Under the pieces are notes generated by a model that was not told where the DNA came from, did no database searches, and worked only from the letters and a program-made list of their open reading frames with translations. A program made the position numbers and the translations under genes. From positions 1 through 64,000 of the forward strand of contig JACRBM010000101.1 of assembly GCA_016219275.1 (NCBI GenBank): DNA of 64,000 bases, written 5' to 3'. Of the stretch, positions 1 to 64,000 are shown one piece after another; the stretch's first letter is position 1; every line of letters starts with the position of its first letter. This DNA comes from Chloroflexota bacterium. GTDB taxonomy: Bacteria; Chloroflexota; Anaerolineae; UBA4142.

Positions 1-144
1 GCGGCTACAAATCACCGTGCCATTTCTAGATAGGGGTGCGCGGTCTTTGCCCGCGCCGGGGGGAGACTTCCCCCCGCACACACAAAAAAGAAAATGATTT
101 TGTGACGCTTGTTGAAGATAGAATAAATGTGCTATAATCAAAGT
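1..144. other. Left-edge spacer with hairpins and a promoter
   Basis: No gene is visible. There is a GC-rich hairpin near 35-57 and a perfect 7-bp hairpin at 58-75 (GGGGGGA / TCCCCCC) without a T-tract. A possible promoter follows: TTGAAG (112-117), a short 15-base spacer and TATAAT (133-138). The start point predicted from the -10 falls on the ATG at 145, so the next gene is probably leaderless. Confidence 0.45.
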
Positions 145-426
145 ATGAACACACACACACAAATAGAACCTGAGTACGAACGTAAACCGCAACCGCAAGA
201 ATGGGAAAAGAAAATGCTCGATGATTTCATTTTCCTGTTTTCACGCGGCGTTAGAATTCAAGTCTATCCCCAACTGCAAGTCGGTCGTAATGATTTATGG
301 CGTCGAGTCTATTTCTTCCGTCCGAACGCCAAGCCCATTGTAGGCAAGTTGAATCAATCGGCGACGATAAAAGAACTCGCCGAACTGCTGGCGCAAATTC
401 GGCGAGTATACTTCGTCCTGTCCTAG
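145..426 (+). CDS. Small hypothetical protein, probably leaderless
   Basis: A 93-residue protein with a charged N-terminal third and a C-terminal part rich in aromatic and basic residues; I recognise no family. An in-frame ATG at 127 also exists but lies ahead of the TATAAT at 133-138. The ATG at 145 sits seven bases after that -10 box, so I take 145 as the start of a leaderless message. There is no Shine-Dalgarno sequence. The gene converges on the minus-strand gene ending at 430. It lies in the accessory part of the window left of the integrase. Coding status is likely but not certain. Confidence 0.5.
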   Translation: MNTHTQIEPEYERKPQPQEWEKKMLDDFIFLFSRGVRIQVYPQLQVGRNDLWRRVYFFRPNAKPIVGKLNQSATIKELAELLAQIRRVYFVLS

Positions 427-429
427 TTT

Positions 430-807
430 TTACTTCGGAGCATATCCCCCGAACTTCCACACGACTTTTTCAATGTAGTCGAGTGCCAGGTCAATCGAGT
501 CTGCCCAGATGTTAGATTCGTTCTCAAACGTCTTGGTAACGCGTTTGACGTATTTCTCACTGGCAACCCCGATGATAGTCTGGCAAGGATCACCGTTCGG
601 CAAAACAAACTCCAATTTGAACGCGTAATTACGTCCGCAATCGTTGATAGGCATTCCTGCCTCATCGAGCACTTCGGGATGATACCAAATATCACCCTCA
701 AACGGTTTCGATTCTTCCTCTGGCAAACCGTTCGACATCACGACCGCCAATGCCACAAGCAGGAAAACGACCGCAAACCATTTCAGATTAAACATTCGCA
801 TGGTCAT
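430..807 (-). CDS. Exported or membrane-anchored small protein
   Basis: A 125-residue protein that starts with ATG at 807, preceded by AAGGAG. The start overlaps the stop of the upstream gene in an ATGA arrangement, so translation is probably coupled. Residues about 8-25 form one hydrophobic segment (FNLKWFAVVFLLVALAVV), a signal peptide or anchor; the rest is soluble with two cysteines in the predicted extracytoplasmic part. The open frame extends upstream to 984, but that part overlaps the zinc-ribbon gene in another frame and is not needed. I do not recognise the family. It is the last gene of the set RNase HI, XRE protein, zinc-ribbon protein, exported protein. Confidence 0.6.
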   Translation of the reverse strand: MTMRMFNLKWFAVVFLLVALAVVMSNGLPEEESKPFEGDIWYHPEVLDEAGMPINDCGRNYAFKLEFVLPNGDPCQTIIGVASEKYVKRVTKTFENESNIWADSIDLALDYIEKVVWKFGGYAPK

Positions 808-1007
808 TTCGATTCTCCTTCGAGTTGAATTTGTCCGCGCTTGCGCCTCTCGTTGCAGTTCGGACATAGGTTTTTCAAAAACGTTTTGCCGCGCCAAATC
901 TCGAACATCTTGACGTTGATGCCTTGGGGTCGTCCACAATAGCCGCACTTCATTTCTTCGTTCACGCGAAAGGGGATGACCCACAATCGGTTGAGGTCAA
1001 TCGCCAA
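804..1007 (-). CDS. Small zinc-ribbon protein
   Basis: A 67-residue protein with two CxxC knuckles (CGYCGR near residue 21 and CPNCNER near 48), spaced like an HNH-type or zinc-ribbon fold but without an HNH histidine-asparagine signature. The start shown is TTG at 1007, seven bases after the stop of the XRE gene; an ATG at 953 just before the first CxxC is the alternative, and neither has a strong ribosome site. It overlaps the next gene by ATGA. It may bind nucleic acid or a protein partner; the function is unknown. Confidence 0.55.
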   Translation of the reverse strand: MAIDLNRLWVIPFRVNEEMKCGYCGRPQGINVKMFEIWRGKTFLKNLCPNCNERRKRGQIQLEGESK

Positions 1008-1013
1008 GGTCTG

Positions 1014-1673
1014 TCACTTCTTCACTCCTCCCACCTCCTTGGATTTCGTACGTCGCTTAGTTTTTTCCACACGCCGATTCCCAGGATGACGACGCGCCCG
1101 GCGGCGAGCGTAATGAGACAATCGAGCACTGGCATTTTCTTCCCTCACTTTCCGCAACCACAACTTACGGCACTCGCCCTTGTTGTGCTTGCAGTAAACT
1201 CGCCGACGGTCTGCCCAAAAAAAGTAATTCCCGTGTCCTCTGCATTGCATCGGCGGTGTTTCCACATAGACCAGCGGCGGTAGATCAACCTGGGTTATTA
1301 AGCGCACGCTCGTCCTGGGCGTCATATCGCGGAATGCCCAAAATGCTTTGGCAAACCTGGGATTGGGTTTGCGACTCCCGCCCTCATAGTGTTTAATCGT
1401 CGAGCGTGACACATCAAACTTTTTTCCAAACTCGGTTGCGGATAGTCCGAGATGTTGGCGCAACTGCTTGATTTCCTTGCCGGACGGCAAACGGCTGAGA
1501 GCGACGATTTGGGGTTTCTTGGACTCGGATGCCTCACGGCGTTTTTTCGTGCCTCTCAAACGACAAGCACTACTTTCCGCACTAGGGGTTTTCGCCTTTT
1601 TTGACTTTCCGAGAACCCTCTTTTGGGGCATCGTTCGACTGCGTTTTTCGATAGGGCGGGGTGTGTTCATCAT
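1014..1673 (-). CDS. XRE-type helix-turn-helix protein with basic tails
   Basis: A 219-residue protein. Residues about 60-105 form a helix-turn-helix of the XRE/Cro class (LGLSATEFGKKFDVSRSTIK, then HYEGGSRKPNP). The N-terminal 55 residues and C-terminal 45 residues are very rich in Lys and Arg, and a Cys/His-containing stretch (CRGHGNY to CKHNKGEC) follows the helix-turn-helix, which could hold zinc. The ATG at 1673 overlaps the RNase HI stop as ATGATG, so the two are coupled. A DNA-binding regulator or nucleoid-type protein of the island is the likely role. The pairing with RNase HI is unusual. Confidence 0.65.
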   Translation of the reverse strand: MMNTPRPIEKRSRTMPQKRVLGKSKKAKTPSAESSACRLRGTKKRREASESKKPQIVALSRLPSGKEIKQLRQHLGLSATEFGKKFDVSRSTIKHYEGGSRKPNPRFAKAFWAFRDMTPRTSVRLITQVDLPPLVYVETPPMQCRGHGNYFFWADRRRVYCKHNKGECRKLWLRKVREENASARLSHYARRRARRHPGNRRVEKTKRRTKSKEVGGVKK

Positions 1674-2110
1674 TTCCTCAGCATCGACTCTTGCGCGATT
1701 TCGCGCTTGCGTAGTCGGATCAACGACTTGGCAAACCGATCCGCTTGTTCGTTGCGTTCATCCCCACCATGTCCGGGAACGTGCACCCATTCCACCTGCA
1801 ACCCTTTCGTCGCAATCAGTTGGTCAATGTGATTGGAGATTGCGGCACACGGTAGATTCTTCCGTGCGTACGTCCCAAGCATCCACTGCACAACCAGGTT
1901 GCTGTCGGTGTAAAGGACGATCTGCGCCTCCATGTCCACGAACTCGAGGGCGCGTTCCACCGCACGCAGTTCCATCAGATTGTTAGTCGTGTGGTCTTCC
2001 GCTTGACCGAGGCGCACATCCCCGCCCTGGTCATCCACAACGATAGATGCCCACGCCCCAAGCCCAGGATTGCCGGAGCACGCCCCGTCCGTCCAAATCT
2101 TGTACTGCAT
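1670..2110 (-). CDS. rnhA: Ribonuclease HI
   Basis: Hydrolyses the RNA strand of RNA-DNA hybrids in the cytoplasm. All four catalytic carboxylates are visible: Asp in WTDGACSGNPG (about residue 8), Glu in MELRAVERAL (47), Asp in YTDSNLVVQW (69) and Asp in ERNEQAD (124), with the conserved VPGHGG loop between. The length, about 146 residues, is normal for the family and there is no N-terminal hybrid-binding domain. I chose ATG 2110, seven bases after AAGGAGGT; a GTG at 2116 abuts the ribosome site. It is the first gene of a coupled minus-strand set, so it may be an accessory copy. Confidence 0.93.
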   Translation of the reverse strand: MQYKIWTDGACSGNPGLGAWASIVVDDQGGDVRLGQAEDHTTNNLMELRAVERALEFVDMEAQIVLYTDSNLVVQWMLGTYARKNLPCAAISNHIDQLIATKGLQVEWVHVPGHGGDERNEQADRFAKSLIRLRKREIAQESMLRK

Positions 2111-2585
2111 TGTCACACCTCCTTAAATTTTTGAATCACGTCATTCGCATAGCGTTGCTTAGTAAAGGAAACGAAACGCCTGGGAAGCCCCCTGTCACCA
2201 GAGGGCTTTGCCGCGTATGAGGTATCCGATACGGAGCTGTCGCTGATCCCTCCGTTATTTATGCCTGGGTGCGTTTTGGTGCATCGCCGGGTCAGATGTT
2301 CCGCGATTCACACCCAGGATTATTTACCGGTGTCTGGCGGGTCTCTCAAGAGTTGCCTGTGTGGACGTGCTTGCAAGTGGCGGATTCGTCCGAATCGCTT
2401 TTGTGCCTGGACTTGCAAGGTCGTGCCAAGTTGCTTGTGCCGTTCCGCATCCTTTTGCGTTCGTGGCGATCGCGCTATGTTCAGACTCGACGACAAGCGA
2501 CATCGGTCCTGCTTGTGCTCAACCTGCCAAAATGCACTCGCGCCGATGAATCAACCCATTACTCGAACTGATCGCATTTTGACTT
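2111..2585. other. Spacer without a supported gene
   Basis: About 470 bases. Short plus-strand frames exist between 2261 and 2587, but three of them overlap in different phases, none has a ribosome site, and the translations are Cys- and Arg-rich in the way of non-coding GC-rich DNA. A hairpin with one mismatch lies near 2185-2210 (AAGCCC...GGGCTT). I see no known RNA family here, although the segment 2160-2260 is dense in short complementary blocks. Confidence 0.4.
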
Positions 2586-2607
2586 AGAACGGACGTTCTG
2601 ATACAAT
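2579..2607 (+). promoter_or_regulatory. SOS-boxed promoter of the LuxR-type gene
   Basis: TTGACT (2579-2584), a 17-base spacer and TACAAT (2602-2607). The spacer contains AGAAC-GGAC-GTTCT (2586-2599), which fits the GAAC-N4-GTTC LexA/DinR box of Gram-positive type. A repressor bound there would cover the polymerase contact region. The predicted start point coincides with the GTG at 2614, giving a leaderless transcript. Confidence 0.65.
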
Positions 2608-2613
2608 TATCGC

Positions 2614-2961
2614 GTGACTGATTTACAATTTCTTGCGTTGATCGCGATTGCTGTTGTTTCCGTTCTGCTTGCCGTATGGCTCTGGCGTCATCGCTACCGC
2701 ACCACGACCAAATCGTCTGCGATGAACGTCATTGGACATTCACCCACCCCCATCCACCGTACTTGGTTGTGGGATTCGCTCACCTCTCGCGAAACCGAGG
2801 TCGCGCGCCTCGTCGTTCAAGGGATGCGCAATGCCGACATCGCACAGGAACTGCACATCTCTGTCCACACAGTCGAATCTCACCTCAAGCACATCTACGC
2901 CAAGCTCGACGTGCACACCCGCGTCGAACTCGTGCGCCTTATCCGCGACCTGACCGATTGA
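2614..2961 (+). CDS. LuxR-type HTH protein with N-terminal membrane helix
   Basis: A 115-residue protein: one transmembrane helix at residues 5-23, a short linker, then a GerE/LuxR helix-turn-helix (LTSRETEVARLVVQGMRNAD, then HISVHTVESHLKHIYAKLDV). There is no receiver or ligand domain, so it is a membrane-tethered DNA-binding module. The start is GTG at 2614, with no ribosome site and with the -10 box seven bases upstream. Its promoter contains a LexA-type box, so it should be induced by DNA damage. It converges on the small winged-helix gene. Confidence 0.75.
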   Translation: MTDLQFLALIAIAVVSVLLAVWLWRHRYRTTTKSSAMNVIGHSPTPIHRTWLWDSLTSRETEVARLVVQGMRNADIAQELHISVHTVESHLKHIYAKLDVHTRVELVRLIRDLTD

Positions 2962-2969
2962 CCTTCGCC

Positions 2970-3224
2970 TCATGGCGTTGCCAACCGCCATTCTCCGCCG
3001 ACGACACAGATGCTGCGTGACTTGCGGCTCGCCGTCAGGCGGATATAGCCGGCGTTCTGTAAGCGATGGAGTTGATACAACGCCACACTCCGGCTTGAAA
3101 TGCCGCAGGCATGCATCAGCTCGACGAGAGAGGGAGAGTTGCCATCGTGGTGAGTTTTGTAGGCGACGATCCACTCGAAGACCTTCTGTAGATCGTGGAC
3201 CGCACGCCGGTGGGTGCGTTTCAT
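2970..3224 (-). CDS. Orphan LexA-like winged-helix DNA-binding protein
   Basis: About 84 residues from ATG 3224, preceded by AGGAAAG. The sequence matches the N-terminal DNA-binding domain of LexA in layout: an initial helix (VHDLQKVFEWIVAYKTHHD), SPSLVELMHACGISSRSVAL as the recognition unit, then LHRLQNAGYIRLTASRKSRS as the wing. There is no autopeptidase domain, so it cannot self-cleave like LexA. The frame is open upstream to 3317 but that part runs through another hairpin repeat and lacks a ribosome site. It may act on the dyads at 3365-3570 or on the LexA-type boxes on either side. Target and function are inferred. Confidence 0.65.
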   Translation of the reverse strand: MKRTHRRAVHDLQKVFEWIVAYKTHHDGNSPSLVELMHACGISSRSVALYQLHRLQNAGYIRLTASRKSRSICVVGGEWRLATP

Positions 3225-3308
3225 TGCGTTCTTTCCTGATTTGTGATACAGTGTGGGTGGAAGGCGGACTTGCTTCCCACGGCTGATCCGCCCTCCACCA
3301 CGTTTCGT

Positions 3309-3336
3309 GCGCGGCATCTATTTGCCGCGCTTTTTT
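3309..3336 (+). terminator. Hairpin plus T-tract, copy 1
   Basis: An 8-bp stem (GCGCGGCA / TGCCGCGC) with a 6-base loop, followed by TTTTTTAT. It has the form of an intrinsic terminator for plus-strand transcription entering from the LuxR-type gene. It is also the first part of a roughly 98-bp unit that is repeated at 3407. Confidence 0.6.
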
Positions 3337-3364
3337 ATGCCCGTTATTGGGGAGTAACGGGAAT

Positions 3365-3570
3365 CCGTGATATGCAAATCACGGAAAAATACCCTGCGTA
3401 CGTAAAGCGCGGCATCGCAGTGCCGTGCTTTTTTATTGGTGTAACCAACCAGTAACGGAATCCCGTCATAGGCAGATCACGGTCAAACAACGGTTCTCCC
3501 GGAAATCCGTGATATTGCTATCACGGTGAAATGCCGGCACTCACGGAAACCCGTGATCAGAGAATCACGG
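3365..3570. repeat. Four 20-bp dyads ahead of the recombinase gene
   Basis: Dyads at 3365-3384, 3463-3482, 3507-3526 and 3551-3570, each CCGTGAT, six variable bases, ATCACGG (the second copy reads CCGTCAT in its left arm). The last three are spaced exactly 44 bases apart, about four helical turns; the first is 98 bases from the second. Conserved arms around a variable 6-base centre fit either operator sites for a dimeric repressor or dif-like core sites of a tyrosine recombinase. They lie directly upstream of such a recombinase gene. Confidence 0.8.
3407..3436 (+). terminator. Hairpin plus T-tract, copy 2
   Basis: Stem GCGCGGCA / TGCCGTGC with one G-U pair and a 6-base loop, followed by TTTTTTAT. 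Second copy of the unit that starts at 3309. Confidence 0.55.
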
Positions 3571-3592
3571 ACAAATCCCCTGTTTCAGGGAT

Positions 3593-3606
3593 AGAACGTA
3601 GGTTCT
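3593..3606 (+). promoter_or_regulatory. LexA/DinR-type box ahead of the recombinase
   Basis: AGAAC-GTAG-GTTCT, the same arrangement as the box at 2586-2599, centred 48 bases before the recombinase start. I cannot place a convincing -35/-10 pair around it, so the promoter itself is unclear. Confidence 0.55.
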
Positions 3607-3647
3607 GATTGTGCTACCCTACCCTTCACAGACCGGAGGTGCACCCT

Positions 3648-4571
3648 ATGGAACTTGAACGCGCAATTCAATCGTTTTTGCAGGATGTCGTGGCTCGCGA
3701 TTTGAGCGGCAACACCCACAAGCGTTACGCCGCCGACCTCGGCAATCTTGCCGCCTTCTTGCAGCCACGATCCATCACACTGATCGAGCAGATAACTACC
3801 GAGCATCTGCGCGCGTACTTTGCTGATTTGCACGAGCGACCAAACGGTCGTCGCCCGGACACAAAATTATCGCCTTACAGCATCGAGGGCATGTATCGCA
3901 CGTTCAAGACCTTCTTTCGGTTTTGTGAGTGCGAGGAATATCTCGCGCAAAATCCGATGGTGCGTATTCGCAAGCCCAAATTGCCGGACCGCATTGTGCC
4001 GCGTCTCTCCGAAGAACAGGTCGTCACGTTACTGAATGAGGTCGAGCACACCCAATCACCTGAACGCAATCTCGCGCTCTTGATGTTGATGGTGAACAAT
4101 GGTCTTCGCCGCGGTGAAGTGCTCGGACTCACGATTGATAATGTGTATCTTGATGAAGACCGCATCCGGGTCACAGGCAAAGGGCGCAAGGATCGCGATG
4201 TGCCACTCGGCGAATCATCCGCGCTCGCGTTGTGCAAATGGTTGGCGGTTCGTCCCGCGTCGCTCGTCAAGAATGTGTTTCTGAATGCGGATGGTTCGGC
4301 ATTCAAGGCACCTGGCGTGCGATCGCTCTTTCAGCGGTTGCAAATTCATGCCGGACTGAAGCGCCTGTATCCCCATCTCCTCCGTCATACATTTGCCAAG
4401 CTCTATCTCAAGCGAGTGCGTGATGTGAAATCTCTGCAACAAATTCTCGGACACTCCAAATCGAGTACGACGCTCGATCTGTATGTGGAGTATGATTTCA
4501 ATGACCTCATTGCCATCTATCGTGACGGCTCGCCGGTGGATGCAATAAAAAAAGCGCTAATTGTAAAGTGA
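3648..4571 (+). CDS. Xer-like tyrosine recombinase / integrase
   Basis: A 307-residue site-specific recombinase. The N-terminal SAM-like core-binding domain covers residues about 5-100. The catalytic domain carries the R-K-H-x-x-R-H-Y set: Arg in NNGLRRGEVLG, Lys in GKGRKDRDVPLG, HLLRHTFAKLYLKR, then LGHSKSSTTLDLYVEY with the nucleophilic Tyr. ATG 3648 has GGAGGT seven bases upstream; the frame is open from 3609 but without a ribosome site there. The length and the absence of the extra IntI helix argue for a Xer/phage-type enzyme and not an integron integrase. Four dyads and a LexA-type box lie upstream, and a tRNA-Gly 3' end lies downstream, the classic context of an island integrase. Confidence 0.9.
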   Translation: MELERAIQSFLQDVVARDLSGNTHKRYAADLGNLAAFLQPRSITLIEQITTEHLRAYFADLHERPNGRRPDTKLSPYSIEGMYRTFKTFFRFCECEEYLAQNPMVRIRKPKLPDRIVPRLSEEQVVTLLNEVEHTQSPERNLALLMLMVNNGLRRGEVLGLTIDNVYLDEDRIRVTGKGRKDRDVPLGESSALALCKWLAVRPASLVKNVFLNADGSAFKAPGVRSLFQRLQIHAGLKRLYPHLLRHTFAKLYLKRVRDVKSLQQILGHSKSSTTLDLYVEYDFNDLIAIYRDGSPVDAIKKALIVK

Positions 4572-4588
4572 ATTTACAATTAGCGCTT
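4552..4588 (-). terminator. 16-bp perfect inverted repeat over the recombinase stop
   Basis: AAGCGCTAATTGTAAA and its exact complement, with a 5-base loop. The left arm encodes the last residues of the recombinase. Read on the minus strand the stem is followed by a T-run (T7 ATT), so it is a good intrinsic terminator against transcription arriving from the right. No comparable T-tract exists on the plus strand. Confidence 0.65.
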
Positions 4589-4658
4589 AAGCGGGACACA
4601 AATCGCGACGACTAGGAGAAGTCCGGGTCTCTCCTTGAGCATTAGAACGTTTGTCTTA

Positions 4659-4700
4659 TTGCCAAGGAGAAGGTCGCGAGTTCAAATCTCGTCTTCCGCT
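4659..4700 (+). pseudogene. 3' half of tRNA-Gly(GCC): likely attachment site
   Basis: The pieces are in exact tRNA register: anticodon loop TTGCCAA, 3' anticodon stem GGAGA, variable loop AGGTC, T-arm GCGAG-TTCAAAT-CTCGT, acceptor strand CTTCCGC and discriminator T. No matching 5' acceptor (GCGGAAG) or D-arm is present to the left, so this is not a whole tRNA gene. The partner stem TCTCC followed by TTG occurs at 4630-4637, separated by 21 extra bases. An integrase gene ending 90 bases away makes this a probable attL/attR junction, with the intact tRNA expected at the other end of the element, outside the window. Confidence 0.7.
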
Positions 4701-4730
4701 TTTTTTGTAGATCAGGGGTTTGTGCCCCAC

Positions 4731-4760
4731 AAACCAGTCTTCACCGGACTGGTTTTTATT
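4731..4760 (+). terminator. Terminator behind the tRNA fragment
   Basis: A 9-bp stem (AAACCAGTC / GACTGGTTT) with a 7-base loop, followed by TTATTTT. It is probably the original terminator of the tRNA-Gly gene, preserved on the chromosomal side of the junction. Confidence 0.65.
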
Positions 4761-4802
4761 TTCTCGCCTCCTCGCTGTTCGGTAAATCAGTTTTGAGCGC
4801 AC

Positions 4803-4837
4803 GAAAAATCGCGCGATGTATCTGCACATCGCGCGAT
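4803..4837 (-). terminator. Terminator of the beta-galactosidase transcript
   Basis: A 12-bp perfect stem (ATCGCGCGATGT / ACATCGCGCGAT) with a 6-base loop, followed on the minus strand by TTTTTCG. It lies 170 bases beyond the stop of the beta-galactosidase gene. Confidence 0.7.
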
Positions 4838-4872
4838 CGCGCAATCCCATTTGCACAGCTTGCGCTTGTCCC

Positions 4873-5001
4873 GAATCCAGGTTTCTTGGAGAAAGCTGGA
4901 TTCTTTCTCGCCGCCGAGAGAGTCCGACGAGTGTTGATAAACCGCGAATCTACGGAAATTCTTATTTTGATTCATGAAGATTCGCGTGATTCGCGGATCA
5001 C
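4873..5001. repeat. Two intergenic palindromic repeats
   Basis: 4873-4903 is an imperfect palindrome with GAATCCAG / CTGGATTC arms around TTTCTTGGAGAAA, related to the perfect one at 32879-32911. 4941-5001 is a degenerate stretch built from GATTCGCG-like words (CGCGAATC ... GATTCGCGTGATTCGCGG), the same kind as at 39571 and 63476. No gene is seen in 4572-5003 apart from the tRNA fragment and terminators. Confidence 0.6.
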
Positions 5002-5003
5002 AA

Positions 5004-8126
<3,123 letters not shown>

Positions 8127-9386
8127 TCATTCTACCACAAGACGCGAAAACCGTAACGCTTGATCCAAATCGGCGATCAAATCCTGGGCGTCTTCAATTC
8201 CGACAGCAAACCGAACCAGGTTGTCCGGAATTCCCAGTTTCAATCGTTCCGCCGGCGCAACATCATAGTACGCCATCTTCGCCACGTGGAGCGCCAAACT
8301 TTCGACGCCGCCGAGCGAGGGCGAAATGTACGGAATCCGGAGCGCGTCCATAAATCGAAACGTCGCGTCCAAATCTCCGCGCACAGTAAACGAAACGACG
8401 CCGCCGAATCCATTCATCTGCCGCGCCGCGATCGCGTGCCCCGGATGTGTTTTCAATCCAGGATACCACACGTGTTCGATGTTGGGATGCGCCGCGAGAA
8501 ATTCCGCGATCTGTTGCGCGGTTTGATTTTGTTTCTGGACGCGCACGCTCAACGTTTTCATTCCGCGCAGTAACAGGTATGCCGTGTTCGAATCGGAAAT
8601 GCCGCCCAGGATGCCGATGGCGTCGCGCAGCGGATCAATCAGTTCGTTTCGTCCCGCGATAAACCCGGCGAGTAGATCGTTGTGACCGCCCAGGTATTTC
8701 GTCGCCGAGTGCGTGATCAGATCAATGCCCCAATCGAGCGGGCGCAGATTGATCGGCGTTGCAAAGGTCGCGTCAATCACGGTCAACACTCCACGACGGC
8801 GACCGATTTCCGCGAAGCGTTCGACGTCCAAAACGCGCAAGTATGGATTGGACGGGGTTTCCGAAAACAGCACGCGCGTCTCTGGTCGAATCGCGGCTTC
8901 CAGCGCATCGTAATCGCCGAGCGGCACGACCGTCACCGCGACGTCGTAGCGCGTGAGGAACTCTTCGCAGAATTGACGCGTGCGCCGATAGCTGTCGTCG
9001 GTCATAATGATGTGTTTTCCCGGTGAGAGCAAATTCAAAAAAGTATCCGTCAGCGCCGCCATCCCCGAGGCAACCAGGATCGCGCCTTCGGCATGTTCCA
9101 ACGCGGCAAGGCGCGCCTCCGCTGCCGCGCTGGTCGGATTGCCGTAGCGTCCATATTCAAAACGGTCGGCGACGTGACTGTGCGCGTGAGATTCTTGGAA
9201 CGCGCACACGTCCGCCATGTTTTCAAACGTGTACGTCGAAGTTTGGAAGATGGGATCCACCAACGCGTGATGCGATTTGACGCGCGCCTCGTGCGCGTGG
9301 ACTGCGCGCGTGGAATCGCCTTGCGCGGTCGGTTGGAACGCGCGCGAATGTTTCGCGTGTTCTTCGGACTGGAGATGGTCACTCAT
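8127..9386 (-). CDS. PLP-dependent transsulfuration-family enzyme
   Basis: A 419-residue member of the Cys/Met metabolism PLP family (cystathionine gamma-synthase, cystathionine gamma-lyase, methionine gamma-lyase, O-acylhomoserine sulfhydrylase). Visible motifs are YGRYGNPT, the phosphate-binding LVASGMAALT, the pyridine-nitrogen Asp205 (VIDATFATP), the Schiff-base Lys230 in HSATKYLGGHND, and SLGGVESL near the C-terminus. GAGGAG precedes ATG 9386. A SAM-I riboswitch in its leader shows that it belongs to methionine or sulfur-amino-acid supply, which favours a biosynthetic role. The exact reaction cannot be fixed from sequence alone. Confidence 0.9.
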   Translation of the reverse strand: MSDHLQSEEHAKHSRAFQPTAQGDSTRAVHAHEARVKSHHALVDPIFQTSTYTFENMADVCAFQESHAHSHVADRFEYGRYGNPTSAAAEARLAALEHAEGAILVASGMAALTDTFLNLLSPGKHIIMTDDSYRRTRQFCEEFLTRYDVAVTVVPLGDYDALEAAIRPETRVLFSETPSNPYLRVLDVERFAEIGRRRGVLTVIDATFATPINLRPLDWGIDLITHSATKYLGGHNDLLAGFIAGRNELIDPLRDAIGILGGISDSNTAYLLLRGMKTLSVRVQKQNQTAQQIAEFLAAHPNIEHVWYPGLKTHPGHAIAARQMNGFGGVVSFTVRGDLDATFRFMDALRIPYISPSLGGVESLALHVAKMAYYDVAPAERLKLGIPDNLVRFAVGIEDAQDLIADLDQALRFSRLVVE

Positions 9387-9448
9387 TTTATTTGCTCCTC
9401 GTGGATAAATATATTTTCGAACGGGTAATCACCTGGTGGATAACGCAA

Positions 9449-9483
9449 GACCTCCTCGGAGAAACTCGCATCCAAAGGAGGTC
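9449..9483 (-). other. Second hairpin in the transsulfuration-gene leader
   Basis: GACCTCC and GGAGGTC arms pair around a long loop, between the riboswitch terminator and the gene. There is no T-tract, so it is probably an RNA-stability or translation-control element. Confidence 0.4.
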
Positions 9484-9486
9484 GGC

Positions 9487-9523
9487 GATAAACAAAAACC
9501 TCTTCATCGGAAAGAAGAGGTTG
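9487..9523 (-). terminator. Riboswitch expression-platform terminator
   Basis: On the minus strand AACCTCTTC pairs with GAAGAGGTT and is followed by TTTGTTT. Placed just after the SAM-I aptamer, it is the off-state terminator that should form when S-adenosylmethionine is bound. Confidence 0.8.
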
Positions 9524-9538
9524 AACATCCTTGTTTTT

Positions 9539-9712
9539 CCTCTCATCTACCAGAAACTTTCTGCCGGAATTGGCACCTTGTTTGGAAGGTGGAGGTTAGA
9601 AGTTAGAAGATGGATGCACGGGCTTGCCGACTTCTAATTTCCAATTTCCAACATCCAGACGGGTTGCCGAGGCTTCATAGGGCCGATCCCTCCGCCTCTC
9701 TGGATAAGAGTA
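9539..9712 (-). ncRNA. SAM-I (S-box) riboswitch aptamer
   Basis: Read on the minus strand the S-box signature is complete: CTCTTATCCAGAGAGGCGGA, the GGCCCTATGAAGCCTCGGCA block with the kink-turn, AAGGTGCCAATTCC, GCAGAAA and the closing GATGAGAGG. P1 is formed by the 5' CTCTTATC and 3' GATGAGAG parts. It precedes a terminator and a transsulfuration-family gene, as expected for an S-adenosylmethionine-repressed sulfur gene. Confidence 0.95.
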
Positions 9713-9739
9713 TCTTGTTTGATTCGATTGTTGCGGCAG

Positions 9740-9768
9740 TTTATAACACAGCGAAACGAAAATGTCAA
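9740..9768 (-). promoter_or_regulatory. Sigma-70 promoter of the riboswitch transcript
   Basis: On the minus strand TTGACA (9763-9768), a 17-base spacer and TATAAA (9740-9745). Transcription would start about 20 bases ahead of the aptamer. The spacing is consensus. Confidence 0.8.
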
Positions 9769-9821
9769 AAGGTATTGTGGTGTTGCGGGTAGGTGCTTTA
9801 CTCGTTCTTGCGAGTGGCGCG

Positions 9822-11120
9822 TCATTTGCGGCGCACATCCTCGATTGCCGCTCTCAGTTCGGCATGGTCTTGCGCGTACTCCTCAAGCGTGAGACCGCGA
9901 TGGGTCGCATCCCAGGATTGTCGCAGACTTGCCGCACCGGCTTGCGGTCCCAGCGAATGTTCAAAGACGGCGCGACCTGGCACGATTCCAAAATCTACAC
10001 TCTTCAATTTTTCGTACAACTGCGGGATCGAACCAGCCCACTGGCTTCCCGCCGGAACGGGCAATGATTTTTTGATGTGCCCCATTGGTTCGACACACGC
10101 CTGAATGTCACACATCACTTCCGCGTCCGATGTTTTCATGCGGTCGCCAAAGCCGGGCAAGATGATGCAATCGAACCCGACCAAGCGTTGCAGTTTGGTG
10201 ATGACGCGCGAATGAACGCCGAAATATGGCATACGAGTAAAGGGCGCGATGAAATCGAAATGCGCGACCAGGGGAACCTGGGTATGTTTTCGCAGCATCC
10301 TCACCGCACTCAAGCCCGTGGTCATGCCATTGACCATCAACGCGTTCGCGCCGCGCGCGACGGCGACATCGTGCAATTCGATCAGCCGATCCACCTCGTC
10401 GGTGATATTCGCGAGATAGATTTTCTTTTCCCCGGTTATCTTTTCGCACTCCACGCGCGCCCTGCCTAACTTCTCCGCGCGTTCGTCTAGCCGCGACCAT
10501 TCGACATCGCCCAACAGCTCATCATCCTTGGCGATGTCCAGCCCACCCAGCCATGCCTGGTAAGCGAGATCGGCGAAGGGCTCTGGCGCGAGACCCAGGT
10601 TCGGCTTGATGACGCCGAACAGGAGCGGACGATCGTAGACTTGAAGAATCTCGCGCAGTCCATCAATTCCAAATTTCGGACCTTGAAAATTCCGCAAGTA
10701 ACCATCCGGAAATTCTAGATCCAACAACTTGATGGCAGAAATCCCAGGTGAGTAAAAAATTCCTTCGCCGCCGATGGCGGTTAGGAGGTTTGGAATTTTC
10801 GGACCAAAGTTTCTGTGGGGATGCGCGATCTTGACCTGACAGGCATACGTTCGCTTGTTTCCAACCGCGAGGAAAGGATAGGTCGGCTTATCCAACACAC
10901 CTCCAACGACGAGATCAATGACTTTAGCACCGAATCGTTCGCGCAAATCCTCGTCCACGCCAACGCGTTTCCACTGAGCCGTTGACTGCTCTTGACACAA
11001 ATGCGCCGCCGCTTGCTCCGGGTTTACATCACATTCAAAGTAATAGTCGAGGAGGATGTATTCTTCCAGATTCAAACTAGCGCGATCGGCAAAGAAACCG
11101 CGTTGATTTTCGTGCGCCAT
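9822..11120 (-). CDS. RuBisCO-like protein (form IV type)
   Basis: A 432-residue protein of the RuBisCO large-chain superfamily. It keeps the lysine of GVIKPNLGL (K172) and the metal-binding KDDE in [12 protein letters not shown] (K198-E201), but the loop-6 region reads VPAGSQWAG in place of the carboxylase GKLEG-type loop, so ribulose-bisphosphate carboxylation is unlikely. Known relatives act in methionine salvage or in isoapionate-type sugar-acid breakdown (OiaX/OiaT). ATG 11120 follows AAGGAT and lies five bases after the Tm-1-like stop. Its neighbours (RpiB-type isomerase, metallo-hydrolase, sugar ABC importer) favour the sugar-acid role over methionine salvage. That assignment is inference. 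Confidence 0.85.
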
Positions 11121-11124
11121 GTGT

Positions 11125-12339
11125 TTATCCTTTTTCGGATCGTAAAGCCAGAAAGAGCTGAACCGTTGCATCGGCGAATTCGGCATCGTTGATGTGCGCG
11201 TCTATTTCAACGCGCTTGATTTCCGGGTCAAGTTCCGCGCGCATCGTCTCGATGTACCCCGCGTTCGCCGCCGCGTCGTACAACGGCGCGCCTTCGCGAT
11301 TGAGCATACTGAATCCGCGCAGCGGAATGATCGCCGCACGCGGACCCTTGCCGGCATTGAGTCGCTCCGCGATGAAATGCGCGACCGCCGACATTTCCGC
11401 CGCCGTCGTGCGAAAGTGCGTGTGCGTGGGCGAGTGACGCACGAACGCGCGCCCGCACAAATCAGGAGACCAATCCTCGCGCCATTCGTGCAAGCGCACA
11501 TCCGCGCAACCCGGCGCGACGATTTGCGGAATGCCCACTCTGCCCGCCACCGTCATGCGACCTGGGAGCGCGGGCATCATGCCATCGTACAGCAAATCGG
11601 TGACCTCGTGCGGCGAGAAATCAATGACGCCCTTGATCACGCCATCGGCAATCAGTTCTTCCATCGCCTGTCCGCCGATGCCGTTGCAATGAAACGCGAT
11701 GACCTCGAATCCCAGTTCTTCCAAACGGTCTTTGATCGCCATCACGCCCGGCGTTGTCACGCCGGCTTGCGTGATCGCGACCAATTCTTTTGCTTCGCTC
11801 GCCGCGATGCGAACCGTACTCATCGCGGCAACCGCGGCGGCGGCTTGCGCGAGTATCTTGCGCGTGACTGGATTCAATCCCAGGATGTCGGCAACCGAAT
11901 GAATCATTGTCACATCTTTTGCGCCGACGTACGGACCAAAGGTTGCTTTGCCGCACGCAACGGTCGAGACCATCACCTTGGGAATGCCGACGGGCAACGC
12001 GCGCATCGCGGCGGTCGCCATCGCGGTACCTTGCGCGCCGCCGACCGCGATCACGCCATCCGCTTGACCTTGCGCGAACAAACGCGAAACAATGTTGACA
12101 AGACCAGTGGTCATCGCGTTCTGACACCGCGCCTTGTCGCCGGAGGCAAGCAGATCGGACAAACTTTCGCCGCCCGCCAGCGCGACCTGGGAGCGATCAA
12201 AGTCGGCGGTCGTCGCGGCGGAACCCAGCGTGCCAGAATCAAGCACAATCGTTGTTTGCCCGGCGCGTTGAATCAGGTCGCGGATGTAGGCGACCTCGAT
12301 TCCTTTCGTATCCAGACTGCCGATGATGACGATGCTCAT
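11125..12339 (-). CDS. Tm-1-like ATP-binding domain protein (UPF0261)
   Basis: A 404-residue Tm-1-like/UPF0261 protein. The N-terminal half starts with [20 protein letters not shown] and carries the glycine-rich [20 protein letters not shown]; the C-terminal half has [14 protein letters not shown] and [10 protein letters not shown]. The family binds nucleotide; its bacterial reaction is not settled. ATG 12339 overlaps the stop of the metallo-hydrolase as ATGA, and the RuBisCO-like gene follows after four bases. The three are therefore probably translated as one unit and act in one pathway, where this protein could be the ATP-using step. Confidence 0.85.
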
Positions 12340-13166
12340 ATTCCGGAAAAATAGAACGGCGCGCCGGGAATCGGTTTGCGTTTTTCGCGCAGAGGCATTC
12401 CCTCATAGGGATAAACCGAATGCTCGAGCACGCGCTCTTCGTGGAACGGCAAAATAAAATCGGCGCGGCGATCAATTTCCTCGTAACTTTTCCAGCCGTC
12501 AATCTGATTCACCAAACGATTTTGCACCCAATATCGCCAATGCTCTTCGGTTTTCGGTTCGAAATTGCGGTACGTGAAAATCGCATCGCCGACGACGACG
12601 CAACTGCCCGCGCTCGTTTCGACTTGCGCGGCGATGTGACCGGGCGTGTGTCCTGGCGTGGGAAATACGCGGACGCCGGGAACGATTTCCATTTCGCCTT
12701 CGACCACCTCGAACTGGCAACCCAGGAACGGCGGTTCGACACCCAGGATCGGCGCTTCGTACGAACGATAGTACGGCGGCAGCGGATTGTACGCCCACTG
12801 AATCTCGGTTTGCGAGGCGATGTAACGTGCGTTCCGAAATTTCTTCATGTTGTGGCAATGATCCCAATGCAGGTGCGTGAAAATACAAATCTCGATTTCA
12901 TTCGGGTCAACGCCCATCGCTTGTAGCGCGTCCGGGCTATCGGGACAGCCGCGCTTGGTGCAGTCGTGATGATACTTGGTCGCGCGTTCAGCATCTGGCA
13001 AGCCGGTGTCAATCATCAGTTTATGCTCGCCGGTATCCACGTAAAAACAAATGTTGGGGATGTCTACTTTTTTCCCCGGTGTCCCTTTGTTGAACAAATA
13101 GACCGCATGATCGAGTACGACCCAGCCGGTGTTGATTGGATAAATTCTTGTTTTTCCAACGGACAT
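12336..13166 (-). CDS. Metallo-beta-lactamase-fold hydrolase
   Basis: A 276-residue protein with the dinuclear metal motif THLHWDH, a downstream His in TPGHTPGH, the bridging Asp in VVVGDAIFT and a late His in ILPFHEE. It resembles N-acyl-homoserine-lactonase or sugar-lactonase-type members of the fold, so a lactone or ester is a plausible substrate. ATG 13166 follows AAGGAG. The frame is open upstream to 13307 but that stretch is an intergenic palindromic repeat and is not coding. Its place before the Tm-1-like and RuBisCO-like genes suggests ring opening of a sugar lactone. Confidence 0.85.
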   Translation of the reverse strand: MSVGKTRIYPINTGWVVLDHAVYLFNKGTPGKKVDIPNICFYVDTGEHKLMIDTGLPDAERATKYHHDCTKRGCPDSPDALQAMGVDPNEIEICIFTHLHWDHCHNMKKFRNARYIASQTEIQWAYNPLPPYYRSYEAPILGVEPPFLGCQFEVVEGEMEIVPGVRVFPTPGHTPGHIAAQVETSAGSCVVVGDAIFTYRNFEPKTEEHWRYWVQNRLVNQIDGWKSYEEIDRRADFILPFHEERVLEHSVYPYEGMPLREKRKPIPGAPFYFSGI

Positions 13167-13184
13167 CGAGACTCCTTTAGCGAG

Positions 13185-13312
13185 ACCTACGGGTTTTGAA
13201 AACCTGTCACAGCACATCACCGATTTGAGTGTCATTTCGAGCGAAGCGAGAAATCTCTCCTTGTAGCGCCGAGATTTCTCGGTCGCTCCGCTCCCTCGAA
13301 ATGACAACTGTG
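13185..13312. repeat. Intergenic palindromic repeats
   Basis: 13228-13312 is a hairpin element with outer arms GTCATTTCGAGCGAAGCGAG and CTCCGCTCCCTCGAAATGAC and inner AAATCTC / GAGATTT arms. 13185-13208 holds a smaller AGACCT..GGTTTTGAAAACC palindrome. They separate the GntR/UTRA gene from the hydrolase. Confidence 0.75.
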
Positions 13313-13322
13313 ATGTACTGTG

Positions 13323-14054
13323 TCAGGTCAATTGAAATTGTTCAAGCAAGGTCTTGGCGGGGGACCAGAGTGCGGCGACGTAATCAAAGCGGTCGGGGCG
13401 AACGTGAATGTCGGTCCAGATCAACGGGCTTGATGTGGCGCTCAACGCGAGACGCTGAATCACCAAGATCGGCGCGCCTGGGTCAAGCCCCAGGATTGCT
13501 TGGTCTTGCGCCGTCGCGGTTGCCATCGCAAATTCTTCTTTCATTTCCGTCGTGACCGCGCGATATTTGCCGTCAATCAACTGTTGGAACGACGCGTGCG
13601 ACACGTCATCGTTTTCCAAGCCCGCGCACACTTGGTACGGAATCACATTCGTTTGATTTGCAAGCACCTCGCCGTTCACCAAGCGCGTGCGCTCCAAACG
13701 ATACACTGGCGCGCCGATGGGCAGATCGAGTTTCGCCGCGATTTCGCTGGATGCCGGCTCAATCGTGACGCCGCGCATCACCGACGACGGTTTGAAGCCG
13801 ACCTTGGAGGTGTGCTGAAACACGCTTTCGACTTGAGGCGCGCTCAAACCGAGCACGCGAAATCCATTCGCGCCATCGCGCGCGAGCAGACCTTTGCGAT
13901 GCTCTGATCGCAAAACCTCTTGTATCTCATCCAGCGAAGCATCAAAACGCGCGGCAAGCTCGGTCGCATTCACCAACTGACCAACCGGCAATTCACCCGC
14001 GACAATCGCTTGTTCGATCTGGCGTTGTAGTTCAACGGGGAAATGAATCTCCAC
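13323..14054 (-). CDS. GntR-family regulator with UTRA domain
   Basis: A 243-residue HutC-type regulator. The winged-helix part at residues 5-72 is recognisable (QRQIEQAIVAGELPVGQLV, then NATELAARFDASLDEIQEVL) but weaker than usual for GntR proteins. A complete UTRA effector-binding domain (about 80-235) follows, with APVYRLERTRLVNGEVLANQ and APILVIQRLALS. The start is GTG at 14054, overlapping the RpiB-type stop as TAGTG, so it is co-translated. It probably senses a phosphorylated or acidic sugar intermediate of the cluster. Confidence 0.85.
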   Translation of the reverse strand: MEIHFPVELQRQIEQAIVAGELPVGQLVNATELAARFDASLDEIQEVLRSEHRKGLLARDGANGFRVLGLSAPQVESVFQHTSKVGFKPSSVMRGVTIEPASSEIAAKLDLPIGAPVYRLERTRLVNGEVLANQTNVIPYQVCAGLENDDVSHASFQQLIDGKYRAVTTEMKEEFAMATATAQDQAILGLDPGAPILVIQRLALSATSSPLIWTDIHVRPDRFDYVAALWSPAKTLLEQFQLT

Positions 14055-14536
14055 TAGTCCTGTCCATTGACCGGCTTGCGGTACTTTTCGTCGAGCTGTT
14101 TCAACTTGATGACTTTGGGCAAAGAACGTCCACCTTGAAATTCGCTATCGAGCCAAATATCCACGAGTTTTTTCGCGGTCTCGACACCCATCACCTGACT
14201 GCCGAACGTGATGATCTGCGCGTCGTTGCTCGCGCGCGCACGTTCCGCCGTGTACGGATCGGTCACACACACCGCGCGAACGTTCGGAATTTTGTTGGCG
14301 ACAATCGCCATCCCCGCGCCAGTGCCGCAAATGAGGATGCCGCGATCATATTTGCCCGCGCTCACGATTTCTGCGACCGGCGCGCCGACATCGGGATAAT
14401 CCACTGGGTCGTCGCTATTCACACCCAGATCATCAACCTGGAAACCCTTGGCGACTAAATAATCGCGCAACGCGTTTTTCAAATGCCGCCCAAAATGATC
14501 CGACGCGATCACAATCGGTTTGCTTTTATCTGCCAT
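14054..14536 (-). CDS. RpiB/LacAB-family sugar-phosphate isomerase
   Basis: A 160-residue RpiB-type aldose-ketose isomerase. Visible are IVIASDHFGRHLKNAL at the N-terminus, DYPDVGAPVAE, the anion-hole motif GILICGTGAGMAIVANK with the catalytic Cys, and ASNDAQIITFGSQ. The family includes ribose-5-phosphate isomerase B, LacAB and erythrulose-4-phosphate isomerase (DerI), and next to a RuBisCO-like protein the last type is an attractive candidate. GGAG precedes ATG 14536, which lies 28 bases inside the end of the GntR/FCD gene. Confidence 0.9.
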   Translation of the reverse strand: MADKSKPIVIASDHFGRHLKNALRDYLVAKGFQVDDLGVNSDDPVDYPDVGAPVAEIVSAGKYDRGILICGTGAGMAIVANKIPNVRAVCVTDPYTAERARASNDAQIITFGSQVMGVETAKKLVDIWLDSEFQGGRSLPKVIKLKQLDEKYRKPVNGQD

Positions 14537-15216
14537 CCCGTACTCCTATTTGATTTTTCCACCTCACGCGGCGGTTCGATGGAACTCAGTAAAAGTTGAG
14601 CGGTCGTTTCGTGATGCTCATTCGCAAATTGTTCCGCGGCAATCGCGTCGCGCTTGCTCAACGCCTGAACGATCTTGCGATGCTCGCGTGCGATTTGATT
14701 CATTCGTCCAGGCAAGCGCAAACTGGTACGGCGATACCGCCGACTCGCATCGTGGAGATTTTCCATCAACGCGAGCAAGCGCGGCGCGCGCGCCGCCTCC
14801 CAGATAATCCGGTGAAACTCGTGGTTCAACTGGAGGATGCGCTCCATATCCTGGGTCGGCGAGCATCCGCTCATCGCATCTACCAACTCGTTCAATCGCT
14901 GATGCTCTGTTGTCGTCAGGTGCGGCGTCGCCAAGCGCGCCGCGAGACCTTCGAGCACCGCGCGGATGTGATAGATTTCGATAATCTCGGATTCCGAAAG
15001 TTTGCTGACGTTCGTGCCGCGATGCGGCGCGCTCGTCACGAGTCCCACAACTTGGAGACGATGCAATGCCTCGCGAATCGGCATCCGACTCACGCTCAAC
15101 TCTTTGGCGAGATCGTCAGTGACAAGGCGTTGACCCGGTTGGTAACGACCTTCCAAGATCGCCTCGCGAATAGCATCGTATGCGATTTCCTGCATCGTGC
15201 GGTACGTGGATGACAT
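14509..15216 (-). CDS. GntR/FCD regulator (first paralog)
   Basis: About 235 residues: winged helix at 5-70 (YDAIREAILEGRYQPGQRLV, KELSVSRMPIREALHRLQV) followed by an all-helical FCD ligand domain. It is clearly paralogous to the regulator at 27953, the two sharing YRTMQEI and most of the DNA-binding domain. Start ATG 15216 gives the same N-terminus (MSSTYRTMQEI) as the paralog; the open frame to 15357 runs through an intergenic repeat. It probably controls this cluster through operators such as 24323-24337. Confidence 0.85.
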   Translation of the reverse strand: MSSTYRTMQEIAYDAIREAILEGRYQPGQRLVTDDLAKELSVSRMPIREALHRLQVVGLVTSAPHRGTNVSKLSESEIIEIYHIRAVLEGLAARLATPHLTTTEHQRLNELVDAMSGCSPTQDMERILQLNHEFHRIIWEAARAPRLLALMENLHDASRRYRRTSLRLPGRMNQIAREHRKIVQALSKRDAIAAEQFANEHHETTAQLLLSSIEPPREVEKSNRSTGWQIKANRL

Positions 15217-15387
15217 CTCTACAATATTCCCTAACTCGGTCACGCCGAAACCAAACAAATTATGGGACGCTGACCAACGCAGACAAACGCAGATAAAATT
15301 TTTCGTCCGCGTTCGTCCGCGTTTGTCCGCGTCCAAAAGTCTTTGCTTTTTGCACAATCATTTCACTGACAAAGTACTGACGCGAGA
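15217..15387. repeat. Spacer with short periodic repeat
   Basis: About 15270-15345 is built from ACGCAGA / GTCCGCGT words (ACGCAGACAAACGCAGA, GTCCGCGTTCGTCCGCGTTT) at 10-12 base intervals, with the two halves complementary. It belongs to a family of degenerate hairpin-forming repeats seen elsewhere in the window. No gene is seen. Confidence 0.6.
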
Positions 15388-16305
15388 TTACGCGCGCGCC
15401 CACGCTTCGGTCCATACCCTGCGCGTGCCGGCGAGCAACAATTCGCTCGATTCGCCCGGTTGCGGTTTCACTTCGATGCCGACCCAGGGTTTGGTCGCGC
15501 CCGGCTCTTTGGGCAGATAACCAATCGCGAACAAGCCGCGCAAAAATTCTGCCAACTGCGCGACATCGTTCGCGCTGTCCGGAAAACCAAAGCGCGGATG
15601 TTTATCGCCGAATGCCGGTCTGCCCTCCGCCGTCACGCAATTGCCGACATGCACATGCGCCAAGTGATCTTTCAATGTCCACAACGCCGGAATCGTTTTC
15701 TCTTTCAACAACGGTTGGTGGCTCAAATCGTACATCAAACCGAAATCCGGATAGTCGCGTTTGATGCGCGCCGCGAATTCCGCGCACTCGTGCACGGGAC
15801 CGAGCAACGCCCGCACATCCACCTCGCGGTCGAAAATTTCCAGGGTAATGCCGACGCCGTGAGCGCGACCGTACGCGCAAATCTGGTTGATCGAATCGGC
15901 GAGCCAGTTGAATGCCTCGGCGCGCGTGGATTCGCCGGGATCAAAGCCGCTGAGGAGCGCGAGGCGCGCAGTTTCGAGATCGGCTGCCATATCAATGCAC
16001 TCTTTCATTTGTGCGACCGCGCGGGCACGCATCGCCGAATCAGCCGAGTTCAAATCGAGTTTCTGCGAAATGAGCGCGGGTTGCGCGCCAAACACGCTCG
16101 CCAGATGTGCGCTCGCGAGAATCGCCTTGACCTGTTTCCGTTTCTCCGCGTCTTTGATCCACGCCACTTCGATGCCGGTGAAGAAATCATCTTCGGCGAT
16201 CTTGGCGACGGTTTCGACGATCGGTCCTTCGCCGCGAATCGTTTCCGGGAATGCCATGAAATGGACGATGCTCAGTGTAAGATACGCGCTCCAATGTGTG
16301 TTCAT
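15388..16305 (-). CDS. Xylose-isomerase-like TIM-barrel epimerase/isomerase
   Basis: A 305-residue protein of the AP-endonuclease-2/xylose-isomerase-like TIM-barrel superfamily. Metal-ligand strands are visible: VGITLEIFDRE (Glu), FGLMYDLSHQPLL (Asp and His), HLAHVHVGNC (His) and WVGIEVKPQ (Glu). Start ATG 16305 follows CGGAG; the frame is open eight codons further. The enzyme probably interconverts keto sugars or sugar acids in the cluster and is followed downstream by the GntR/FCD gene. Confidence 0.82.
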   Translation of the reverse strand: MNTHWSAYLTLSIVHFMAFPETIRGEGPIVETVAKIAEDDFFTGIEVAWIKDAEKRKQVKAILASAHLASVFGAQPALISQKLDLNSADSAMRARAVAQMKECIDMAADLETARLALLSGFDPGESTRAEAFNWLADSINQICAYGRAHGVGITLEIFDREVDVRALLGPVHECAEFAARIKRDYPDFGLMYDLSHQPLLKEKTIPALWTLKDHLAHVHVGNCVTAEGRPAFGDKHPRFGFPDSANDVAQLAEFLRGLFAIGYLPKEPGATKPWVGIEVKPQPGESSELLLAGTRRVWTEAWARA

Positions 16306-16376
16306 TTTTCTCCGAATTTTTTTACCCACGGTAGGGGCGAGGCATTAGCTCAATAGCCGCATTAGAGTTGGGTGAT

Positions 16377-17618
16377 TTAGCGAATTCCTCGCCCCGACGA
16401 TTCCGGCAAAGCCGCGAGGGCTTGCTCGAAAATCGAAATCGGAAAACGCGAGATGCCCGCGCCGGCTCTGCCGCCGCCGGCGCGCCGATGTGGAATCGTT
16501 GCCGCGAGAGGAGGCAAGGTGTTTTGCGCGACGATGAGACGCGCGTCGAGTCCGAGCGCGGTGCCGGCGAATCCCAATGCCGGGATCGTCCACGCCGAAT
16601 TTTGCGCGACTGCGATGTTGATCGCGGTACGACTCAACGCGATGGCGTCGTCCAATTTGCCGCGCACATTCGACGACGATTCCGGCGCGGCGGCTAGCGC
16701 GCATCCGCCCAAGCCGACCACTTCGGCAATCGCGCTGTCACCAATTTGCGGTGACGCGTCAGCCGGCGTGATGCCGGGCAAGAGAACACCTTCGACAACG
16801 GGCGCGGGTCCGGTGAACCAACGCTTGCCCGTGCCGCTCAAATAAATGCCGGTCTCGCGACCGTTGCTACAAATCGTCGTGACGATACTACTGCCGGGGA
16901 CATTACTGCCGGCAAGCGCGATGACCTTTGCCGATGCCATCACGAAAGTGAGGAATGCACCGTCATTCGCCGCAAGAAAATCAATTACACTTGATAGATC
17001 ATTGCTCGACACATCCGCGCGAACGAGATGCGGCAATAGCGTCCGCAAAAAAATCGAGGAGCCGGCATACAAGCGACTGTGACAATCGTCGCCCATATGC
17101 AGTGCTTTGGCGATGATTCCAAATAAATCAAGCTTGCCAGCGCGATGCAATGCCTGGGTCAGCGTCGGCGCAAAGACGCGTTCGAGCCATTGCAACAATT
17201 TGAGCGTGTCCGCGTCGTGGTTGCCAAAAATCAAACGTGGTTCCCACAATCGGCAAAACGCGACCTGGCTTCCTGCCGCGTCTTCGACGACGGCGACCGG
17301 CATCGAAGGCGAGGTGATGCCGGCAAGTCCGCCGACCGCGTCAACATCGTTGCAAGGAATCAGACGCACATTCCCCGACGCCATCAATTGCGCGGCGGCA
17401 TCGGCGGACCGCGCCCACTCTTCGTACAACAATGCGCCGAGCACCGCGCCGCGCTGAACATCCACCATGTTTTCCCACATGACCGGCGGACCCGCGTGCA
17501 ACAACGTGCGCGCGTTCAATTCGGGAATCACCTCGCGCGCTGCGCGAATATCGGCAAGCACCGGGCGCGCGGCTTGCATCGCGGCGACGGCGTTCTGATT
17601 TGACGCTGATACAGACAC
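16377..17618 (-). CDS. DUF1116 / YlbE-YahG-like protein
   Basis: A protein of about 413 residues of the DUF1116 family, to which E. coli YlbE and YahG belong. Characteristic segments are LHAGPPVMWENMVDVQRGAV, WEPRLIFGN, LHMGDDCHSR near the middle and GSNVPGSSIVTTICSNGRE. In E. coli the YlbE member is linked to oxamate carbamoyl transfer with FdrA, but no FdrA-like partner is visible here. GTG 17618 is six bases after AGGAG; ATG 17624 abuts the site. It lies between a cupin and an isomerase gene, so it probably works on an intermediate of the same pathway. The function is not established. Confidence 0.8.
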   Translation of the reverse strand: MSVSASNQNAVAAMQAARPVLADIRAAREVIPELNARTLLHAGPPVMWENMVDVQRGAVLGALLYEEWARSADAAAQLMASGNVRLIPCNDVDAVGGLAGITSPSMPVAVVEDAAGSQVAFCRLWEPRLIFGNHDADTLKLLQWLERVFAPTLTQALHRAGKLDLFGIIAKALHMGDDCHSRLYAGSSIFLRTLLPHLVRADVSSNDLSSVIDFLAANDGAFLTFVMASAKVIALAGSNVPGSSIVTTICSNGRETGIYLSGTGKRWFTGPAPVVEGVLLPGITPADASPQIGDSAIAEVVGLGGCALAAAPESSSNVRGKLDDAIALSRTAINIAVAQNSAWTIPALGFAGTALGLDARLIVAQNTLPPLAATIPHRRAGGGRAGAGISRFPISIFEQALAALPESSGRGIR

Positions 17619-17627
17619 AAACATCTC

Positions 17628-17969
17628 CTATTCCGGCGGCGCGGTCACCGCGACGTACACCGCTATTTGCGAACCCAGGTTGAACGCGGCATGTTCTTCG
17701 CCGATGGGAACGAACAACGCTTGCCCAGGTTTCGCCGTGAACTTGTTCCGCTGACCATCCATAAAGGTCAGCTCGCCTTCGAGGATGTACAAAATTTGCT
17801 CCGAGCGCGGGTGAATGTGAAAAATGGATTCGCCGCCCGGTTCGAACACACCCAGCTTGACGATGCACGTCTGTGCGCCCGCCATCGGTCCGGCGATTTC
17901 TTGCGCGGATGCGCCAGTGTGATCGGGCGTGGGGACGACGGGGTTCGTTGCAACATTAACCAGTTTCAA
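17628..17969 (-). CDS. Small cupin protein
   Basis: A 113-residue single-domain cupin. The conserved metal-binding strand is EPGGESIFHIHPRSEQILYI (two His and a Glu), with the second cupin motif around ALFVPIGEEHAAFN. The start is TTG at 17969, with GAGGAG six to seven bases upstream. The open frame extends to 18125, but that part runs through a 39-bp palindromic repeat and into the preceding gene. It could be a sugar-binding isomerase or a small dioxygenase-like protein. Confidence 0.8.
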   Translation of the reverse strand: MKLVNVATNPVVPTPDHTGASAQEIAGPMAGAQTCIVKLGVFEPGGESIFHIHPRSEQILYILEGELTFMDGQRNKFTAKPGQALFVPIGEEHAAFNLGSQIAVYVAVTAPPE

Positions 17970-17985
17970 TTTCTTCTCCTCGTCA

Positions 17986-18024
17986 AGACCCGAAGGGTCG
18001 CTTGCGCGGAAACCCTTCGGGTCT
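17986..18024. repeat. 39-bp palindromic repeat, copy A (intergenic)
   Basis: AGACCCGAAGGGT and ACCCTTCGGGTCT arms of 13 bp around a 13-base centre. A second copy of identical length and nearly identical centre occurs inside a coding sequence at 52601-52639. Here it lies between the binding-protein stop and the cupin start, where it may also stabilise the upstream mRNA. Confidence 0.85.
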
Positions 18025-18034
18025 GTGCCTTGTT

Positions 18035-19105
18035 CTAGTACTCTTTGTATTTTTCTGCGATGTCGGGCGTGACGATAACGGTGTTCGTGCGAATCTGCTG
18101 CGGCACGGCTTCGCCGTTCAAACATTTGACCATCGCCGCGACGCTATAGTACGCCTGATTCTTCACATCCTGGGAAATCGTGAATGCGACTTTGCCGGCT
18201 TGCATCGCCTTGACGGTGGGTTCTTGCACGTCAAAACTGCCAATGACGACATCCTTGATCTTGCCGGCGGAGGTCAACGCTTCAGCGGCGCCTTCGGACA
18301 TGTTGCCGCCCACGCCCACAATACCCTTGATGTCGGGCCAGCGTTGCAGATAATCCTGGGCGACGGTTTGACCTTCTGCCATCTGCCAGTGCGCGGTCTG
18401 GACGGCGTATTCGATGCCAGGATATTTTGCCATGACATTCTTGATGCCTTTGATGCGATCATCCGAGGTTTGCTGACCTGGCACACCTTCCAACGCCAAG
18501 AGTTTGCCCTTGCCACCCATGCGCTTTGCCATTTCCTCGCCGAGCACTTCGCCAACCTTAATGTTGTCCACGCCGACGTACGCGACATAGTCGCCGCCCG
18601 AACCCATCGTGTTGTCGTACACGACCGGAATACCGGCGGCGTTGAGTTTCTTGATGCCGACCGCGATGGCTTGCGTATTCGTGGGCGCGAGGACGACGCC
18701 ATCCACATCCTTGTTGATCAAATCTTCGAGAATGCGAACTTGTTCTTCGACGTTGTCGGCTTTGGTGGGCGTCAGAACGGTAATGTCAACGCCCATGTCC
18801 TTGCCGGCTTGCTCGGCGGCTTTTTGGTGTGTCATCCAGACGGGCAAGAAATTCTTGAACACGACGGCGATCTTGTAGCGTTTCTTCCCGGTGACCTTGG
18901 GATCAAAATTGGTTACTGGATCAGTCGTGCTAATCTTGCACGGCACAGCCGCTTTAGCGCCAGCGGGCGCCGCCGCAGCAGCAGTCGGTGCGCCAGCCGC
19001 TGTAGTTGGCGCGGGCACTTGAGGCGCTGGGGTTGCTGGCGCGCAGCCGGTCATCACAACAAGCGCGACGACGATCAACAGCGCGAACACGATGAGCTTT
19101 TTCAT
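18035..19105 (-). CDS. Sugar ABC transporter substrate-binding lipoprotein
   Basis: A 356-residue periplasmic-binding-protein-1 family member of the RbsB/sugar type. A hydrophobic signal (residues 3-18) and the lipobox VMTGC (Cys21) show lipid anchoring on the outer face of the membrane. A Pro/Ala/Thr-rich linker of about 30 residues follows. The binding domain starts near residue 75 and has KIAVVFKNFLPVW, DGVVLAPTNTQA, GIPVVYDN and VGVDNIKVGE, typical of pentose or polyol binding. ATG 19105 follows AGGAAG. It belongs with the two permeases and the ATPase upstream, although a 310-base spacer separates them. Confidence 0.92.
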   Translation of the reverse strand: MKKLIVFALLIVVALVVMTGCAPATPAPQVPAPTTAAGAPTAAAAAPAGAKAAVPCKISTTDPVTNFDPKVTGKKRYKIAVVFKNFLPVWMTHQKAAEQAGKDMGVDITVLTPTKADNVEEQVRILEDLINKDVDGVVLAPTNTQAIAVGIKKLNAAGIPVVYDNTMGSGGDYVAYVGVDNIKVGEVLGEEMAKRMGGKGKLLALEGVPGQQTSDDRIKGIKNVMAKYPGIEYAVQTAHWQMAEGQTVAQDYLQRWPDIKGIVGVGGNMSEGAAEALTSAGKIKDVVIGSFDVQEPTVKAMQAGKVAFTISQDVKNQAYYSVAAMVKCLNGEAVPQQIRTNTVIVTPDIAEKYKEY

Positions 19106-19416
19106 TCTAACTTCCTCCTTTGGATTTGCATTGGGACTCGTTCGATGATTCCCGGTTCAGTTTGAATGCGAACACAAATAGATTGAAAATCAATTCGATG
19201 CGCCACCTCCTGGTTGTCCATCCGAATCAAACGAAGATAGTTGCAGTCACGGTACTCGACGATGAATCAGTACGGCTCTCCCGCTTGAGCTGGAAATTAA
19301 AGCTCACAAACCAGAGATTGCACGGATTTCACAGATAAAAAACAAAATCCGTGCAATCTGTGAAATCAGTGGTTGTCTTTTCGATTCAAGTCAGAAGAAC
19401 CATCGGCGTGAATGTC
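19106..19416. other. Spacer between permease and binding protein
   Basis: No gene. 19311-19372 is a hairpin-forming repeat: ATTGCACGGAT and ATCCGTGCAAT arms plus TTTCACAGA / TCTGTGAAA words. I find no convincing -35/-10 pair, so the binding-protein gene may be transcribed from the upstream operon or from a non-consensus promoter. Confidence 0.5.
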
Positions 19417-20397
19417 TCACGTTTCCTCTGGCAACGACTTGCGAACCCATTGATCTAACAACACGGCGATGACGATCAACGCGCCCAGGACAAAGGTCTG
19501 CCACTCGGATTTGATGCCCAGCAAGACCATGCCGTTCTGCACAATCGTCATGATGAGCGCGCCGATCAACGTGCCGACCAGACCGCCTTGCCCGCCGAAC
19601 AAACTCGTGCCGCCGATGACGACTGCCGCGACCGTCGGGAGCAAATACGCGTCACCCATGTTTGGTTCCGACGCATTCACGCGCGCGACGAGCACCACTG
19701 CGCCGAGCGCGGACATGAACCCGCTGAACAAGTACGCGAGAACCAACGTACGATCTTTTTTGATGCCCGACATACGCGCGGCTTCAGGATTCGCGCCGAC
19801 CGCATACATGGAACGTCCAAACGTTGTTCGCCGTAACAAGGTGTACGCCAACGACCAGAACAACAACATGACGATGATCGGCGTGGGAATGCCGAACACA
19901 TTGCCGACTCCCAGGAAGCGAAATGTCGGATCGAAGGCGGAGATGACGATGCCGTTCAAGATCACGAGCGCAAAGCCGGACGCCACCCACATCATGCCAT
20001 ACGTCGCGACAAACGCGGGGAGGCGCACGATGGCAACCATCAAACCGTTAAAGAAACCGAGCACACTCCCCAGGATCAACGCGGCAACGATGACGATGGG
20101 AAACGGCACCTCGGCGCGCAGCAGGATGCCGGTCAGCACACCACAGATCGAGACCACCGCGCCAATCGAGAGATCAATGCCGGCGGTGAGGATGACGGTC
20201 GTTTGTCCGATGGCGAGAATGATCAGGACACTCGCAACGGTCAGGACGTTCAACAAGTTGGTCGGCGTGAAAAAGACCGGCGATAGAATCGTCATCCCGA
20301 TGCACAACAGCGCCAAAACGATCAAACGCGAACCGCTGTAGAGAAAGCGCAAATCCAAACGTCCGGCGCGTGTTCGCGCAACACTGATGTCGCTCAT
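19417..20397 (-). CDS. Ribose-type ABC transporter permease (second)
   Basis: A 326-residue BPD_transp_2/RbsC-type integral membrane protein with about eight to ten hydrophobic helices. Typical segments are AIGQTTVILTAGIDLSIGAV and VNASEPNMGDAYLLPTVAAV. Start ATG 20397 overlaps the stop of the first permease as ATGA; the frame is open upstream inside that gene. It forms the channel with its neighbour. Two different permeases indicate a heterodimeric pore. Confidence 0.92.
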   Translation of the reverse strand: MSDISVARTRAGRLDLRFLYSGSRLIVLALLCIGMTILSPVFFTPTNLLNVLTVASVLIILAIGQTTVILTAGIDLSIGAVVSICGVLTGILLRAEVPFPIVIVAALILGSVLGFFNGLMVAIVRLPAFVATYGMMWVASGFALVILNGIVISAFDPTFRFLGVGNVFGIPTPIIVMLLFWSLAYTLLRRTTFGRSMYAVGANPEAARMSGIKKDRTLVLAYLFSGFMSALGAVVLVARVNASEPNMGDAYLLPTVAAVVIGGTSLFGGQGGLVGTLIGALIMTIVQNGMVLLGIKSEWQTFVLGALIVIAVLLDQWVRKSLPEET

Positions 20398-21350
20398 TGC
20401 ACTGTCCCCCTTCGCTTGAGCATCACGTCGAACACAATCGCGGAAATGATGACGACGCCGATCACCGCTGGCTGCCACATCGTCGTCAAGCCAACAAAGT
20501 TCAATCCGTTGCGCAAGACAGCGATCAACGCCACGCCGATCACGGTCCCGCCCACACTGCCGTTGCCGCGCTCGAAACTCGTGCCGCCTAAAACCGTCGC
20601 GGCAATCGCGTCAAATTCCCAACCCACGCCGACGAGCGGTTCGGCGGATTGGAGTCGCGCGGACATCACGACGCCGCCAATCGCGGTAAGCGCGCCAGCA
20701 AAAACGTAGATGGCAAATTTCCACCAGTTCGTACTCACGCCCGACAAGCGCGAGCCGTTCTCATTCCCGCCAATCGAAATGACATAGCGTCCAAAGGAGG
20801 TGTGGTACAGGACAATCCACGACCCGACGAACACCAACAACGCGATGATCGCGGGCATGGGGATGATTCCCAGGGTCCCGCCGCCGAGATGAACGTACTC
20901 CGGCGCTTCGATGTAAATCGCAGACGCGCTCGTCAGGACGACGGCAAGCCCGCCTGCCATTCCTTGCATGCCGAGTGTTGCGATGAACGGCGGCAACTTG
21001 GCGAAGGCAACGAGTGCGCCGGTCACCGCGCCACACACTACGCCGGTCAGGATTCCGACGGCGATGGCGACCAGGAAAGGCGCGCCGGCTTGGAGCGAGA
21101 GCGCCGCCATCACCCCCGACAAAGTGAGCAAACTGCCCAACGAAAGATCAATGCCCTCGCTCAGCAGCACGAACGTCGCTGCAACTGAAACCATCAAGAG
21201 CACCGATCCTTGCAGGACGATGCTGATAATATTTCGCACGGTGAAAAAGCCCGGCGCGGCGACACCAAAAAAGATCAACATCAGCAGTACCACCCACACG
21301 ACCGGGGGCACACTTTTCCAGAACTTGGTTTGGATCAGTGATTTTTGCAT
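20394..21350 (-). CDS. Ribose-type ABC transporter permease (first)
   Basis: A 318-residue RbsC-type permease with the family segments FVLLSEGIDLSLGSLLTLSG and RLQSAEPLVGVGWEFDAIAA. ATG 21350 has GAGAGGAAA seven bases upstream; an in-frame start at 21371 has no ribosome site. It follows the ATPase gene by 21 bases and overlaps the second permease by four. Confidence 0.92.
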   Translation of the reverse strand: MQKSLIQTKFWKSVPPVVWVVLLMLIFFGVAAPGFFTVRNIISIVLQGSVLLMVSVAATFVLLSEGIDLSLGSLLTLSGVMAALSLQAGAPFLVAIAVGILTGVVCGAVTGALVAFAKLPPFIATLGMQGMAGGLAVVLTSASAIYIEAPEYVHLGGGTLGIIPMPAIIALLVFVGSWIVLYHTSFGRYVISIGGNENGSRLSGVSTNWWKFAIYVFAGALTAIGGVVMSARLQSAEPLVGVGWEFDAIAATVLGGTSFERGNGSVGGTVIGVALIAVLRNGLNFVGLTTMWQPAVIGVVIISAIVFDVMLKRRGTVQ

Positions 21351-21371
21351 GTGCGTTTCCTCTCTCACCAA

Positions 21372-22955
21372 TCACTTGACGTTCGCGGGAACATCCGTCC
21401 CTGCCGTCGCGATTTTTTCTTCGCCGGTTGCCCCGTTGCCATTCTTGCGTTGAAAGCGGGCGTCTACCTGGTGTCCCATCGCGTACGCGACAATGCTTTC
21501 CTGGGTCGCGTCCTGGCGCGGCACCTCCGCAACGATGCACCCCTCGCGCATCACGTAAATCCGATCGCTCATTCCCAGGATTTCCGGCAGGTCGGACGAG
21601 ATCATCAATACCGCCGCGCCTTGCTTCACCAGTTCGTTCATGAAATTGTGAATCTCGGCTTTCGCGCCCACGTCAATCCCGCGCGTCGGTTCGTCGAAGA
21701 TAAAAACTTTGGACTGGGTACACAGCCATTTGGCGAGCACGACTTTTTGTTGCGTACCGCCGGACAGGTACTGCGCGAGACGCGCGATCGAAGGAGTAGC
21801 AATTCTCAAATCCTGGACATATTTCGCGACGACCTCACGCTCTTTGCCGTTGCTCACAAACCGGCGCGGGAACAAACGATGCAAACTCGCCATCACGACG
21901 TTTTCCGCCAGAGGCAACACAAGCGCCAAGCCATGCGCCTTGCGATCTTCGGGCAACAGTCCAACACCCAGTTCCACCATTTTCGCCGGCGAATTCGATT
22001 TGACGGAGTTGCCAAAGACGAACAATTCACCCTGGTCGTAGGTATCCACGCCAAAAATCGCGCGCGCGAGTTCGGTGCGTCCCGCGCCGACGAGACCGGC
22101 AAGCCCGACAATTTCGCCGCAATGCAGATTCATGTTGATGTCGTGTAATTTTTTGCCGCGCGATAACGCCTTGACGCGCAACGCTTCAGTTCCTTGGGGC
22201 TGATAATCGCGATGAAACATTTGCGTGATGGTGCGTCCGACCATCATGCCGACGAGTTCATCCAGGTCAACCGAGTGAATGTCCCGCGTGCCGACATATT
22301 TGCCGTCGCGCAGCACAGTGACGCGATCACCAATTTGGTGGACTTCTTGCAAGCGATGCGAGATGTAGACAATGCCGATGCCATGTTTTTTGAGCCGATG
22401 AATCGTCGCGAAGAGTTGCTCGATCTCGCGCTCGGTCAGCGACGCGGTCGGCTCGTCCATGATGAGCACCTTGGAACTCATCGAGAGGGCTTTGGCGACT
22501 TCGACCATCTGCTGTTGCGCGGTTCCCAGGTCTACAACCTTGGCATGGGTGTCAATATCCATGTTGAGACTGGCTAACAGAGTGCATGCTTCGGCGTGCA
22601 TTTTGGCATGATCGAGTAAGCCCCAGCGTTTGGGGAAGCGCCCGAGGAAAATGTTTTGGGCGACGTTCATGTAGGGGATGAGGTTGAACTCTTGGTAAAT
22701 GATGCTGATGCCGAGTTGCTGGGCTTGACGCGGCGTCGCAAAGCGAACTTCTTGACCCTGGAAGATAATTTTGCCGGCGTCCGGGTGGTACGCGCCGACC
22801 AGCACTTTCATCAAGGTAGATTTGCCCGCGCCATTCTCGCCAAGCAAGACGTGTACCTCGCCGGGCATCAAACCGAAATCAACTTTGTCGAGAGCCAGCA
22901 CGCCCGGAAAGTTTTTGGTAATTCCTTCCGCTTTCAACAAGAGCTGTTCTGCCAT
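21372..22955 (-). CDS. Sugar ABC transporter ATPase with two ABC domains
   Basis: A 527-residue RbsA/MglA-type fusion of two ABC domains. The N-terminal domain has Walker A GENGAGKSTLMK (about residue 36) and Walker B VLIMDEPTASLTE. In the C-terminal domain the Walker A position is the degenerate LVGAGRTELAR, followed by the signature LSGGTQQKVVLAKWL and FIFDEPTRGIDVG. This asymmetry is normal for the family. It energises the two permeases and is the first transporter gene after the zinc dehydrogenase. Confidence 0.94.
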   Translation of the reverse strand: MAEQLLLKAEGITKNFPGVLALDKVDFGLMPGEVHVLLGENGAGKSTLMKVLVGAYHPDAGKIIFQGQEVRFATPRQAQQLGISIIYQEFNLIPYMNVAQNIFLGRFPKRWGLLDHAKMHAEACTLLASLNMDIDTHAKVVDLGTAQQQMVEVAKALSMSSKVLIMDEPTASLTEREIEQLFATIHRLKKHGIGIVYISHRLQEVHQIGDRVTVLRDGKYVGTRDIHSVDLDELVGMMVGRTITQMFHRDYQPQGTEALRVKALSRGKKLHDINMNLHCGEIVGLAGLVGAGRTELARAIFGVDTYDQGELFVFGNSVKSNSPAKMVELGVGLLPEDRKAHGLALVLPLAENVVMASLHRLFPRRFVSNGKEREVVAKYVQDLRIATPSIARLAQYLSGGTQQKVVLAKWLCTQSKVFIFDEPTRGIDVGAKAEIHNFMNELVKQGAAVLMISSDLPEILGMSDRIYVMREGCIVAEVPRQDATQESIVAYAMGHQVDARFQRKNGNGATGEEKIATAGTDVPANVK

Positions 22956-22990
22956 AGAATACTCCTTGTGGACTCGGACGTTTGGGCGAG

Positions 22991-24070
22991 TTATTCGTCA
23001 CCATTTGGTTGGATGATCACTTTGAGCGCGCCACCCTTGCGTTGGATAAACGTCTGGAATCCTTCGTTGATCTGTTCCAACGAAAAGTGATGTGTGATCA
23101 ACGGCTTGGCGCAAATTTTCCCCGAGCCGAGCAACGCGAGACTACGTCCGCAGTCCGCCATGCCTTCGCCGCGCACACCCGCCGCCCGTAAATCGTCGAG
23201 CACAAATTTCTTGAGGTTGATCCGCGGCATTTCGACCGGATCGCCGACGAACGAAATGCGCGCACCGCGCATCGCCATTTCAATCGCTTGCGCCGCGGCG
23301 ACCGGATGCCCGGAACATTCGACGATCAATTCCGCACCCAGACCGCCGGTTTCATTCTTCACGACTTGAACCGGGTCTTGATTGTTGACGTTGACGACGA
23401 CATCCGCGCCTAATCGCTTGCCCATCGCAAGGCGATCATCGCGCGTACCGGTCAAAATCACTTTGGACGCCCCCAGCGCCTTGACCAACTGCACCGCCAT
23501 CAGACCAATCGGACCAGGACCCAGGACGGCGACGGTTTCGCCGCCCATCAACCCGCCCACATTGTCGAGCGCAAAGTGAACGCACGCCGCGGTGGTGATG
23601 AGTGCGGCTTCTTCGTACGAAACCGAGTCCGCGATTTTGTACAGGTTGCTGATGTGATTCACCACGTACTGCGCGTACCCGCCATTCGTTGTAAAGCCGT
23701 AATGCCGATGCCCGGTTTCTGGCTTACCATAGTTGAGACAAATCGTGTAGCGTCCGCGCTTGCAATTGATGCAATGCCCACAACCCTTGTGGCTTTCAAT
23801 CGCAACGCGATCACCCGCTTGAAACTGAGTCACGCCCTCGCCCACGGCGACAATCTGTCCGCTATATTCATGCCCGGGAATAAAGATCCCATAGTTGGGC
23901 ATGGGGTTCCAACCATGCCCGATCAGGCGCGGATCCGTACCACAAATCGCGCATGCGTACACTTTCAGGAGCACTTCCAAGGGACCGGGTATGGGCACAG
24001 GATAGTCTTGAACTCGCAAGTCGTTCTGACCATAAAGAACAGCCGCGCGCATCGTCGTTGGTATTGCCAT
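22991..24070 (-). CDS. Zinc-dependent MDR dehydrogenase (sugar/polyol type)
   Basis: A 359-residue medium-chain dehydrogenase. Catalytic zinc ligands are in CAICGTD and GHEYSG; the structural zinc loop is CGHCINCKRGRYTIC; the NAD-binding motif is VLGPGPIGLMAVQLVKALGA. It should oxidise a secondary alcohol of a sugar or polyol. ATG 24070 follows AGGAG. It is the first gene after the promoter at 24337-24365 and is paralogous to the dehydrogenase at 26838. Confidence 0.92.
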   Translation of the reverse strand: MAIPTTMRAAVLYGQNDLRVQDYPVPIPGPLEVLLKVYACAICGTDPRLIGHGWNPMPNYGIFIPGHEYSGQIVAVGEGVTQFQAGDRVAIESHKGCGHCINCKRGRYTICLNYGKPETGHRHYGFTTNGGYAQYVVNHISNLYKIADSVSYEEAALITTAACVHFALDNVGGLMGGETVAVLGPGPIGLMAVQLVKALGASKVILTGTRDDRLAMGKRLGADVVVNVNNQDPVQVVKNETGGLGAELIVECSGHPVAAAQAIEMAMRGARISFVGDPVEMPRINLKKFVLDDLRAAGVRGEGMADCGRSLALLGSGKICAKPLITHHFSLEQINEGFQTFIQRKGGALKVIIQPNGDE

Positions 24071-24322
24071 TCCTTTTCTCCTCATAAAGATTTGTTACCA
24101 CAAGTATCTCAGCCGATCCTTGCGAAAGTTCCGAATCACCTGTCAAGGAATTGCACGTTCAAACCTTCGCAAGGTTGAGCAGTCATCGCCACAAAAACAA
24201 TATGCCTCTCCCGCTCAGAGCGAGAGAGGCACACACGACCCCTGGTCTGAATTCGCATTGTGAAATTCCAAGCCCCATCACTTGGACGCTGCAAACAGTC
24301 GGGAAACAAGTATCTTGTATAT

Positions 24323-24337
24323 TGTATCCAAGATACA
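24323..24337 (-). promoter_or_regulatory. Candidate GntR/FCD operator
   Basis: The perfect dyad TGTATC-CAA-GATACA begins at the -10 box and covers the transcription start. A related site (ATATTG-CATC-CAATAT) lies at the same distance from the promoter of the GntR gene at 28612. One of the two paralogous FCD regulators is the probable ligand. Confidence 0.65.
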
Positions 24338-24365
24338 TTATACTTGGCAGACGCCGTTCTGTCAA
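24337..24365 (-). promoter_or_regulatory. Consensus sigma-70 promoter of the sugar operon
   Basis: On the minus strand TTGACA (24360-24365), exactly 17 bases, TATAAT (24337-24342). It reads toward the dehydrogenase and ABC transporter genes. Confidence 0.85.
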
Positions 24366-24449
24366 ATCGCGCGCTCCGTTGTCCGGCGAACAAAAATGCG
24401 GATGAAGGATTTCCTCCATCCGCACTCTGCCACGCCGAAACAGTATGAG

Positions 24450-25625
24450 TTAGTCCACACGTTGCGGGAACGGACACAAATTCTCACAACCGGTTTTCGT
24501 GACCGCCAAATTATCTTCGAGGCGGACGCCGCCAAACCCCGGAATGTAGATCGCGGGTTCAATCGCAAAGACCATACCCTCTTCCAAAACGTCCGTGCTG
24601 GCAGGATGCAATGTCGGTGGTTCGTGGAACTGCAAACCAACCCCGTGACCGAGTTGGTGATTAAAGTACTCGCCAAAGCCGGCGCGATCAATCACCCGGC
24701 GGGCGATCGCATCGAGATCCGCGCAACGCACGCCCGGCTTGACCGCGGCGATGACCGTGTTGACCGCTTCTTGCACCGCGTCGAAAATGCTTTTCGCTTT
24801 CGCGTCCGGCGTGCCGACAAAAAATGTGCGCGTGAGATCGTTGAAATATCCATTCGTCATCGCGTCGAGTTCGACCAACACCGGTTCACCCCACGCCAAT
24901 CGTTTGTCGGTCGAAACACAAAACGGTCGCCACGAATTGACGGAATTCACACCAGACATGACGAAGCAATAACCACGCGAACGCGTCACGTTTTTGTACC
25001 CGACGCCGCGTCCATAGATGCGTCCCTCAACTGCGCCGGCGATTTCGGCTTCGCGCACGCCCGCCGCGATCATTTCGCGCGCGGCATCATAGCCCATCGA
25101 AGCGACTTGGTTCGTGATGCGAATCTGCGCGATCTCTGTTTGCGATTTGACGATGCGCGAGTGCTTGATGACGTTGGTCGCATCCACGAACCGGGTTTGC
25201 GGCAACGCTTGCTTGAGCGCGTGGATCGTCGCTTCGGTCACGACGCGCGCTTCCGCCGCGACGTTGTTGCCGGCAACGAGTTCGAAATTGCCTTCGTAGC
25301 CGACCGTCGCGTTGCCATAGTTTTTCTCCGCCCACAGGTCGCGCAACAACGCTTGGGTTTGCGCGGTTGGATTTGCCAACGCCTGCATGGTGATGAAACG
25401 AAACGTCCGCTGGTCCGTCACCCAGCCCGCCGTCGCGTAATCCAATTCCGAGTACGGCATGATGAGCGTCGCATCGCCATTCGCCGGCACGATGGCAAGC
25501 GATGCGCCGATGACGGGCCAGTACCCAGTCGCATACAACACATTTTCCGGCAAGCGACACAGCAATACGTCAACGCCATCCTTCGCCATGATGCTTTGCA
25601 AACGACGCACTCGTTCACGATCCAT
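24450..25625 (-). CDS. M24-family Xaa-Pro-type aminopeptidase
   Basis: A 391-residue creatinase/aminopeptidase-P fold protein: N-terminal creatinase domain (1-160) and C-terminal pita-bread metallopeptidase domain. All five metal ligands are visible: Asp in VELDAMTNGY, Asp in FNDLTRTF, His in LGHGVGLQFHE, Glu in FAIEPAIYIPG and Glu in VRLEDNLAV. It is cytoplasmic and should release N-terminal residues before proline or hydrolyse a related amide. GGAGG precedes ATG 25625. Last gene of the cluster led by the GntR gene at 28612. Confidence 0.9.
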   Translation of the reverse strand: MDRERVRRLQSIMAKDGVDVLLCRLPENVLYATGYWPVIGASLAIVPANGDATLIMPYSELDYATAGWVTDQRTFRFITMQALANPTAQTQALLRDLWAEKNYGNATVGYEGNFELVAGNNVAAEARVVTEATIHALKQALPQTRFVDATNVIKHSRIVKSQTEIAQIRITNQVASMGYDAAREMIAAGVREAEIAGAVEGRIYGRGVGYKNVTRSRGYCFVMSGVNSVNSWRPFCVSTDKRLAWGEPVLVELDAMTNGYFNDLTRTFFVGTPDAKAKSIFDAVQEAVNTVIAAVKPGVRCADLDAIARRVIDRAGFGEYFNHQLGHGVGLQFHEPPTLHPASTDVLEEGMVFAIEPAIYIPGFGGVRLEDNLAVTKTGCENLCPFPQRVD

Positions 25626-25810
25626 GATTCCTCCCGATTTGATAAATGGTTACAATTATCGAGACTGTAGCACGCTTACCGACAATCCTCAAACTCACCA
25701 CAGAGTCATAGAGAGCACCGAGTTTTTCCTATATTTTCTCAGCGTCCTCTGCGTCTCTGTGGTGAAATTGACTTGCTTTTCGGTAGCCATGCCACGCTGT
25801 CCAATTATCA
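25626..25810. repeat. Spacer with CACAGAG-type repeat
   Basis: 25691-25770 has complementary halves built from CACCACAGAG... and ...CTGCGTCTCTGTGGTG. Same style as the periodic repeats at 15270, 19311 and 36173. No gene is seen. Confidence 0.6.
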
Positions 25811-26752
25811 TTATGAATGGTTGGCGCGAAAGTGCAAGGTCTGCATGATAAAATCGTCACGGAGTTTTTTCAGCGCCTCAATATCCTTCACTGTCCAATC
25901 GTAAAAGCCCTTGCCGCTTTTCACGCCCAGGTCGCCTTGCTGCACCTTGTCGGCGAAAACCTGGGTCGCGTGGGGTTCATTGTCGAGCGCGGGGAGTACG
26001 CTGTTTTGAATCGCGAGACACATGTCCAAGCCCACCGCGTCAATATGTTCCAGCACACCCCACACTGGTAACCGAATGCCCAGTCCGTTCTTGATCGCCG
26101 TGTCCACATCTTCCGCGGTGGCAATGCCTTCTTGCACGACGTTCGTCGCTTCGCGGATCATCGCCTGGAGAATTCGATTCGCCAACTGCCCCGGCAAATC
26201 CTTGCGCACGAGAACGGGTTTTTTCCCACACTCGCACAAAAATGCGAGAAGCGTTTGCGCGGTCTGCTCGGAGGTATCCGGACTCATCACCACTTCGACG
26301 AGCGGCACCAGATGCGGCGGCATCCAAAAATGCGTCGTCGCACAACGCGCGCGCTGCGTGGCGCGCGCGGAGATTGCGGTGATGCTCAGACCGGACGTGT
26401 TCGTCGCGAGAATCACGTCCGGCGCGGTTAGGCGATCCATGCGTTCAAAGAGTTGTTGTTTGAGTTCCAGGTTTTCGTACACCGCTTCAATGACAAGTTG
26501 AACGCCCTGCACGCCCGCGTCGAAATCGGCTGTGCCATGCACCCTGGGTTTCCCGGCGTTGAGCGCCGCCGTCGTGGTGAGTTCGTTCACCAACAATTGA
26601 TCCATCACCGCGTAGGATTTGGCGACACCGTCTGCCGCCCAGTCTGGTCGTTCGCCGATGAGCGTCACGTCGTACCCTGCCAGCGCGACGACTGCCGCAA
26701 TGCCAGGTCCCATCATGCCCGTGCCAATCACTGCAACTCGCTGAATGTTCAT
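25811..26752 (-). CDS. 3-hydroxyacyl-CoA dehydrogenase family protein
   Basis: A 313-residue single-function 3-hydroxyacyl-CoA dehydrogenase-like enzyme: NAD-binding Rossmann domain with VAVIGTGMMGPGIAAVVALA, IEAVYENLELKQQLF and the NTSGLSITAISA segment, then the C-terminal helical domain (PGQLANRILQAMIREATNVV, KSGKGFYDW). Catalytic His lies in TTHFWMPP, where many fatty-acid enzymes have HFFNP; with that change, hydroxybutyryl-CoA or gulonate-type substrates are both possible. ATG 26752 follows AGGAAA; the frame is open further upstream through a repeat. Confidence 0.88.
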   Translation of the reverse strand: MNIQRVAVIGTGMMGPGIAAVVALAGYDVTLIGERPDWAADGVAKSYAVMDQLLVNELTTTAALNAGKPRVHGTADFDAGVQGVQLVIEAVYENLELKQQLFERMDRLTAPDVILATNTSGLSITAISARATQRARCATTHFWMPPHLVPLVEVVMSPDTSEQTAQTLLAFLCECGKKPVLVRKDLPGQLANRILQAMIREATNVVQEGIATAEDVDTAIKNGLGIRLPVWGVLEHIDAVGLDMCLAIQNSVLPALDNEPHATQVFADKVQQGDLGVKSGKGFYDWTVKDIEALKKLRDDFIMQTLHFRANHS

Positions 26753-26837
26753 TTTGATTTTTCCTGACTCTAATAAAAGTTCGCCACAGAACCACACGGA
26801 AACACACAGAAAAAGAAATGTGACATTGGTAAAATAC

Positions 26838-27917
26838 TCACGCGTTCGGTTCGAGCACAACTTTGATCGCGTTGTCACGCCGATGGACGAAATAATCAAA
26901 CGCCGTCGCAAAATCTTCGAGCGGAAAAACGTGCGTGATGAGATCGGCGACCATCAATTGCTTGGCGGCGATGAGATTGATTATTTTGGAGGACGTATTC
27001 GGATTGGCGCGCGAACCAAAAATCGCGATCTCATCGTGCACGATGCGGCGCGTCGGCAATAAATCCTCAATCCCTTGCGCGGGTGTGCCAAGCAAAGCCA
27101 CGCGTCCGCCTCGACGTACCATTTCGACGGCTTGGCGAAATGTGCTCGCCGCGCCGGCGCATTCGATCACTTCATCCACACCGTGTCCGTCCGTTGCCAC
27201 GCGTACGACCCGCAACGGATCGTCTCGCTCAAAATCAATCAACACGTCCGCGCCGACAAGTTGCGCGGCTTGCAAGCGCGCGCCGCGATCAATCGCGATG
27301 ACGCGCGCGGCGCCCATCAAACGCGCCAAGCGCATTGTGATGAGACCGATCGAACCGGCTCCGATGATTGCAATCGTTCCGCCCGGCGTGACGCCGGTCA
27401 ATTCCAAACCGTGCAACCCAGCGCCGGCGGAATCCACAAGCGCGCCTTCGCGGAAAGTCATTTCGGCTGGGATGCGATTTACGCTTTTGATCGAAACGAC
27501 GATGAATTGTGCGTACGCGCCGGGCGAGATGAATCCATAATGCCGGTGACCGGTTTCGACGCGACCATAGTTTTCGCAGAGGGTGTATCGTCCTGCCAGG
27601 CAGTTCGCGCAAACACCGCAACCTTTGTGCGCCTGCCCGGCAACTCGGTCACCAATCTGTAGATCGGTCACGTCGTGACCCAGCACGACAATTTCGCCAG
27701 ACCATTCGTGCCCGGGAGTGAACGGATACGCGGGGGGCCACACACCAGCCGATTCGCCGCGCACGATTTCGGGATCGCTGCCGCAGATGGCAACGCAATG
27801 CACGCGACACAGCACCTCAGTCGCCGCGACCGGTGGTACGGGCACCGTCCGAATTTCAAATTTGCCCGGCGATGTCAACACCAGCGCGCGCATTTCAAGA
27901 GGTATGGATCGAAGCAC
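26838..27917 (-). CDS. Zinc-dependent MDR dehydrogenase (second paralog)
   Basis: A 359-residue medium-chain dehydrogenase with catalytic zinc segments CVAICGSD and GHEWSG, structural zinc loop CGVCANCLAGRYTLC and the NAD motif IIGAGSIGLITMRLARLMGA. It shares the ETGHRHYGF segment with the dehydrogenase at 22991, so the two are paralogs. The start is GTG at 27917 with GGAG seven bases upstream. It is the first enzyme gene after the GntR regulator and probably oxidises a sugar or polyol related to that of the larger cluster. Confidence 0.91.
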   Translation of the reverse strand: MLRSIPLEMRALVLTSPGKFEIRTVPVPPVAATEVLCRVHCVAICGSDPEIVRGESAGVWPPAYPFTPGHEWSGEIVVLGHDVTDLQIGDRVAGQAHKGCGVCANCLAGRYTLCENYGRVETGHRHYGFISPGAYAQFIVVSIKSVNRIPAEMTFREGALVDSAGAGLHGLELTGVTPGGTIAIIGAGSIGLITMRLARLMGAARVIAIDRGARLQAAQLVGADVLIDFERDDPLRVVRVATDGHGVDEVIECAGAASTFRQAVEMVRRGGRVALLGTPAQGIEDLLPTRRIVHDEIAIFGSRANPNTSSKIINLIAAKQLMVADLITHVFPLEDFATAFDYFVHRRDNAIKVVLEPNA

Positions 27918-27952
27918 GTAAAATCTCCAACGGGCGTTTGCGATTCGAGGAT

Positions 27953-28612
27953 CTATCCAGAGGTTTTCTTTTCAAGCGCATTCAACAGACGGACTGCCGT
28001 ACGTTCGTGATGATCATTCGCGTACTTTTCCGCTTTCACTGCATCGTGTTTCCTCAGCGCATTCGCGATACGACGATGCTCTTCGATAATTTGATCAGTG
28101 CGACCGGGCAGTTGCACACTCGTATTGCGGAACGGTTGGCTTGTGTCGTACAGATTTTCCAAAAGTTCCTGGAGGCGCGGCGCACGGGCGGCTTTCCAAA
28201 TCACCACATGAAAATCGCGGTTCGCGCGCAAAAACGCTTCCGTCTCGCCGGCATTGATCGTGGTCTGCATTTCGTCCACGCGCGCGTTCAGTTGCGCAAA
28301 ATCTGCATCGGTTAGATTTGGCGCGGCGAGCCGCGCCGCTAAACCGTCCAAGACCGCTCGAATGTGATAGAGTTCGATGATCTCCGGTTCGGAAAATTCG
28401 CTAACCACCGCACCGCGATGCGGCGACATGGTGACCAAGCCGCCGACTTCTAGCCGGTGAAGCGCCTCGCGTACCGGCATTCGACTGACGCCCAACTCTT
28501 TGGCTAAATCTTCGGCAATAAGATGATGCCCCGGTGGATATTTGCCATTGAGGATTGACTCGCGGATTGTGTCATAAACGATTTCCTGCATCGTGCGATA
28601 GGCGGTAACCAT
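27953..28612 (-). CDS. GntR/FCD regulator (second paralog)
   Basis: A 219-residue GntR/FCD protein: winged helix at 5-70 (YDTIRESILNGKYPPGHHLI, KELGVSRMPVREALHRLEV), then the FCD ligand domain. It closely matches the regulator at 14509. GGAG lies about nine bases before ATG 28612. Its own promoter at 28670-28699 carries a dyad at the start point, which suggests autorepression. Confidence 0.87.
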   Translation of the reverse strand: MVTAYRTMQEIVYDTIRESILNGKYPPGHHLIAEDLAKELGVSRMPVREALHRLEVGGLVTMSPHRGAVVSEFSEPEIIELYHIRAVLDGLAARLAAPNLTDADFAQLNARVDEMQTTINAGETEAFLRANRDFHVVIWKAARAPRLQELLENLYDTSQPFRNTSVQLPGRTDQIIEEHRRIANALRKHDAVKAEKYANDHHERTAVRLLNALEKKTSG

Positions 28613-28651
28613 AGTGAAGTATTCTCCGTAAATCCAATCGGTTTGTTATGA

Positions 28652-28667
28652 ATATTGCATCCAATAT
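28652..28667 (-). promoter_or_regulatory. Candidate operator of the GntR gene
   Basis: The dyad ATATTG-CATC-CAATAT lies immediately downstream of the -10 box and includes the expected start point. It aligns with the site at 24323-24337 through the shared ATCCAA core. Confidence 0.6.
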
Positions 28668-28669
28668 CC

Positions 28670-28699
28670 ATTATATTGCATGAATGGCACGGTTGTCAA
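28670..28699 (-). promoter_or_regulatory. Sigma-70 promoter of the GntR gene
   Basis: On the minus strand TTGACA (28694-28699), 18 bases, TATAAT (28670-28675). Confidence 0.8.
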
Positions 28700-28755
28700 C
28701 ACCAGATCGCATTGACTCAAATGCCAACCTTGCGAAGGGTATCAATCTCGTTGCG

Positions 28756-28864
28756 ACGGTTTTTCAAAAGTCATTTGCAGACCCATCCCCCTGCCCCTTC
28801 CCTATAAGGGCAGGGGGTTGGGGGTTAGGTTAGCAAGTGAGTCAAGCGACTTTTGAAAAGCCGT
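28756..28864. repeat. 109-bp inverted-repeat element (MITE-like)
   Basis: Terminal arms of 17 bp, ACGGTTTTTCAAAAGTC and GACTTTTGAAAAGCCGT, with one mismatch. The interior holds a second palindrome, CCCCCTGCCC / GGGCAGGGGG. There is no coding capacity. The structure suggests a non-autonomous mobile element with another repeat inside it. Confidence 0.7.
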
Positions 28865-28984
28865 GTCTCGTTGCCGAGACAGCGCGCCTTCAAACCTTCG
28901 CAAGGTTGAACAGTTACAAACTGGGGAACAAGTACGTGGGGAAAACAAAAAAGTGGTATCTACTTCATTCGCGTTGGCGCGTAT

Positions 28985-29773
28985 TCATTTTGCCTCGGGT
29001 AACGTCAATCCCAAAACAAATCCTCCGTCAATTCGCAATGTCGCGCCCGTCACATAGTCCGCATCCTCGCTGGCAAGATAGGCGACGGCTTTCGCCACAT
29101 CGTCCGCCGTGCCCAACCGTCCCCAGGGGATTCGTTTTCCGCCGGCTTGAATTTCTGATTCGCTGGCAAAGGCGCGTTCGCCGGGCGTATCAATCCATCC
29201 TGGGTTGATCATGTTGACATTGATGTGATGCGGCGCGAGTTCGAGCGCCAGCGTGCGTCCCAGGTGATTGATGGCGGCTTTGGACATGTTGTACGCCGCG
29301 TTCGCGGCGGGCGCGAGTTCTTCGAGGATCGAACTGATGATGATGATCTTGCCGCCCGGGCATCCCGCGTTGCTCTGCTTGACCATTTGCTGGGCAGCGA
29401 ACTGGCACGTGTGAAAAACACCAAACTGACTGACCTCGATGGTGCGCCGCACGTTCTCCCACTGCGCGTCAATCACGCGCTCACGTACGGACATGGCGGC
29501 ATTCGCGACGACAATATCAATCTGCCCAAAGTGTTCGACAGCAATATTAAACATCTGCTCCACGGCAGAGCGATCCGCAACATCCGCTTGGCAGACGAGC
29601 GCGCGTTGTCCCAGGGTGCTCACGTTCTCCGCAACATCGTGGGCATCATTCAAATGTGACCGATAGTTGACGACGATGTCTGCCCCTTCCGCCGCGAGAC
29701 CCAGCGCGATGCCGCGTCCAATGCCGAGCGATGCGCCGGTAATCAGCGCCACCTTGCCTTGAAATTTCTTCAT
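28985..29773 (-). CDS. Short-chain dehydrogenase/reductase
   Basis: A 262-residue classical SDR. Visible are the cofactor motif TGASLGIGRG, VVANAA, the catalytic serine in IIIISSILEE, and the YNMSK pair (Tyr and Lys), with NMINPGWIDTPGE after it. ATG 29773 is six bases after GGAG; ATG 29779 abuts it. It lies 15 bases after the unknown TIM-like gene and is the last gene of the long IclR-side run. The substrate is unknown; a sugar or acid alcohol is likely. Confidence 0.9.
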   Translation of the reverse strand: MKKFQGKVALITGASLGIGRGIALGLAAEGADIVVNYRSHLNDAHDVAENVSTLGQRALVCQADVADRSAVEQMFNIAVEHFGQIDIVVANAAMSVRERVIDAQWENVRRTIEVSQFGVFHTCQFAAQQMVKQSNAGCPGGKIIIISSILEELAPAANAAYNMSKAAINHLGRTLALELAPHHINVNMINPGWIDTPGERAFASESEIQAGGKRIPWGRLGTADDVAKAVAYLASEDADYVTGATLRIDGGFVLGLTLPEAK

Positions 29774-29788
29774 CCCCATGCTCCGTCT

Positions 29789-30988
29789 CTATTTCCTCAG
29801 TGATTCATTCGCCAACCCGACCCATTCCAATCGCCGCGAAGTGAGCAGACCATAATTGTAATAGTAGACCGCGGCGCACTCGGCGGCTTGCGCGGCTTTC
29901 GCTTGGGCGATCAACGTTGTGTTATCCTTGATGTTTGGCGCGCAAACATTCAAGCCGGCAACCAGCGCGGTATTCGGCGCGAGCGCGCGCGCCCACTGTA
30001 TGTCGGCGGTCACTTGCGCGGCGTCATCAAAGTATGCCAGGACGACCAGCTCGTCGCTGACCGCGCCGAGCTGGGAGAGCGGTGCGGCTTCGATCCACGC
30101 GCGCGATGCTGGACGATGAAAGCTCGAAGGGATCGTGTCTAGCGTAACCCGATACGATTGCGTGATCGCACGAACACTTGCGACGAGTCGAGTCACACTT
30201 GTCGCGCAAAGACGAACATACGCGGCGAGACCTGTGATTTCGATCAATAGTGAAGCGGCTTCGCTCTGTGCGAACTCGGGCGGTGCGGAAGACTCTTCAT
30301 TCAACAAGCGGCTCACCCAAGCCGCGACACGTTCGCGCAATGTTTGGACATCAATGCCCGCTTGCATCGCGCGTTGGGCACATTCCCGGCAAAAGCAAAG
30401 CGACAAAAGCAATTCTAACGCTTCGCCCCACTCCGTCATAAATAATTCGTGATGGACTCCGTGACGCATCCCCAAATATCCGACGGCTTCGAGAATGATG
30501 CGTTGGGGTTGGAATTGTTCACACACATCATGCACCAGCCCGTGCAGATAACGTTGCGCTTGCGGTTGGCTGGGACACAAAGCATACGTGTAAATGTCGC
30601 CGAAACAGTTTTGCATGCACACGTCAGGATGTTGCGTGCCCAGCGTCGAATTGTGCAAACCCACGACCCACAAACCAAAGTCCATGCCGTGCGCCGCGCA
30701 TAAGTCGCGTGTTGTTTCGATAATGCGCGATTGCGCCAGGCGCGCGTCTGGGATTGGCGTCAATCCGTCTGCGTCATACCGTTGACGTTGCGGTACGAAT
30801 GCGGCAATCGCGCCGTCGAGCTGGTATGTCTTCGGTCCGCGCGCGCGCGGACGCAACAAACGCGCATGATGATAGTTGCAATTGAGCGCAATCGCGTTGC
30901 AATGCAAACGCGTTGCCATCGTTTCGATAACCGTATTCGGTTCTTCGTCCAAGAGATCCCAGGGATAAGCAAAGAAACCGCGACGCAT
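29789..30988 (-). CDS. Conserved-looking protein of unknown function
   Basis: A 399-residue protein I cannot assign to a family. ATG 30988 follows AAGGAG. The opening FAYPWDLLDEEPNTVIETMA, then LHCNAIALNCNYHHARLL, an alternating strand/helix pattern, and a middle CFCRECAQRAM cysteine cluster (C-x-C-x-x-C) suggest a TIM-barrel glycosidase-like or sugar-binding enzyme with a possible metal or Fe-S site. There is no signal peptide. It starts 14 bases after the aldehyde oxidoreductase stop and is followed by the SDR, so it is probably a partner in the same oxidation pathway. Confidence 0.7.
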   Translation of the reverse strand: MRRGFFAYPWDLLDEEPNTVIETMATRLHCNAIALNCNYHHARLLRPRARGPKTYQLDGAIAAFVPQRQRYDADGLTPIPDARLAQSRIIETTRDLCAAHGMDFGLWVVGLHNSTLGTQHPDVCMQNCFGDIYTYALCPSQPQAQRYLHGLVHDVCEQFQPQRIILEAVGYLGMRHGVHHELFMTEWGEALELLLSLCFCRECAQRAMQAGIDVQTLRERVAAWVSRLLNEESSAPPEFAQSEAASLLIEITGLAAYVRLCATSVTRLVASVRAITQSYRVTLDTIPSSFHRPASRAWIEAAPLSQLGAVSDELVVLAYFDDAAQVTADIQWARALAPNTALVAGLNVCAPNIKDNTTLIAQAKAAQAAECAAVYYYNYGLLTSRRLEWVGLANESLRK

Positions 30989-31002
30989 AGTCTCCTTTTG
31001 CG

Positions 31003-32862
31003 CTAACACCACAACTCCCGCGCAATGTCCGCGAGTCCCAGACGCTCCAACACCGCGCGCGTCGGAATAGCGGCATCGCGCGTCCATCCCATCTCGTCCA
31101 AGTGTTCGTGAAGCATCTGCTCGACCTGCACCGTAATTCCAGCGGTCGGTCCATTCGGCAAAGGTGGGACTCCGTACGCGCGCGCGGGAATCGGTTGCGT
31201 GACTGCATTGATACCTTCGCGCACGTTGAATGCCTGGCGCACGTTCGCAATGCGTTCGCCAGTAATGAGCATATCGTCAACGGTGAACGGCATCCCCGTC
31301 ACCGCGCTGAGAAATTCTGGAACAAACGTCACATGCGTGGACGTGTAGCCGAACAAGCACAACCCTGACGCGTTCATCGTGTGATTGAGGCAACTCGCTT
31401 CCTTCATCCAGCGTCCGCGACCGGCTTGCTGATCGCGTTTTTCGCCATAACCCGGACGCACCGATGTGAAACCGCTCGGCACGGTGAATTGACACGCCTG
31501 CGTGTGGCGTCCCGGCGTCGCATCCATTTTGTAGATCAGTCCCAACCCAGGTTCGAATCGCGGATCGTGCATCGGCAGTTCTTGTCCGCCGACGTGGATC
31601 GCAAACGCCTCCGCGCCATTGCCCAACTGCTCTGCCGCGCGTTGGACGCCGCCCGCGAGAACATCGCCGAAATCTTCGCGCCGCGCCAGTTTCTCCAGCA
31701 TGGCGTTCATCGCGCGATGATCGCCCCACGTCAATTCGATTCCGCCGGTATCGCGCGCGGTGATCAGCCCATGCTCGAAACACTCCATCGCAAACGCGAT
31801 GCACGCGCCGGCGGAAATCGTGTCCAAGCCGTAACGATTGCACAACTCGTTCGCTTTGATGATCGCCGGATAATCGCCGTTCAACGTCATGCTCCCAAAC
31901 GCAGAGCCGGTTTCATACTCGGGTTGGTGCGCCTCGATTGTTTCGCCGGCGTACTCGACGCGACTCGTGCCCCAACAACCAATCGGACACTGCCAGCACG
32001 ATTTGCGCTTGACGCGATGTTTCAGCAACTCGACGAATTCCAACGACTTGGTTTCGCCGAACTGCGAACCACTGATCGCCCAATTACGCGTGGGCGTGTC
32101 GCCGTGTTTGATGCCATACGCGAGATAACCCGGCGTGCCGGTTTGTTTGTAGAAATCCGCCGCGCCCACACCGCGATTGATTTCTTGGACGTATTTATTT
32201 TTGGCTTGCTGAACGGCGGCAGCATCCGCGAGCGGAATGTTGAGCGTACCGCGCGCGGCAATCAACTTGATTCGTTTCGCACCCATCACCGCGCCGACAC
32301 CCGAACGCGCGGCGGCGCGTCCCTGGGAATGAATGATCGCCGAAATCAAGGACTGCTTTTCGCCGGCGGGACCGATGCAAGCCGCTTGTACTGCGTGACC
32401 CAGTTCGGCTTTCACCCAGTCTTCGATCTCGTAACAATCCTTGCCCCACAAATGTTGCGCGTCGCGCAACTCGGCGCGGCGATTATCGAGATAGAGATAC
32501 ACGGGATTCGCCGCGCTGCCGCTGAAAAAGACCGCATCATAGCCGGCGCGTTTGAGCGCGACGCCAAAATATCCGCTCGCGTTCGCGTCACCCCAACCGC
32601 CGGTGAGCGGTGATTTGCAAACGACGGTCCAGCGCGTCCCGGTTGGCGCGGGTGAACCGGTCAACGGTCCCGTGAGAAATCCCAGGATATTTTCTGGTCC
32701 GAGTGGATCTATCCGCGGCTTGATCCGCTCGTACACCAATCGCGCGCCGACGCCATACCCGCCGATGAAATCACGACCCACGTCTGGGTCAAGTTGCTCT
32801 TCGCGCAAATTGCCCGTATCGAGATTCACCCAGAGGATTGTGCCGACATAGCCACCTAACAT
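31003..32862 (-). CDS. Aldehyde:ferredoxin oxidoreductase family enzyme
   Basis: A 619-residue tungsten/molybdenum bis-pterin enzyme that oxidises aldehydes (or reduces acids) with ferredoxin. The [4Fe-4S] ligands are C289, C292, C296 (CWQCPIGC) and C502 (GLCLFGY), in the spacing of the archaeal AOR. The N-terminal domain is complete (GYVGTILWVNLDTG, GPLTGSPAPTGTRWTVVCKS). AAGGAG precedes ATG 32862. It follows two UroD-like genes and precedes the unknown gene and the SDR. No dedicated ferredoxin gene is adjacent, unlike the second AOR at 56665. Confidence 0.93.
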   Translation of the reverse strand: MLGGYVGTILWVNLDTGNLREEQLDPDVGRDFIGGYGVGARLVYERIKPRIDPLGPENILGFLTGPLTGSPAPTGTRWTVVCKSPLTGGWGDANASGYFGVALKRAGYDAVFFSGSAANPVYLYLDNRRAELRDAQHLWGKDCYEIEDWVKAELGHAVQAACIGPAGEKQSLISAIIHSQGRAAARSGVGAVMGAKRIKLIAARGTLNIPLADAAAVQQAKNKYVQEINRGVGAADFYKQTGTPGYLAYGIKHGDTPTRNWAISGSQFGETKSLEFVELLKHRVKRKSCWQCPIGCWGTSRVEYAGETIEAHQPEYETGSAFGSMTLNGDYPAIIKANELCNRYGLDTISAGACIAFAMECFEHGLITARDTGGIELTWGDHRAMNAMLEKLARREDFGDVLAGGVQRAAEQLGNGAEAFAIHVGGQELPMHDPRFEPGLGLIYKMDATPGRHTQACQFTVPSGFTSVRPGYGEKRDQQAGRGRWMKEASCLNHTMNASGLCLFGYTSTHVTFVPEFLSAVTGMPFTVDDMLITGERIANVRQAFNVREGINAVTQPIPARAYGVPPLPNGPTAGITVQVEQMLHEHLDEMGWTRDAAIPTRAVLERLGLADIARELWC

Positions 32863-32878
32863 TCTCGTCTCCTTCGAT

Positions 32879-32911
32879 AGAAACCAGGTTTCTCGGAGAA
32901 ACCTGGTTTCT
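32879..32911. repeat. 33-bp perfect palindrome
   Basis: Arms of 15 bp, AGAAACCAGGTTTCT and AGAAACCTGGTTTCT, around CGG; each arm is itself nearly palindromic. It lies between the UroD-like and AOR genes and is related to the element at 4873-4903. Confidence 0.75.
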
Positions 32912-32928
32912 GCATCTCCGACAAACGA

Positions 32929-33897
32929 CTAGTACGCGCCAAACTCTCGAATCGCCTCCGCCATCGCGCGCACATTGTCTGGCTGGGCGTACGATGGGAT
33001 GCTGTTGGACGAGGAAATCATATAGCGCGCGCCGGGTTTGCCAATCGTCATACATTGGCGGACCGACTCGCGTACCTCATCAGGCGTGCCCGCGCTCAAT
33101 GTATCCACCGACACGTTGCCGACGATGCACACGCGCTTGCCGTACTTGTTCTTCACTTCAGCGAGATTCATCGGACCCGGTTCAATCGGATGAATCGCGC
33201 TCATGCCGAGCATCAACAGATCATCGAGCACGGGCATCAGGTTGCCGTCGCTGTGAAAAATCCAGGGCAACGTGATCGCTTCCGCCGAACGACGAAAGGC
33301 AGGCATAAAAAATTGTTGAAATGTTTTACGCGAACAAAAGGGTCCCGATTTGAACGCCACATCGTCAAAGCTCCAGATGAAATCGAATCCCATTTGACAG
33401 AGCCGTTCGGTGACGATGACTTGCCAATCTACGTAGCGTTTCAAAACTTCTTGGATCAGATCAGGATCATCCGCCAGCGCGTACGAAAAATTTTCCAGTC
33501 CCATGCTCAAGAGCATCGGCGCGACGCCGTGCTTGATCGCCGCGGCGGCGGCATAGTCGCCTTTTTCGTCGAGGACACGTTGCGCGTGGCGATAGAATGC
33601 CGGTTCGCGCGGATCGGGAAAAATAATTTTGTCGAGGTCGGCGCGCGTTTTGATCCAGCCGGTCGTCACGTACGGTTGTCCATCACTGCCGACCCCTTGA
33701 TCGGCAAAGTACGGAGGAAACATCAGCGCGACCACCACATCGCGCCCGAAGAAATCGGAGATCTCGCGCTCGCTGACTTGGCGCTCACAGCGCATCAACT
33801 CCCGCGCGATGTTTTGCGCGATCGAACCTTCGCAAAAGGGAACGCGATCGGGCTGTTCGCCGGCAAGCGTACACATGACTCGTTCACGTGGTTTCAT
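32929..33897 (-). CDS. UroD-like protein 1
   Basis: A 322-residue protein of the uroporphyrinogen-decarboxylase/MtaA-CmuA superfamily. It opens with MKPRERVMCTLAGEQPDRVP, the usual start of the non-haem branch, and has FHSDGNLMPVLDDLLMLG, IHPIEPGPMNLAEVKNKYGK and VGNVSVDTLSAGTPDEVRE. In methyltransferases of this fold a His-x-Cys-type zinc site is found near the barrel C-terminus; I see only a His here. It therefore resembles the sugar-operon UroD homologs of unknown function more than corrinoid methyltransferases. Start ATG 33897. It follows UroD-like protein 2 by 11 bases. Confidence 0.82.
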   Translation of the reverse strand: MKPRERVMCTLAGEQPDRVPFCEGSIAQNIARELMRCERQVSEREISDFFGRDVVVALMFPPYFADQGVGSDGQPYVTTGWIKTRADLDKIIFPDPREPAFYRHAQRVLDEKGDYAAAAAIKHGVAPMLLSMGLENFSYALADDPDLIQEVLKRYVDWQVIVTERLCQMGFDFIWSFDDVAFKSGPFCSRKTFQQFFMPAFRRSAEAITLPWIFHSDGNLMPVLDDLLMLGMSAIHPIEPGPMNLAEVKNKYGKRVCIVGNVSVDTLSAGTPDEVRESVRQCMTIGKPGARYMISSSNSIPSYAQPDNVRAMAEAIREFGAY

Positions 33898-33908
33898 GGT
33901 CTTTGCCC

Positions 33909-34976
33909 TTACCCAGAGATGGGATATTTTCCGTACTCGCGCGTCGCCTGGATCATCGCTTTGAAGTTTTGCAATTTCACATAGTACGCCACGGTATTGC
34001 TCGAACCGACCGCGTACCCGCCGCCCGGCGCGAGCGCGCGAATTCGTTCTCGTACTTCGGCGGCAACCTCCGCCGGCGTGCCGAGCGAAAGTATCTCCCC
34101 GATTTCGATGTTGCCCAGCAACGCGAGCCGTTTGCCGTACTCGGCTTTGAGCGCGCGGCTGTCCATCGCTTTCGGTTCGACCGGGTGAATCGCGTTGAAC
34201 CCGCAGTCCAACAGATCGGGCAAAATGGCGCGAATGTCGCCGTCGGTGTGAATCACCAAGGGCAAGTCCTTGCGTTTGCAAATGTCGCCCATCTCTTTGA
34301 GATAAGGAAACAGATACTGGCGGAAAAATTTTGGATGAATCAGCGTGCCTGAGGTGTATGCCAGGTCGTCGCCGTACCACATCGCGCCGATGTGTTCCAT
34401 TTCGACGATGCGGCGAAAGACTTGCACCTGGGTTTCGCCGACGCGCCGAAACAATTCGGCAACCAGGTCAGGTTGATCGGTGAGCGCGAAACAGAACGGG
34501 TTGAAACCCATGATGCGCCACACGCGCGTGAAAATACCGCCGACGCCGGAAATGATTTCCATCCCAGGATACAGGCAACGCGCGCATTCGACCAGATTGC
34601 TGTAATCAATCGTATCGGGATGAGGAAAAGGATACGCGTGGTATTCGTCCCAGGTGCTGACCAAACTTTCCGCTTCACTCTCCCACTTGCTCACCTGCAT
34701 ATCGCCGGCGTAAATGTGATCTTCCGCGCGATGTCCATCGCCGACCATGCGGTACTCATAGTTCGCGCGCAGATAGATGTAATCGTACCCGGCGCGGTAC
34801 CAGAATTCCACATCGTCCTGCACGCTTTGAATCGGACGACCCAGGAATGCTTGCTTGATTTGCCAATCCACGTGCAACTCGGCGTTGGGCACGCGGTCCG
34901 GTTCGCCTTCCAACGTCAACACGTGGCGCAAACGATTGAAATCCGGATCGAGAGGAACAAACTCATCGTTGGACAC
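33909..34976 (-). CDS. UroD-like protein 2
   Basis: A 355-residue UroD-superfamily protein, distinct from its neighbours: VLTLEGEPDRVPNAELHVD at the N-terminus, then VIHTDGDIRAILPDLLDCGF, IHPVEPKAMDSRALKAEYGK and LLGNIEIGEILSLGTPAEV. The start is GTG at 34976, eight bases after GAGGA, and overlaps the M20 gene by 14 bases. It is paired with UroD-like protein 1, possibly as a heteromer. The substrate is unknown. Confidence 0.82.
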   Translation of the reverse strand: MSNDEFVPLDPDFNRLRHVLTLEGEPDRVPNAELHVDWQIKQAFLGRPIQSVQDDVEFWYRAGYDYIYLRANYEYRMVGDGHRAEDHIYAGDMQVSKWESEAESLVSTWDEYHAYPFPHPDTIDYSNLVECARCLYPGMEIISGVGGIFTRVWRIMGFNPFCFALTDQPDLVAELFRRVGETQVQVFRRIVEMEHIGAMWYGDDLAYTSGTLIHPKFFRQYLFPYLKEMGDICKRKDLPLVIHTDGDIRAILPDLLDCGFNAIHPVEPKAMDSRALKAEYGKRLALLGNIEIGEILSLGTPAEVAAEVRERIRALAPGGGYAVGSSNTVAYYVKLQNFKAMIQATREYGKYPISG

Positions 34977-36144
34977 TTGCGAAATCCTCGCGCGCCTGAC
35001 TCAACTTGGCTGGCTCGGCTAGCAAATCAATTGCCGCGCCCGCGAGCACGCATGCGCCGTCCAACATTCCCTGGAATGCCATCTCAGTGACAGAGTTTTC
35101 AGCGACCTGGACTGAATGCCAGGGAATTCCGGCAGGATGCGTCTTGATCATCAATGATGCTGCCGGCAATTGCTGACTCACGTTTCCAAAATCAGATGAT
35201 CCGTTCATTTGCAACGGAGCCGATTCGAGCGGATGTCCGAGCGCGGAGAAATTTTCAGCGATCAAGCGATTCAACGTAGCGTTGAGACGCGTGTTGAACA
35301 CCGTCGTCGTGTGGAGAATGTCCACCGTCGTGCCCGAGGCGATTGCACCCGCGCGCACACATTCTTGTACGCGGGCGTACACCTGCTCGAGCAAATGGGG
35401 ATCGGGCGCGCGCACCATGAACCGCGCCGCCGCGCGTTCGGGGATAATGTTCGGCGCTTGCCCGCCGTCGGTGATGATCCCGTGAATGCGGACTTCGGGG
35501 CGCAGTTGCTGGCGCAGCGCGTTGATGTTGAAAAACGCGGCAAGCAGTCCATCGAGCGCGTTCGCGCCATTCCACGGATCGGCGGCGGCGTGTGCGGGAC
35601 GCCCGTGAAAAATCAAATCGAACGCGACGAAACCCAGGTCACCGCCAAGCAATTGATTGTCATAGTACGGGTGGAGCATCAACGCGATGTCTATCCCATC
35701 GAACGCGCCGGCTTCAAGGAGTTTGACCTTGCCCTCGGCTTGATCGAAAAATTCTTCGGCGGGTGTGCCGACGACGCAAACGCTGCCGCCGGTTTCGGCG
35801 ATGATCGTCGCTACGCCGATTGCCGCGCCAACCGCTGCCGCGCCAATCAAATTGTGTCCGCAACCATGCCCAACGTTCGGCAGGGCATCGTACTCGGCGA
35901 GGAAGGCGATCGTTGGCTGAGTCATACCGCGCCGCGCGAGGAACGCGGTCGGCAATCCGCCGTAGGGCTTGGTCACGTGAAAGCCGTGTCGCGCCAGCAT
36001 CTCGCACAACCAGCCACTGGCTTTTTCTTCCGCGTAGCCCAGTTCAGGATTTTGTTGAATGTGCGTTGCCAGGTCGCAAAGTTCACGCGCTTGATTTCGA
36101 ATCGCCTGCCACGCGGTTTGTTTGAGCGAACGGGTTCGGATCAT
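34963..36144 (-). CDS. M20-family amidohydrolase (AbgB-like)
   Basis: A 393-residue M20D-type metallo-amidohydrolase, similar in layout to p-aminobenzoyl-glutamate hydrolase subunit B and indole-3-acetyl-amino-acid hydrolases. Visible are AFLAEYDALPNVGHGCGHNL (metal ligands), TPAEEFFDQAEGKVKLLEAG (catalytic Glu) and HPYYDN; the satellite domain lies between about 190 and 310. It should cleave an acyl-amino-acid or similar amide in the cytoplasm. Start ATG 36144 has only a weak ribosome site. Confidence 0.87.
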   Translation of the reverse strand: MIRTRSLKQTAWQAIRNQARELCDLATHIQQNPELGYAEEKASGWLCEMLARHGFHVTKPYGGLPTAFLARRGMTQPTIAFLAEYDALPNVGHGCGHNLIGAAAVGAAIGVATIIAETGGSVCVVGTPAEEFFDQAEGKVKLLEAGAFDGIDIALMLHPYYDNQLLGGDLGFVAFDLIFHGRPAHAAADPWNGANALDGLLAAFFNINALRQQLRPEVRIHGIITDGGQAPNIIPERAAARFMVRAPDPHLLEQVYARVQECVRAGAIASGTTVDILHTTTVFNTRLNATLNRLIAENFSALGHPLESAPLQMNGSSDFGNVSQQLPAASLMIKTHPAGIPWHSVQVAENSVTEMAFQGMLDGACVLAGAAIDLLAEPAKLSQAREDFASVQR

Positions 36145-36250
36145 TAATATTTCCGTTTCTTCTGACTCATGGAACCACAGATTTCACGGATTTCACTGAT
36201 AAGAAAAAAATCTGTGTAATCCGTGTAATCTGTGGTTTACGAATTCCAGT
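36145..36250. repeat. Spacer with periodic hairpin repeat
   Basis: 36173-36237: CCACAGATTTCACGGATTTC and its near complement GTGTAATCCGTGTAATCTGTGG, with an A-rich loop. Same family as 19311-19372. Confidence 0.65.
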
Positions 36251-37378
36251 TCATGGTTTGATCGTCGAGTTCCATTCATCCGCCGCGTCGAACATCGCGC
36301 CGATATTTTGCGGCGGAACTTCGGCTTGAATGTCATGCACTGCGGCGAGAACATAGCCGCCATCGCGCGTCAAATCATCCAACCGGCGAAACACCTCGCG
36401 GCGCACATCGTCCGGCGTGCCGCGCGGGAGAACATGCTGAGTGTCAATCGCGCCCCAGAATGTGATCTGGTCGCCCCACTGTTTTTTGAGCGCGGCAGTA
36501 TCGTTCATTCCGCGCGCGGACACTTGCACGGGATTGAGCGCGTCCACACCCAGGTCAACGAAATCGCCGATGAGCGAAACAACACTCCCGCACGTATGAT
36601 ACAAGACCTTGAGTTCGCTCGCTTTCAACGCGTCGAACACGCGCTTGAGACGCGGGCGGAGCAAGGATTGATACACGCGCGGCGAAACCATCGTCGCGTT
36701 TTGCAGCGCGATGTCATCCGCGTAAATCACAATATCGGCGTCATCGCCGACCGCGCGCATCATCGCCTCGGCTTCGCAGAGCCAAACGTCGAGCACGCGA
36801 TCCATCAACGCCGCGGCGAACCTGGGATCGCTCACCAAGTCCATCAGCCACAGATCAAAGCCGCGCAGAAACTGGCATTGGTGCATGAAACCAACTTCCA
36901 AATTGAGCACTAGCGCCTTGTCCGTCGTCGCGCGCAAGTGGCGCGCCTGCTGCGTGAGAATCGCAAAATCACTAATCGGTTCCGGAAAGTGAAACGCGTT
37001 CAAATCGCCGACACTTTGCGCGGACGCGAGCGGCGGGCGACTGACGTAATAGTGCCCGCCCTCGGCGGGCAATTTTCGTTCGATGCCCCAACGATCTACA
37101 AAGGCGCGGTTCGCGTCCAACTCAATCGTTTGCCCGGCGACATCCGGAATCAAAGGCAAGAGATCAGCGCCAAAGCGTTTTTGAATCGGCGGCTCGACCC
37201 AAACGAGTTGGGCGCGCGCGCTCAGGTAACGAAAATCATCATCCAGACCCAGGTGACGCTTGAGCGCGCGATACGCGTGCGGGTGAATCCCGGTCGCCGT
37301 CGTACTGCCCAGGTCGCGCGGCGCGCGGTCGGGCGAGTGGTGATGCAATGCCGCCAGGACGCGTTCGCGTGAATTCAT
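36251..37378 (-). CDS. UroD-like protein 3
   Basis: A 375-residue UroD-superfamily protein: MNSRERVLAALHHHSPDRAP at the N-terminus, YADDIALQNATMVSPRVYQS, VLYHTCGSVVSLIGDFVDLG with a His-Thr-Cys that could bind zinc, and ALNPVQVSARGMNDTAALKK. This HTCG segment is the feature shared with corrinoid methyltransferases, so of the three UroD-like proteins this is the best candidate for methyl transfer. ATG 37378 overlaps the stop of the aldolase gene as ATGA. No corrinoid-binding protein gene is present in the window. Confidence 0.83.
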   Translation of the reverse strand: MNSRERVLAALHHHSPDRAPRDLGSTTATGIHPHAYRALKRHLGLDDDFRYLSARAQLVWVEPPIQKRFGADLLPLIPDVAGQTIELDANRAFVDRWGIERKLPAEGGHYYVSRPPLASAQSVGDLNAFHFPEPISDFAILTQQARHLRATTDKALVLNLEVGFMHQCQFLRGFDLWLMDLVSDPRFAAALMDRVLDVWLCEAEAMMRAVGDDADIVIYADDIALQNATMVSPRVYQSLLRPRLKRVFDALKASELKVLYHTCGSVVSLIGDFVDLGVDALNPVQVSARGMNDTAALKKQWGDQITFWGAIDTQHVLPRGTPDDVRREVFRRLDDLTRDGGYVLAAVHDIQAEVPPQNIGAMFDAADEWNSTIKP

Positions 37379-38271
37379 TTCGCTCGCCCCACCCAATCGA
37401 AAAAGCCGACCGCGCGCAAGTCATCGCGCAGGTGCGCTTGCTGTTCCTCGTTCAACGCGACGAGTGGCGTGCGCGGCATGCCGCATTCGACGCCGTGAAA
37501 ACGCATCGCGGCTTTGGTCGCGGCAATGACGCCGTACTGCGCGATCACCAGGATGATGCGATCAATTTGAAATTGCAGTTCTTGCGCGCGTTTCAAATTC
37601 CCGCATTGCCACGCGGCGTACAGTTCGAGAAATAATCGCGGCATACAATTGTACGTCGTACCGATGCCGCCCTGGACACCCATCACCAAAAACGGCAACA
37701 GCATTTCGTCGGGACCCGACAAGACGTTCAACCCAGGACAGGTCTCCATGATGTCGCGCAAGGTCAGCATATCGTACGAGGTGTATTTCAATCCTTGGAT
37801 GGTCTGCGTCTTGAAGAGATTGGCGATGAGCGCGGCGCTGAGTTGAACCTGGGTCGCTTCGGGAATATTGTAGATATAGAGCGGCAAGCCCTGTGTCGCC
37901 GCCGCGATGCGTTGGTAATGCGTGGCAATACCGGTTTGCCCGGCGTTGTAGTAGAACGGCGGAATCGAAGCGACCGCATCCGCGCCGCACGCGCGCGCGT
38001 GTTGCGCCAAGCGTTCGGAAACCGACGTGGCAATCGCGCCGACGTGAGCGATGACCGGAACGCGATGCGCGACTTGGCGGACGACCGTTTCAACGACCAA
38101 GCGTCGCTCGTCTTCCGTCAACAACAATCCTTCGCCCGTACTGCCGCACAGGTAAAGCCCGTTGACTCCGCTGCCGATCAGAAATTCGACGAGTTCGCAC
38201 AACCCGTTCGTGTCTACCCGATCATCGGGGGTCAGTGGTGTGAGGAACGCGGGAATGATTCCGGTTAACAA
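37375..38271 (-). CDS. DapA/NanA-family aldolase, N-acetylneuraminate-lyase-like
   Basis: A 298-residue class I aldolase of the dihydrodipicolinate synthase/N-acetylneuraminate lyase family. Catalytic residues are Tyr134 in YIYNIPEATQ and the Schiff-base Lys162 in IQGLKYTSYDM; the pyruvate-binding motif is GSTGEG (43-48). The KYTS context and the YNIP segment resemble neuraminate lyases more than DapA. A sialidase gene 3 kb upstream on the same strand supports sialic-acid cleavage to N-acetylmannosamine and pyruvate. The start is TTG at 38271 after GAGG; the frame is open upstream only through a repeat. KDG-type aldolase is the alternative. Confidence 0.85.
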   Translation of the reverse strand: MLTGIIPAFLTPLTPDDRVDTNGLCELVEFLIGSGVNGLYLCGSTGEGLLLTEDERRLVVETVVRQVAHRVPVIAHVGAIATSVSERLAQHARACGADAVASIPPFYYNAGQTGIATHYQRIAAATQGLPLYIYNIPEATQVQLSAALIANLFKTQTIQGLKYTSYDMLTLRDIMETCPGLNVLSGPDEMLLPFLVMGVQGGIGTTYNCMPRLFLELYAAWQCGNLKRAQELQFQIDRIILVIAQYGVIAATKAAMRFHGVECGMPRTPLVALNEEQQAHLRDDLRAVGFFDWVGRAK

Positions 38272-38289
38272 GCTTGCCTCTTTTTCTTT

Positions 38290-38404
38290 GTCGTTGCGAG
38301 GGTGGTCTTTGACCGAAGCAATCCCCAACCCCACCCAGCCCTCCCCTTATAAAGGGGAGGGTAGGGAGGGGTGATTGCTTCACCGCTTCGCGGCTCGCAA
38401 TGAC
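38290..38404. repeat. 115-bp nested repeat element
   Basis: The outer arms are GTCGTTGCGAG...CGAAGCAATC and GATTGCTTC...GGCTCGCAATGAC. Inside sits a second palindrome, CCCTCCCCTTATAAAGGGGAGGG. There is no coding capacity. It lies in the spacer between the aldolase and the D-amino-acid enzyme gene. Confidence 0.75.
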
Positions 38405-38426
38405 AGATGGATGTTTCCAAACAGCG

Positions 38427-39527
38427 TTACTGCACGCATCCGCGCGCGGCGACATCCCAGATATCCACGAGTACGCCGCGCTGAACGACGTACAACTGGT
38501 TGTGCAAATTGGTCGTCGTGCAACAGTGATTCGGAATGAACCGCACCTTGTCGCCAGGGCGCAGATGAACCAGGTCTGGATTCGCCAAATCGAGAACCGC
38601 GTGCTCCTCCGAAAGATAACGCATCGTCGCACCGGCAACATCCACGAGTTGCGGAAAACCAAAATCCTTTGTCATCGCTTTGAGTCCGGCGTCGGTCACG
38701 AGTCCGCGCGGCGTTGAGCGACTGAGCACCGTTGAGAGTACGCTCAACGCTGGCTTGAATTCGGGACGGACTTGCAAGTAAGTGCAATCCATAAAAACGT
38801 ACGAGCCGGCTTGAATCTCAGTCAGCGGCGGACATTCACTCGTAATGTCGTACGTGCCGGTCGCGCCGCCGCTCACGATGCGCGGCGCAAGCCCAGCGCG
38901 CGTCAACATTTCGCCAGTCGTTTGCAATGGTGCGAATGCTTCACGTACCTTGTGTACGCGCTCGTCGGGGTCGGCGATCAAAACCAGGTGCCCTTCATAC
39001 GCTTGCAGTCCAGCGAATTCCAAATTCGGCGCATCCGCAATTTGCCGCGCGAGTTCCAGAACCGGTTCACCTGGCATCGCGCCACAGCGTCCCATGCCAA
39101 TTTCCACCTCGATCAGCACGCGCAGGTTCACACTCTTGGCGCGACATGCCGCAGATAAATCGCGCACATTGTCGGGTTGATCCACGGCAACGATCACATT
39201 GCATTGTCGCGCCAGATCAGTGAGGCGCTCCAGCTTGGTTGCGCCGATAACCTGGTTCGCGATCAAGATGTCGGTGACGCCCGAGCGCGCCATCGCCTCG
39301 GCTTCGCTGACCTTGGCGCACGTGACGCCGATTGCGCCCGCCGCGATTTGTTTTTGCGCGATCTGCAAACACTTGTGCGTTTTGATGTGCGGGCGCAGCG
39401 CCACCGATTTACCGGCAAAAAAATCTGCCATCGTGCGGATGTTGAACTCGAGTGCGTCCAGGTCTACGAGCAATGCCGGCGTGTCGAGTTCATCAATCGT
39501 CATCCCAGGTTTGGGATTATAGTTCAT
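38427..39527 (-). CDS. DSD1-like D-threonine aldolase / D-serine dehydratase
   Basis: A 366-residue fold-III PLP enzyme (alanine-racemase-like barrel plus C-terminal beta domain). The Schiff-base lysine is in RPHIKTHKC (about K49); the metal site typical of eukaryotic-type D-serine dehydratase and D-threonine aldolase is in FIPNHCCTT near the C-terminus. It should act on a D-hydroxy amino acid. ATG 39527 is seven bases after GGGAG; ATG 39533 abuts it. Its position next to an N-acyl-D-amino-acid deacylase suggests consecutive steps in D-amino-acid use. Confidence 0.87.
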   Translation of the reverse strand: MNYNPKPGMTIDELDTPALLVDLDALEFNIRTMADFFAGKSVALRPHIKTHKCLQIAQKQIAAGAIGVTCAKVSEAEAMARSGVTDILIANQVIGATKLERLTDLARQCNVIVAVDQPDNVRDLSAACRAKSVNLRVLIEVEIGMGRCGAMPGEPVLELARQIADAPNLEFAGLQAYEGHLVLIADPDERVHKVREAFAPLQTTGEMLTRAGLAPRIVSGGATGTYDITSECPPLTEIQAGSYVFMDCTYLQVRPEFKPALSVLSTVLSRSTPRGLVTDAGLKAMTKDFGFPQLVDVAGATMRYLSEEHAVLDLANPDLVHLRPGDKVRFIPNHCCTTTNLHNQLYVVQRGVLVDIWDVAARGCVQ

Positions 39528-39773
39528 CAACATTCTCCCGCATTCGATACCTTCGCCAATTTAATTTCCTTCATCCGCGAATCTCGCGAATCTTCGCTAA
39601 TTTTGTTTTTTAGTCGCGTGATTCGCGTTATTCGCGGATCAATTTATGATTTTGGCGAAGGTGTTGGCATTAGAGTGGATTCCCCATAGGTTCATCCTGG
39701 GTGTGGTGGCTGTGTGAGACCTGTCGGGTTTTGGAAACCTGACAGGTCTCCCGTAAACGCAACCAGAATTTGT
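39528..39773. repeat. Spacer with two palindromic repeats
   Basis: 39571-39646 is a degenerate inverted repeat made of CGCGAATC / GATTCGCG words. 39717-39749 is AGACCTGTCGGGTTT...AAACCTGACAGGTCT, a near-perfect palindrome. No gene is seen. Confidence 0.65.
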
Positions 39774-41342
39774 CTATGCGTAAAGCAGCGGCTTGAGCGC
39801 CGCGCCGGCTTGACTGCCGCGATATGCTCCGTTCGCAACCGCCACGCGCCCATTGACCAATACCCACTCAACGCCGCGCGGCGGCGTGCGACTCGCTTTG
39901 AATGTTGCGCCGTCGGCAATCGTGTCTGGATCGAAGACAACAATATCGGCGGCAAATCCATCGCGCAAAATTCCGCGCTCGCGCAGATTGAGACGGCTCG
40001 CGGTCAAGCCGGTCATTTTGAAAATCGCTTCTTCCAATCGCAAGACTGGATGATTTTTCACGTACTGGGAGATGACGCGCGGAAACGCGCCATATCCGCG
40101 CGGGTGCGGCTGTCCGCCGACCATCACGCCATCGCTGCAAACCATGCACGTCGGGTGACGAAACAACACTTCGTTGTCGGCTTCGCTCCCGCCTGCCGCG
40201 ATCATCGTCGCGTTCAATTCCGTCGCGCGCACGAGTTGCACGACGAACTCGGTCGGCTGCATGCCAAGCGCGTGCGCGGCGCTCGTCACCGAAAATCCTT
40301 CCCAGTCGCCCAACGCAGTGTGCGGCGCGTTGCTCAAAATGTACGCCGACCAATCCAGGTTCCAACTTTTCATTTCGTCGGACATGCGTTGTTGCATTTC
40401 CGAATCGTTCAAACGCGCGAGCATCGCATCCGGTCCGCCGCTCTGCGCCCAGGGCGGCAACAGGACGAATAACGCGGTGCATCCTACCGTGTACGGATAG
40501 AGGTCGAAGGTCACGTCAATGCCGCGCGCGCGCGCGCGATCAATGCGTTCGAGCATCGCATACGCGAGCCCCCAGTTCGACGGATCGGCGACGCGCAAGT
40601 GCGAGAGTTGCACCGCGACACCGCTACGGCGTCCGATCTCGATGGCTTCGTCTATCGCGTCCAAAAGTTTTGCGCCGTACGACCGCAAGTGAATCGAAAG
40701 AATTCCGCCGGCGCGTGCGACCGGTTCGCACAGCGCGATCATTTCTTCCGTCGTCGCATGCGCGCACGGGATGTACGTCAACCCGGTCGAGATGCCGCCC
40801 GCGCCTTGCTCCAACTCGCGCCGGACGAGTTCTTGCATCACACGCAATTCCGACTCGGTCGCCGCACGCGCGTCCCAGCCCATCACCGTTGTTCGCACCG
40901 CACCGTGCGGAATTAGGTACACGACGTTCGCCGCGCGATGCACATAACGCTGGAGCAATTCGTGCGCTGACGTCCAATCCCAGGTCACATTCGCAAAATC
41001 GCCGTTCAACGCAATCAAGTAACGCCGCCACGCGTCGAGACCTTGCGCGTTCAGCGGCGCATACGCCAGCCCATCCTGTCCGACGACTTCGGTCGTGATT
41101 CCTTGCAGCAAACGCAAGTCCGTCCACTGGTCTGCGAGCAAGGTGATGTCGGCATGACTATGAATATCAATAAACCCAGGACAGACAACTTTATTGCGCG
41201 CGTCAATCTGCTGCGACGCGCCGATGGACTGTAACTGTCCGATTGCCGCGATTTGCCCATCGGTGATGCCGACATCGGCGTACCGCCAGGGCGCGCCCGT
41301 GCCATCAACTACTTTCCCGCCGGTGATGAGAATTTCAAACAT
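39774..41342 (-). CDS. N-acyl-D-amino-acid deacylase (amidohydrolase)
   Basis: A 522-residue D-aminoacylase-type amidohydrolase. N- and C-terminal segments form the beta-sandwich (MFEILITGGKVVDGTGAPWR; FAADIVVFDPDTIADGATFK), and the barrel carries the metal motif PGFIDIHSHADITLL, the conserved GISTGLTYIP loop and the IHLRSYG segment. It should remove acyl groups from N-acyl-D-amino acids or related dipeptides. The start at ATG 41342 (or 41348) lies inside the end of the sialidase gene, so translation is coupled. Confidence 0.9.
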   Translation of the reverse strand: MFEILITGGKVVDGTGAPWRYADVGITDGQIAAIGQLQSIGASQQIDARNKVVCPGFIDIHSHADITLLADQWTDLRLLQGITTEVVGQDGLAYAPLNAQGLDAWRRYLIALNGDFANVTWDWTSAHELLQRYVHRAANVVYLIPHGAVRTTVMGWDARAATESELRVMQELVRRELEQGAGGISTGLTYIPCAHATTEEMIALCEPVARAGGILSIHLRSYGAKLLDAIDEAIEIGRRSGVAVQLSHLRVADPSNWGLAYAMLERIDRARARGIDVTFDLYPYTVGCTALFVLLPPWAQSGGPDAMLARLNDSEMQQRMSDEMKSWNLDWSAYILSNAPHTALGDWEGFSVTSAAHALGMQPTEFVVQLVRATELNATMIAAGGSEADNEVLFRHPTCMVCSDGVMVGGQPHPRGYGAFPRVISQYVKNHPVLRLEEAIFKMTGLTASRLNLRERGILRDGFAADIVVFDPDTIADGATFKASRTPPRGVEWVLVNGRVAVANGAYRGSQAGAALKPLLYA

Positions 41343-42420
41343 AATCATCCAATCGCCAGCGCGTCGCGGCGATATGCCGAATGCCGTCCGCGCCGTGAAA
41401 ATAGTACACGGTCACGAGTGTGCCGTCCACGAGTTGCGTCGTAGATGGATAACCCAGGTCGCGACTGCCGCCGTCGTCGCGCAAAATGTATTCGTGCGCG
41501 ATGTCCCAGGTGTGCCCGCTGTCGTTGCTCACACACGCGCGCACGCCAAAAGGCGGACGACGATAACCGTACGCGCACAGCAAGCGTCCGTCTGCGAGTC
41601 GAATGATTTGCGCGGGATGCCCCCACATCGGCGTTGGACGCAGGTCAAGCCAGATGCGTCCGGCGTCCGGGGAAATCGCTTGATGCAGATATTGATAATT
41701 GCCCGGCTCGCCGCTCCGCAACATCGCGATCACAAATCCATCGCGCGTGAGCGCGAGCGCGGGTTCCTCGAAACTGATTTTGCCGGCGGGGTCGCGTGCG
41801 ATGAGCGACGGCGCGCCCCAGCTATCGCCGCGATCCGTCGAGCGGACGACGTACGCGCGGCAGACATTACTTCCGGGGTCTGCGCCGTAAATGCCCATCA
41901 ACAATGTTCCATCCGGCAATTCGAGTACCGCGTCCGAGGTTCCCGCGCGCGGCAGCGGCGCACTGTTCACGCGCGCCGGTTCGCGTTCCCAGGTCGCGCC
42001 GCCGTCGCGCGAGCGGATGATCCAGGGACCTTCGACATCGGACCACGAACCGTCGTACTGCTGTCGCGCGGGATACAGCAAGCGACTTTGCTCTTCGGCA
42101 GGCACGACGCGCCAACGGAAGAAATTGATCAGCAACGTACCGTCGCGCAGTTCGGCAATCGAGGGGTCTTGCTCGCCGCATTCGGGGTCGAACGGCGCAA
42201 AGAGGTACGGCGCATCCCAGGTCGCGCCGCCATCGCGCGAACGCGCCAGCGCAATCCGCGCACCCTTGTCTACGTGATCGTACTTGCCGCGCCGCAATGC
42301 CTCGATACTGAAACCGCCGGCGCGCCGGAACGTCACGAGCAATTCGCCGTTCTTGCGCTGGGCAATCGCGGGAAAACAACTGTAGGCGTTCGCGTCTTGG
42401 TAAACGATATAATGTTCCAT
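41335..42420 (-). CDS. Sialidase-fold exo-glycosidase (BNR/Asp-box)
   Basis: A 361-residue six-bladed-propeller protein. Five Asp-box-like repeats are visible: SRDGGATW twice, STDRGDSW, SNDSGHTW and the weaker SPDAGRIW. An N-terminal Arg in VTFRRAGG and Glu in EEPALAL fit the sialidase active site. There is no signal peptide from ATG 42420, so the enzyme would act inside the cell on imported oligosaccharides, or the export signal is non-classical. It is followed by the D-aminoacylase gene with overlap and preceded by the ABC permeases. A non-sialidase member of the fold cannot be excluded. Confidence 0.85.
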   Translation of the reverse strand: MEHYIVYQDANAYSCFPAIAQRKNGELLVTFRRAGGFSIEALRRGKYDHVDKGARIALARSRDGGATWDAPYLFAPFDPECGEQDPSIAELRDGTLLINFFRWRVVPAEEQSRLLYPARQQYDGSWSDVEGPWIIRSRDGGATWEREPARVNSAPLPRAGTSDAVLELPDGTLLMGIYGADPGSNVCRAYVVRSTDRGDSWGAPSLIARDPAGKISFEEPALALTRDGFVIAMLRSGEPGNYQYLHQAISPDAGRIWLDLRPTPMWGHPAQIIRLADGRLLCAYGYRRPPFGVRACVSNDSGHTWDIAHEYILRDDGGSRDLGYPSTTQLVDGTLVTVYYFHGADGIRHIAATRWRLDDYV

Positions 42421-42425
42421 CGCGA

Positions 42426-43301
42426 TCAAATCATCCGTGGATCGAGCGCGTCGCGCAAACCATCGCCGACGAAATTCACGCACAACACGGTCAACGCGAT
42501 CATCGTGCCGGGCGGCACCCAGAGCCAGGGCATCCCGGCAAGAATCGAAAGTTTTTGCGCGTCGGTCAACATTTGCCCCCAACTCGGTTCCGGCGGCGGC
42601 ACGCCCAATCCCAGGAAACTCAAACTCGCTTCGGTCAGGATCGCGCCCGCGATACCGAAGGTAGCGGCGACTGTAATGGGTCCCACGCAGTTGGGCAACA
42701 AGTGTCGCAGGATCAGACGACCGTTGGGAATACCGAGACAACGCGCCGCTGTGATGAATTCTTGTTCGCGCAACGAGAGAATCTGACCGCGCACCAAACG
42801 GCAAATGCTGGGCCATGCCAGCAGACCGATCACGACCATAATGTTCGTCAAGCCCGGACCGACGACGGCGACGACGGTGATAATGATGATGAGTAAAGGA
42901 AAACACATGACGATGTCGGTCAAGCGCATGATAACCGTATCCACCCAGCCGCCGAAAAAACCGGCGAGCGAACCCAGGGTCGTGCCGATAGCGGTGTAGA
43001 TGACGACCGCAACCAGTCCGACCGACAGTGACACGCGCGTCGCATAAATCAAGCGCGCCCAGACATCGCGCCCGAGTGCGTCTGTGCCGAGGAGATGCTC
43101 CGCGCTCGGTGGCATTTTCAGCGCCGAGTAATCCTGGTCGAACGGGTCGTGATTGGCAACGGCTGGCGCAAAGATCGCCGCGAGTGTGAGCACGACGATG
43201 AACCCCGCGCCGAAAATCGCCGGGCGATAGCGCAAGAATCGTCGTAGGGTGCGGCGCGCGATGCTGTCTTGAGTTAGTCGAACGGTGGAATCCACTGCCA
43301 T
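42426..43301 (-). CDS. Peptide-type ABC transporter permease (DppC-like)
   Basis: A 291-residue permease with an N-terminal cytoplasmic segment, the OppC/DppC opening helix and five further helices. The EAA-type loop is EQEFITAARCLGIPNGRLIL, and HLLGTDALGRDVWARLIYAT is the diagnostic DppC segment. GAGG precedes ATG 43301. It pairs with the permease at 43312; no ATPase genes follow. Confidence 0.93.
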   Translation of the reverse strand: MAVDSTVRLTQDSIARRTLRRFLRYRPAIFGAGFIVVLTLAAIFAPAVANHDPFDQDYSALKMPPSAEHLLGTDALGRDVWARLIYATRVSLSVGLVAVVIYTAIGTTLGSLAGFFGGWVDTVIMRLTDIVMCFPLLIIIITVVAVVGPGLTNIMVVIGLLAWPSICRLVRGQILSLREQEFITAARCLGIPNGRLILRHLLPNCVGPITVAATFGIAGAILTEASLSFLGLGVPPPEPSWGQMLTDAQKLSILAGMPWLWVPPGTMIALTVLCVNFVGDGLRDALDPRMI

Positions 43302-43311
43302 CGAGCGTACC

Positions 43312-44271
43312 TCACTCTAAACGAATTCGCGGATCGGCAACGGCATAGCAAATGTCGGCGAGCAGATTCGCAAGCAAGACCAGAATACCGGAAATCATAT
43401 TCAACGCCATCAGTAACGTGTAATCGCTATTCATCACTGCCCAGATATTTAATCGCCCCATTCCTTCCCAGTGAAAAATCTCTTCGACGATGACTGAGCC
43501 GGCGAAGAGCGTGGGCAAACGTAAGCCGATCACCGTGATCAACGGGATCAACGCGTTGGGAAAAGCATGGCGCATGATCACAAAACTATTCTTGAGACCT
43601 TTGCCGCGCGCGGTAGTGACGTACTCTTGGCGGAGAACTTCGAGCATCGAGGAGCGCGCGTAGCGGACGAGCGGCGCGGCGCTGCCGATTCCCAGGACGG
43701 CAACCGGCATAATCATGTAGCGCAGTTCGTCGAGGAACGAGGATTCTTGTCCCAGGGTCCGCATCCCAGAGGTTGGCAGCCAGTGCAAGGTCAACGCGAA
43801 AATGTAAATGAGACCCAGGGAAAGAAAAAAGCCGGGCACACTGACCGCCGAGAAAGAAAAGAACGTCGTCAGATAATCAATCCAGGAGTACTGTTTCACC
43901 GCGGCGAGAACGCCAATGCCAATGCCGATGACGACGCTGACCAAGAGCGCGAGGAACGTCAACTTGAGCGTTGGCACGATCCGTTGCCCGATCAATTCGA
44001 TCACCGGTTTGTGCGTGATCAACGAATAACCCAGGTCGCCGCGCACGACGCGCCCGAGCCACAAAACGTACTGCACCGGCAACGGCTGATCGAGTCCCAA
44101 ACGCGCCCGTTCGCGCGCGATCAATTCCGTCGTGAAACTGCCTTGCGTCGGATCAATCATCCCCATCACAGGGTCGCCCGGCGCAAAATTGATCAGAACG
44201 AACACGATGACCGTGATGCCGAAAAGAACCGGAATCGAAATGAGAACGCGCCGCAGAATATAAACCCCCAT
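43312..44271 (-). CDS. Peptide-type ABC transporter permease (DppB-like)
   Basis: A 319-residue permease with the DppB opening MGVYILRRVLISIPVLFGIT and the FAPGDPVMGMIDP loop, six helices, and the coupling loop VLRQEYVTTARGKGLKNSFV. It lies eight bases after the epimerase gene and 10 bases before the DppC-like gene. Confidence 0.93.
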   Translation of the reverse strand: MGVYILRRVLISIPVLFGITVIVFVLINFAPGDPVMGMIDPTQGSFTTELIARERARLGLDQPLPVQYVLWLGRVVRGDLGYSLITHKPVIELIGQRIVPTLKLTFLALLVSVVIGIGIGVLAAVKQYSWIDYLTTFFSFSAVSVPGFFLSLGLIYIFALTLHWLPTSGMRTLGQESSFLDELRYMIMPVAVLGIGSAAPLVRYARSSMLEVLRQEYVTTARGKGLKNSFVIMRHAFPNALIPLITVIGLRLPTLFAGSVIVEEIFHWEGMGRLNIWAVMNSDYTLLMALNMISGILVLLANLLADICYAVADPRIRLE

Positions 44272-44279
44272 CGTTCTGC

Positions 44280-45044
44280 CTATCTGAGACCGACTTGGCG
44301 CAAGAATGCTCTCGACTGCAACGCAGTTTGCAGTGGATTGTACGGTTGAATCTCAAAGACCGCCGTGCCCTGGAAATTGATTTCTTCCAATGTCGCGACG
44401 AGCAACTTCCAATCCGTCGCGGGAATCCCTCCCGCGCCCGGCGTGTAATGATCCACGCCCGTGCCCGGCAAGCGCACGCCGACCAGGGGTTCCGTCTCGA
44501 GGTCTTGAATGTGCAGGTGAATCAACCTGGATTTCATCGCGTCAAGAAATTTCCGCATCGGTTCGGTGGTCAGGTAAACGTGACCCACGTCCAGGCAAGC
44601 GTACAATCCTTCGATGCGTTCAAGCGCCCGCGCGATAAACGGCAGTTGTCCATTCTCCAACGCGAGTTTGACGCCGCGTGCGCGCGCGTACGCGACGATT
44701 TGATGCGCGAGCGCTTCGTCCAATTCGCGTGTGCCCGACGCATACAAATCGTTGGGGTGTAGCACGATGACTGGCGCGCGCAATTCTGCCGCCGCATCAA
44801 TTTGCTTTTTGTGCAACTCGAACGTGTTGACGACGGCGGTATGCAAACTCACGCGCATACCTTGTAGGGTGGACTTGAGACGTTTGCAACCCACGTCGCT
44901 GTACAAATCGTTTTCATCGCGCCACGCGCCCCAGAGCTCGATGCCGTACCCTTGTTCACGCACGAGCGCGAGGATTCGTTCCAAACTCGGCGCGTTGGCA
45001 TAGTGGGTGTAATTCCAAAGACTGATCGAGTAATCAATCTGCAT
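44280..45044 (-). CDS. Sugar-phosphate isomerase/epimerase (TIM barrel)
   Basis: A 254-residue xylose-isomerase-like barrel. The metal-binding strands are visible: VKLALENGQLPF (Glu), LYACLDVGHVYL (Asp, His), LIHLHIQDLE (His) and AVFEIQPYNP (Glu). It could epimerise the sugar delivered by the adjacent importer, for example N-acetylmannosamine or an inositol-like compound. It lies between the binding-protein gene and the permease genes. Confidence 0.82.
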   Translation of the reverse strand: MQIDYSISLWNYTHYANAPSLERILALVREQGYGIELWGAWRDENDLYSDVGCKRLKSTLQGMRVSLHTAVVNTFELHKKQIDAAAELRAPVIVLHPNDLYASGTRELDEALAHQIVAYARARGVKLALENGQLPFIARALERIEGLYACLDVGHVYLTTEPMRKFLDAMKSRLIHLHIQDLETEPLVGVRLPGTGVDHYTPGAGGIPATDWKLLVATLEEINFQGTAVFEIQPYNPLQTALQSRAFLRQVGLR

Positions 45045-45060
45045 GGTGATTTTCCGCGTG

Positions 45061-45093
45061 ACCTGGAAGGCGTGCCCGCAACGCCTTCCAGGT
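45061..45093. repeat. 13-bp-arm palindrome after the binding-protein gene
   Basis: ACCTGGAAGGCGT and ACGCCTTCCAGGT pair perfectly around seven bases. There is no T-tract on either strand. In this position it could protect the upstream binding-protein message, as intergenic palindromes do in other binding-protein operons. Confidence 0.7.
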
Positions 45094-45105
45094 CCGATTG
45101 TCCAC

Positions 45106-46932
45106 TTATTTTTGGAACGACCACGCGCTGATATTCCAAGTCAAGTAACCTGGGTCGGCGCTTGGTTTCAAACCCCTCAAGCCCTTGTTCACGCCGACGA
45201 ACGCGTTGGGCGTAAAGAGGAACAGACTCGGCAGTTCTTCATTGAGCAGCGCGCTGGCTTCCCAATAAATTTTCTGACGATCCTCCACTTTGCTCGTCGC
45301 GACACCTTTCTTGATCAGATCATCGAACTTGGGATTGCAGAATCCCATGACCAACTCTGCCCAGCCAGCGGTGCAAGTGTAATAGAGTGAGCTGACACTG
45401 GGATCCGCGCCAAAGCGACCGCCGGCATTACGAATCAGATCGCCTTCGCCGTCAATCGCGGCTTGCAAGAATGCGGCGCTCGTCACAAGTTTGATGTCCA
45501 GGCGAATGCCTACTTTCGATAACTGCTGTTGCAAGACTTCGCCTAGTTTGCGCGCCTCTTCGCTCGTGTTCGAAAGATAGACGAGTGTGATCGGCTTGCC
45601 TTCCCAGGTCGCGATGTCTTTCTCAAACACGACGCCGGCATCTTTCATCAATGACTTGGCTTTGTCCAGATTCAAGTCGTACTTGTTGAGGTTGGGATTG
45701 ACCGCCCAATCGGGACCAAAGATCGAACTGTAGATCGGCGCGGCTTCGCCGCCAGCGACGACCTGGATGACCGCTTTTTTGTCCACGGCAAAATCGAGCG
45801 CCTGGCGGAATCGTTTGTCGAGCAAATACGGCTTGGGGACGCGGGTGATCGTTGCGTACCCTTTGCCGCCCAGGTCTTTCGATTTCATCAACGCGGCAAG
45901 TTGGTCTTTGTTGCGCGCGTCAATATGGACGACATAGTAACCGATGCCCTTGACCGGCATGACTTCGATATGCGCGAGATTACGAAAACGCGCGATTTCT
46001 TCCGCCGGAATCGTCGCCAGATGTAATTCGCCGGCTTCGAGTTGAGCAAGCATCGTCGCGGTCTGTTCAAACAACTTGATGTAAACTTCGTCGAGGTTCG
46101 CGGATGTGCCCCAGTAATTCGCCTTCTTCTTCAACTGGATATACTGCCCTGGCTCGTACTTGACGAAATCGAATGGACCGGACGTGACCGTCGGCGCATC
46201 CACGTACGCATGTTTTTCGATTTCTTTGGGATCAACCTTTCCCAGGATGTGCGAAGGTAAGATTCCCAGGTAGGTGTTAAACAAAAACGACGCGTTCGGC
46301 TCTTTGAGTTCAAAACGAATGGTCTGGTCGTCTATGACTTTGATGCCTTCGACCTCTTTGACCGTACCTTTTTGATGATCCGATGCGCCTTTGATGCTGG
46401 AGAAATTGTTTGCCCACGCCGATGCGCCAATTGCCGGATCAAGCGCGAGTTTGAATGTGAACGCCACATCCTTGGCAGTCAGCGGCGTGCCGTCGCTCCA
46501 CTTGGCTTCCTTCGGCAACGTGAATGTATAGATCGTCGCGTCCGCATTCACGTCAATCTTGGTTGCCAAATGTGGAATCGGTTGCACCTTGTCATCGAAC
46601 CAGGTCAGCGCGGGGAGAATCAGTGGGAAGGACAAGAATTGTGGGTTGCTAGTCAACCAAATCGGATTATAGTGCTTGCCGGTCATACCACCAGAACCGA
46701 TAAAAACGGGACCGGTCGTTTTGATGGGTGGCGGTACGGGAGTCGGGGTAACGACGACCCGCACAGTCTCTTTCACCGGAACGGCAACCGTTTCCTTGAC
46801 GGTTACAGCAACAGTCTCTTTCACTACGACCGTCTCTTTGACTGGGGCGGGCGCGGGGGCTGGGGCGCACGCGATCAGAATAGAAAGCAAAATCATCCCC
46901 AGGATCAACGCCATTGCAGATTTGTGTAACAT
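45106..46932 (-). CDS. Peptide-type ABC transporter binding lipoprotein
   Basis: A 608-residue family-5 extracellular solute-binding protein (Opp/Dpp type). Signal peptide of about 21 residues with lipobox ending in LIAC (Cys22); then a Pro/Ala stretch and four KETV repeats forming a rigid linker (about residues 31-60); then the large binding domain with KWSDGTPLTAKDVAFTFKLA, YVDAPTVTSGPFDFVKYEPG and VYLSNTSEEARKLGEVLQQQ. ATG 46932 is six bases after GGAGG; the ATG two codons earlier abuts it. It is the first gene after the IclR regulator. Confidence 0.92.
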   Translation of the reverse strand: MLHKSAMALILGMILLSILIACAPAPAPAPVKETVVVKETVAVTVKETVAVPVKETVRVVVTPTPVPPPIKTTGPVFIGSGGMTGKHYNPIWLTSNPQFLSFPLILPALTWFDDKVQPIPHLATKIDVNADATIYTFTLPKEAKWSDGTPLTAKDVAFTFKLALDPAIGASAWANNFSSIKGASDHQKGTVKEVEGIKVIDDQTIRFELKEPNASFLFNTYLGILPSHILGKVDPKEIEKHAYVDAPTVTSGPFDFVKYEPGQYIQLKKKANYWGTSANLDEVYIKLFEQTATMLAQLEAGELHLATIPAEEIARFRNLAHIEVMPVKGIGYYVVHIDARNKDQLAALMKSKDLGGKGYATITRVPKPYLLDKRFRQALDFAVDKKAVIQVVAGGEAAPIYSSIFGPDWAVNPNLNKYDLNLDKAKSLMKDAGVVFEKDIATWEGKPITLVYLSNTSEEARKLGEVLQQQLSKVGIRLDIKLVTSAAFLQAAIDGEGDLIRNAGGRFGADPSVSSLYYTCTAGWAELVMGFCNPKFDDLIKKGVATSKVEDRQKIYWEASALLNEELPSLFLFTPNAFVGVNKGLRGLKPSADPGYLTWNISAWSFQK

Positions 46933-47005
46933 CTTCATCCTCCATTTGCTTTTTCCTGAAAGTTCTGCCCAATCTGAAATAAGATACATCCACGCTTTGT
47001 TTAGA

Positions 47006-47848
47006 TCACCTCCCTTTGCGACCACGCACCGCGGCTGTGAATCGCGACGAGGCGCGGTTACTCTGAGCTTGCCAGCCAAGTCGTTGAGAAATTTGGAGGG
47101 CGCTCTCTTTGAGCTGGTGCGCCATATCGGACATGGTGTCCGATGTGAATCGCGGACTGGGACCTGAGAGACTCATCGCCGCCGCAACTTGCCCCAAGTG
47201 ATTGTAGATCGGCACCGCAATGCAACAAACGCCGATGCCGCCCTCCTGATTATCCAGCGCATAACCATTCTCACGTACCTGCTTCAAATTTCGAAGCAAG
47301 GCATCGGGGTTCGTGATCGTGTTGGGCGCGAGCGCGGGCATCCCGCGTTGTTTCAGAATGGCGAGGATTTCCTCGGAAGGCAACGCGGCGATGAGCGCCT
47401 TGCCCAATGCGGAGCAGTGCACATAATGACGATAACCGATAATCGGGTTATAGCGCATCGGCGCGAGTGGGTCGGTCGTCGCGATGTAAACGACCTGTCC
47501 CTGGTCGAAGATTGCCAGATTGCAGGACATGCCATAGTGTTCGGTGAGGTGTTCCATAAATGAGCGCGCCAGATGTTCCACGGACACGTGTGCGAGGAAA
47601 ATGCTGCCGAGTTCGAAGGCGCGAATACCGACTCGATATTTTTGTCCGTCCGGGGTACGTTCGATAAAGCGCGCGGTTTCGAGAACGGCGAGGAAACGAA
47701 AAACGCTCGGCTTGGGCAAGCCGGTCAGTTCGCAAATTTCGGGGAGGGAGAGCTCCGGTTTGCGAAGCGAAAAGCATTGCAAGATGCTGAAAACCCGATC
47801 CACCGATTGGACCTGATAGGTTTTCTTGTTGTTTGTTTTCGTAGTCAT
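47006..47848 (-). CDS. IclR-family regulator
   Basis: A 280-residue IclR protein: winged helix at about 14-75 (VQSVDRVFSILQCFSLRKPE, LPEICELTGLPKPSVFRFLA) and the GAF-like effector domain (90-260) with YVHCSALGKALIAALP and GGIGVCCIAVPIYNH. The basic C-terminal tail is longer than usual. Its promoter has a three-half-site operator, so it is probably autoregulated and controls the downstream importer operon. Confidence 0.92.
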   Translation of the reverse strand: MTTKTNNKKTYQVQSVDRVFSILQCFSLRKPELSLPEICELTGLPKPSVFRFLAVLETARFIERTPDGQKYRVGIRAFELGSIFLAHVSVEHLARSFMEHLTEHYGMSCNLAIFDQGQVVYIATTDPLAPMRYNPIIGYRHYVHCSALGKALIAALPSEEILAILKQRGMPALAPNTITNPDALLRNLKQVRENGYALDNQEGGIGVCCIAVPIYNHLGQVAAAMSLSGPSPRFTSDTMSDMAHQLKESALQISQRLGWQAQSNRASSRFTAAVRGRKGR

Positions 47849-47871
47849 CTTTGACTTGGGTAGATTGCTTT

Positions 47872-47897
47872 ATTTCACATTATGAAATCATATTTCA
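47872..47897 (-). promoter_or_regulatory. Three-half-site operator at the iclR-type promoter
   Basis: ATTTCA, five bases, TGAAAT, three bases, ATTTCA: two overlapping dyads that share the middle half-site. It lies just downstream of the -10 box. This is the expected kind of site for an IclR-type dimer or tetramer. Confidence 0.65.
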
Positions 47898-47902
47898 GTA
47901 CT

Positions 47903-47931
47903 ATTATATTCCGAGATCCGCGTGCCGTCAA
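47903..47931 (-). promoter_or_regulatory. Sigma-70 promoter of the IclR gene
   Basis: On the minus strand TTGACG (47926-47931), 17 bases, TATAAT (47903-47908). Confidence 0.8.
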
Positions 47932-48143
47932 ATTGCCAAACGACCCTCAATGACAGTATCGAGTGGCGTCACGAGAAAATGTTACCGAAAGGCGACCCAT
48001 TGACAGGGGAGTTACTTTACCTGAACGCCCCACCCTGATCGCGTTTCTGCTCTTTATTCTTGTCGGTGGGCGAACAACTCCCTCCAGACTGCGATGGCAA
48101 TCGGGGCGAAGTGAGTTTGAAGGCGTAGAATCCGCGCACCCCA
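47932..48143. other. Spacer between divergent promoters
   Basis: About 210 bases between the IclR promoter and the cyclase-gene promoter. I see no gene, no clear repeat and no further promoter element with good spacing. Confidence 0.4.
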
Positions 48144-48171
48144 TTGACAACACGCCTATCAAAGGTACAAT
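48144..48171 (+). promoter_or_regulatory. Promoter of the cyclase/ATPase gene
   Basis: TTGACA (48144-48149), 16 bases, TACAAT (48166-48171). The leader contains a small hairpin CCAGTT-GGAA-AACTGG at 48173-48188 ahead of the ATG at 48201. Confidence 0.7.
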
Positions 48172-48200
48172 CCCAGTTGGAAAACTGGAACGTGCCCTTT

Positions 48201-51200
48201 ATGATTTGCTTCAACTGTAACACTCCCAATCGCGACCAAGCCAACTTTTGCAAACATTGCGGAACTCTGCTCGTCCAAAATTGTCCGCGCTGTAATTCTG
48301 CGCTTTCCAATGACGCGAGTTTTTGCGACCACTGTGGACTCCGGCTTGTGGATTCGTCCGGCTTGTTCTGGCAAGCCGCGCGGCTGGAATCGCCGCGCGC
48401 GCAACGCATTTCCCCGACCCAGCCAGTAACGCCACCCCGTGAAGCAACCGCACCTGCGCCGATTCCGCCAAGCGCGCCGGCGAAACCGGAACCGCGCGCT
48501 TTACATCCCGCCACGTCAGAATCGCGCCTCGAACAATACATTCCCCAGGAACTAAAAGCGAAACTCGACGCGGCGCGCACGAGCGGCGAAATGGTCGGCG
48601 AGCGCAAACAAGTCACCGTGCTGTTCAGCGATATTGTCAACTCCACCGCGCTCGCGGAAAAGATGGATCCGGAAGAATGGGGCGAAATCGTTTCCGGCGC
48701 GCATCGCCGCGTGAGTGAAGCAGTCTATCGCTACGAAGGCACCATCGCGCAATTGCTGGGCGATGGCGTGCTCGCGTTCTTCGGCGCGCCGATCACGCAC
48801 GAGGATGATCCCGTCCGCGCGGTTCATGCCGCGCTCGACATTCTGAAACAAATCCGCGCGTATCGCGATGAACTGCTCGCCAAAAAACGCGTCCCCGATT
48901 TTGAAATGCGCATCGGGTTGAACACCGGGCTGGTCGTCGTCGGCAACATTGGCACCGATCTGCACATGGAATATCTCGCGATTGGCGATGCCATCAATCT
49001 TGCCGCGCGGATGGAACAAACCGCGCAACCCGGCACGGTGCAGATCGCGCCGGACACACACAAACAGGTCAAGTCCTTTTTCGAATTGGAAGACCTGGGC
49101 GGTATCGAAGTCAAAGGCAAGCGCGAACCCGTGCCCGCGTACCGCGTGCTGGGGCGCAAAGAGAGCGCGGCGCGTCCGCGCGGCATCGAAGGTCTGCACG
49201 CCGAGATGGTCGGACGCGAACAAGAACTACTGACCTTGCGCGGGATCATCACGGATCTCAAGCAGGGCGTGGGGCGAATCGTGTGCGTGTTGGGCGAAGC
49301 GGGCTTGGGCAAAACACGTCTCGTGAGCGAGGCGCATAAAGCGTTCAACGAACTGGGCAACGCCGCGGGCAAGTGGTACGAAACGACGAGTCTCTCGTAC
49401 GAAACCAATCAGGCGTACGGATTATTCCAACACTTGATTCGCCGCGTGAGCGAAATCGGCTATGAAGACCCGCCGCGCATCGTGCGTGAAAAACTCGCGT
49501 CGTTGGTCGAAGGTGTGGCGGAGGAACGTCGCGCGTCGGCGCGCCAACTCTTTGACGCGTTGTTCGGCTTGGAGAGCGAAACCGCGGGCGCGCCGCTTGA
49601 CAGTGAAACGTTCAAACGCGAGCTGTGCCTAGCAATGCGCGATTGGTGGCGCGCGCGCTTTTCCCAGCAACCGACCGTTCTGGTTTTCGACGATATGCAC
49701 TGGAGCGATGCGTCCTCCATCGAAACCTTGCGCCAACTTTTGGTGTTGACCGAAGAGATTCCGCTCGTCGTGATGTGCGTTCTGCGTTCCGAGCGTCAAT
49801 CGCCCGGCTGGCAGATCAAGGTCGCTGCCGACACCGAGTATCAACATCGTTACACCGAAGTCGCTCTACGCCCGCTCTCCGATGCGGAGAGCAACGAACT
49901 CTTGAATCGCTTGCTGGCGATGCCGGAACTGCCCACGCGTTTGCGCGCGAGTATTCTCGAAAAATCCGGCGGCAATCCGTTCTTCATCGAAGAAGTCGTG
50001 CGGACGTTGATTGACAGCGGCGCGGTCATCGCCGAAGAGCGGACCGTCAACGGCGTGACGCGGCGAGTGTGGAAGGCGACGAGCGCGGGCGCGGACTTTG
50101 CCATCCCCGATAATTTACAATCGCTGTTAGCGGCGCGGATGGATCGGCTCGAAGACGCGACGCGCGCGACGTTGCAAATCGCCTCGGTCATCGGGCGTTC
50201 GTTCTATCGGCGCGTTTTGCAATTGGTGGATGAAGCAAGCCAGGATGTGGATAAACACCTGGGCACGCTGATCCGTCTCGAAATGATTCGCGAAGCCGCG
50301 CGCGTGCCCGAACTGGAATACGCATTTCGCAATCCCTTGACCCAGGAAGCAGTGTACAAAACGATCCTGCTGAAACGCCGCCGCGCGTTTCATCGCCGCG
50401 TTGGTGAAGTGATGGAGACCTTGTTCGCGGAGCGGTTGGAAGGATTGTATGGCTTGCTAGCATACCACTTTACGCAGGCGGGCGAACGCGCCAAAGCCAT
50501 CGTGTACGCGCGCCAAGCCGCACAGCAAGCGGTCGCGGTGTACGCGTACGATGAAGCCATCCAGAATCTTCGCCACGCGCTCGAGTTGATCGAGCCAGGC
50601 GATCAAACCGAGATTCATCTGGGATTAATCGAAGAGCTGGCAGACGTGTACCGGCTCGTGCGCGATTTCGCGCAGGCGATCGCGCTCTACCGGCAAGCGC
50701 TCGATTTGTCGCGCGAGATGAAGGGCGACAAGATTATCGTGGTGCGTTTGCATCGCAAGATCATCCAAAGCGTAACCGATGCGAAATGGTCGGTGGACGC
50801 GGCAGTGTATCGCCAGGTGAGCGAAATCCGGATGGAATCGCGCGCACAGGTGGAAGAAAATTTGCGAACGCTGACCAGCGCGCCCCCGCACCCAGAAACC
50901 GTGCAACTCCTCACCGCGCTTTCGATAGATGCGTGGCGCAACCAGACGCCGCCCGATTGGGATATCGCACAACGGTTCGCGCAGAGCGCGGTGGAGATGG
51001 CAGAGCAACTCGACGATGCCGGGATGTTGTCCAAAGCATTGGGCGCGCTGGCGAATGTGTTGGACGGGCGCAGTCTGTTGCGCGAGCATTTGGATTTGGC
51101 GAATCGCCGCTTGGAGATCAGCCGCGCGGCAAATTTGGGCGACGCGCGCGAAAGCATTGATGCGTTGCGCGGGGTCGGCGTCGCGCTGATGTATTTTGGC

Positions 51201-51404
51201 GAATACGCCCAAGCTCTGCCCTATCTGGCGGAAGCGGAAAATGATGCCGCGCGTATCCAGGCGACGGAGCAACAGGTGAATACGATCGGGATTCAAGCGC
51301 ACTGTTTGTTTCGCTTGGATCGGTGGGACGCGGTTCTCGCAACGGAAGAACGCTGGCGCGACCTCGAGCGACGGTATTCGCGCGAGCGTGTGGGCGAGAC
51401 CTGA
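48201..51404 (+). CDS. Zinc-ribbon / class III cyclase / AAA ATPase / TPR protein
   Basis: 1067 residues to the first in-frame UGA. Two zinc ribbons open the protein (C3, C6, C17, C20 and C28, C31, C42, C45), then a Pro/Ala linker. A class III adenylyl/guanylyl cyclase domain (about 133-310) has the metal-binding segments VTVLFSDIVNST and LLGDGVLAFFGAP. Next come the AAA-type ATPase with Walker A GEAGLGKTRLV and FDDMHWSDASS (Walker B), and TPR-like helices. The protein should link nucleotide cycling to regulated protein contacts. ATG 48201 is chosen because the earlier ATG at 48144 lies in the -35 box. The reading frame continues beyond the UGA at 51402-51404 (next entry). Confidence 0.88.
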   Translation: MICFNCNTPNRDQANFCKHCGTLLVQNCPRCNSALSNDASFCDHCGLRLVDSSGLFWQAARLESPRAQRISPTQPVTPPREATAPAPIPPSAPAKPEPRALHPATSESRLEQYIPQELKAKLDAARTSGEMVGERKQVTVLFSDIVNSTALAEKMDPEEWGEIVSGAHRRVSEAVYRYEGTIAQLLGDGVLAFFGAPITHEDDPVRAVHAALDILKQIRAYRDELLAKKRVPDFEMRIGLNTGLVVVGNIGTDLHMEYLAIGDAINLAARMEQTAQPGTVQIAPDTHKQVKSFFELEDLGGIEVKGKREPVPAYRVLGRKESAARPRGIEGLHAEMVGREQELLTLRGIITDLKQGVGRIVCVLGEAGLGKTRLVSEAHKAFNELGNAAGKWYETTSLSYETNQAYGLFQHLIRRVSEIGYEDPPRIVREKLASLVEGVAEERRASARQLFDALFGLESETAGAPLDSETFKRELCLAMRDWWRARFSQQPTVLVFDDMHWSDASSIETLRQLLVLTEEIPLVVMCVLRSERQSPGWQIKVAADTEYQHRYTEVALRPLSDAESNELLNRLLAMPELPTRLRASILEKSGGNPFFIEEVVRTLIDSGAVIAEERTVNGVTRRVWKATSAGADFAIPDNLQSLLAARMDRLEDATRATLQIASVIGRSFYRRVLQLVDEASQDVDKHLGTLIRLEMIREAARVPELEYAFRNPLTQEAVYKTILLKRRRAFHRRVGEVMETLFAERLEGLYGLLAYHFTQAGERAKAIVYARQAAQQAVAVYAYDEAIQNLRHALELIEPGDQTEIHLGLIEELADVYRLVRDFAQAIALYRQALDLSREMKGDKIIVVRLHRKIIQSVTDAKWSVDAAVYRQVSEIRMESRAQVEENLRTLTSAPPHPETVQLLTALSIDAWRNQTPPDWDIAQRFAQSAVEMAEQLDDAGMLSKALGALANVLDGRSLLREHLDLANRRLEISRAANLGDARESIDALRGVGVALMYFGEYAQALPYLAEAENDAARIQATEQQVNTIGIQAHCLFRLDRWDAVLATEERWRDLERRYSRERVGET

Positions 51405-52052
51405 TTTTTCGTCGCGCTGAGCGCGACGGTCCACGCGTTGCGTGGCGAGCAGGAACGAGCTCGAGTCTATACCCAGGAATCGTACGCCTATATGATCGGA
51501 ATGTCTGGGCAACCCGATCAATGGCAGAGGAATCAGTTTTACTGAAGGTCTCTGCCCTTGCAGGCAGAGGGCGAGTTCGCTCTCGTCAAAGAAAACATCG
51601 AGCGCGCGCTCGGATTATCGGGGCAGCCGGTCAAGCGCGGCTCGATGGCGCACGACCACGACGTGTATATGATGTTGGCGGACGGCGCGGCGCGCGCGCG
51701 CGATCTGATCGCGTTACGCGCGTACACGCCGCGGCTGGAAGAACTCGCGCAGCGTGACGGTCACAAATTGTATCTTGCGATTGCACATCGCGCATGGGGG
51801 GTCGCACATGCGCTAGCGGACGAGTCCGCTAAAGCGGAAACGCGTCTGAATCAAGCGCGTGAATTATTCCAAGGATTGGAGACACGATGGCAAATCGCGC
51901 GCACAATGTACGAACTAGGTGAACTAGAACAGGCGCGGCACAATGTCGCGGCGGCGCGTGATTGGTTCGCGCAAGCACTCACGCTCTTCGAGGCGATGTC
52001 CGCGCGACCGGACGCAGACCGCACCCGCGCGGCGTTGGCGGCGTTACAATAA
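51405..52052 (+). pseudogene. Same-frame C-terminal continuation beyond two UGA codons
   Basis: The frame of the cyclase/ATPase gene runs on without a shift. After UGA 51402-51404 come 46 sense codons (FFVALSATVHALRGE...), then a second UGA at 51543-51545, then a further 168 codons of TPR-like sequence (SLPLQAEGEFALVKENIERA...) to the true stop at 52050-52052. Both inter-stop segments look like coding TPR helices. Each UGA is followed within five bases by a perfect hairpin: 51410-51428 (8-bp stem, 3-base loop) and 51550-51569 (7-bp stem, 6-base loop). Either the gene has two nonsense mutations, or UGA is read through or recoded. The ordinary view is a decaying gene whose C-terminus might restart at an internal ATG near 51558. 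Confidence 0.75.
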
Positions 52053-52078
52053 GCATCGCGCCATAAGCGAGGGATTCA

Positions 52079-52399
52079 ATGAACGATGAAATGCTCAAGG
52101 TGAATATCTTGACGATCACAGTGGCAGGATTTTTGATGTTGTTGACCGGTTTGTTGCTCTATCTTTTCCGCTCGACTGTTTCTGAAAACATGCGTTTCAT
52201 TTTGCCGATTCCCCCGCTCGGCGTCGCCGCCTATGTCTTTGTGTTCAACTTGTTCAGTCATTACCATGGGAAATTGCCCGGCAACATTGGGGACACGCTC
52301 CGCGAACTGGTGCTCAGCGCAGTCATTGCAGGCATCATCTTTTGCGCGTTCATCGTGATCAACGTGGCAATTACCAATCTCCTCAAGGATATCCTGTAG
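52079..52399 (+). CDS. Small integral membrane protein
   Basis: A 106-residue protein with three predicted membrane helices (about 9-29, 42-60 and 80-102). GAGGG precedes ATG 52079 by six bases. I do not recognise the family. It lies between two large signalling genes, 27 bases after the cyclase reading frame ends. Confidence 0.7.
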   Translation: MNDEMLKVNILTITVAGFLMLLTGLLLYLFRSTVSENMRFILPIPPLGVAAYVFVFNLFSHYHGKLPGNIGDTLRELVLSAVIAGIIFCAFIVINVAITNLLKDIL

Positions 52400-52502
52400 A
52401 TCATCAGGGCGGCATCAAACTCAATACACTGGGTTGGGCACACGAACGCAGATTGGGTGTGGGTGGGTGAGCCAGATTGGCGTCCCAGGGTGAGAATCCG
52501 CA

Positions 52503-55169
52503 ATGCCAGAAGATAAAGCGCCGGTGAAGAACAACCTGCCAATTCCTCTCACGCGCTTCATCGGGCGCGAGAAAGAAATCGCCGAGGTCAAGCGGCTGCT
52601 AGACCCTTCGGGTTTTCGCGCAAGCGACCCGAAGGGTCTGGGTACGCGCTTGCTCACACTTACCGGCGCGGGCGGTGCGGGCAAAACGCGGCTCGCGTTA
52701 CAAGTTGCCGACGATCTACTCGCCGCGTTTCCCGATGGTGTCTGGCTGATCGAGTTAGCGTCGCTCGCGGATCCCGCGCTCGTTCCGCACTCTGTCGCGT
52801 CCATTTTCGATTTGCGTCAAGCTGGTCAAGTCACGGCGATTGATCTGCTCAAGAATTTTCTCCACGCGAAAAATGGACTCCTTGTGTTGGACAATTGCGA
52901 GCATGTGATTCATGCTTGCGCGCAATTAGTCGAGACACTTTTGACGAGTTGCCCCGATTTGAAAATTTTGGCGACGAGTCGCGAAGGATTGAATATCGCG
53001 GGCGAGATCACTTTTCGCGTGCCGCCGCTCGCGCTTCCGCATCTCCAACAATTACCGCCGCTCGAATCGTTCGCGCAGTTTGAAGCGATTCGCTTGTTCA
53101 TCGGGCGCGCGCGTGACGCGCGACCTGATTTTGAATTGACGAACGCGAACGCGCCAGCCATCGCGCAAATCTGCGCGCGCCTTGATGGGATGCCCCTCGC
53201 GCTCGAACTTGCTGCCGCGCGCGTCAAGACGTTGGCGGTCGAACAGATTGCCGCGCGGCTCGACGATTCGTTTCGATTGCTCACCGGTGGAAGTCGCACG
53301 GCTCTGCCGCGTCAACAAACTTTGCGCGCGGCGATGGATTGGAGCTATGATCTATTATCGGCGCAAGAACAGATCGCGTTGAATCGCGTGTCGGTGTTCG
53401 CGGGCGGGTGGACGCTTGAGGCGGCAGAGGCGATTTGCGCGGACGTGGTGACGCGGCGGCAGGATGACGCGGAGAATGAAATCATCGCGTCAGAGGTTTT
53501 TGATTTGCTATCGCGTCTCGTGGACAAATCGCTCGTGCTCGCGGAAACGCGCGGCGGCGCGACGCGCTATCGAATATTGGAGACGATTCGGCAATATGTC
53601 TGGGAGAAATTGGTCGAGTTGGGCGAACGCGAGAATGTGCAGAATCGCCATTTGGAATATTTTGTGAATCTGGCTGAAGAAGCCGAACCCAAACTGCGCG
53701 GCGCAGAGCAAGGGAGGTGGTTAAATCGTTTGGGCGCCGAGTTGGACAATTTCCGAGTCGCGCTCGATTGGTCAACCAGCACCCAGAAAATTCAAATGGG
53801 ATTACGCTTGGGAGGAGCGTTGTGGGATTTTTGGGGCAAGCGCGCTCTTTGGACTGAGGTGTACGAACGATTGGTCAGCTTGTTGAAAGGAAACGAAGGA
53901 AAAACACTGACGCGTGCAAACGCCTTACGCGTTGCCGCAGAAATGGCGAGTCGTTCTGGATATGCTAATGAGGTGCGTCCACTCTTTGAAGAAAGCATTC
54001 AGATTCTGCGGGACTTGGGTGAAGAAGGCAAGCATTGGCTTGGTCATACGCTGGCGCGCTACGCGTGGGCAAATCTTGATCGCGATCTTGTTCACGCATG
54101 CGCGCTTGCCAAAGAAAGCATCCAGACGAGTCGTCAAGCGGGCGATCTTTTTTGTTTAGCGTCCAGTCTATTTTCCCTGGGCTTGGTCATGCGGCGTCTC
54201 TCTGACTATGCAACATCGCGTTCTGCGCTTGAAGGGAGTGCAGCACTGTATAAAGAAATGCGAAACATGCACATGTACGCTCAAGTTCTAAACAACTTGG
54301 GAATGATTGATTACTTTGAAAAAAATCTGCCTCAGGCAAAGGATTACATCGAGCGAGCGTTGAGCATCCACCAAGAAATGGGTGACAAATTTGGCGCGGC
54401 AACGTCACGTCCGGCGTTGGGGGACATTGCGCGACGACAAGGCAACTATACGGAAGCAAGCGCGCTCTTGCAAAAGAATTTGTCGGTTCATCGCGATATG
54501 GGACAAGCCCATCAATTACTCGTCCTCGATTTGTACTACCTGGGTATGTTGGAACTGACCAGAGGAAACTTGGGCGAATCGAACAATTACTTGAAAGAAG
54601 GTATCGTGCAAGCGAGAAAAGGCGACCTCCGATACTATCTTCCATCCTTGATGGATGCGCTTGGCTACCTCGCCACCGTGGTGCAACTTCCCGAACGCGC
54701 GGCGCGGCTGTTTGGCGCGGCAGAGTTGTTGCGCGAACAATTGGGAACCCCGATGCCACCGGTCTATCGCGACGATTGCGAAAAATATCTTCCCCGTACG
54801 CGCGCCCAACTCGACGCCGCCGCCTTCAACGCGGCATGGGCAACAGGTCAAGCGATGACGGTAGAGCAAGCCATCGAGTTTGCCCTCGCCGAAATCAAAA
54901 TTCCCGATATGCCGGATGCGCCAGCACTCTCACCTCGCCAAGCCGCGAAAGAAAAATTCGGCGGACTGACCGCGCGCGAACGCGAGGTCGCCGCATTGAT
55001 CGCGCAAGGAAAATCGAATCGTGAGATTGCCGAAATGCTCGTGTTGAGTGAACGCACGATTGAAGGACACGTTGGCAACATTCTCGACAAGTTGGGTTTC
55101 AGCGCGCGCACACAGATTGCGGCGTGGGCGGTTGAGATAGGATTGTTTCAAAGCAACAAGCAATCGTGA
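52503..55169 (+). CDS. LuxR-type ATPase regulator (AfsR/LAL-like)
   Basis: An 888-residue signal-transduction ATPase: NB-ARC-like NTPase with Walker [12 protein letters not shown] (about 55-65) and [10 protein letters not shown] (Walker B), helical and TPR-like regions (about 330-780), and a C-terminal LuxR helix-turn-helix ([38 protein letters not shown]). Residues 34-46 ([13 protein letters not shown]) come from a 39-bp palindromic repeat inserted in frame just before the first beta strand of the NTPase. It should be an ATP-dependent transcription activator. The inducer is unknown. Confidence 0.93.
52601..52639. repeat. 39-bp palindromic repeat, copy B (inside a gene)
   Basis: AGACCCTTCGGGT and ACCCGAAGGGTCT arms of 13 bp. 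The centre and flanks match copy A (17986-18024 read on the other strand), with the arm tips GAA and TTC exchanged. Its length is a multiple of three, so it adds 13 codons to the ATPase gene without changing frame. Confidence 0.88.
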
Positions 55170-55257
55170 CACTGATTCATGGACGGTTCGATTACGATCC
55201 CGCAGAACTCTGCCGGAGGCGCAGGTCTCGCCATCGCGAAACCGGTGCCAGGGTCTT

Positions 55258-56547
55258 TTAATCATGGCTCAATCCGACTTCCTGAATCATCTCCTGAAAC
55301 AATTTCTCTAATTTTCCCCGATCCAGATTTTTTGTTTCAATAATCAGATGCTTGGCGTCGAACTCATCCCACTTGTCGGTTAAAAGCCGGATGCCAAGCG
55401 CGTCCATGTGATGATAATAGTCAGTCCCAGGAAACGGGGTGGTAAACGCCAAACTCACCTGTGCGCCCATCGTGACCAGTTCTTTCATGAACTGCTGCTG
55501 CTCGCGGATTGTTGCGGTCGTATCCTGCGGGTGCGGAAACATGAAGGAACATAGTACCGATAGACCGGCATCGCGCGCCATTCCGACTGAATGCTTGACC
55601 TGCTCCAAGGTTATTTTCTTGGCGATGGCACTCATGACCTCTTGCGAGCCGGTTTCAACGCCAAAGGTGATCGCGTAACAACCCGATTCGACCATTCGTT
55701 CAATGAGTTCTTGATCCACCAAGTCCACGCGAGTGGTGCATCCCCAGCGCCAAGGAAAAATCTCTTTCAGTTTTTTGGACTGTTCGCACAGCCGGAGTAT
55801 CCGCGCGCGATTCAGCGTGAAGGTATCATCGGAGAAACTGATGTCCGCGTCGCCGTTTTCACCGTAGAGATGGAGAATCTCTTTGATTACATTGTCGTTA
55901 CTCCGGAATCGCCGTCCGCCTTGCCAGATATTGTTGACGGCGCAAAAACAACAATTGAATGGACAACCTCCGCGTGACAATAACACCTGCCCCGGTTGTT
56001 CATAGAGTGGAAGCGGGAAAAGTTCTCTAGACGGGAAGGGCAGTTCATCGGGATTGGCAATGAACGGACGGTCGGGAGTCACGCGGATTTTTCCATCCTG
56101 CCGGTACGCGATTCCCTTGATCTGCGACAGGTCGCCGATATTTCGAATGAGGCAGTCGGCTAACTCAAGCATGGAATATTCGCCCTCACCCCGAACCACG
56201 ACGTCAACGCTTTTATTTTTCAGGATATCGGCGTACATGACCGTCGCGTGGGGACCACCCATAATCACGGTTGTGCCTGGATCAATCTGCTTGGCGAGTT
56301 CCGCGAGTTTCAGACCGTTGGGATACGTCTCGGTCAACACGGAAATGCCGAGAAGGCGCGGCGACCACTGCTGGAGGATGATGCGCATGTGATGCGGGTC
56401 GTCCGTCATGAAATTGAAATCCTGAGCCGTGACGCCATATCCATGTTGTTGCAACACGGCGGCAATGTACGCCAGTCCAAGCGGCGGACTAAGCCGCGAA
56501 TGTTTACTTTTGATTTTGACGCCGGCGCTTGCTAATAAGATATCCAT
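55258..56547 (-). CDS. B12-binding-domain radical SAM enzyme
   Basis: A 429-residue protein: N-terminal cobalamin-binding-like Rossmann domain (about 1-150; PPLGLAYIAAVLQQHGYGV, GPHATVMYADILK) and a radical SAM barrel with the cluster motif CPFNCCFC (C-x3-C-x2-C) near residue 195, then FSDDTFTLN and FGVETGSQEVM. It resembles Fe-S oxidoreductases of the BchE/MiaB-like class with unknown substrates. It has its own promoter upstream and follows the second AOR gene, so it may modify a product or cofactor of that system. Confidence 0.88.
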   Translation of the reverse strand: MDILLASAGVKIKSKHSRLSPPLGLAYIAAVLQQHGYGVTAQDFNFMTDDPHHMRIILQQWSPRLLGISVLTETYPNGLKLAELAKQIDPGTTVIMGGPHATVMYADILKNKSVDVVVRGEGEYSMLELADCLIRNIGDLSQIKGIAYRQDGKIRVTPDRPFIANPDELPFPSRELFPLPLYEQPGQVLLSRGGCPFNCCFCAVNNIWQGGRRFRSNDNVIKEILHLYGENGDADISFSDDTFTLNRARILRLCEQSKKLKEIFPWRWGCTTRVDLVDQELIERMVESGCYAITFGVETGSQEVMSAIAKKITLEQVKHSVGMARDAGLSVLCSFMFPHPQDTTATIREQQQFMKELVTMGAQVSLAFTTPFPGTDYYHHMDALGIRLLTDKWDEFDAKHLIIETKNLDRGKLEKLFQEMIQEVGLSHD

Positions 56548-56568
56548 CTCTCAACCTGCCTCTACTTG

Positions 56569-56598
56569 ATTATGCAGTACGCGTATCGCATCTGTCAA
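56569..56598 (-). promoter_or_regulatory. Promoter of the radical SAM gene
   Basis: On the minus strand TTGACA (56593-56598), 18 bases, CATAAT (56569-56574). It lies between the AOR stop and the radical SAM start. Confidence 0.6.
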
Positions 56599-56603
56599 AT
56601 CAA

Positions 56604-56635
56604 GAGGGCTTCCTTCTACTCGACGGGAAGCCCTC
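56604..56635 (-). terminator. Hairpin after the second AOR gene
   Basis: A 10-bp perfect stem (GAGGGCTTCC / GGAAGCCCTC) with a 12-base loop, followed on the minus strand by TTGATTTG. The T-tract is weak, so termination may be partial. Confidence 0.5.
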
Positions 56636-56664
56636 CGCACTACGCCTGAATTTCTTGATCCGAT

Positions 56665-58695
56665 TTACGCCAGCTTGTTTGCTGCCACCAGCGCGTCCGC
56701 CACAAAGCCCAGCCCTAGCCCTTCCAATAGCTTTCGGGTGGGCCAGCCGGTCTTGAGGTCCCAACCTTCGACGGTATAAAAGTTGTCCTTGAATTGCTCG
56801 ATGCCTTCCTTAGTAAAGTAGACTTCCTTCAAACCGCTGTAGTCCCATTTGCCATTCTCGTAGACCGGATAGTTCGTGGTGCCACTGTGCCCGGCGCAGA
56901 GGAACATCTGGCTCTTGTCCGTACCCATGCCGCCATACGCCGCGCCCGGCTTGTACATGAATCCGGCGAATTGCTCCAGGTCGCGATGTCGCCCTTGCAA
57001 CACCCAGATGGCATGGTCTATGTTGTAGATTTTCTGACCCAGGGTCATGCCATCCTTGAATGTCATGTTCTGACCGGTCACGGCATTGTAAAACTTGGGT
57101 TCCGCATCCGGGGTCAGACCGACCTTGGCGCGGGTGCTGGTCATGAAGCTGGGAATGTAGTTGCTTTGGTCACAGTACAACACCGATTGTTTCCAGAACC
57201 GGCTATAGTGCCGCATCCAGGCGATGAGTTTCGCGCCATGGATCGAATAGACGCCGTCAGGTCCGTGACCGTAGTTGACCATCAACGGGTCGCCTTCGTA
57301 CGGAATCAATTTCTTTGCCGCGATGTTGGCAACTTGCTCCGCCGTGGTGGTTTTGACGACATCCGCGGAGGGGAACAGCGTTCGCATCGAGTGTTCGTTG
57401 ATCTCGCGTTCGGACATCAACGAGCCAAGCGCCCAGGTGTGTTCCATCGTCGTGTGGTACGGATAGCCCCACTGCGGGAATTGCAGTAAACCGCTTTCCA
57501 GGTCTTCTTCGAGTCTGCCCCACTTTGCCGCCGCTCGGATCGCGCCTTCGGCTAGGTCAGCGCCGATGCCGGTTCGGCTGGATAATGCTTTCAACCATTC
57601 TTCGGCAAAGCCCAACGTGCCGTACGCTTCCATCGGCAGAGGTTTCGTATCAATCTTTTTGCCGGGACCAGCCACGCCCATTTCGTACAACTTGCGGACG
57701 TACTGATGCGACATGTACTGTTCCATCGCATCGAGTCCGTAGCGTTGAATCAAGTCGGTTGCGCGGCGAGCTTCCATCGCGGACATATTCGGGTTGACGA
57801 ACGGCAGACTTCTGCCCGCATACCAGTAGGTATCTACGCACTGGGATTCATTGTTGGTGTTCGATGCTGAACGCGTTCGACACGGAATAGAACAACCCGA
57901 ACAACCGGACGCTCTGAACGTCGCAACTTGCGCAGTATCAGCCGCGACCCCCAACGTATTCTCTTTAATCCACAAGCGAGCTTCCATCAGCGCCTTGGGG
58001 TCAGCCACTTGAATCATGCCAGTCCCAATCACGCTGATTGCCTTGAGATTCTTCGAGCCCCAGACTCCGCCAAAGCCGCTTTCTCCCGCGCCGTTGCCGG
58101 CATCGTGAATCAGCGCGGCAATGCGCGATTGATTTTCGCCGGCGAGACCGGTGCAGAGAACGGCTGGTCGTTGCGTGCTAAAGCCGTTGCCAACCGTGCT
58201 CCACTGACCGGCGGAAACATTGCCGGCTTGCAATGCCCAGAGATAAGATTGCGTATCCCAACAGTCCATGCCTTTGATAGCTTTGGCATCCTCAATCGTC
58301 ACCTTGTCATCAACGATCTTGAGCCAAGAGAGCGCGTTCGCTTTGCCTTCAATGACAATGCCGTCCCAGCCCGCCATTTTCAGCAAGGGACCGAAACGTC
58401 CGCCAAAGTTGCTGCGATTGAACCACTCGATTGGGTACGGTTGGGGCGCGATACCCTGGACTTCGACGCGTCCCGCACAAGGCGCTTGCGTGCCGGTGAT
58501 GGGCGAGGTCATGATCGTGACGACATTCCCAGGATCGTTGAATTTGATCGTCTTGTCTTTGCACAAGTCCCAAAAGATCGCGGTGCCTATGCCGTGACCG
58601 CCACCCCACTGCTGATACTGACTCGTTGGGATAGACGTGATGGTTTGGGTCGTTAGATTGACCCTGAGAATCTTGCCTGCATATCCGTTAGCCAT
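56665..58695 (-). CDS. Aldehyde:ferredoxin oxidoreductase family enzyme 2
   Basis: A 676-residue AOR-family protein, diverged from the one at 31003. The N-terminal domain is recognisable (GYAGKILRVNLTTQ, MTSPITGTQAPCAGRVEVQG), and C265, C268, C272 (CSGCSIPC) are three of the four cluster ligands; the distal cysteine is probably that in MFLCAGHSG. There is no export signal of its own. It lies 49 bases after the Tat-signal ferredoxin subunit gene and is expected to pass electrons to it. The arrangement recalls the E. coli ydh operon (AOR-like YdhV with Fe-S subunits). The substrate is not predictable. Confidence 0.9.
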   Translation of the reverse strand: MANGYAGKILRVNLTTQTITSIPTSQYQQWGGGHGIGTAIFWDLCKDKTIKFNDPGNVVTIMTSPITGTQAPCAGRVEVQGIAPQPYPIEWFNRSNFGGRFGPLLKMAGWDGIVIEGKANALSWLKIVDDKVTIEDAKAIKGMDCWDTQSYLWALQAGNVSAGQWSTVGNGFSTQRPAVLCTGLAGENQSRIAALIHDAGNGAGESGFGGVWGSKNLKAISVIGTGMIQVADPKALMEARLWIKENTLGVAADTAQVATFRASGCSGCSIPCRTRSASNTNNESQCVDTYWYAGRSLPFVNPNMSAMEARRATDLIQRYGLDAMEQYMSHQYVRKLYEMGVAGPGKKIDTKPLPMEAYGTLGFAEEWLKALSSRTGIGADLAEGAIRAAAKWGRLEEDLESGLLQFPQWGYPYHTTMEHTWALGSLMSEREINEHSMRTLFPSADVVKTTTAEQVANIAAKKLIPYEGDPLMVNYGHGPDGVYSIHGAKLIAWMRHYSRFWKQSVLYCDQSNYIPSFMTSTRAKVGLTPDAEPKFYNAVTGQNMTFKDGMTLGQKIYNIDHAIWVLQGRHRDLEQFAGFMYKPGAAYGGMGTDKSQMFLCAGHSGTTNYPVYENGKWDYSGLKEVYFTKEGIEQFKDNFYTVEGWDLKTGWPTRKLLEGLGLGFVADALVAANKLA

Positions 58696-58744
58696 ATTTA
58701 CCTTCCTTAATCCTTGTAGTTAGTTGTCCCTAACCTGCGCTCGC

Positions 58745-59422
58745 TTAGGTCTTTCTCAGGTTCACGTCATAGCCGCCGTCATCCGTCTGATCGGGCGTTT
58801 TGTTCACGACCGAAATCGCGCCCATCGGGCAGACAAGCACACACGCTTGCTGCGGCTTGGAGGCATCGGGTTTGTTAAAGTACGGTGTGTTGGTACACAA
58901 GTCGCACTTGGTGGCTTTCTTTGTAGCCGTGTCCCACATCGTTCGGTGAGGCGGATGCGGGCACGTCTTCAGGCAGGTCTGGCAACCGATACACTTGGCT
59001 TGGTCAATGACGCGCACGTTTCCATTCACCGCATCCACCTTACACGCGCCGGTCGGGCAATTGTCCACGCACAACGGATCGGTGCATTGGCGGCACTGGT
59101 ACATGGTCAGATCATACGGGAATGCCTGAAGCGAATTCTGGACAATCTGGATTCGCGATGCCGAAAGACTTGCCGCGCCTTCGTGGACGATGGAACAGGT
59201 AAACATGCAAGTCAGACAACCCGCGCATTTCTTGCTGTCTACGACCAGGTACTTTTCAGCCGCGGCTGGCTTGGCAACGGGCTTTTCGACCGGGATCTTT
59301 TTGATGACGACTTCTGGAAGCATGGGGACCCCAACCAACCCACGCACCACACTCCCTGCAACGACCGCGCCGCCGCCGATTACAAACTCACGCCGGGAGA
59401 CACCCTTCTTTGTTTCATCCAT
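58745..59422 (-). CDS. Tat-exported four-cluster ferredoxin-type subunit
   Basis: A 225-residue protein. The twin-arginine signal VSRREFVIGGGAVVAGSVVR occupies the first 30 residues, followed by a Pro/Lys-rich linker. The cysteine pattern is that of DmsB/NrfC-type subunits with four [4Fe-4S] clusters: CAGCLTCMFTC, CRQCTDPLCVDNC, CIGCQTCLKTC and CDLC with CVLVCP. It transfers electrons between the AOR-like partner and another carrier. A Tat signal beside an AOR lacking one implies co-export or a membrane-facing complex. GGGGG-type purine stretch precedes ATG 59422. Confidence 0.92.
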   Translation of the reverse strand: MDETKKGVSRREFVIGGGAVVAGSVVRGLVGVPMLPEVVIKKIPVEKPVAKPAAAEKYLVVDSKKCAGCLTCMFTCSIVHEGAASLSASRIQIVQNSLQAFPYDLTMYQCRQCTDPLCVDNCPTGACKVDAVNGNVRVIDQAKCIGCQTCLKTCPHPPHRTMWDTATKKATKCDLCTNTPYFNKPDASKPQQACVLVCPMGAISVVNKTPDQTDDGGYDVNLRKT

Positions 59423-59496
59423 GTTTCTCTCTGACCCCCTTTCAAACTAAAGAACACTCCAAAGCGATCGGATGTGATTTCCGAGTCGCGCATGCA

Positions 59497-59547
59497 CAAA
59501 AAACGAAATCTCACGATGCCGCCGGCAGGCAACACCGAGAGATTTCG
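59497..59547 (-). terminator. Leader terminator/attenuator before the ferredoxin-AOR genes
   Basis: On the minus strand CGAAATCTC pairs with GAGATTTCG across a 26-base loop that contains GCCTGCCGGCGGC, then TTTTTTG follows. It lies 75 bases ahead of the ferredoxin-subunit start. It could be a second terminator of the response-regulator transcript or an attenuator of the AOR operon. Confidence 0.6.
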
Positions 59548-59623
59548 CGACCCTCGTCATGGGTCACCACCGAAATTATCGCCAATCAGCGCGTGGCTCG
59601 CCATACTCGTTCGAGTGATTTTG

Positions 59624-59658
59624 GAAATAAAAACCGGGCTATTTTTCAATAGCCCGGT
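59624..59658 (-). terminator. Terminator of the two-component operon
   Basis: A 10-bp perfect stem (ACCGGGCTAT / ATAGCCCGGT) with a 6-base loop, followed on the minus strand by TTTTATTT, 20 bases after the response-regulator stop. Confidence 0.85.
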
Positions 59659-59678
59659 CGAGTTATGCGTGGAATTCG

Positions 59679-60365
59679 TTATCGCCCGGAAGAGTTACTT
59701 GGATTCGCTCCTTCGTGAACCAGACCTTGCCGAACAGCGTAGACGGCGGCTTGAATTCGATTACTGAGATGCAGTTTTTCGAGAATGTTGCGGAGATGAA
59801 TTTTGACCGTGTCTTCGGCAATAGACAAGGCAGCCGCAATCTCGCGATTCGTCGCGCCTTGGACGATCAACTCGAGCACTTGAATTTCGCGCGCGGTCAA
59901 TTCGTTCCGAGTTTCTTGCGCGTCAACGGAATGCTTGCTCGGTTGTCGGAATTCATTCAATATCTTGGCGGCGAGCGATCCGGAAACCGGCGCTTCGCCG
60001 CGGCTAATTCCATCGAGCATTTCAAACAATTGCGCCGGTTCCAGGTTTTTTAGCAAGTAGCCGTCCGCGCCATTCTTGATCGCCGTAAACAAATCGCGAT
60101 CATCGTCCGATACGGTCAGCATGATGATCCGTGCGTGAGGCATTTCTTCCTTGATCGCTTTGACCGCCTCCAAGCCGTTACAGCGCGGCATGTTGATGTC
60201 CATGAGGATGACGTCCGGCACGGTCTCCCGCGCGCGTTCGATTGCGTCAAATCCATCGCCGGCTTCGCCGACGATTTCAACATCGGTGCGCGTGGAGAGA
60301 ATTGCCGCCGCACCTTTGCGGAACAAGACATGATCATCTACTAGCAAGATACGCTGTGTCTTCAT
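59679..60365 (-). CDS. NarL/FixJ-family response regulator
   Basis: A 228-residue regulator: receiver domain (1-120) with acidic pocket VDDH, phosphorylation site Asp56 in VILMDINMP and the Lys in YLLKNLEP; a linker; then a LuxR-type helix-turn-helix (LTAREIQVLELIVQGATNRE, LSIAEDTVKIHLRNILEKL). ATG 60365 lies 32 bases inside the end of the kinase gene, so the two are co-translated. It probably activates the adjacent AOR operon. Confidence 0.94.
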   Translation of the reverse strand: MKTQRILLVDDHVLFRKGAAAILSTRTDVEIVGEAGDGFDAIERARETVPDVILMDINMPRCNGLEAVKAIKEEMPHARIIMLTVSDDDRDLFTAIKNGADGYLLKNLEPAQLFEMLDGISRGEAPVSGSLAAKILNEFRQPSKHSVDAQETRNELTAREIQVLELIVQGATNREIAAALSIAEDTVKIHLRNILEKLHLSNRIQAAVYAVRQGLVHEGANPSNSSGR

Positions 60366-62370
60366 GGGGCGCCTCAACCACTGGATAAATGGGTACGAGA
60401 AGCATAACTCGAGTACCGGATCCGTCTCGCGAATCAATCATCAGTTCTCCCCCTACACTTTCGGCGCGCTCCCGCATGATCTGCAATCCCACATGTTGGT
60501 GATTCTCTTGGTTCAGGTGTGCTGGGTCGAATCCCTTGCCATTGTCTTCGATGCTGATCCGCACCTGGCGATCCATTTGTTCAAAGCGCACGCGTGTCTG
60601 GTTTGCTCCCGAGTGCTTGCGCACATTCGTCAGCGCCTCTTGAATGATGCGATTGACCTGGACTTGGATCTCCGGCGGAAAATCGGCGTGACATCCCGGC
60701 TCGACCACGAGTTGCGCGTCAATGCCGTAATGCGCGCGGTATTCGGTCAGATACTCGCCCAGGGTGTGAACCAGCCCGAATCCCGAGGTCGTCGAACGCA
60801 AATTGAAGATCACTTCGCGCACATCCGTGTACGCTTCTTTGACGATCTGTTTCAGTTCGAGCAAACTGGAACGCGCCGGAGCGATCTGGTTCTTTGCCAA
60901 CTGATCGTCGGTTATCGCCGTTTTGATATTCATATAACCCAGCATTTGCGCGAGGTTGTCGTGCATTTCGCGCGCCAAGCGGTCGCGTTCTTCCAAGATT
61001 GCGAGCGGACGCACGCGCTGGTAGAGTTCGGCATTCTCGATTGCCACGACCACTTGCTGGGTCAGGCGCATAAAAAGTTCCGTCTCATCGCGCGTAAAAT
61101 GCCGGCGCTGTCGCGTCATCACGCCGACATATCCGTACCGCCGTCCGTTTGACCACATCGGTGCGGCAAGCGACGAAACGATACCCTCGTGTGTAATCAG
61201 TTCCGCGACGCGCGGGATCGGCAAATCCAAGCTCCAACACTCGATATAAATCGGTTTGGCGGAGAAAGGGTCGGAACTCGATTCGACGCTTGGAATCGCG
61301 AGTCCGTCGAGGATGTTGGTGCGGCAGCCGAGGCACGCTTTCACAGTCATCTGGCGTGGGTTCTCGTCGTTTAACGCGAGGACGCCGATGTCGGCATCCA
61401 GCATTTCGCGCGCGCCTCGCGCGATCGCGTCCAAGACGTGCTCTAGTTCCAGCGATGCGGAAATGTTTAGCATCAAACGATGAAGCATGGTCGCTTCTCG
61501 TTCGCGGCGTTTCATTTCCGTATGCGACGATTTAAGTTGCTGGCGCATGGCATCAAAGGATTCGGCAAGGTTGCCCAGTTCGTCGTGGTTCGGCGCCGGC
61601 AGCGCATAGTCCAGATTGCCCGCGCGAATTTCGGCTATCCCCTTGTCCAAGTCTCGCACCGGTTGAATGATCAGTTTCCGTAATGCCAGGATCATTAGTC
61701 CCGCCATCAATCCAAGCGTGACGAACGCGGCGATAGAAATGCGCCAGAACGCCGCAGTTAATTGGTTGCTCAAATCCGCCAATGGTAACTCGACCACCAG
61801 GATGCCGAGAATTTTTTCTTGGGGAACATGGCATTGATAACACTGGGGTTTGTTGTAGATCAAGTTGACATTGAGCAATACTTCAGACTGATCGGGCACC
61901 GCGTGGATCGTTGTTTGGTTGCTGGGGCGCGTGTGTCCGGCGTGGCAGAACTGGCACGCGGGATTCGAATAATCAAAATGTTTGCCGATCTCGCCCGGCA
62001 ACGAACTGACCGTCACTGCACCGCCGGCATCCAAAATGCGAATGCGTTCGATGCCTTGCTTTTGCACGATCCTCTGAATGATCTGATTCGCCATTTCGCG
62101 ATCATTCAGGAACATGGCATATTCCAAACTGGCTTGGATGCCGTCGCTCAAGCGCGTGGTCGCCGACAACGAATTGTCAATGAGTTGTTGCCGTTGCAGC
62201 GTGAGGACGAGCGCAGAGGATGTCAACGCGCCGATCAGAGAAACACTGACGATAATCAACAATACCTTGAAACTCAGCCCAGCATTGGACACTTGCACTC
62301 GGAACCGTTCCAAACTCAAGCGCCGACTCAAGACCGCAGAACGCGAAAAGTGAACACGAGAAAGATTCAT
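60334..62370 (-). CDS. NarX-type sensor kinase with two c-type haem motifs
   Basis: About 678 residues. Transmembrane helices at about 37-56 and 209-230 enclose a periplasmic sensor of 150 residues that contains two haem-attachment motifs, CQFCH (139-143) and CYQCH (177-181). A HAMP domain, a GAF-like domain (about 305-445) and a HisKA_3 box with His470 in LAREMHDNLAQML follow, then HATPase_c (NVRKHS, ISIEDNGKGFD). The haems suggest that it senses redox state or a gaseous ligand outside the membrane. ATG 62370 is a judgement; the frame is open to 62421. The kinase and its NarL partner sit directly upstream of the ferredoxin/AOR genes. Confidence 0.92.
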   Translation of the reverse strand: MNLSRVHFSRSAVLSRRLSLERFRVQVSNAGLSFKVLLIIVSVSLIGALTSSALVLTLQRQQLIDNSLSATTRLSDGIQASLEYAMFLNDREMANQIIQRIVQKQGIERIRILDAGGAVTVSSLPGEIGKHFDYSNPACQFCHAGHTRPSNQTTIHAVPDQSEVLLNVNLIYNKPQCYQCHVPQEKILGILVVELPLADLSNQLTAAFWRISIAAFVTLGLMAGLMILALRKLIIQPVRDLDKGIAEIRAGNLDYALPAPNHDELGNLAESFDAMRQQLKSSHTEMKRREREATMLHRLMLNISASLELEHVLDAIARGAREMLDADIGVLALNDENPRQMTVKACLGCRTNILDGLAIPSVESSSDPFSAKPIYIECWSLDLPIPRVAELITHEGIVSSLAAPMWSNGRRYGYVGVMTRQRRHFTRDETELFMRLTQQVVVAIENAELYQRVRPLAILEERDRLAREMHDNLAQMLGYMNIKTAITDDQLAKNQIAPARSSLLELKQIVKEAYTDVREVIFNLRSTTSGFGLVHTLGEYLTEYRAHYGIDAQLVVEPGCHADFPPEIQVQVNRIIQEALTNVRKHSGANQTRVRFEQMDRQVRISIEDNGKGFDPAHLNQENHQHVGLQIMRERAESVGGELMIDSRDGSGTRVMLLVPIYPVVEAPHEDTAYLASR

Positions 62371-62465
62371 GTTGCCGTACTCACAAACAAGAACCTCTCC
62401 CAACTTTGTTGAGAGAGGCACTCGGTACCACTATATTGGCGCAAGCCGCATTGCTTACCATTTTC

Positions 62466-62494
62466 ATTATAGTGCGCCGAACGAGGAAAGTCAA
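62466..62494 (-). promoter_or_regulatory. Sigma-70 promoter of the sensor-kinase operon
   Basis: On the minus strand TTGACT (62489-62494), 17 bases, TATAAT (62466-62471). Confidence 0.8.
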
Positions 62495-62620
62495 AACACG
62501 TATCTGCTTCAAACGCGGCGCATCATCCTGGTCGCCGGTCGTCAAAATACATCGGTAAAACAAGTTCATTTTGACGATTCAGAATCCTGCGACAAGGGCT
62601 TGGCTCTTGTCTCATTCGAT

Positions 62621-62649
62621 TTGACGATTTCCCCCAGTTTTGCTAGAAT
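62621..62649 (+). promoter_or_regulatory. Promoter of the HNH leader
   Basis: TTGACG (62621-62626), 17 bases, TAGAAT (62644-62649). The predicted start near 62656 gives a leader of about 220 bases before the HNH gene. Confidence 0.7.
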
Positions 62650-62655
62650 AGCGCC

Positions 62656-62800
62656 GAAATGAGAACCAAGAATTTGTTCGCGATTCTGTGTATTTGCCAA
62701 TGCGTGATGTTTGACCACGCGTCGAGACATTTGCGATAGACCGGCTCGTTCCGGCTGTTGATTCTCGACGCGAAGGTGCGCTTGCCCTTCGCGTTTTTTC
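62656..62800 (+). ncRNA. Candidate structured leader RNA or small RNA
   Basis: About 145 bases from the promoter to the first terminator. A long-range stem CGTCGAGA (62720-62727) / TCTCGACG (62763-62770) encloses a smaller CCGG hairpin, followed directly by a terminator hairpin. No known RNA family is recognised. It is either a free small RNA or the attenuated leader of the HNH gene. Confidence 0.4.
62769..62800 (+). terminator. First terminator in the HNH leader
   Basis: CGCGAAGG / CCTTCGCG stem of 8 bp with a 9-base loop, followed by TTTTTT. The stem overlaps the closing arm of the upstream long-range stem by two bases. Confidence 0.8.
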
Positions 62801-62818
62801 TTGCCTGTGTGTTATCAC

Positions 62819-62850
62819 GCGAAGGTCGTTCATCGTCCTTCGCCTTTTTG
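62819..62850 (+). terminator. Second terminator in the HNH leader
   Basis: GCGAAGG / CCTTCGC stem of 7 bp with an 11-base loop, followed by CTTTTTG. It repeats the arm sequence of the first terminator 50 bases later, 29 bases before the HNH start. Confidence 0.7.
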
Positions 62851-62878
62851 TTTATCGGTGAGTGGTTTCTCAGGAGGA

Positions 62879-63406
62879 ATGGTGGTTCAATCCGTTCTCT
62901 TGCTCAACAGCACTTATCAACCCTTGCGGTTGATCGGTTTGTCGCGCGCGCTGACGCTGTTGCTCTCCGGCAAAGCGGAGCTTGTCGAGACGCGGCGCGG
63001 TCGCACGATCAGCACGATCAACCAAACCTGGCAATTTCCGAGCGTGATTTGTCTCAAGCGGTACGTGCATGTGCCGCAACGCAACGCCACGTGGTCGCGG
63101 CGCGGCGTGCTTGTGCGCGATCACTACACGTGTCAGTACTGCGGTGAGAAAATGAATCATCGCGACGCGACCGTGGATCACGTTATTCCACAATGGAAAT
63201 GCAAAAAGACCGGCGAACCGGCGAACACCTGGTCGAACACGGTCACGTCTTGCCGTACGTGCCAGTCGCGCAAAGGCGGACGTTCGGTGCACGAAGCCGG
63301 GATGCATTTCTATGATCCGAACTTTGAACCCAAGATTCCACGCGCGACGTACTTGGTGCTCACGCTCGACATTCTGCCCGAGTGGAAACAATACATCCAG
63401 GTGTAA
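62879..63406 (+). CDS. HNH endonuclease
   Basis: A 175-residue HNH protein. The N-terminal SVLLLNSTYQPLRLIGLSRA segment is typical of a widespread small HNH family; the nuclease core has CQYCGE, the catalytic DHVIPQ histidine, then NTVTSCRTCQSRKGGR (second zinc knuckle and the Asn). ATG 62879 is very close to AGGAGG, and GTG 62882 is a possible start. The biological role of this family is unclear; a defence or DNA-processing nuclease is possible. It is under a leader with two terminators. Confidence 0.88.
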   Translation: MVVQSVLLLNSTYQPLRLIGLSRALTLLLSGKAELVETRRGRTISTINQTWQFPSVICLKRYVHVPQRNATWSRRGVLVRDHYTCQYCGEKMNHRDATVDHVIPQWKCKKTGEPANTWSNTVTSCRTCQSRKGGRSVHEAGMHFYDPNFEPKIPRATYLVLTLDILPEWKQYIQV

Positions 63407-63475
63407 AAAAAGAGAGACGTTGAGATCCAACGTCTCTCTTCATTTTCAGATGGACTATTGATTCCAATCGGAAGC

Positions 63476-63547
63476 TTATCCACGAATCACGCAAATCACG
63501 CAAATGTAAAATTTACTAGCGGAGATTCGCGTGATTCGCGGATAATC
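63476..63547. repeat. Degenerate GATTCGCG-type inverted repeat
   Basis: ATCCACGAATCACGCAAATC and GGAGATTCGCGTGATTCGCG are complementary halves. Same family as 4941-5001 and 39571-39646. It lies between convergent genes. Confidence 0.65.
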
Positions 63548-63587
63548 AAATTCAAGTTGGAAGAACCTCCAAACGCCAACACGCTAC

Positions 63588-64000
63588 TCAGTCAATCAAC
63601 AAATTGACCGGATTCTCCAACAACGCTTTCAGGTCGCGCATGAACTGCGCGGCTTGCGCGCCATCGGCAACACGATGATCTACCGAGATGGTCGCTTTCA
63701 TCATTTGCGCGATTTGAATTTGCTCGCCGATCACGCTGGGCTTTTTGATAATCGCGCTCACCGCCAGGATCGCGGCTTCGGGCGGAACGATGATCGCGGA
63801 AAATTCTTCGACGCCGTACATGCCCAGGTTGCTCACGCTGAAGGTGCCGCCGGTCAAATCGTCCGCCCTCATCTTGTTTGCGCGCGTACGTTCGACGAGC
63901 GCCTTGGTATCGCGCGCGAGTTCCTTTAACGATTTCTGGTCGGCGTGGTGCAGCACGGGCGTGATGAGTCCATCGTCGAGCGCAACCGCAACGCCGATAT
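63588..64000 (-). CDS. 2-oxoacid dehydrogenase E2 acyltransferase, C-terminal part
   Basis: The 3' 137 codons of a dihydrolipoamide acyltransferase; the 5' part lies beyond the right edge. The catalytic-domain segments are IGVAVALDDGLITPVLHHAD, GGTFSVSNLGMYGVEEFSAI and the active-site DHRVADGAQAAQFM with His and Asp. It should transfer acyl groups from lipoyl to CoA in a pyruvate- or branched-chain-type complex. It would normally follow E1 genes, which may lie to the right. Confidence 0.93.
   Translation of the reverse strand, partial: IGVAVALDDGLITPVLHHADQKSLKELARDTKALVERTRANKMRADDLTGGTFSVSNLGMYGVEEFSAIIVPPEAAILAVSAIIKKPSVIGEQIQIAQMMKATISVDHRVADGAQAAQFMRDLKALLENPVNLLID

Follow-up and report, generated by a model that had tools for sequence, protein, structure and literature searches.

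The window, a stretch of 64,000 nucleotides from the genome of a Chloroflexota bacterium (G000), carries near its start a tandem array of inverted-repeat dyads directly upstream of a gene for a Xer-like tyrosine recombinase (Table 1). The recombinase gene is followed by the 3′ part of a tRNA-Gly(GCC) gene, so that the window begins within an integrative element, in its right end. Further inside the element lie the genes for a winged-helix protein with a LexA-type DNA-binding domain, a LuxR-type regulator, RNase HI and an XRE-type protein.

Table 1. Genes and sequence features around the dyad array, in window coordinates.
Feature	Position	Strand	Remarks
XRE-type HTH protein, element gene	1014..1673	-	PF01381; homologue on contig C58 (by eye)
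RNase HI, element gene	1670..2116	-	PF00075; gene order identical on C58
Promoter of LuxR-type gene, TTGACT-17-TACAAT	2579..2607	+	GAAC-N4-GTTC (2587-2598) in spacer
LuxR/GerE-type regulator, 115 aa, hydrophobic N-terminus	2614..2961	+	PF00196, 71.3 bits
Winged-helix protein with LexA DNA-binding domain, 84 aa	2970..3224	-	PF01726, 35.1 bits (cutoff 23.7)
Conserved small-RNA gene	3224..3337	+	TTGCGT (3224-3229)-17-TACAGT (3247-3252), hairpin, terminator; hexamers by eye
Intrinsic terminator, first copy; 3′ end of the probable ~80-nt small RNA	3309..3338	+
Unit 1	3354..3404	+	dyad 3365-3384, exact; 49.9 bits
Terminator hairpin, second copy, in 98-bp duplication	3407..3436	+
Unit 2	3452..3502	+	dyad 3463-3482, one mismatch; 40.6 bits
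Unit 3	3496..3546	+	dyad 3507-3526, exact, degenerate flanks; 30.9 bits
Unit 4, promoter-proximal	3540..3590	+	dyad 3551-3570, exact; 48 bits
GAAC-N4-GTTC, LexA-box type, in recombinase promoter	3594..3605	+
Extended -10 (TGTGCTACCCT) of recombinase promoter	3610..3620	+	59 bp from start of last dyad
Xer-like tyrosine recombinase, 307 aa	3648..4571	+	PF00589, PF02899; top NCBIfam XerC, below cutoff
tRNA-Gly(GCC) 3′ part, anticodon loop onwards; attR block at the element's right boundary	4659..4699	+

Between the start codon of the winged-helix gene and the array there is probably a small RNA of ~80 nt with its own promoter. Its gene is kept in six right ends (alignment) and two pairs of its hairpin are changed on both sides; an Rfam scan of window positions 1-9000 gave nothing near the gathering score and left the small-RNA region without a match. 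Some other features were noted in passing. A perfect 16-bp inverted repeat, terminator-like on the minus strand, overlaps the stop region of the recombinase gene (4552-4588). At attR (window 4630-4665 and L005 near 9660) part of the tRNA anticodon stem recurs in inverted form at a distance of ~25-40 bp (TCTCCTT...AAGGAGA; ACCGACCGCTTA...TAAGCGGCCGGT), with AGAAC-N4-(G/A)TCT-like dyads in between. Beyond the element, a RuBisCO-like ORF (9822-11186) is found downstream of a LacZ-like ORF (5004-8081), both recognised by eye.

The first-pass annotation listed four CCGTGAT-N6-ATCACGG dyads, the last three at 44-base steps and the first two within a duplicated 98-bp segment. Exact copies stand at 3365, 3507 and 3551, but the dyad at 3463 has one mismatch (CCGTCAT-AGGCAG-ATCACGG); the steps are 98, 44 and 44 bp, as described. 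The duplication (3309-3406 and 3407-3504) is present as well, but the copies are just 63/98 identical without gaps, and the hairpin and T-tract within them are 83% alike. Not one of 2000 dinucleotide shuffles of 3300-3600 contained a dyad with at most one mismatch, and a reversed-pattern control had no occurrence across the G000 genome. At the same tolerance the dyad itself occurs at eight places in this genome (6.16 Mb), four in the window array and four on two other contigs, C58 (three, spaced by 96/97 bp) and C50 (a single one).

Each dyad is the centre of a larger unit of ~51 bp, whose aligned copies share 51 columns (GTAACGGAAATCCGTGATACGAAAATCACGGAAAAATACC...TTTCCGTG) and hold up to four half-sites in the layout TCACGG> <CCGTGAT N6 ATCACGG> ~15 nt <CCGTGAT. 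The three extra units of the window are best explained as tandem duplicates of a single unit abutting the promoter. Two other identities for the dyad were rejected: an RNA hairpin, given an uncompensated one-arm change to CCGTCAT in two units (window 3463 and G011Lb), and a CRP-type site, given half-sites whose spacing is off by 2 bp from the CRP geometry.

C58 and C50 seem to carry the opposite ends of one sister element. The gene order on C58 is that of the window (XRE, RNase HI, LuxR-type, winged-helix protein, hairpin/dyad repeats), and the repeats are followed by a different tyrosine recombinase and then by the 3′ part of a tRNA-Thr(CGT). C50 carries an intact tRNA-Thr, and about 350 bp inside it a single dyad unit in mirror orientation. 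The intact tRNA and the C58 fragment have in common a stretch that runs from the anticodon loop to CTTT, just beyond the 3′ end, which matches what is expected of attL and attR of one element. A similar block with a few differences is repeated at the two ends of a tRNA-Gln element (C75/C111), and the recombinase gene lies beside the att site, with PF00589 found in three of these enzymes. The hosts of the dyad units are integrative elements sitting in tRNA genes (Gly, Thr or Gln), at the anticodon arm, and the repeated blocks place the crossover region in the anticodon loop. No left end of the window's own tRNA-Gly element was found in the assembly, where the tRNA-Gly block occurs once. When relatives were examined for an unoccupied target site, the other tRNA-Thr loci met (G002, G010) had none of the tested flanking genes beside them. 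On G011:C30 and G012:C131 (L039 11040-11460; L040 8710-9250) a left end directly follows a right end at the same tRNA-Gly fragment, thus the elements are stacked in tandem.

The exact dyad is found in 5/14 genomes of the family; the match in one of them, G007, lies inside a reading frame and looks like chance. A 51-column model built from 18 units recovers 22 units in five genomes (G000 8, G008 1, G010 1, G011 3, G012 9). One of the 22 scores weakly (E 0.0016), and another weak hit in G012 reads an already listed unit from the opposite strand. Apart from the G007 match, units in family genomes occur only at element ends: before the recombinase gene at right ends (window 4, C58 3, and one each in G010, G011, G012:C131 and G012:C111), and in mirror orientation beside the re-formed tRNA at left ends (C50 1, G008 1, G011 2, G012:C75 2, C80 2, C131 3). 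When 298 genomes of the class were searched, model matches at E<=1e-4 stayed within the five unit-bearing genomes. The exact pattern was also met once in each of five genomes outside the family (396 class genomes searched, family included), and these matches are taken as chance since about six are expected by estimate.

The six right ends were also found independently of the dyad, by a search with the winged-helix protein, and units are present at all six loci where that protein is strongly conserved (E<1e-24). The left-end loci, except those of G011 and L040 (G012:C131), were reached through the dyad or its model, and the presence of the dyad there is therefore partly by construction. Relatives of the winged-helix protein in G366, G193 and G240 have other genes around them, with no recombinase or dyad seen alongside. 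The recombinase search of named genome contigs gave one locus, G012:C131, and among viral contigs neither the unit pattern nor the winged-helix protein nor the recombinase found a relative.

The earlier description had left open whether the dyads were recombination core sites or a cooperative operator array, and had overlooked that the motif also stands, mirrored, at the opposite end of the element. It is the operator claim that gains from a comparison of 12 ends, each represented by the unit nearest the att side. In 10/12 of these promoter-proximal units the distance from the start of the dyad to that of an extended -10 (TGTGST...) is exactly 59 bp, and L038 has CGTGCT, with one changed base, at that position; the degenerate left unit of L040 has its -10 at 70, by our reading because 11 bp have been inserted between half-sites three and four. 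The distance from unit to extended -10 is fixed at 17 bp in 11/12 ends, and the L040 left end keeps those 17 bp. Over 11 rows, with the degenerate L040 left unit dropped, the identity between left and right ends is 0.82 for the unit and 0.78 for its last half-site, falls to 0.27 in the 17-nt spacer, is 0.61 in the -10 and 0.26 beyond. A fixed spacing to the -10 across a spacer of unconserved sequence points to an upstream activator or operator site. Both end promoters read towards the att site, into the recombinase gene at the right and a short transcript at the left. The recombinase promoter was missed by a general sigma-70 scan of the window, which is expected of a promoter lacking a -35 but is no evidence for one.

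The left-end transcripts consist of a 38-aa hydrophobic ORF in two tRNA-Thr elements and of a hairpin RNA in the tRNA-Gly and tRNA-Gln elements, so that a common left target gene is no more than conjectural. The related ORFs, with ribosome-binding sites, lie at L006 9640-9760 and L069 5560-5680; the hairpin RNA or short ORF is seen between left-end unit and tRNA at L043 3005-3150, L039 11095-11270 and L042 3360-3470. One stem of the C75 hairpin RNA is changed on both sides (by eye), and the left-end stem reads GGATCGCG/CGCGATCC as against GACCGCG/CGCGGTC.

The resemblance of the dyads to recombination sites deserves a closer look. XerC/XerD dif sites and plasmid pdif modules have inverted arms around a 6-bp centre, and the array shares with them two 7-bp arms around 6 bp and an adjacent Xer-like enzyme. 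A role as crossover sites for that enzyme is nevertheless barely credible to us. The four tRNA-Gly elements have recombinases with 64-77% identity among themselves, and those of the tRNA-Thr and tRNA-Gln elements reach only 31-38% with them and with one another, yet the same unit lies beside all three kinds. Since the units stay constant across exchanges of recombinase and of tRNA target, they are not the core sites of that enzyme; moreover, attL and attR place the crossover block in the tRNA itself rather than within the dyad, and a C58-type recombinase of 52% identity in G001 has no unit beside it. The dyads therefore differ from dif and pdif in being no crossover site, in arms that are independent of the enzyme, and in their tandem, mirrored arrays. 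The sharing of units by elements with different recombinases, their inverted placement near both att ends and the small winged-helix protein beside the array in 6/6 loci would all suit accessory end-recognition sites, at which an element-encoded DNA-bending protein, probably the winged-helix protein in the manner of an excisionase, sets direction or synapsis. We regard this as a real though rather unlikely possibility: an exact 17 bp to an extended -10 across an unconserved spacer is a promoter feature, the ~0.9-kb recombinase gene separates the units from the crossover at the right end, and in a Pfam scan the recombinases show no extra N-terminal arm-binding domain, that of the window having its SAM-like core-binding domain from residue 7.

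Silencing of the end promoters by a repressor, with tandem units adding cooperativity, is the form of regulation suggested by a LexA-like protein gene adjoining tandem dyads and by its PHROG match 'transcriptional repressor'; phage-type LexA-like proteins are mostly repressors. But the units lie upstream of the -10 and spacer and not over them, and the recognition residues of the winged-helix protein vary while the arms are constant, which makes repression by this protein or the XRE protein fairly improbable. One element encodes, close to its right end, a replication-initiation O-like protein (PHROG match), which could suggest the iterons of an origin used by the excised element, a very remote prospect given that several ends have a single unit, that units stand beside promoters at both ends, and that none lies inside the initiator gene. 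With moderate confidence, we instead take the units to be a regulator site through which an element-encoded protein may switch both end promoters of a tRNA-targeting, defence-carrying element together. An element-like region of G000 (L115, C59:12000-20000) encodes an XRE protein that looks similar by eye, and its recombinase is another one; it lacks both the unit and the LexA-type box, and no listed ORF there gave a match to the winged-helix or LuxR-type protein; we count this joint absence in favour of a regulator site. Against a role confined to promoters stand the distal units of the array, too far from the -10 for ordinary contact, and the mirror placement at both ends, which also suits a role in recombination.

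Which protein binds the units is a matter of two unproven candidates, both encoded by the element: the LuxR-type protein and the adjacent LexA-like winged-helix protein. The XRE protein, named as a binder in the first-pass annotation, is a weak one as its gene is not adjacent to the array. The winged-helix protein lies beside the array in 6/6 loci (56-89% identity among five loci, against 31-38% for the exchanged recombinases, with the sixth row of that comparison out of frame; 55% between the window and the sixth), but its recognition helix varies (SRSVALYQL, SKSVARNQL, SLSVVAYNL) at loci with identical dyads, which argues against it. The LuxR-type DNA-recognition helix is nearly constant across the loci read (the G011 row, out of frame in the alignment, taken from DNA), and the promoter of its gene carries a LexA-type box in 5/5 elements; the gene is adjacent to or near units in 5/5 loci reaching it. 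We lean slightly towards the LuxR-type protein as the putative binder. Chromosomal LuxR-type relatives that have the LexA-type box but no units nearby speak against this preference. Four such relatives (L095, L096, L098, L099) lie, by eye, beside mutagenesis-cassette or DNA polymerase-like genes.

A LexA-type box, GAAC-N4-GTTC, lies over the promoter TTGAC[TA]-17-TACAAT of the LuxR-type gene in 5/5 right ends reaching the gene, and in 2/6 recombinase promoters. The sequence is given as the Gram-positive-type LexA motif in passages of PMC3323433, and we infer that it is used as such in this phylum and that the host LexA would bind it. In the proposed scheme, DNA damage would remove LexA from these boxes and allow expression of the LuxR-type gene, whose product (or else the winged-helix protein) would act on the ~51-bp units as its predicted binding sites. 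One unit abuts the recombinase promoter and, at the far end of sister elements, a mirrored one abuts the second att-directed promoter; recombinase and left-end transcript might be turned on together for excision. Activation is the most likely mode, given promoters without a good -35 and units placed upstream of the -10; the identity of the regulator and the direction of control are surmised from sequence. A wider proposal, which we consider unlikely as a whole, is that the mirrored units are element-specific end tags with two roles, promoter activation and recognition by a shared directionality complex, so that one regulatory module with interchangeable recombinases, each bringing a new tRNA target, would carry anti-phage systems from one tRNA gene to another in response to an SOS signal.

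Defence genes are frequent at the left ends. A PADLOC scan of 11 proteins from six left ends matched 8 to defence families: an SNF2/HKD helicase and a type IIG RM on C50; a type IIG in G008, next to one protein without match; a Cas3 with WYL domain in G011; a type III methyltransferase, a weak type III restriction match and an HEC-01/AriA-like ATPase on C131; and a type I RM subunit on C75. Neither of two C80 proteins matched, leaving 5/6 left ends with a recognised defence gene. The units define a family of integrative elements, from a poorly studied lineage, that carry anti-phage genes of the restriction-modification, CRISPR-type and other kinds, and supply a sequence tag for both element ends. 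The family also offers a testable case of a regulatory module that stays constant while integrase and target are exchanged, with a likely SOS input. We found no description of these elements in the literature searched, whose coverage mostly excludes subscription journals.

Several known systems share parts of this design. LuxR/DosR-type GerE regulators bind 20-bp boxes that are 7-6-7 inverted repeats, placed in tandem upstream of weak promoters, and the units resemble them in all these respects; here, however, extra half-sites build a larger unit, and the binder is only a candidate. Tycheposons are likewise tyrosine recombinase elements at tRNAs with variable cargo, and to our knowledge no such dyads are known from them. 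SOS-controlled integrases of mobile elements, such as those of integrons under LexA control (PMC3108266), also have LexA-type boxes in their promoters, whereas the putative cascade here would take two steps through the LuxR-type gene. With the Islander class of tRNA-integrating islands (PMC4383910), the elements share a tyrosine recombinase, restoration of the tRNA 3′ part and a displaced fragment marking the other end; they differ from that class in the mirrored, promoter-linked dyad units common to different integrases, found in one genome family. The tRNA island is accordingly of a known kind, and it is the proposed mirrored, promoter-linked regulation that is new.

Follow-up and report, generated by a model that had tools for sequence, protein, structure and literature searches.

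A Chloroflexota STAND-type regulator gene with two in-frame UGA codons predicted to encode selenocysteines in its TPR sensor

The window, the whole stretch of 64,000 nucleotides of Chloroflexota DNA analyzed here, carries on its forward strand a gene (48201..52052) that runs from an ATG at 48201 to a TAA at 52050-52052 in a single frame, interrupted solely by TGA codons at 51402-51404 (UGA1) and 51543-51545 (UGA2). A preliminary description of this DNA had reported that the frame stays open past both UGAs to 52052, and re-reading it from 48201 bore this out. The full-length product has 1283 residues, two of them predicted selenocysteines (Sec1068 and Sec1115), with the Pfam domains DZR, Guanylate_cyc, AAA_16 and TPR. 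It begins with a double zinc ribbon (residues 3-46, 48207..48338, PF12773), followed by an adenylate/guanylate cyclase catalytic domain (residues 135-309, 48603..49127, PF00211, E 1.7e-25) and an AAA_16 or STAND-type ATPase domain (residues 336-524, 49206..49772, PF13191, E 8.6e-19). Residues 781-1283 (50541..52049) form a TPR sensor region in which both predicted selenocysteines lie. The AlphaFold2 model of this region (pLDDT 91.9, pTM 0.90) was matched by Foldseek to domain III of MalT (1hz4, TMt 0.70). This match points to a STAND-type regulator, and the order of domains, an AAA/NOD ATPase and then a MalT domain III-type TPR sensor, is the one that defines such proteins. Known regulators of this kind are further characterized by an inducer-driven switch from ADP to ATP and by multimerization. 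By the helix positions of the model, residue 1068 opens one A-type helix, residue 1115 lies in the next, and the nearly invariant Cys1035 (51303..51305, alignment column at least 90% conserved) lies in the preceding one.

Comparison of the gene neighborhood across copies gave no operon clue. The sole common neighbor is a 106-residue membrane protein encoded directly 3' of the gene (52079-52399), 75% conserved beside the copy of the relative G001 and not found near any other copy. A plasmid search matched other cyclase proteins, and these only in their N-terminal part. Elsewhere in the window, a SAM riboswitch (RF00162, 83.9 bits) is present at 9540-9710 on the minus strand. A perfect 13-bp palindrome, AGACCCTTCGGGT / ACCCGAAGGGTCT, occurs at 52601-52639 inside the ORF 52503-55169, where it apparently adds in-frame residues, and again at 17988-18022, which suggests a dispersed palindromic insert.

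Homologs were searched for in 99 relatives and in two further sets, 396 genomes from the class and 400 from the phylum. An extra scan of one genome per species of GTDB 220 used two exact peptide patterns, which missed members that were found otherwise. Taxa were counted when the C-terminal region was present and readable, giving 17 (16 Chloroflexota and one probably misbinned contig); the candidate locus L116 (CP070811), whose Sec site is covered by a stretch of N, stands outside these 17. UGA2 is TGA in 17/17 taxa, in a context like NQHYU..LPL.AEGEFALV, and no homolog with Cys or another sense codon was found at this position among them. UGA1 is TGA in three taxa, namely the window genome, G001 (77% identical) and CP070639 'bin917', and TGC or TGT (Cys) in the remaining 14, with no other sense codon. 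This alternation with Cys codons alone is the signature of a classical Sec/Cys exchange. Of the residues that the preliminary description had envisaged at these positions in homologs (Cys, Trp or Arg), only Cys is seen at site 1, and no sense codon at all at site 2. Homologs that have an ordinary sense codon and lack the hairpins, which it had regarded as evidence against recoding, exist at site 1 only, and there the sense codon is Cys in every case. Two marks of selenoproteins can be recognized here: an in-frame UGA conserved together with coding sequence on both sides, and, for site 1 only, the Cys homologs known for bacterial selenoproteins. Distant TPR homologs from other parts of the phylum lack the Sec region. 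The tree of the carriers needs two changes at site 1 and, its deep forks being open, is compatible with one origin of Sec at this site as well as with more than one. The one copy outside Chloroflexota, from a 'Burkholderiaceae' MAG (G744/PR3, L117, JACSRS010000168), is close to the Anaerolineae SSC4 copy, and neither SelB nor tRNA-Sec was found in that genome; the contig therefore probably carries a misbinned Chloroflexota-type gene.

The preliminary description had proposed as recoding signals a perfect 8-bp hairpin starting 5 nt after UGA1 and a perfect 7-bp hairpin starting 4 nt after UGA2. Both were confirmed in the sequence: hairpin 1 (51410..51428) reads CGTCGCGC-TGA-GCGCGACG, with the loop UGA, and hairpin 2 (51550..51569) reads CTCTGCC-CTTGCA-GGCAGAG. 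The conserved SECIS cores, however, lie about 20 nt further downstream, where a second hairpin just after each of these is better conserved and fits the bacterial SECIS (bSECIS) model. That model has a loop of 3-9 nt with a G in its first two positions, a stem of at least 4 bp, a loop position 16-37 nt after the UGA and an MFE of -7.5 or below (PMC13188914). The model scan of the window gene found core 1, CCACGC-GUU-GCGUGG (51431..51445), with a 6-bp stem and the GUU loop at +32 nt from UGA1, and core 2, GAGGGCG-AGUU-CGCUCUC (51567..51584), with the AGUU loop at +28 nt from UGA2 and an energy of -9.8. The site-1 stem of the window gene scores -8.0 in G001 and bin917. A few relatives fall short of the model, with -6.9 in G001 and Ww555 and a site-2 stem broken by one mismatch in G045.

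Constraint on the RNA differs between the two kinds of site-1 gene. Each of the three UGA genes can form all 6/6 pairs of core 1, but the Cys genes only 2-5 of 6. Of the 13 codons that follow site 1, the three UGA genes have 11 in identical form, versus 0.21 elsewhere (P 4e-6), and Cys-Cys and UGA-Cys comparisons at this site gave no significant excess of synonymous identity. Site 1 is in this sense a natural experiment, the 45 nt after the codon being frozen at synonymous sites where it is UGA and drifting where it is Cys. At site 2, the sequence and spacing of core 2 are nearly invariant throughout the 17 taxa. Among the 333 windows of the TPR region, the one covering codons +7 to +13 past UGA2 has the top excess of synonymous conservation. 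Covariation of the hairpins in homologs, suggested earlier as a check, was seen in part: the site-2 score (0.182) exceeds that of shuffled alignments (0.114, 1/500) and also that of slid controls, but compensatory change is limited because the stem hardly varies. Tested against synonymous shuffles, the SECIS core scores are individually modest (p mostly 0.004-0.1, some not significant). Folded alone, the sequence of the window genome gives an MFE structure that favors the first hairpin and a different register at the expense of the conserved core; at site 2, three bases are contested between the first hairpin and the core. Rfam returned no match to the hairpin elements.

The two first-described hairpins fold only modestly better than dinucleotide shuffles (z -1.43 for hairpin 1 and -2.59 for hairpin 2), and in palindrome-rich DNA they prove little by themselves. 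Among the UGA-bearing genes, hairpin 1 too is frozen at synonymous sites, and it may be part of the site-1 SECIS element. In hairpin 2, at least three of the inner four pairs form in 13/17 taxa, with some compensatory change, and 0-2 of the four form in the SARP-type group. We rejected these hairpins as the SECIS elements proper, since their loops are too near the UGA, the one at site 2 is less conserved than the core, and the elements of SelD favor the later hairpin. Probably they contribute no more than a part of the SECIS element, possibly an accessory one.

The sel genes, whose presence had been named as a further check, are all in the window genome: it encodes SelA (585 bits), SelB (335 bits), SelD (366 bits) and a tRNA-Sec with anticodon TCA (UCA; 70.6 bits), the set expected in a genome with selenoproteins. 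SelB scores above the family cut-off in 16/17 carriers and is also present in 82/99 relatives, so the machinery is a necessary condition that does not discriminate. SelA and SelD were not detected in G334, and this gap and that of G744/PR3 probably reflect incompleteness and misbinning. No tRNA-Sec above the cut-off was found in G008 (69% complete), and the match in G307 (48.8 bits) is barely above threshold. SelD itself carries an in-frame TGA in the window genome and nine other carriers (L127-L136, ten Chloroflexota; context CAGUxxK), which means that these cells must decode UGA as Sec anyway. SelD also provides a positive control from within the same genomes: an (A)GUU-type loop with its stem follows most SelD UGAs of the carriers at +32/33. 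The two genes are alike in their in-frame UGA, their GC-rich stem with an (A)GUU loop about 32 nt on (in most of the SelD genes) and the SelB and tRNA-Sec of the same genomes; SelD differs in being an unrelated enzyme with one Sec, which is catalytic.

Taken together, the conserved UGA, the Cys exchange, the RNA-level constraint, the Sec machinery and purifying selection (see below) strongly support the assignment of selenocysteine, and we predict with high confidence that both UGAs are decoded as this residue. SelB and tRNA-Sec would insert it at both codons, guided in each case by a SECIS hairpin whose (A)GUU apical loop lies about 28-32 nt past the UGA. At site 2, Sec is predicted from the machinery, the SECIS element and the analogy with site 1, and this site appears to be obligately Sec.

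What the residues might do is suggested by the architecture of the family. The output domain is a cyclase in the window gene, bin917, G307, G220 and G019, a C-terminal LuxR-type HTH in G030 and G008, an N-terminal SARP/BTAD domain in G335, MAG39, G049 and PR3, and an N-terminal HTH_31 domain in a Litorilinea MAG. MalT, AfsR and PH0952 have the same ATPase core and TPR sensor (PMC6468293, PMC10936776), and LuxR or SARP outputs are found in the selenoprotein relatives; unlike these known proteins, the family has predicted Sec in the sensor, and the window gene has a cyclase output. In MalT and AfsR, contacts between TPR and NOD are autoinhibitory (PMC6468293, PMC10936776). The window protein would be laid out as a cyclase output, an AAA/NOD switch and a TPR sensor, with selenocysteines in neighboring repeats, one repeat past the conserved Cys. 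By analogy with MalT and AfsR, these Cys and Sec residues would sense a redox, electrophile or metal signal that releases the autoinhibited ATPase, and the released ATPase would start cAMP/cGMP synthesis here and transcriptional outputs in the relatives. Such a redox, electrophile or metal switch on an autoinhibited ATPase is the most likely role. We give about even chances to the broader proposal that this STAND family perceives a chemical signal through Sec in its TPR sensor, as one module combined with cyclase, LuxR-type, SARP and HTH_31 outputs, with Sec as a signal-perception rather than a catalytic residue.

The UGAs could instead work as a selenium-status switch between Sec insertion and termination: cells supplied with selenium would make a full-length autoinhibited sensor, cells lacking it a truncated regulator, and the chemistry of the residues would be secondary. 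UGA-Sec genes in general give less full-length product under selenium shortage. The autoinhibitory TPR and NOD contacts of MalT and AfsR would suit such a switch, as would the N-terminal output of the cyclase, SARP and HTH_31 types. We nevertheless consider it improbable: the Sec position is identical whether the output domain precedes or follows it, which favors a chemical role in the sensor over truncation control, and site 1 holds nothing but Cys or Sec, again pointing to chemistry.

Far less probable is programmed readthrough, in which the hairpins would stimulate decoding of the UGA by a near-cognate tRNA (for Trp, Arg or Cys), with a minor C-terminally extended isoform as the product. 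A hairpin does lie immediately 3' of each UGA, and a truncated form would retain the cyclase and the ATPase. The bases after UGA2, however, vary freely (AGG, CAC, GCC, CTG), without the conserved 3' stop context of readthrough genes, and Cys is the sole sense alternative at site 1. In addition, the element is similar to the SECIS of SelD in these genomes, and LuxR-type members have their output domain after the UGA, so that their short product would lack an output.

The preliminary description had left a choice between recoding or readthrough and a gene killed twice by nonsense mutation in a palindrome-rich genome. Recoding is strongly supported, and the second alternative is refuted by the conserved UGA, the Cys exchange, selection and the machinery. 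Purifying selection past UGA1, whose loss would have spoken for a dead gene, is retained: in the comparison of the window gene with G001, dN/dS (NG86) comes to 0.07 for the stretch from UGA1 to UGA2 and to 0.20 for the part beyond UGA2. The cyclase has 0.09, the ATPase 0.18 and the TPR sequence ahead of UGA1 0.20; all these ratios are rough because synonymous distances are near or above 1. As dN/dS is not raised after the UGAs, a dead 3' end is ruled out. Some relatives are indeed damaged, with broken frames in G049 and an extra in-frame TAA in the G015 orthologue (L110 / G015 C85), between the residues corresponding to 927 and 929; the latter is possibly a recent pseudogene or an assembly error. 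Other palindromes also occur near the gene. The codon is nevertheless UGA in 17 independently assembled taxa of about 40-75% identity, across genera and families, and the best intact genes have no further in-frame TGA inside the conserved protein. We therefore give practically no credence to a pseudogene or to a sequencing or assembly error. Equally implausible are two proteins made by termination at the UGA and re-initiation just downstream: several taxa have a TTG or ATG a few codons past UGA2, but others have CTG, CAG or AAG there, and the UGA lies inside a predicted TPR helix (model 330-342) with invariant residues flanking both sides.

Selenocysteine insertion is a known mechanism; the family, and the placement of Sec in a signalling sensor, appear to be new. 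A 2026 review catalogs 119 prokaryotic selenoprotein families (PMC13188914), none of which is a selenocysteine STAND protein, and its Table 1 lists no family with cyclase, AAA/STAND, TPR, LuxR or SARP domains. These families have UGA recoding by bacterial SECIS in common with the window protein, and a few have two Sec. Unlike it, they are mostly redox enzymes, Trx-fold or transport proteins. NCBIfam gave no selenoprotein match above cut-off, the best match being TIGR03903 (267 bits versus a cut-off of 706), which is not a selenoprotein. No report of TPR or Chloroflexota selenoproteins was found among the openly accessible journal papers searched.

The gene would represent a Chloroflexota selenoprotein family that is not in the catalog and whose type is unexpected, made of large regulators and not of redox enzymes. 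Standard annotation will truncate its proteins at the UGA. Since site 2 is predicted Sec in every gene found and has no Cys counterpart, methods based on Cys homologs would tend to miss the family; if site 2 is obligately Sec, the family would be hidden from searches for Cys/UGA pairs. The contrast at site 1, frozen with UGA and drifting with Cys, makes selenium-based signalling in these bacteria directly testable.
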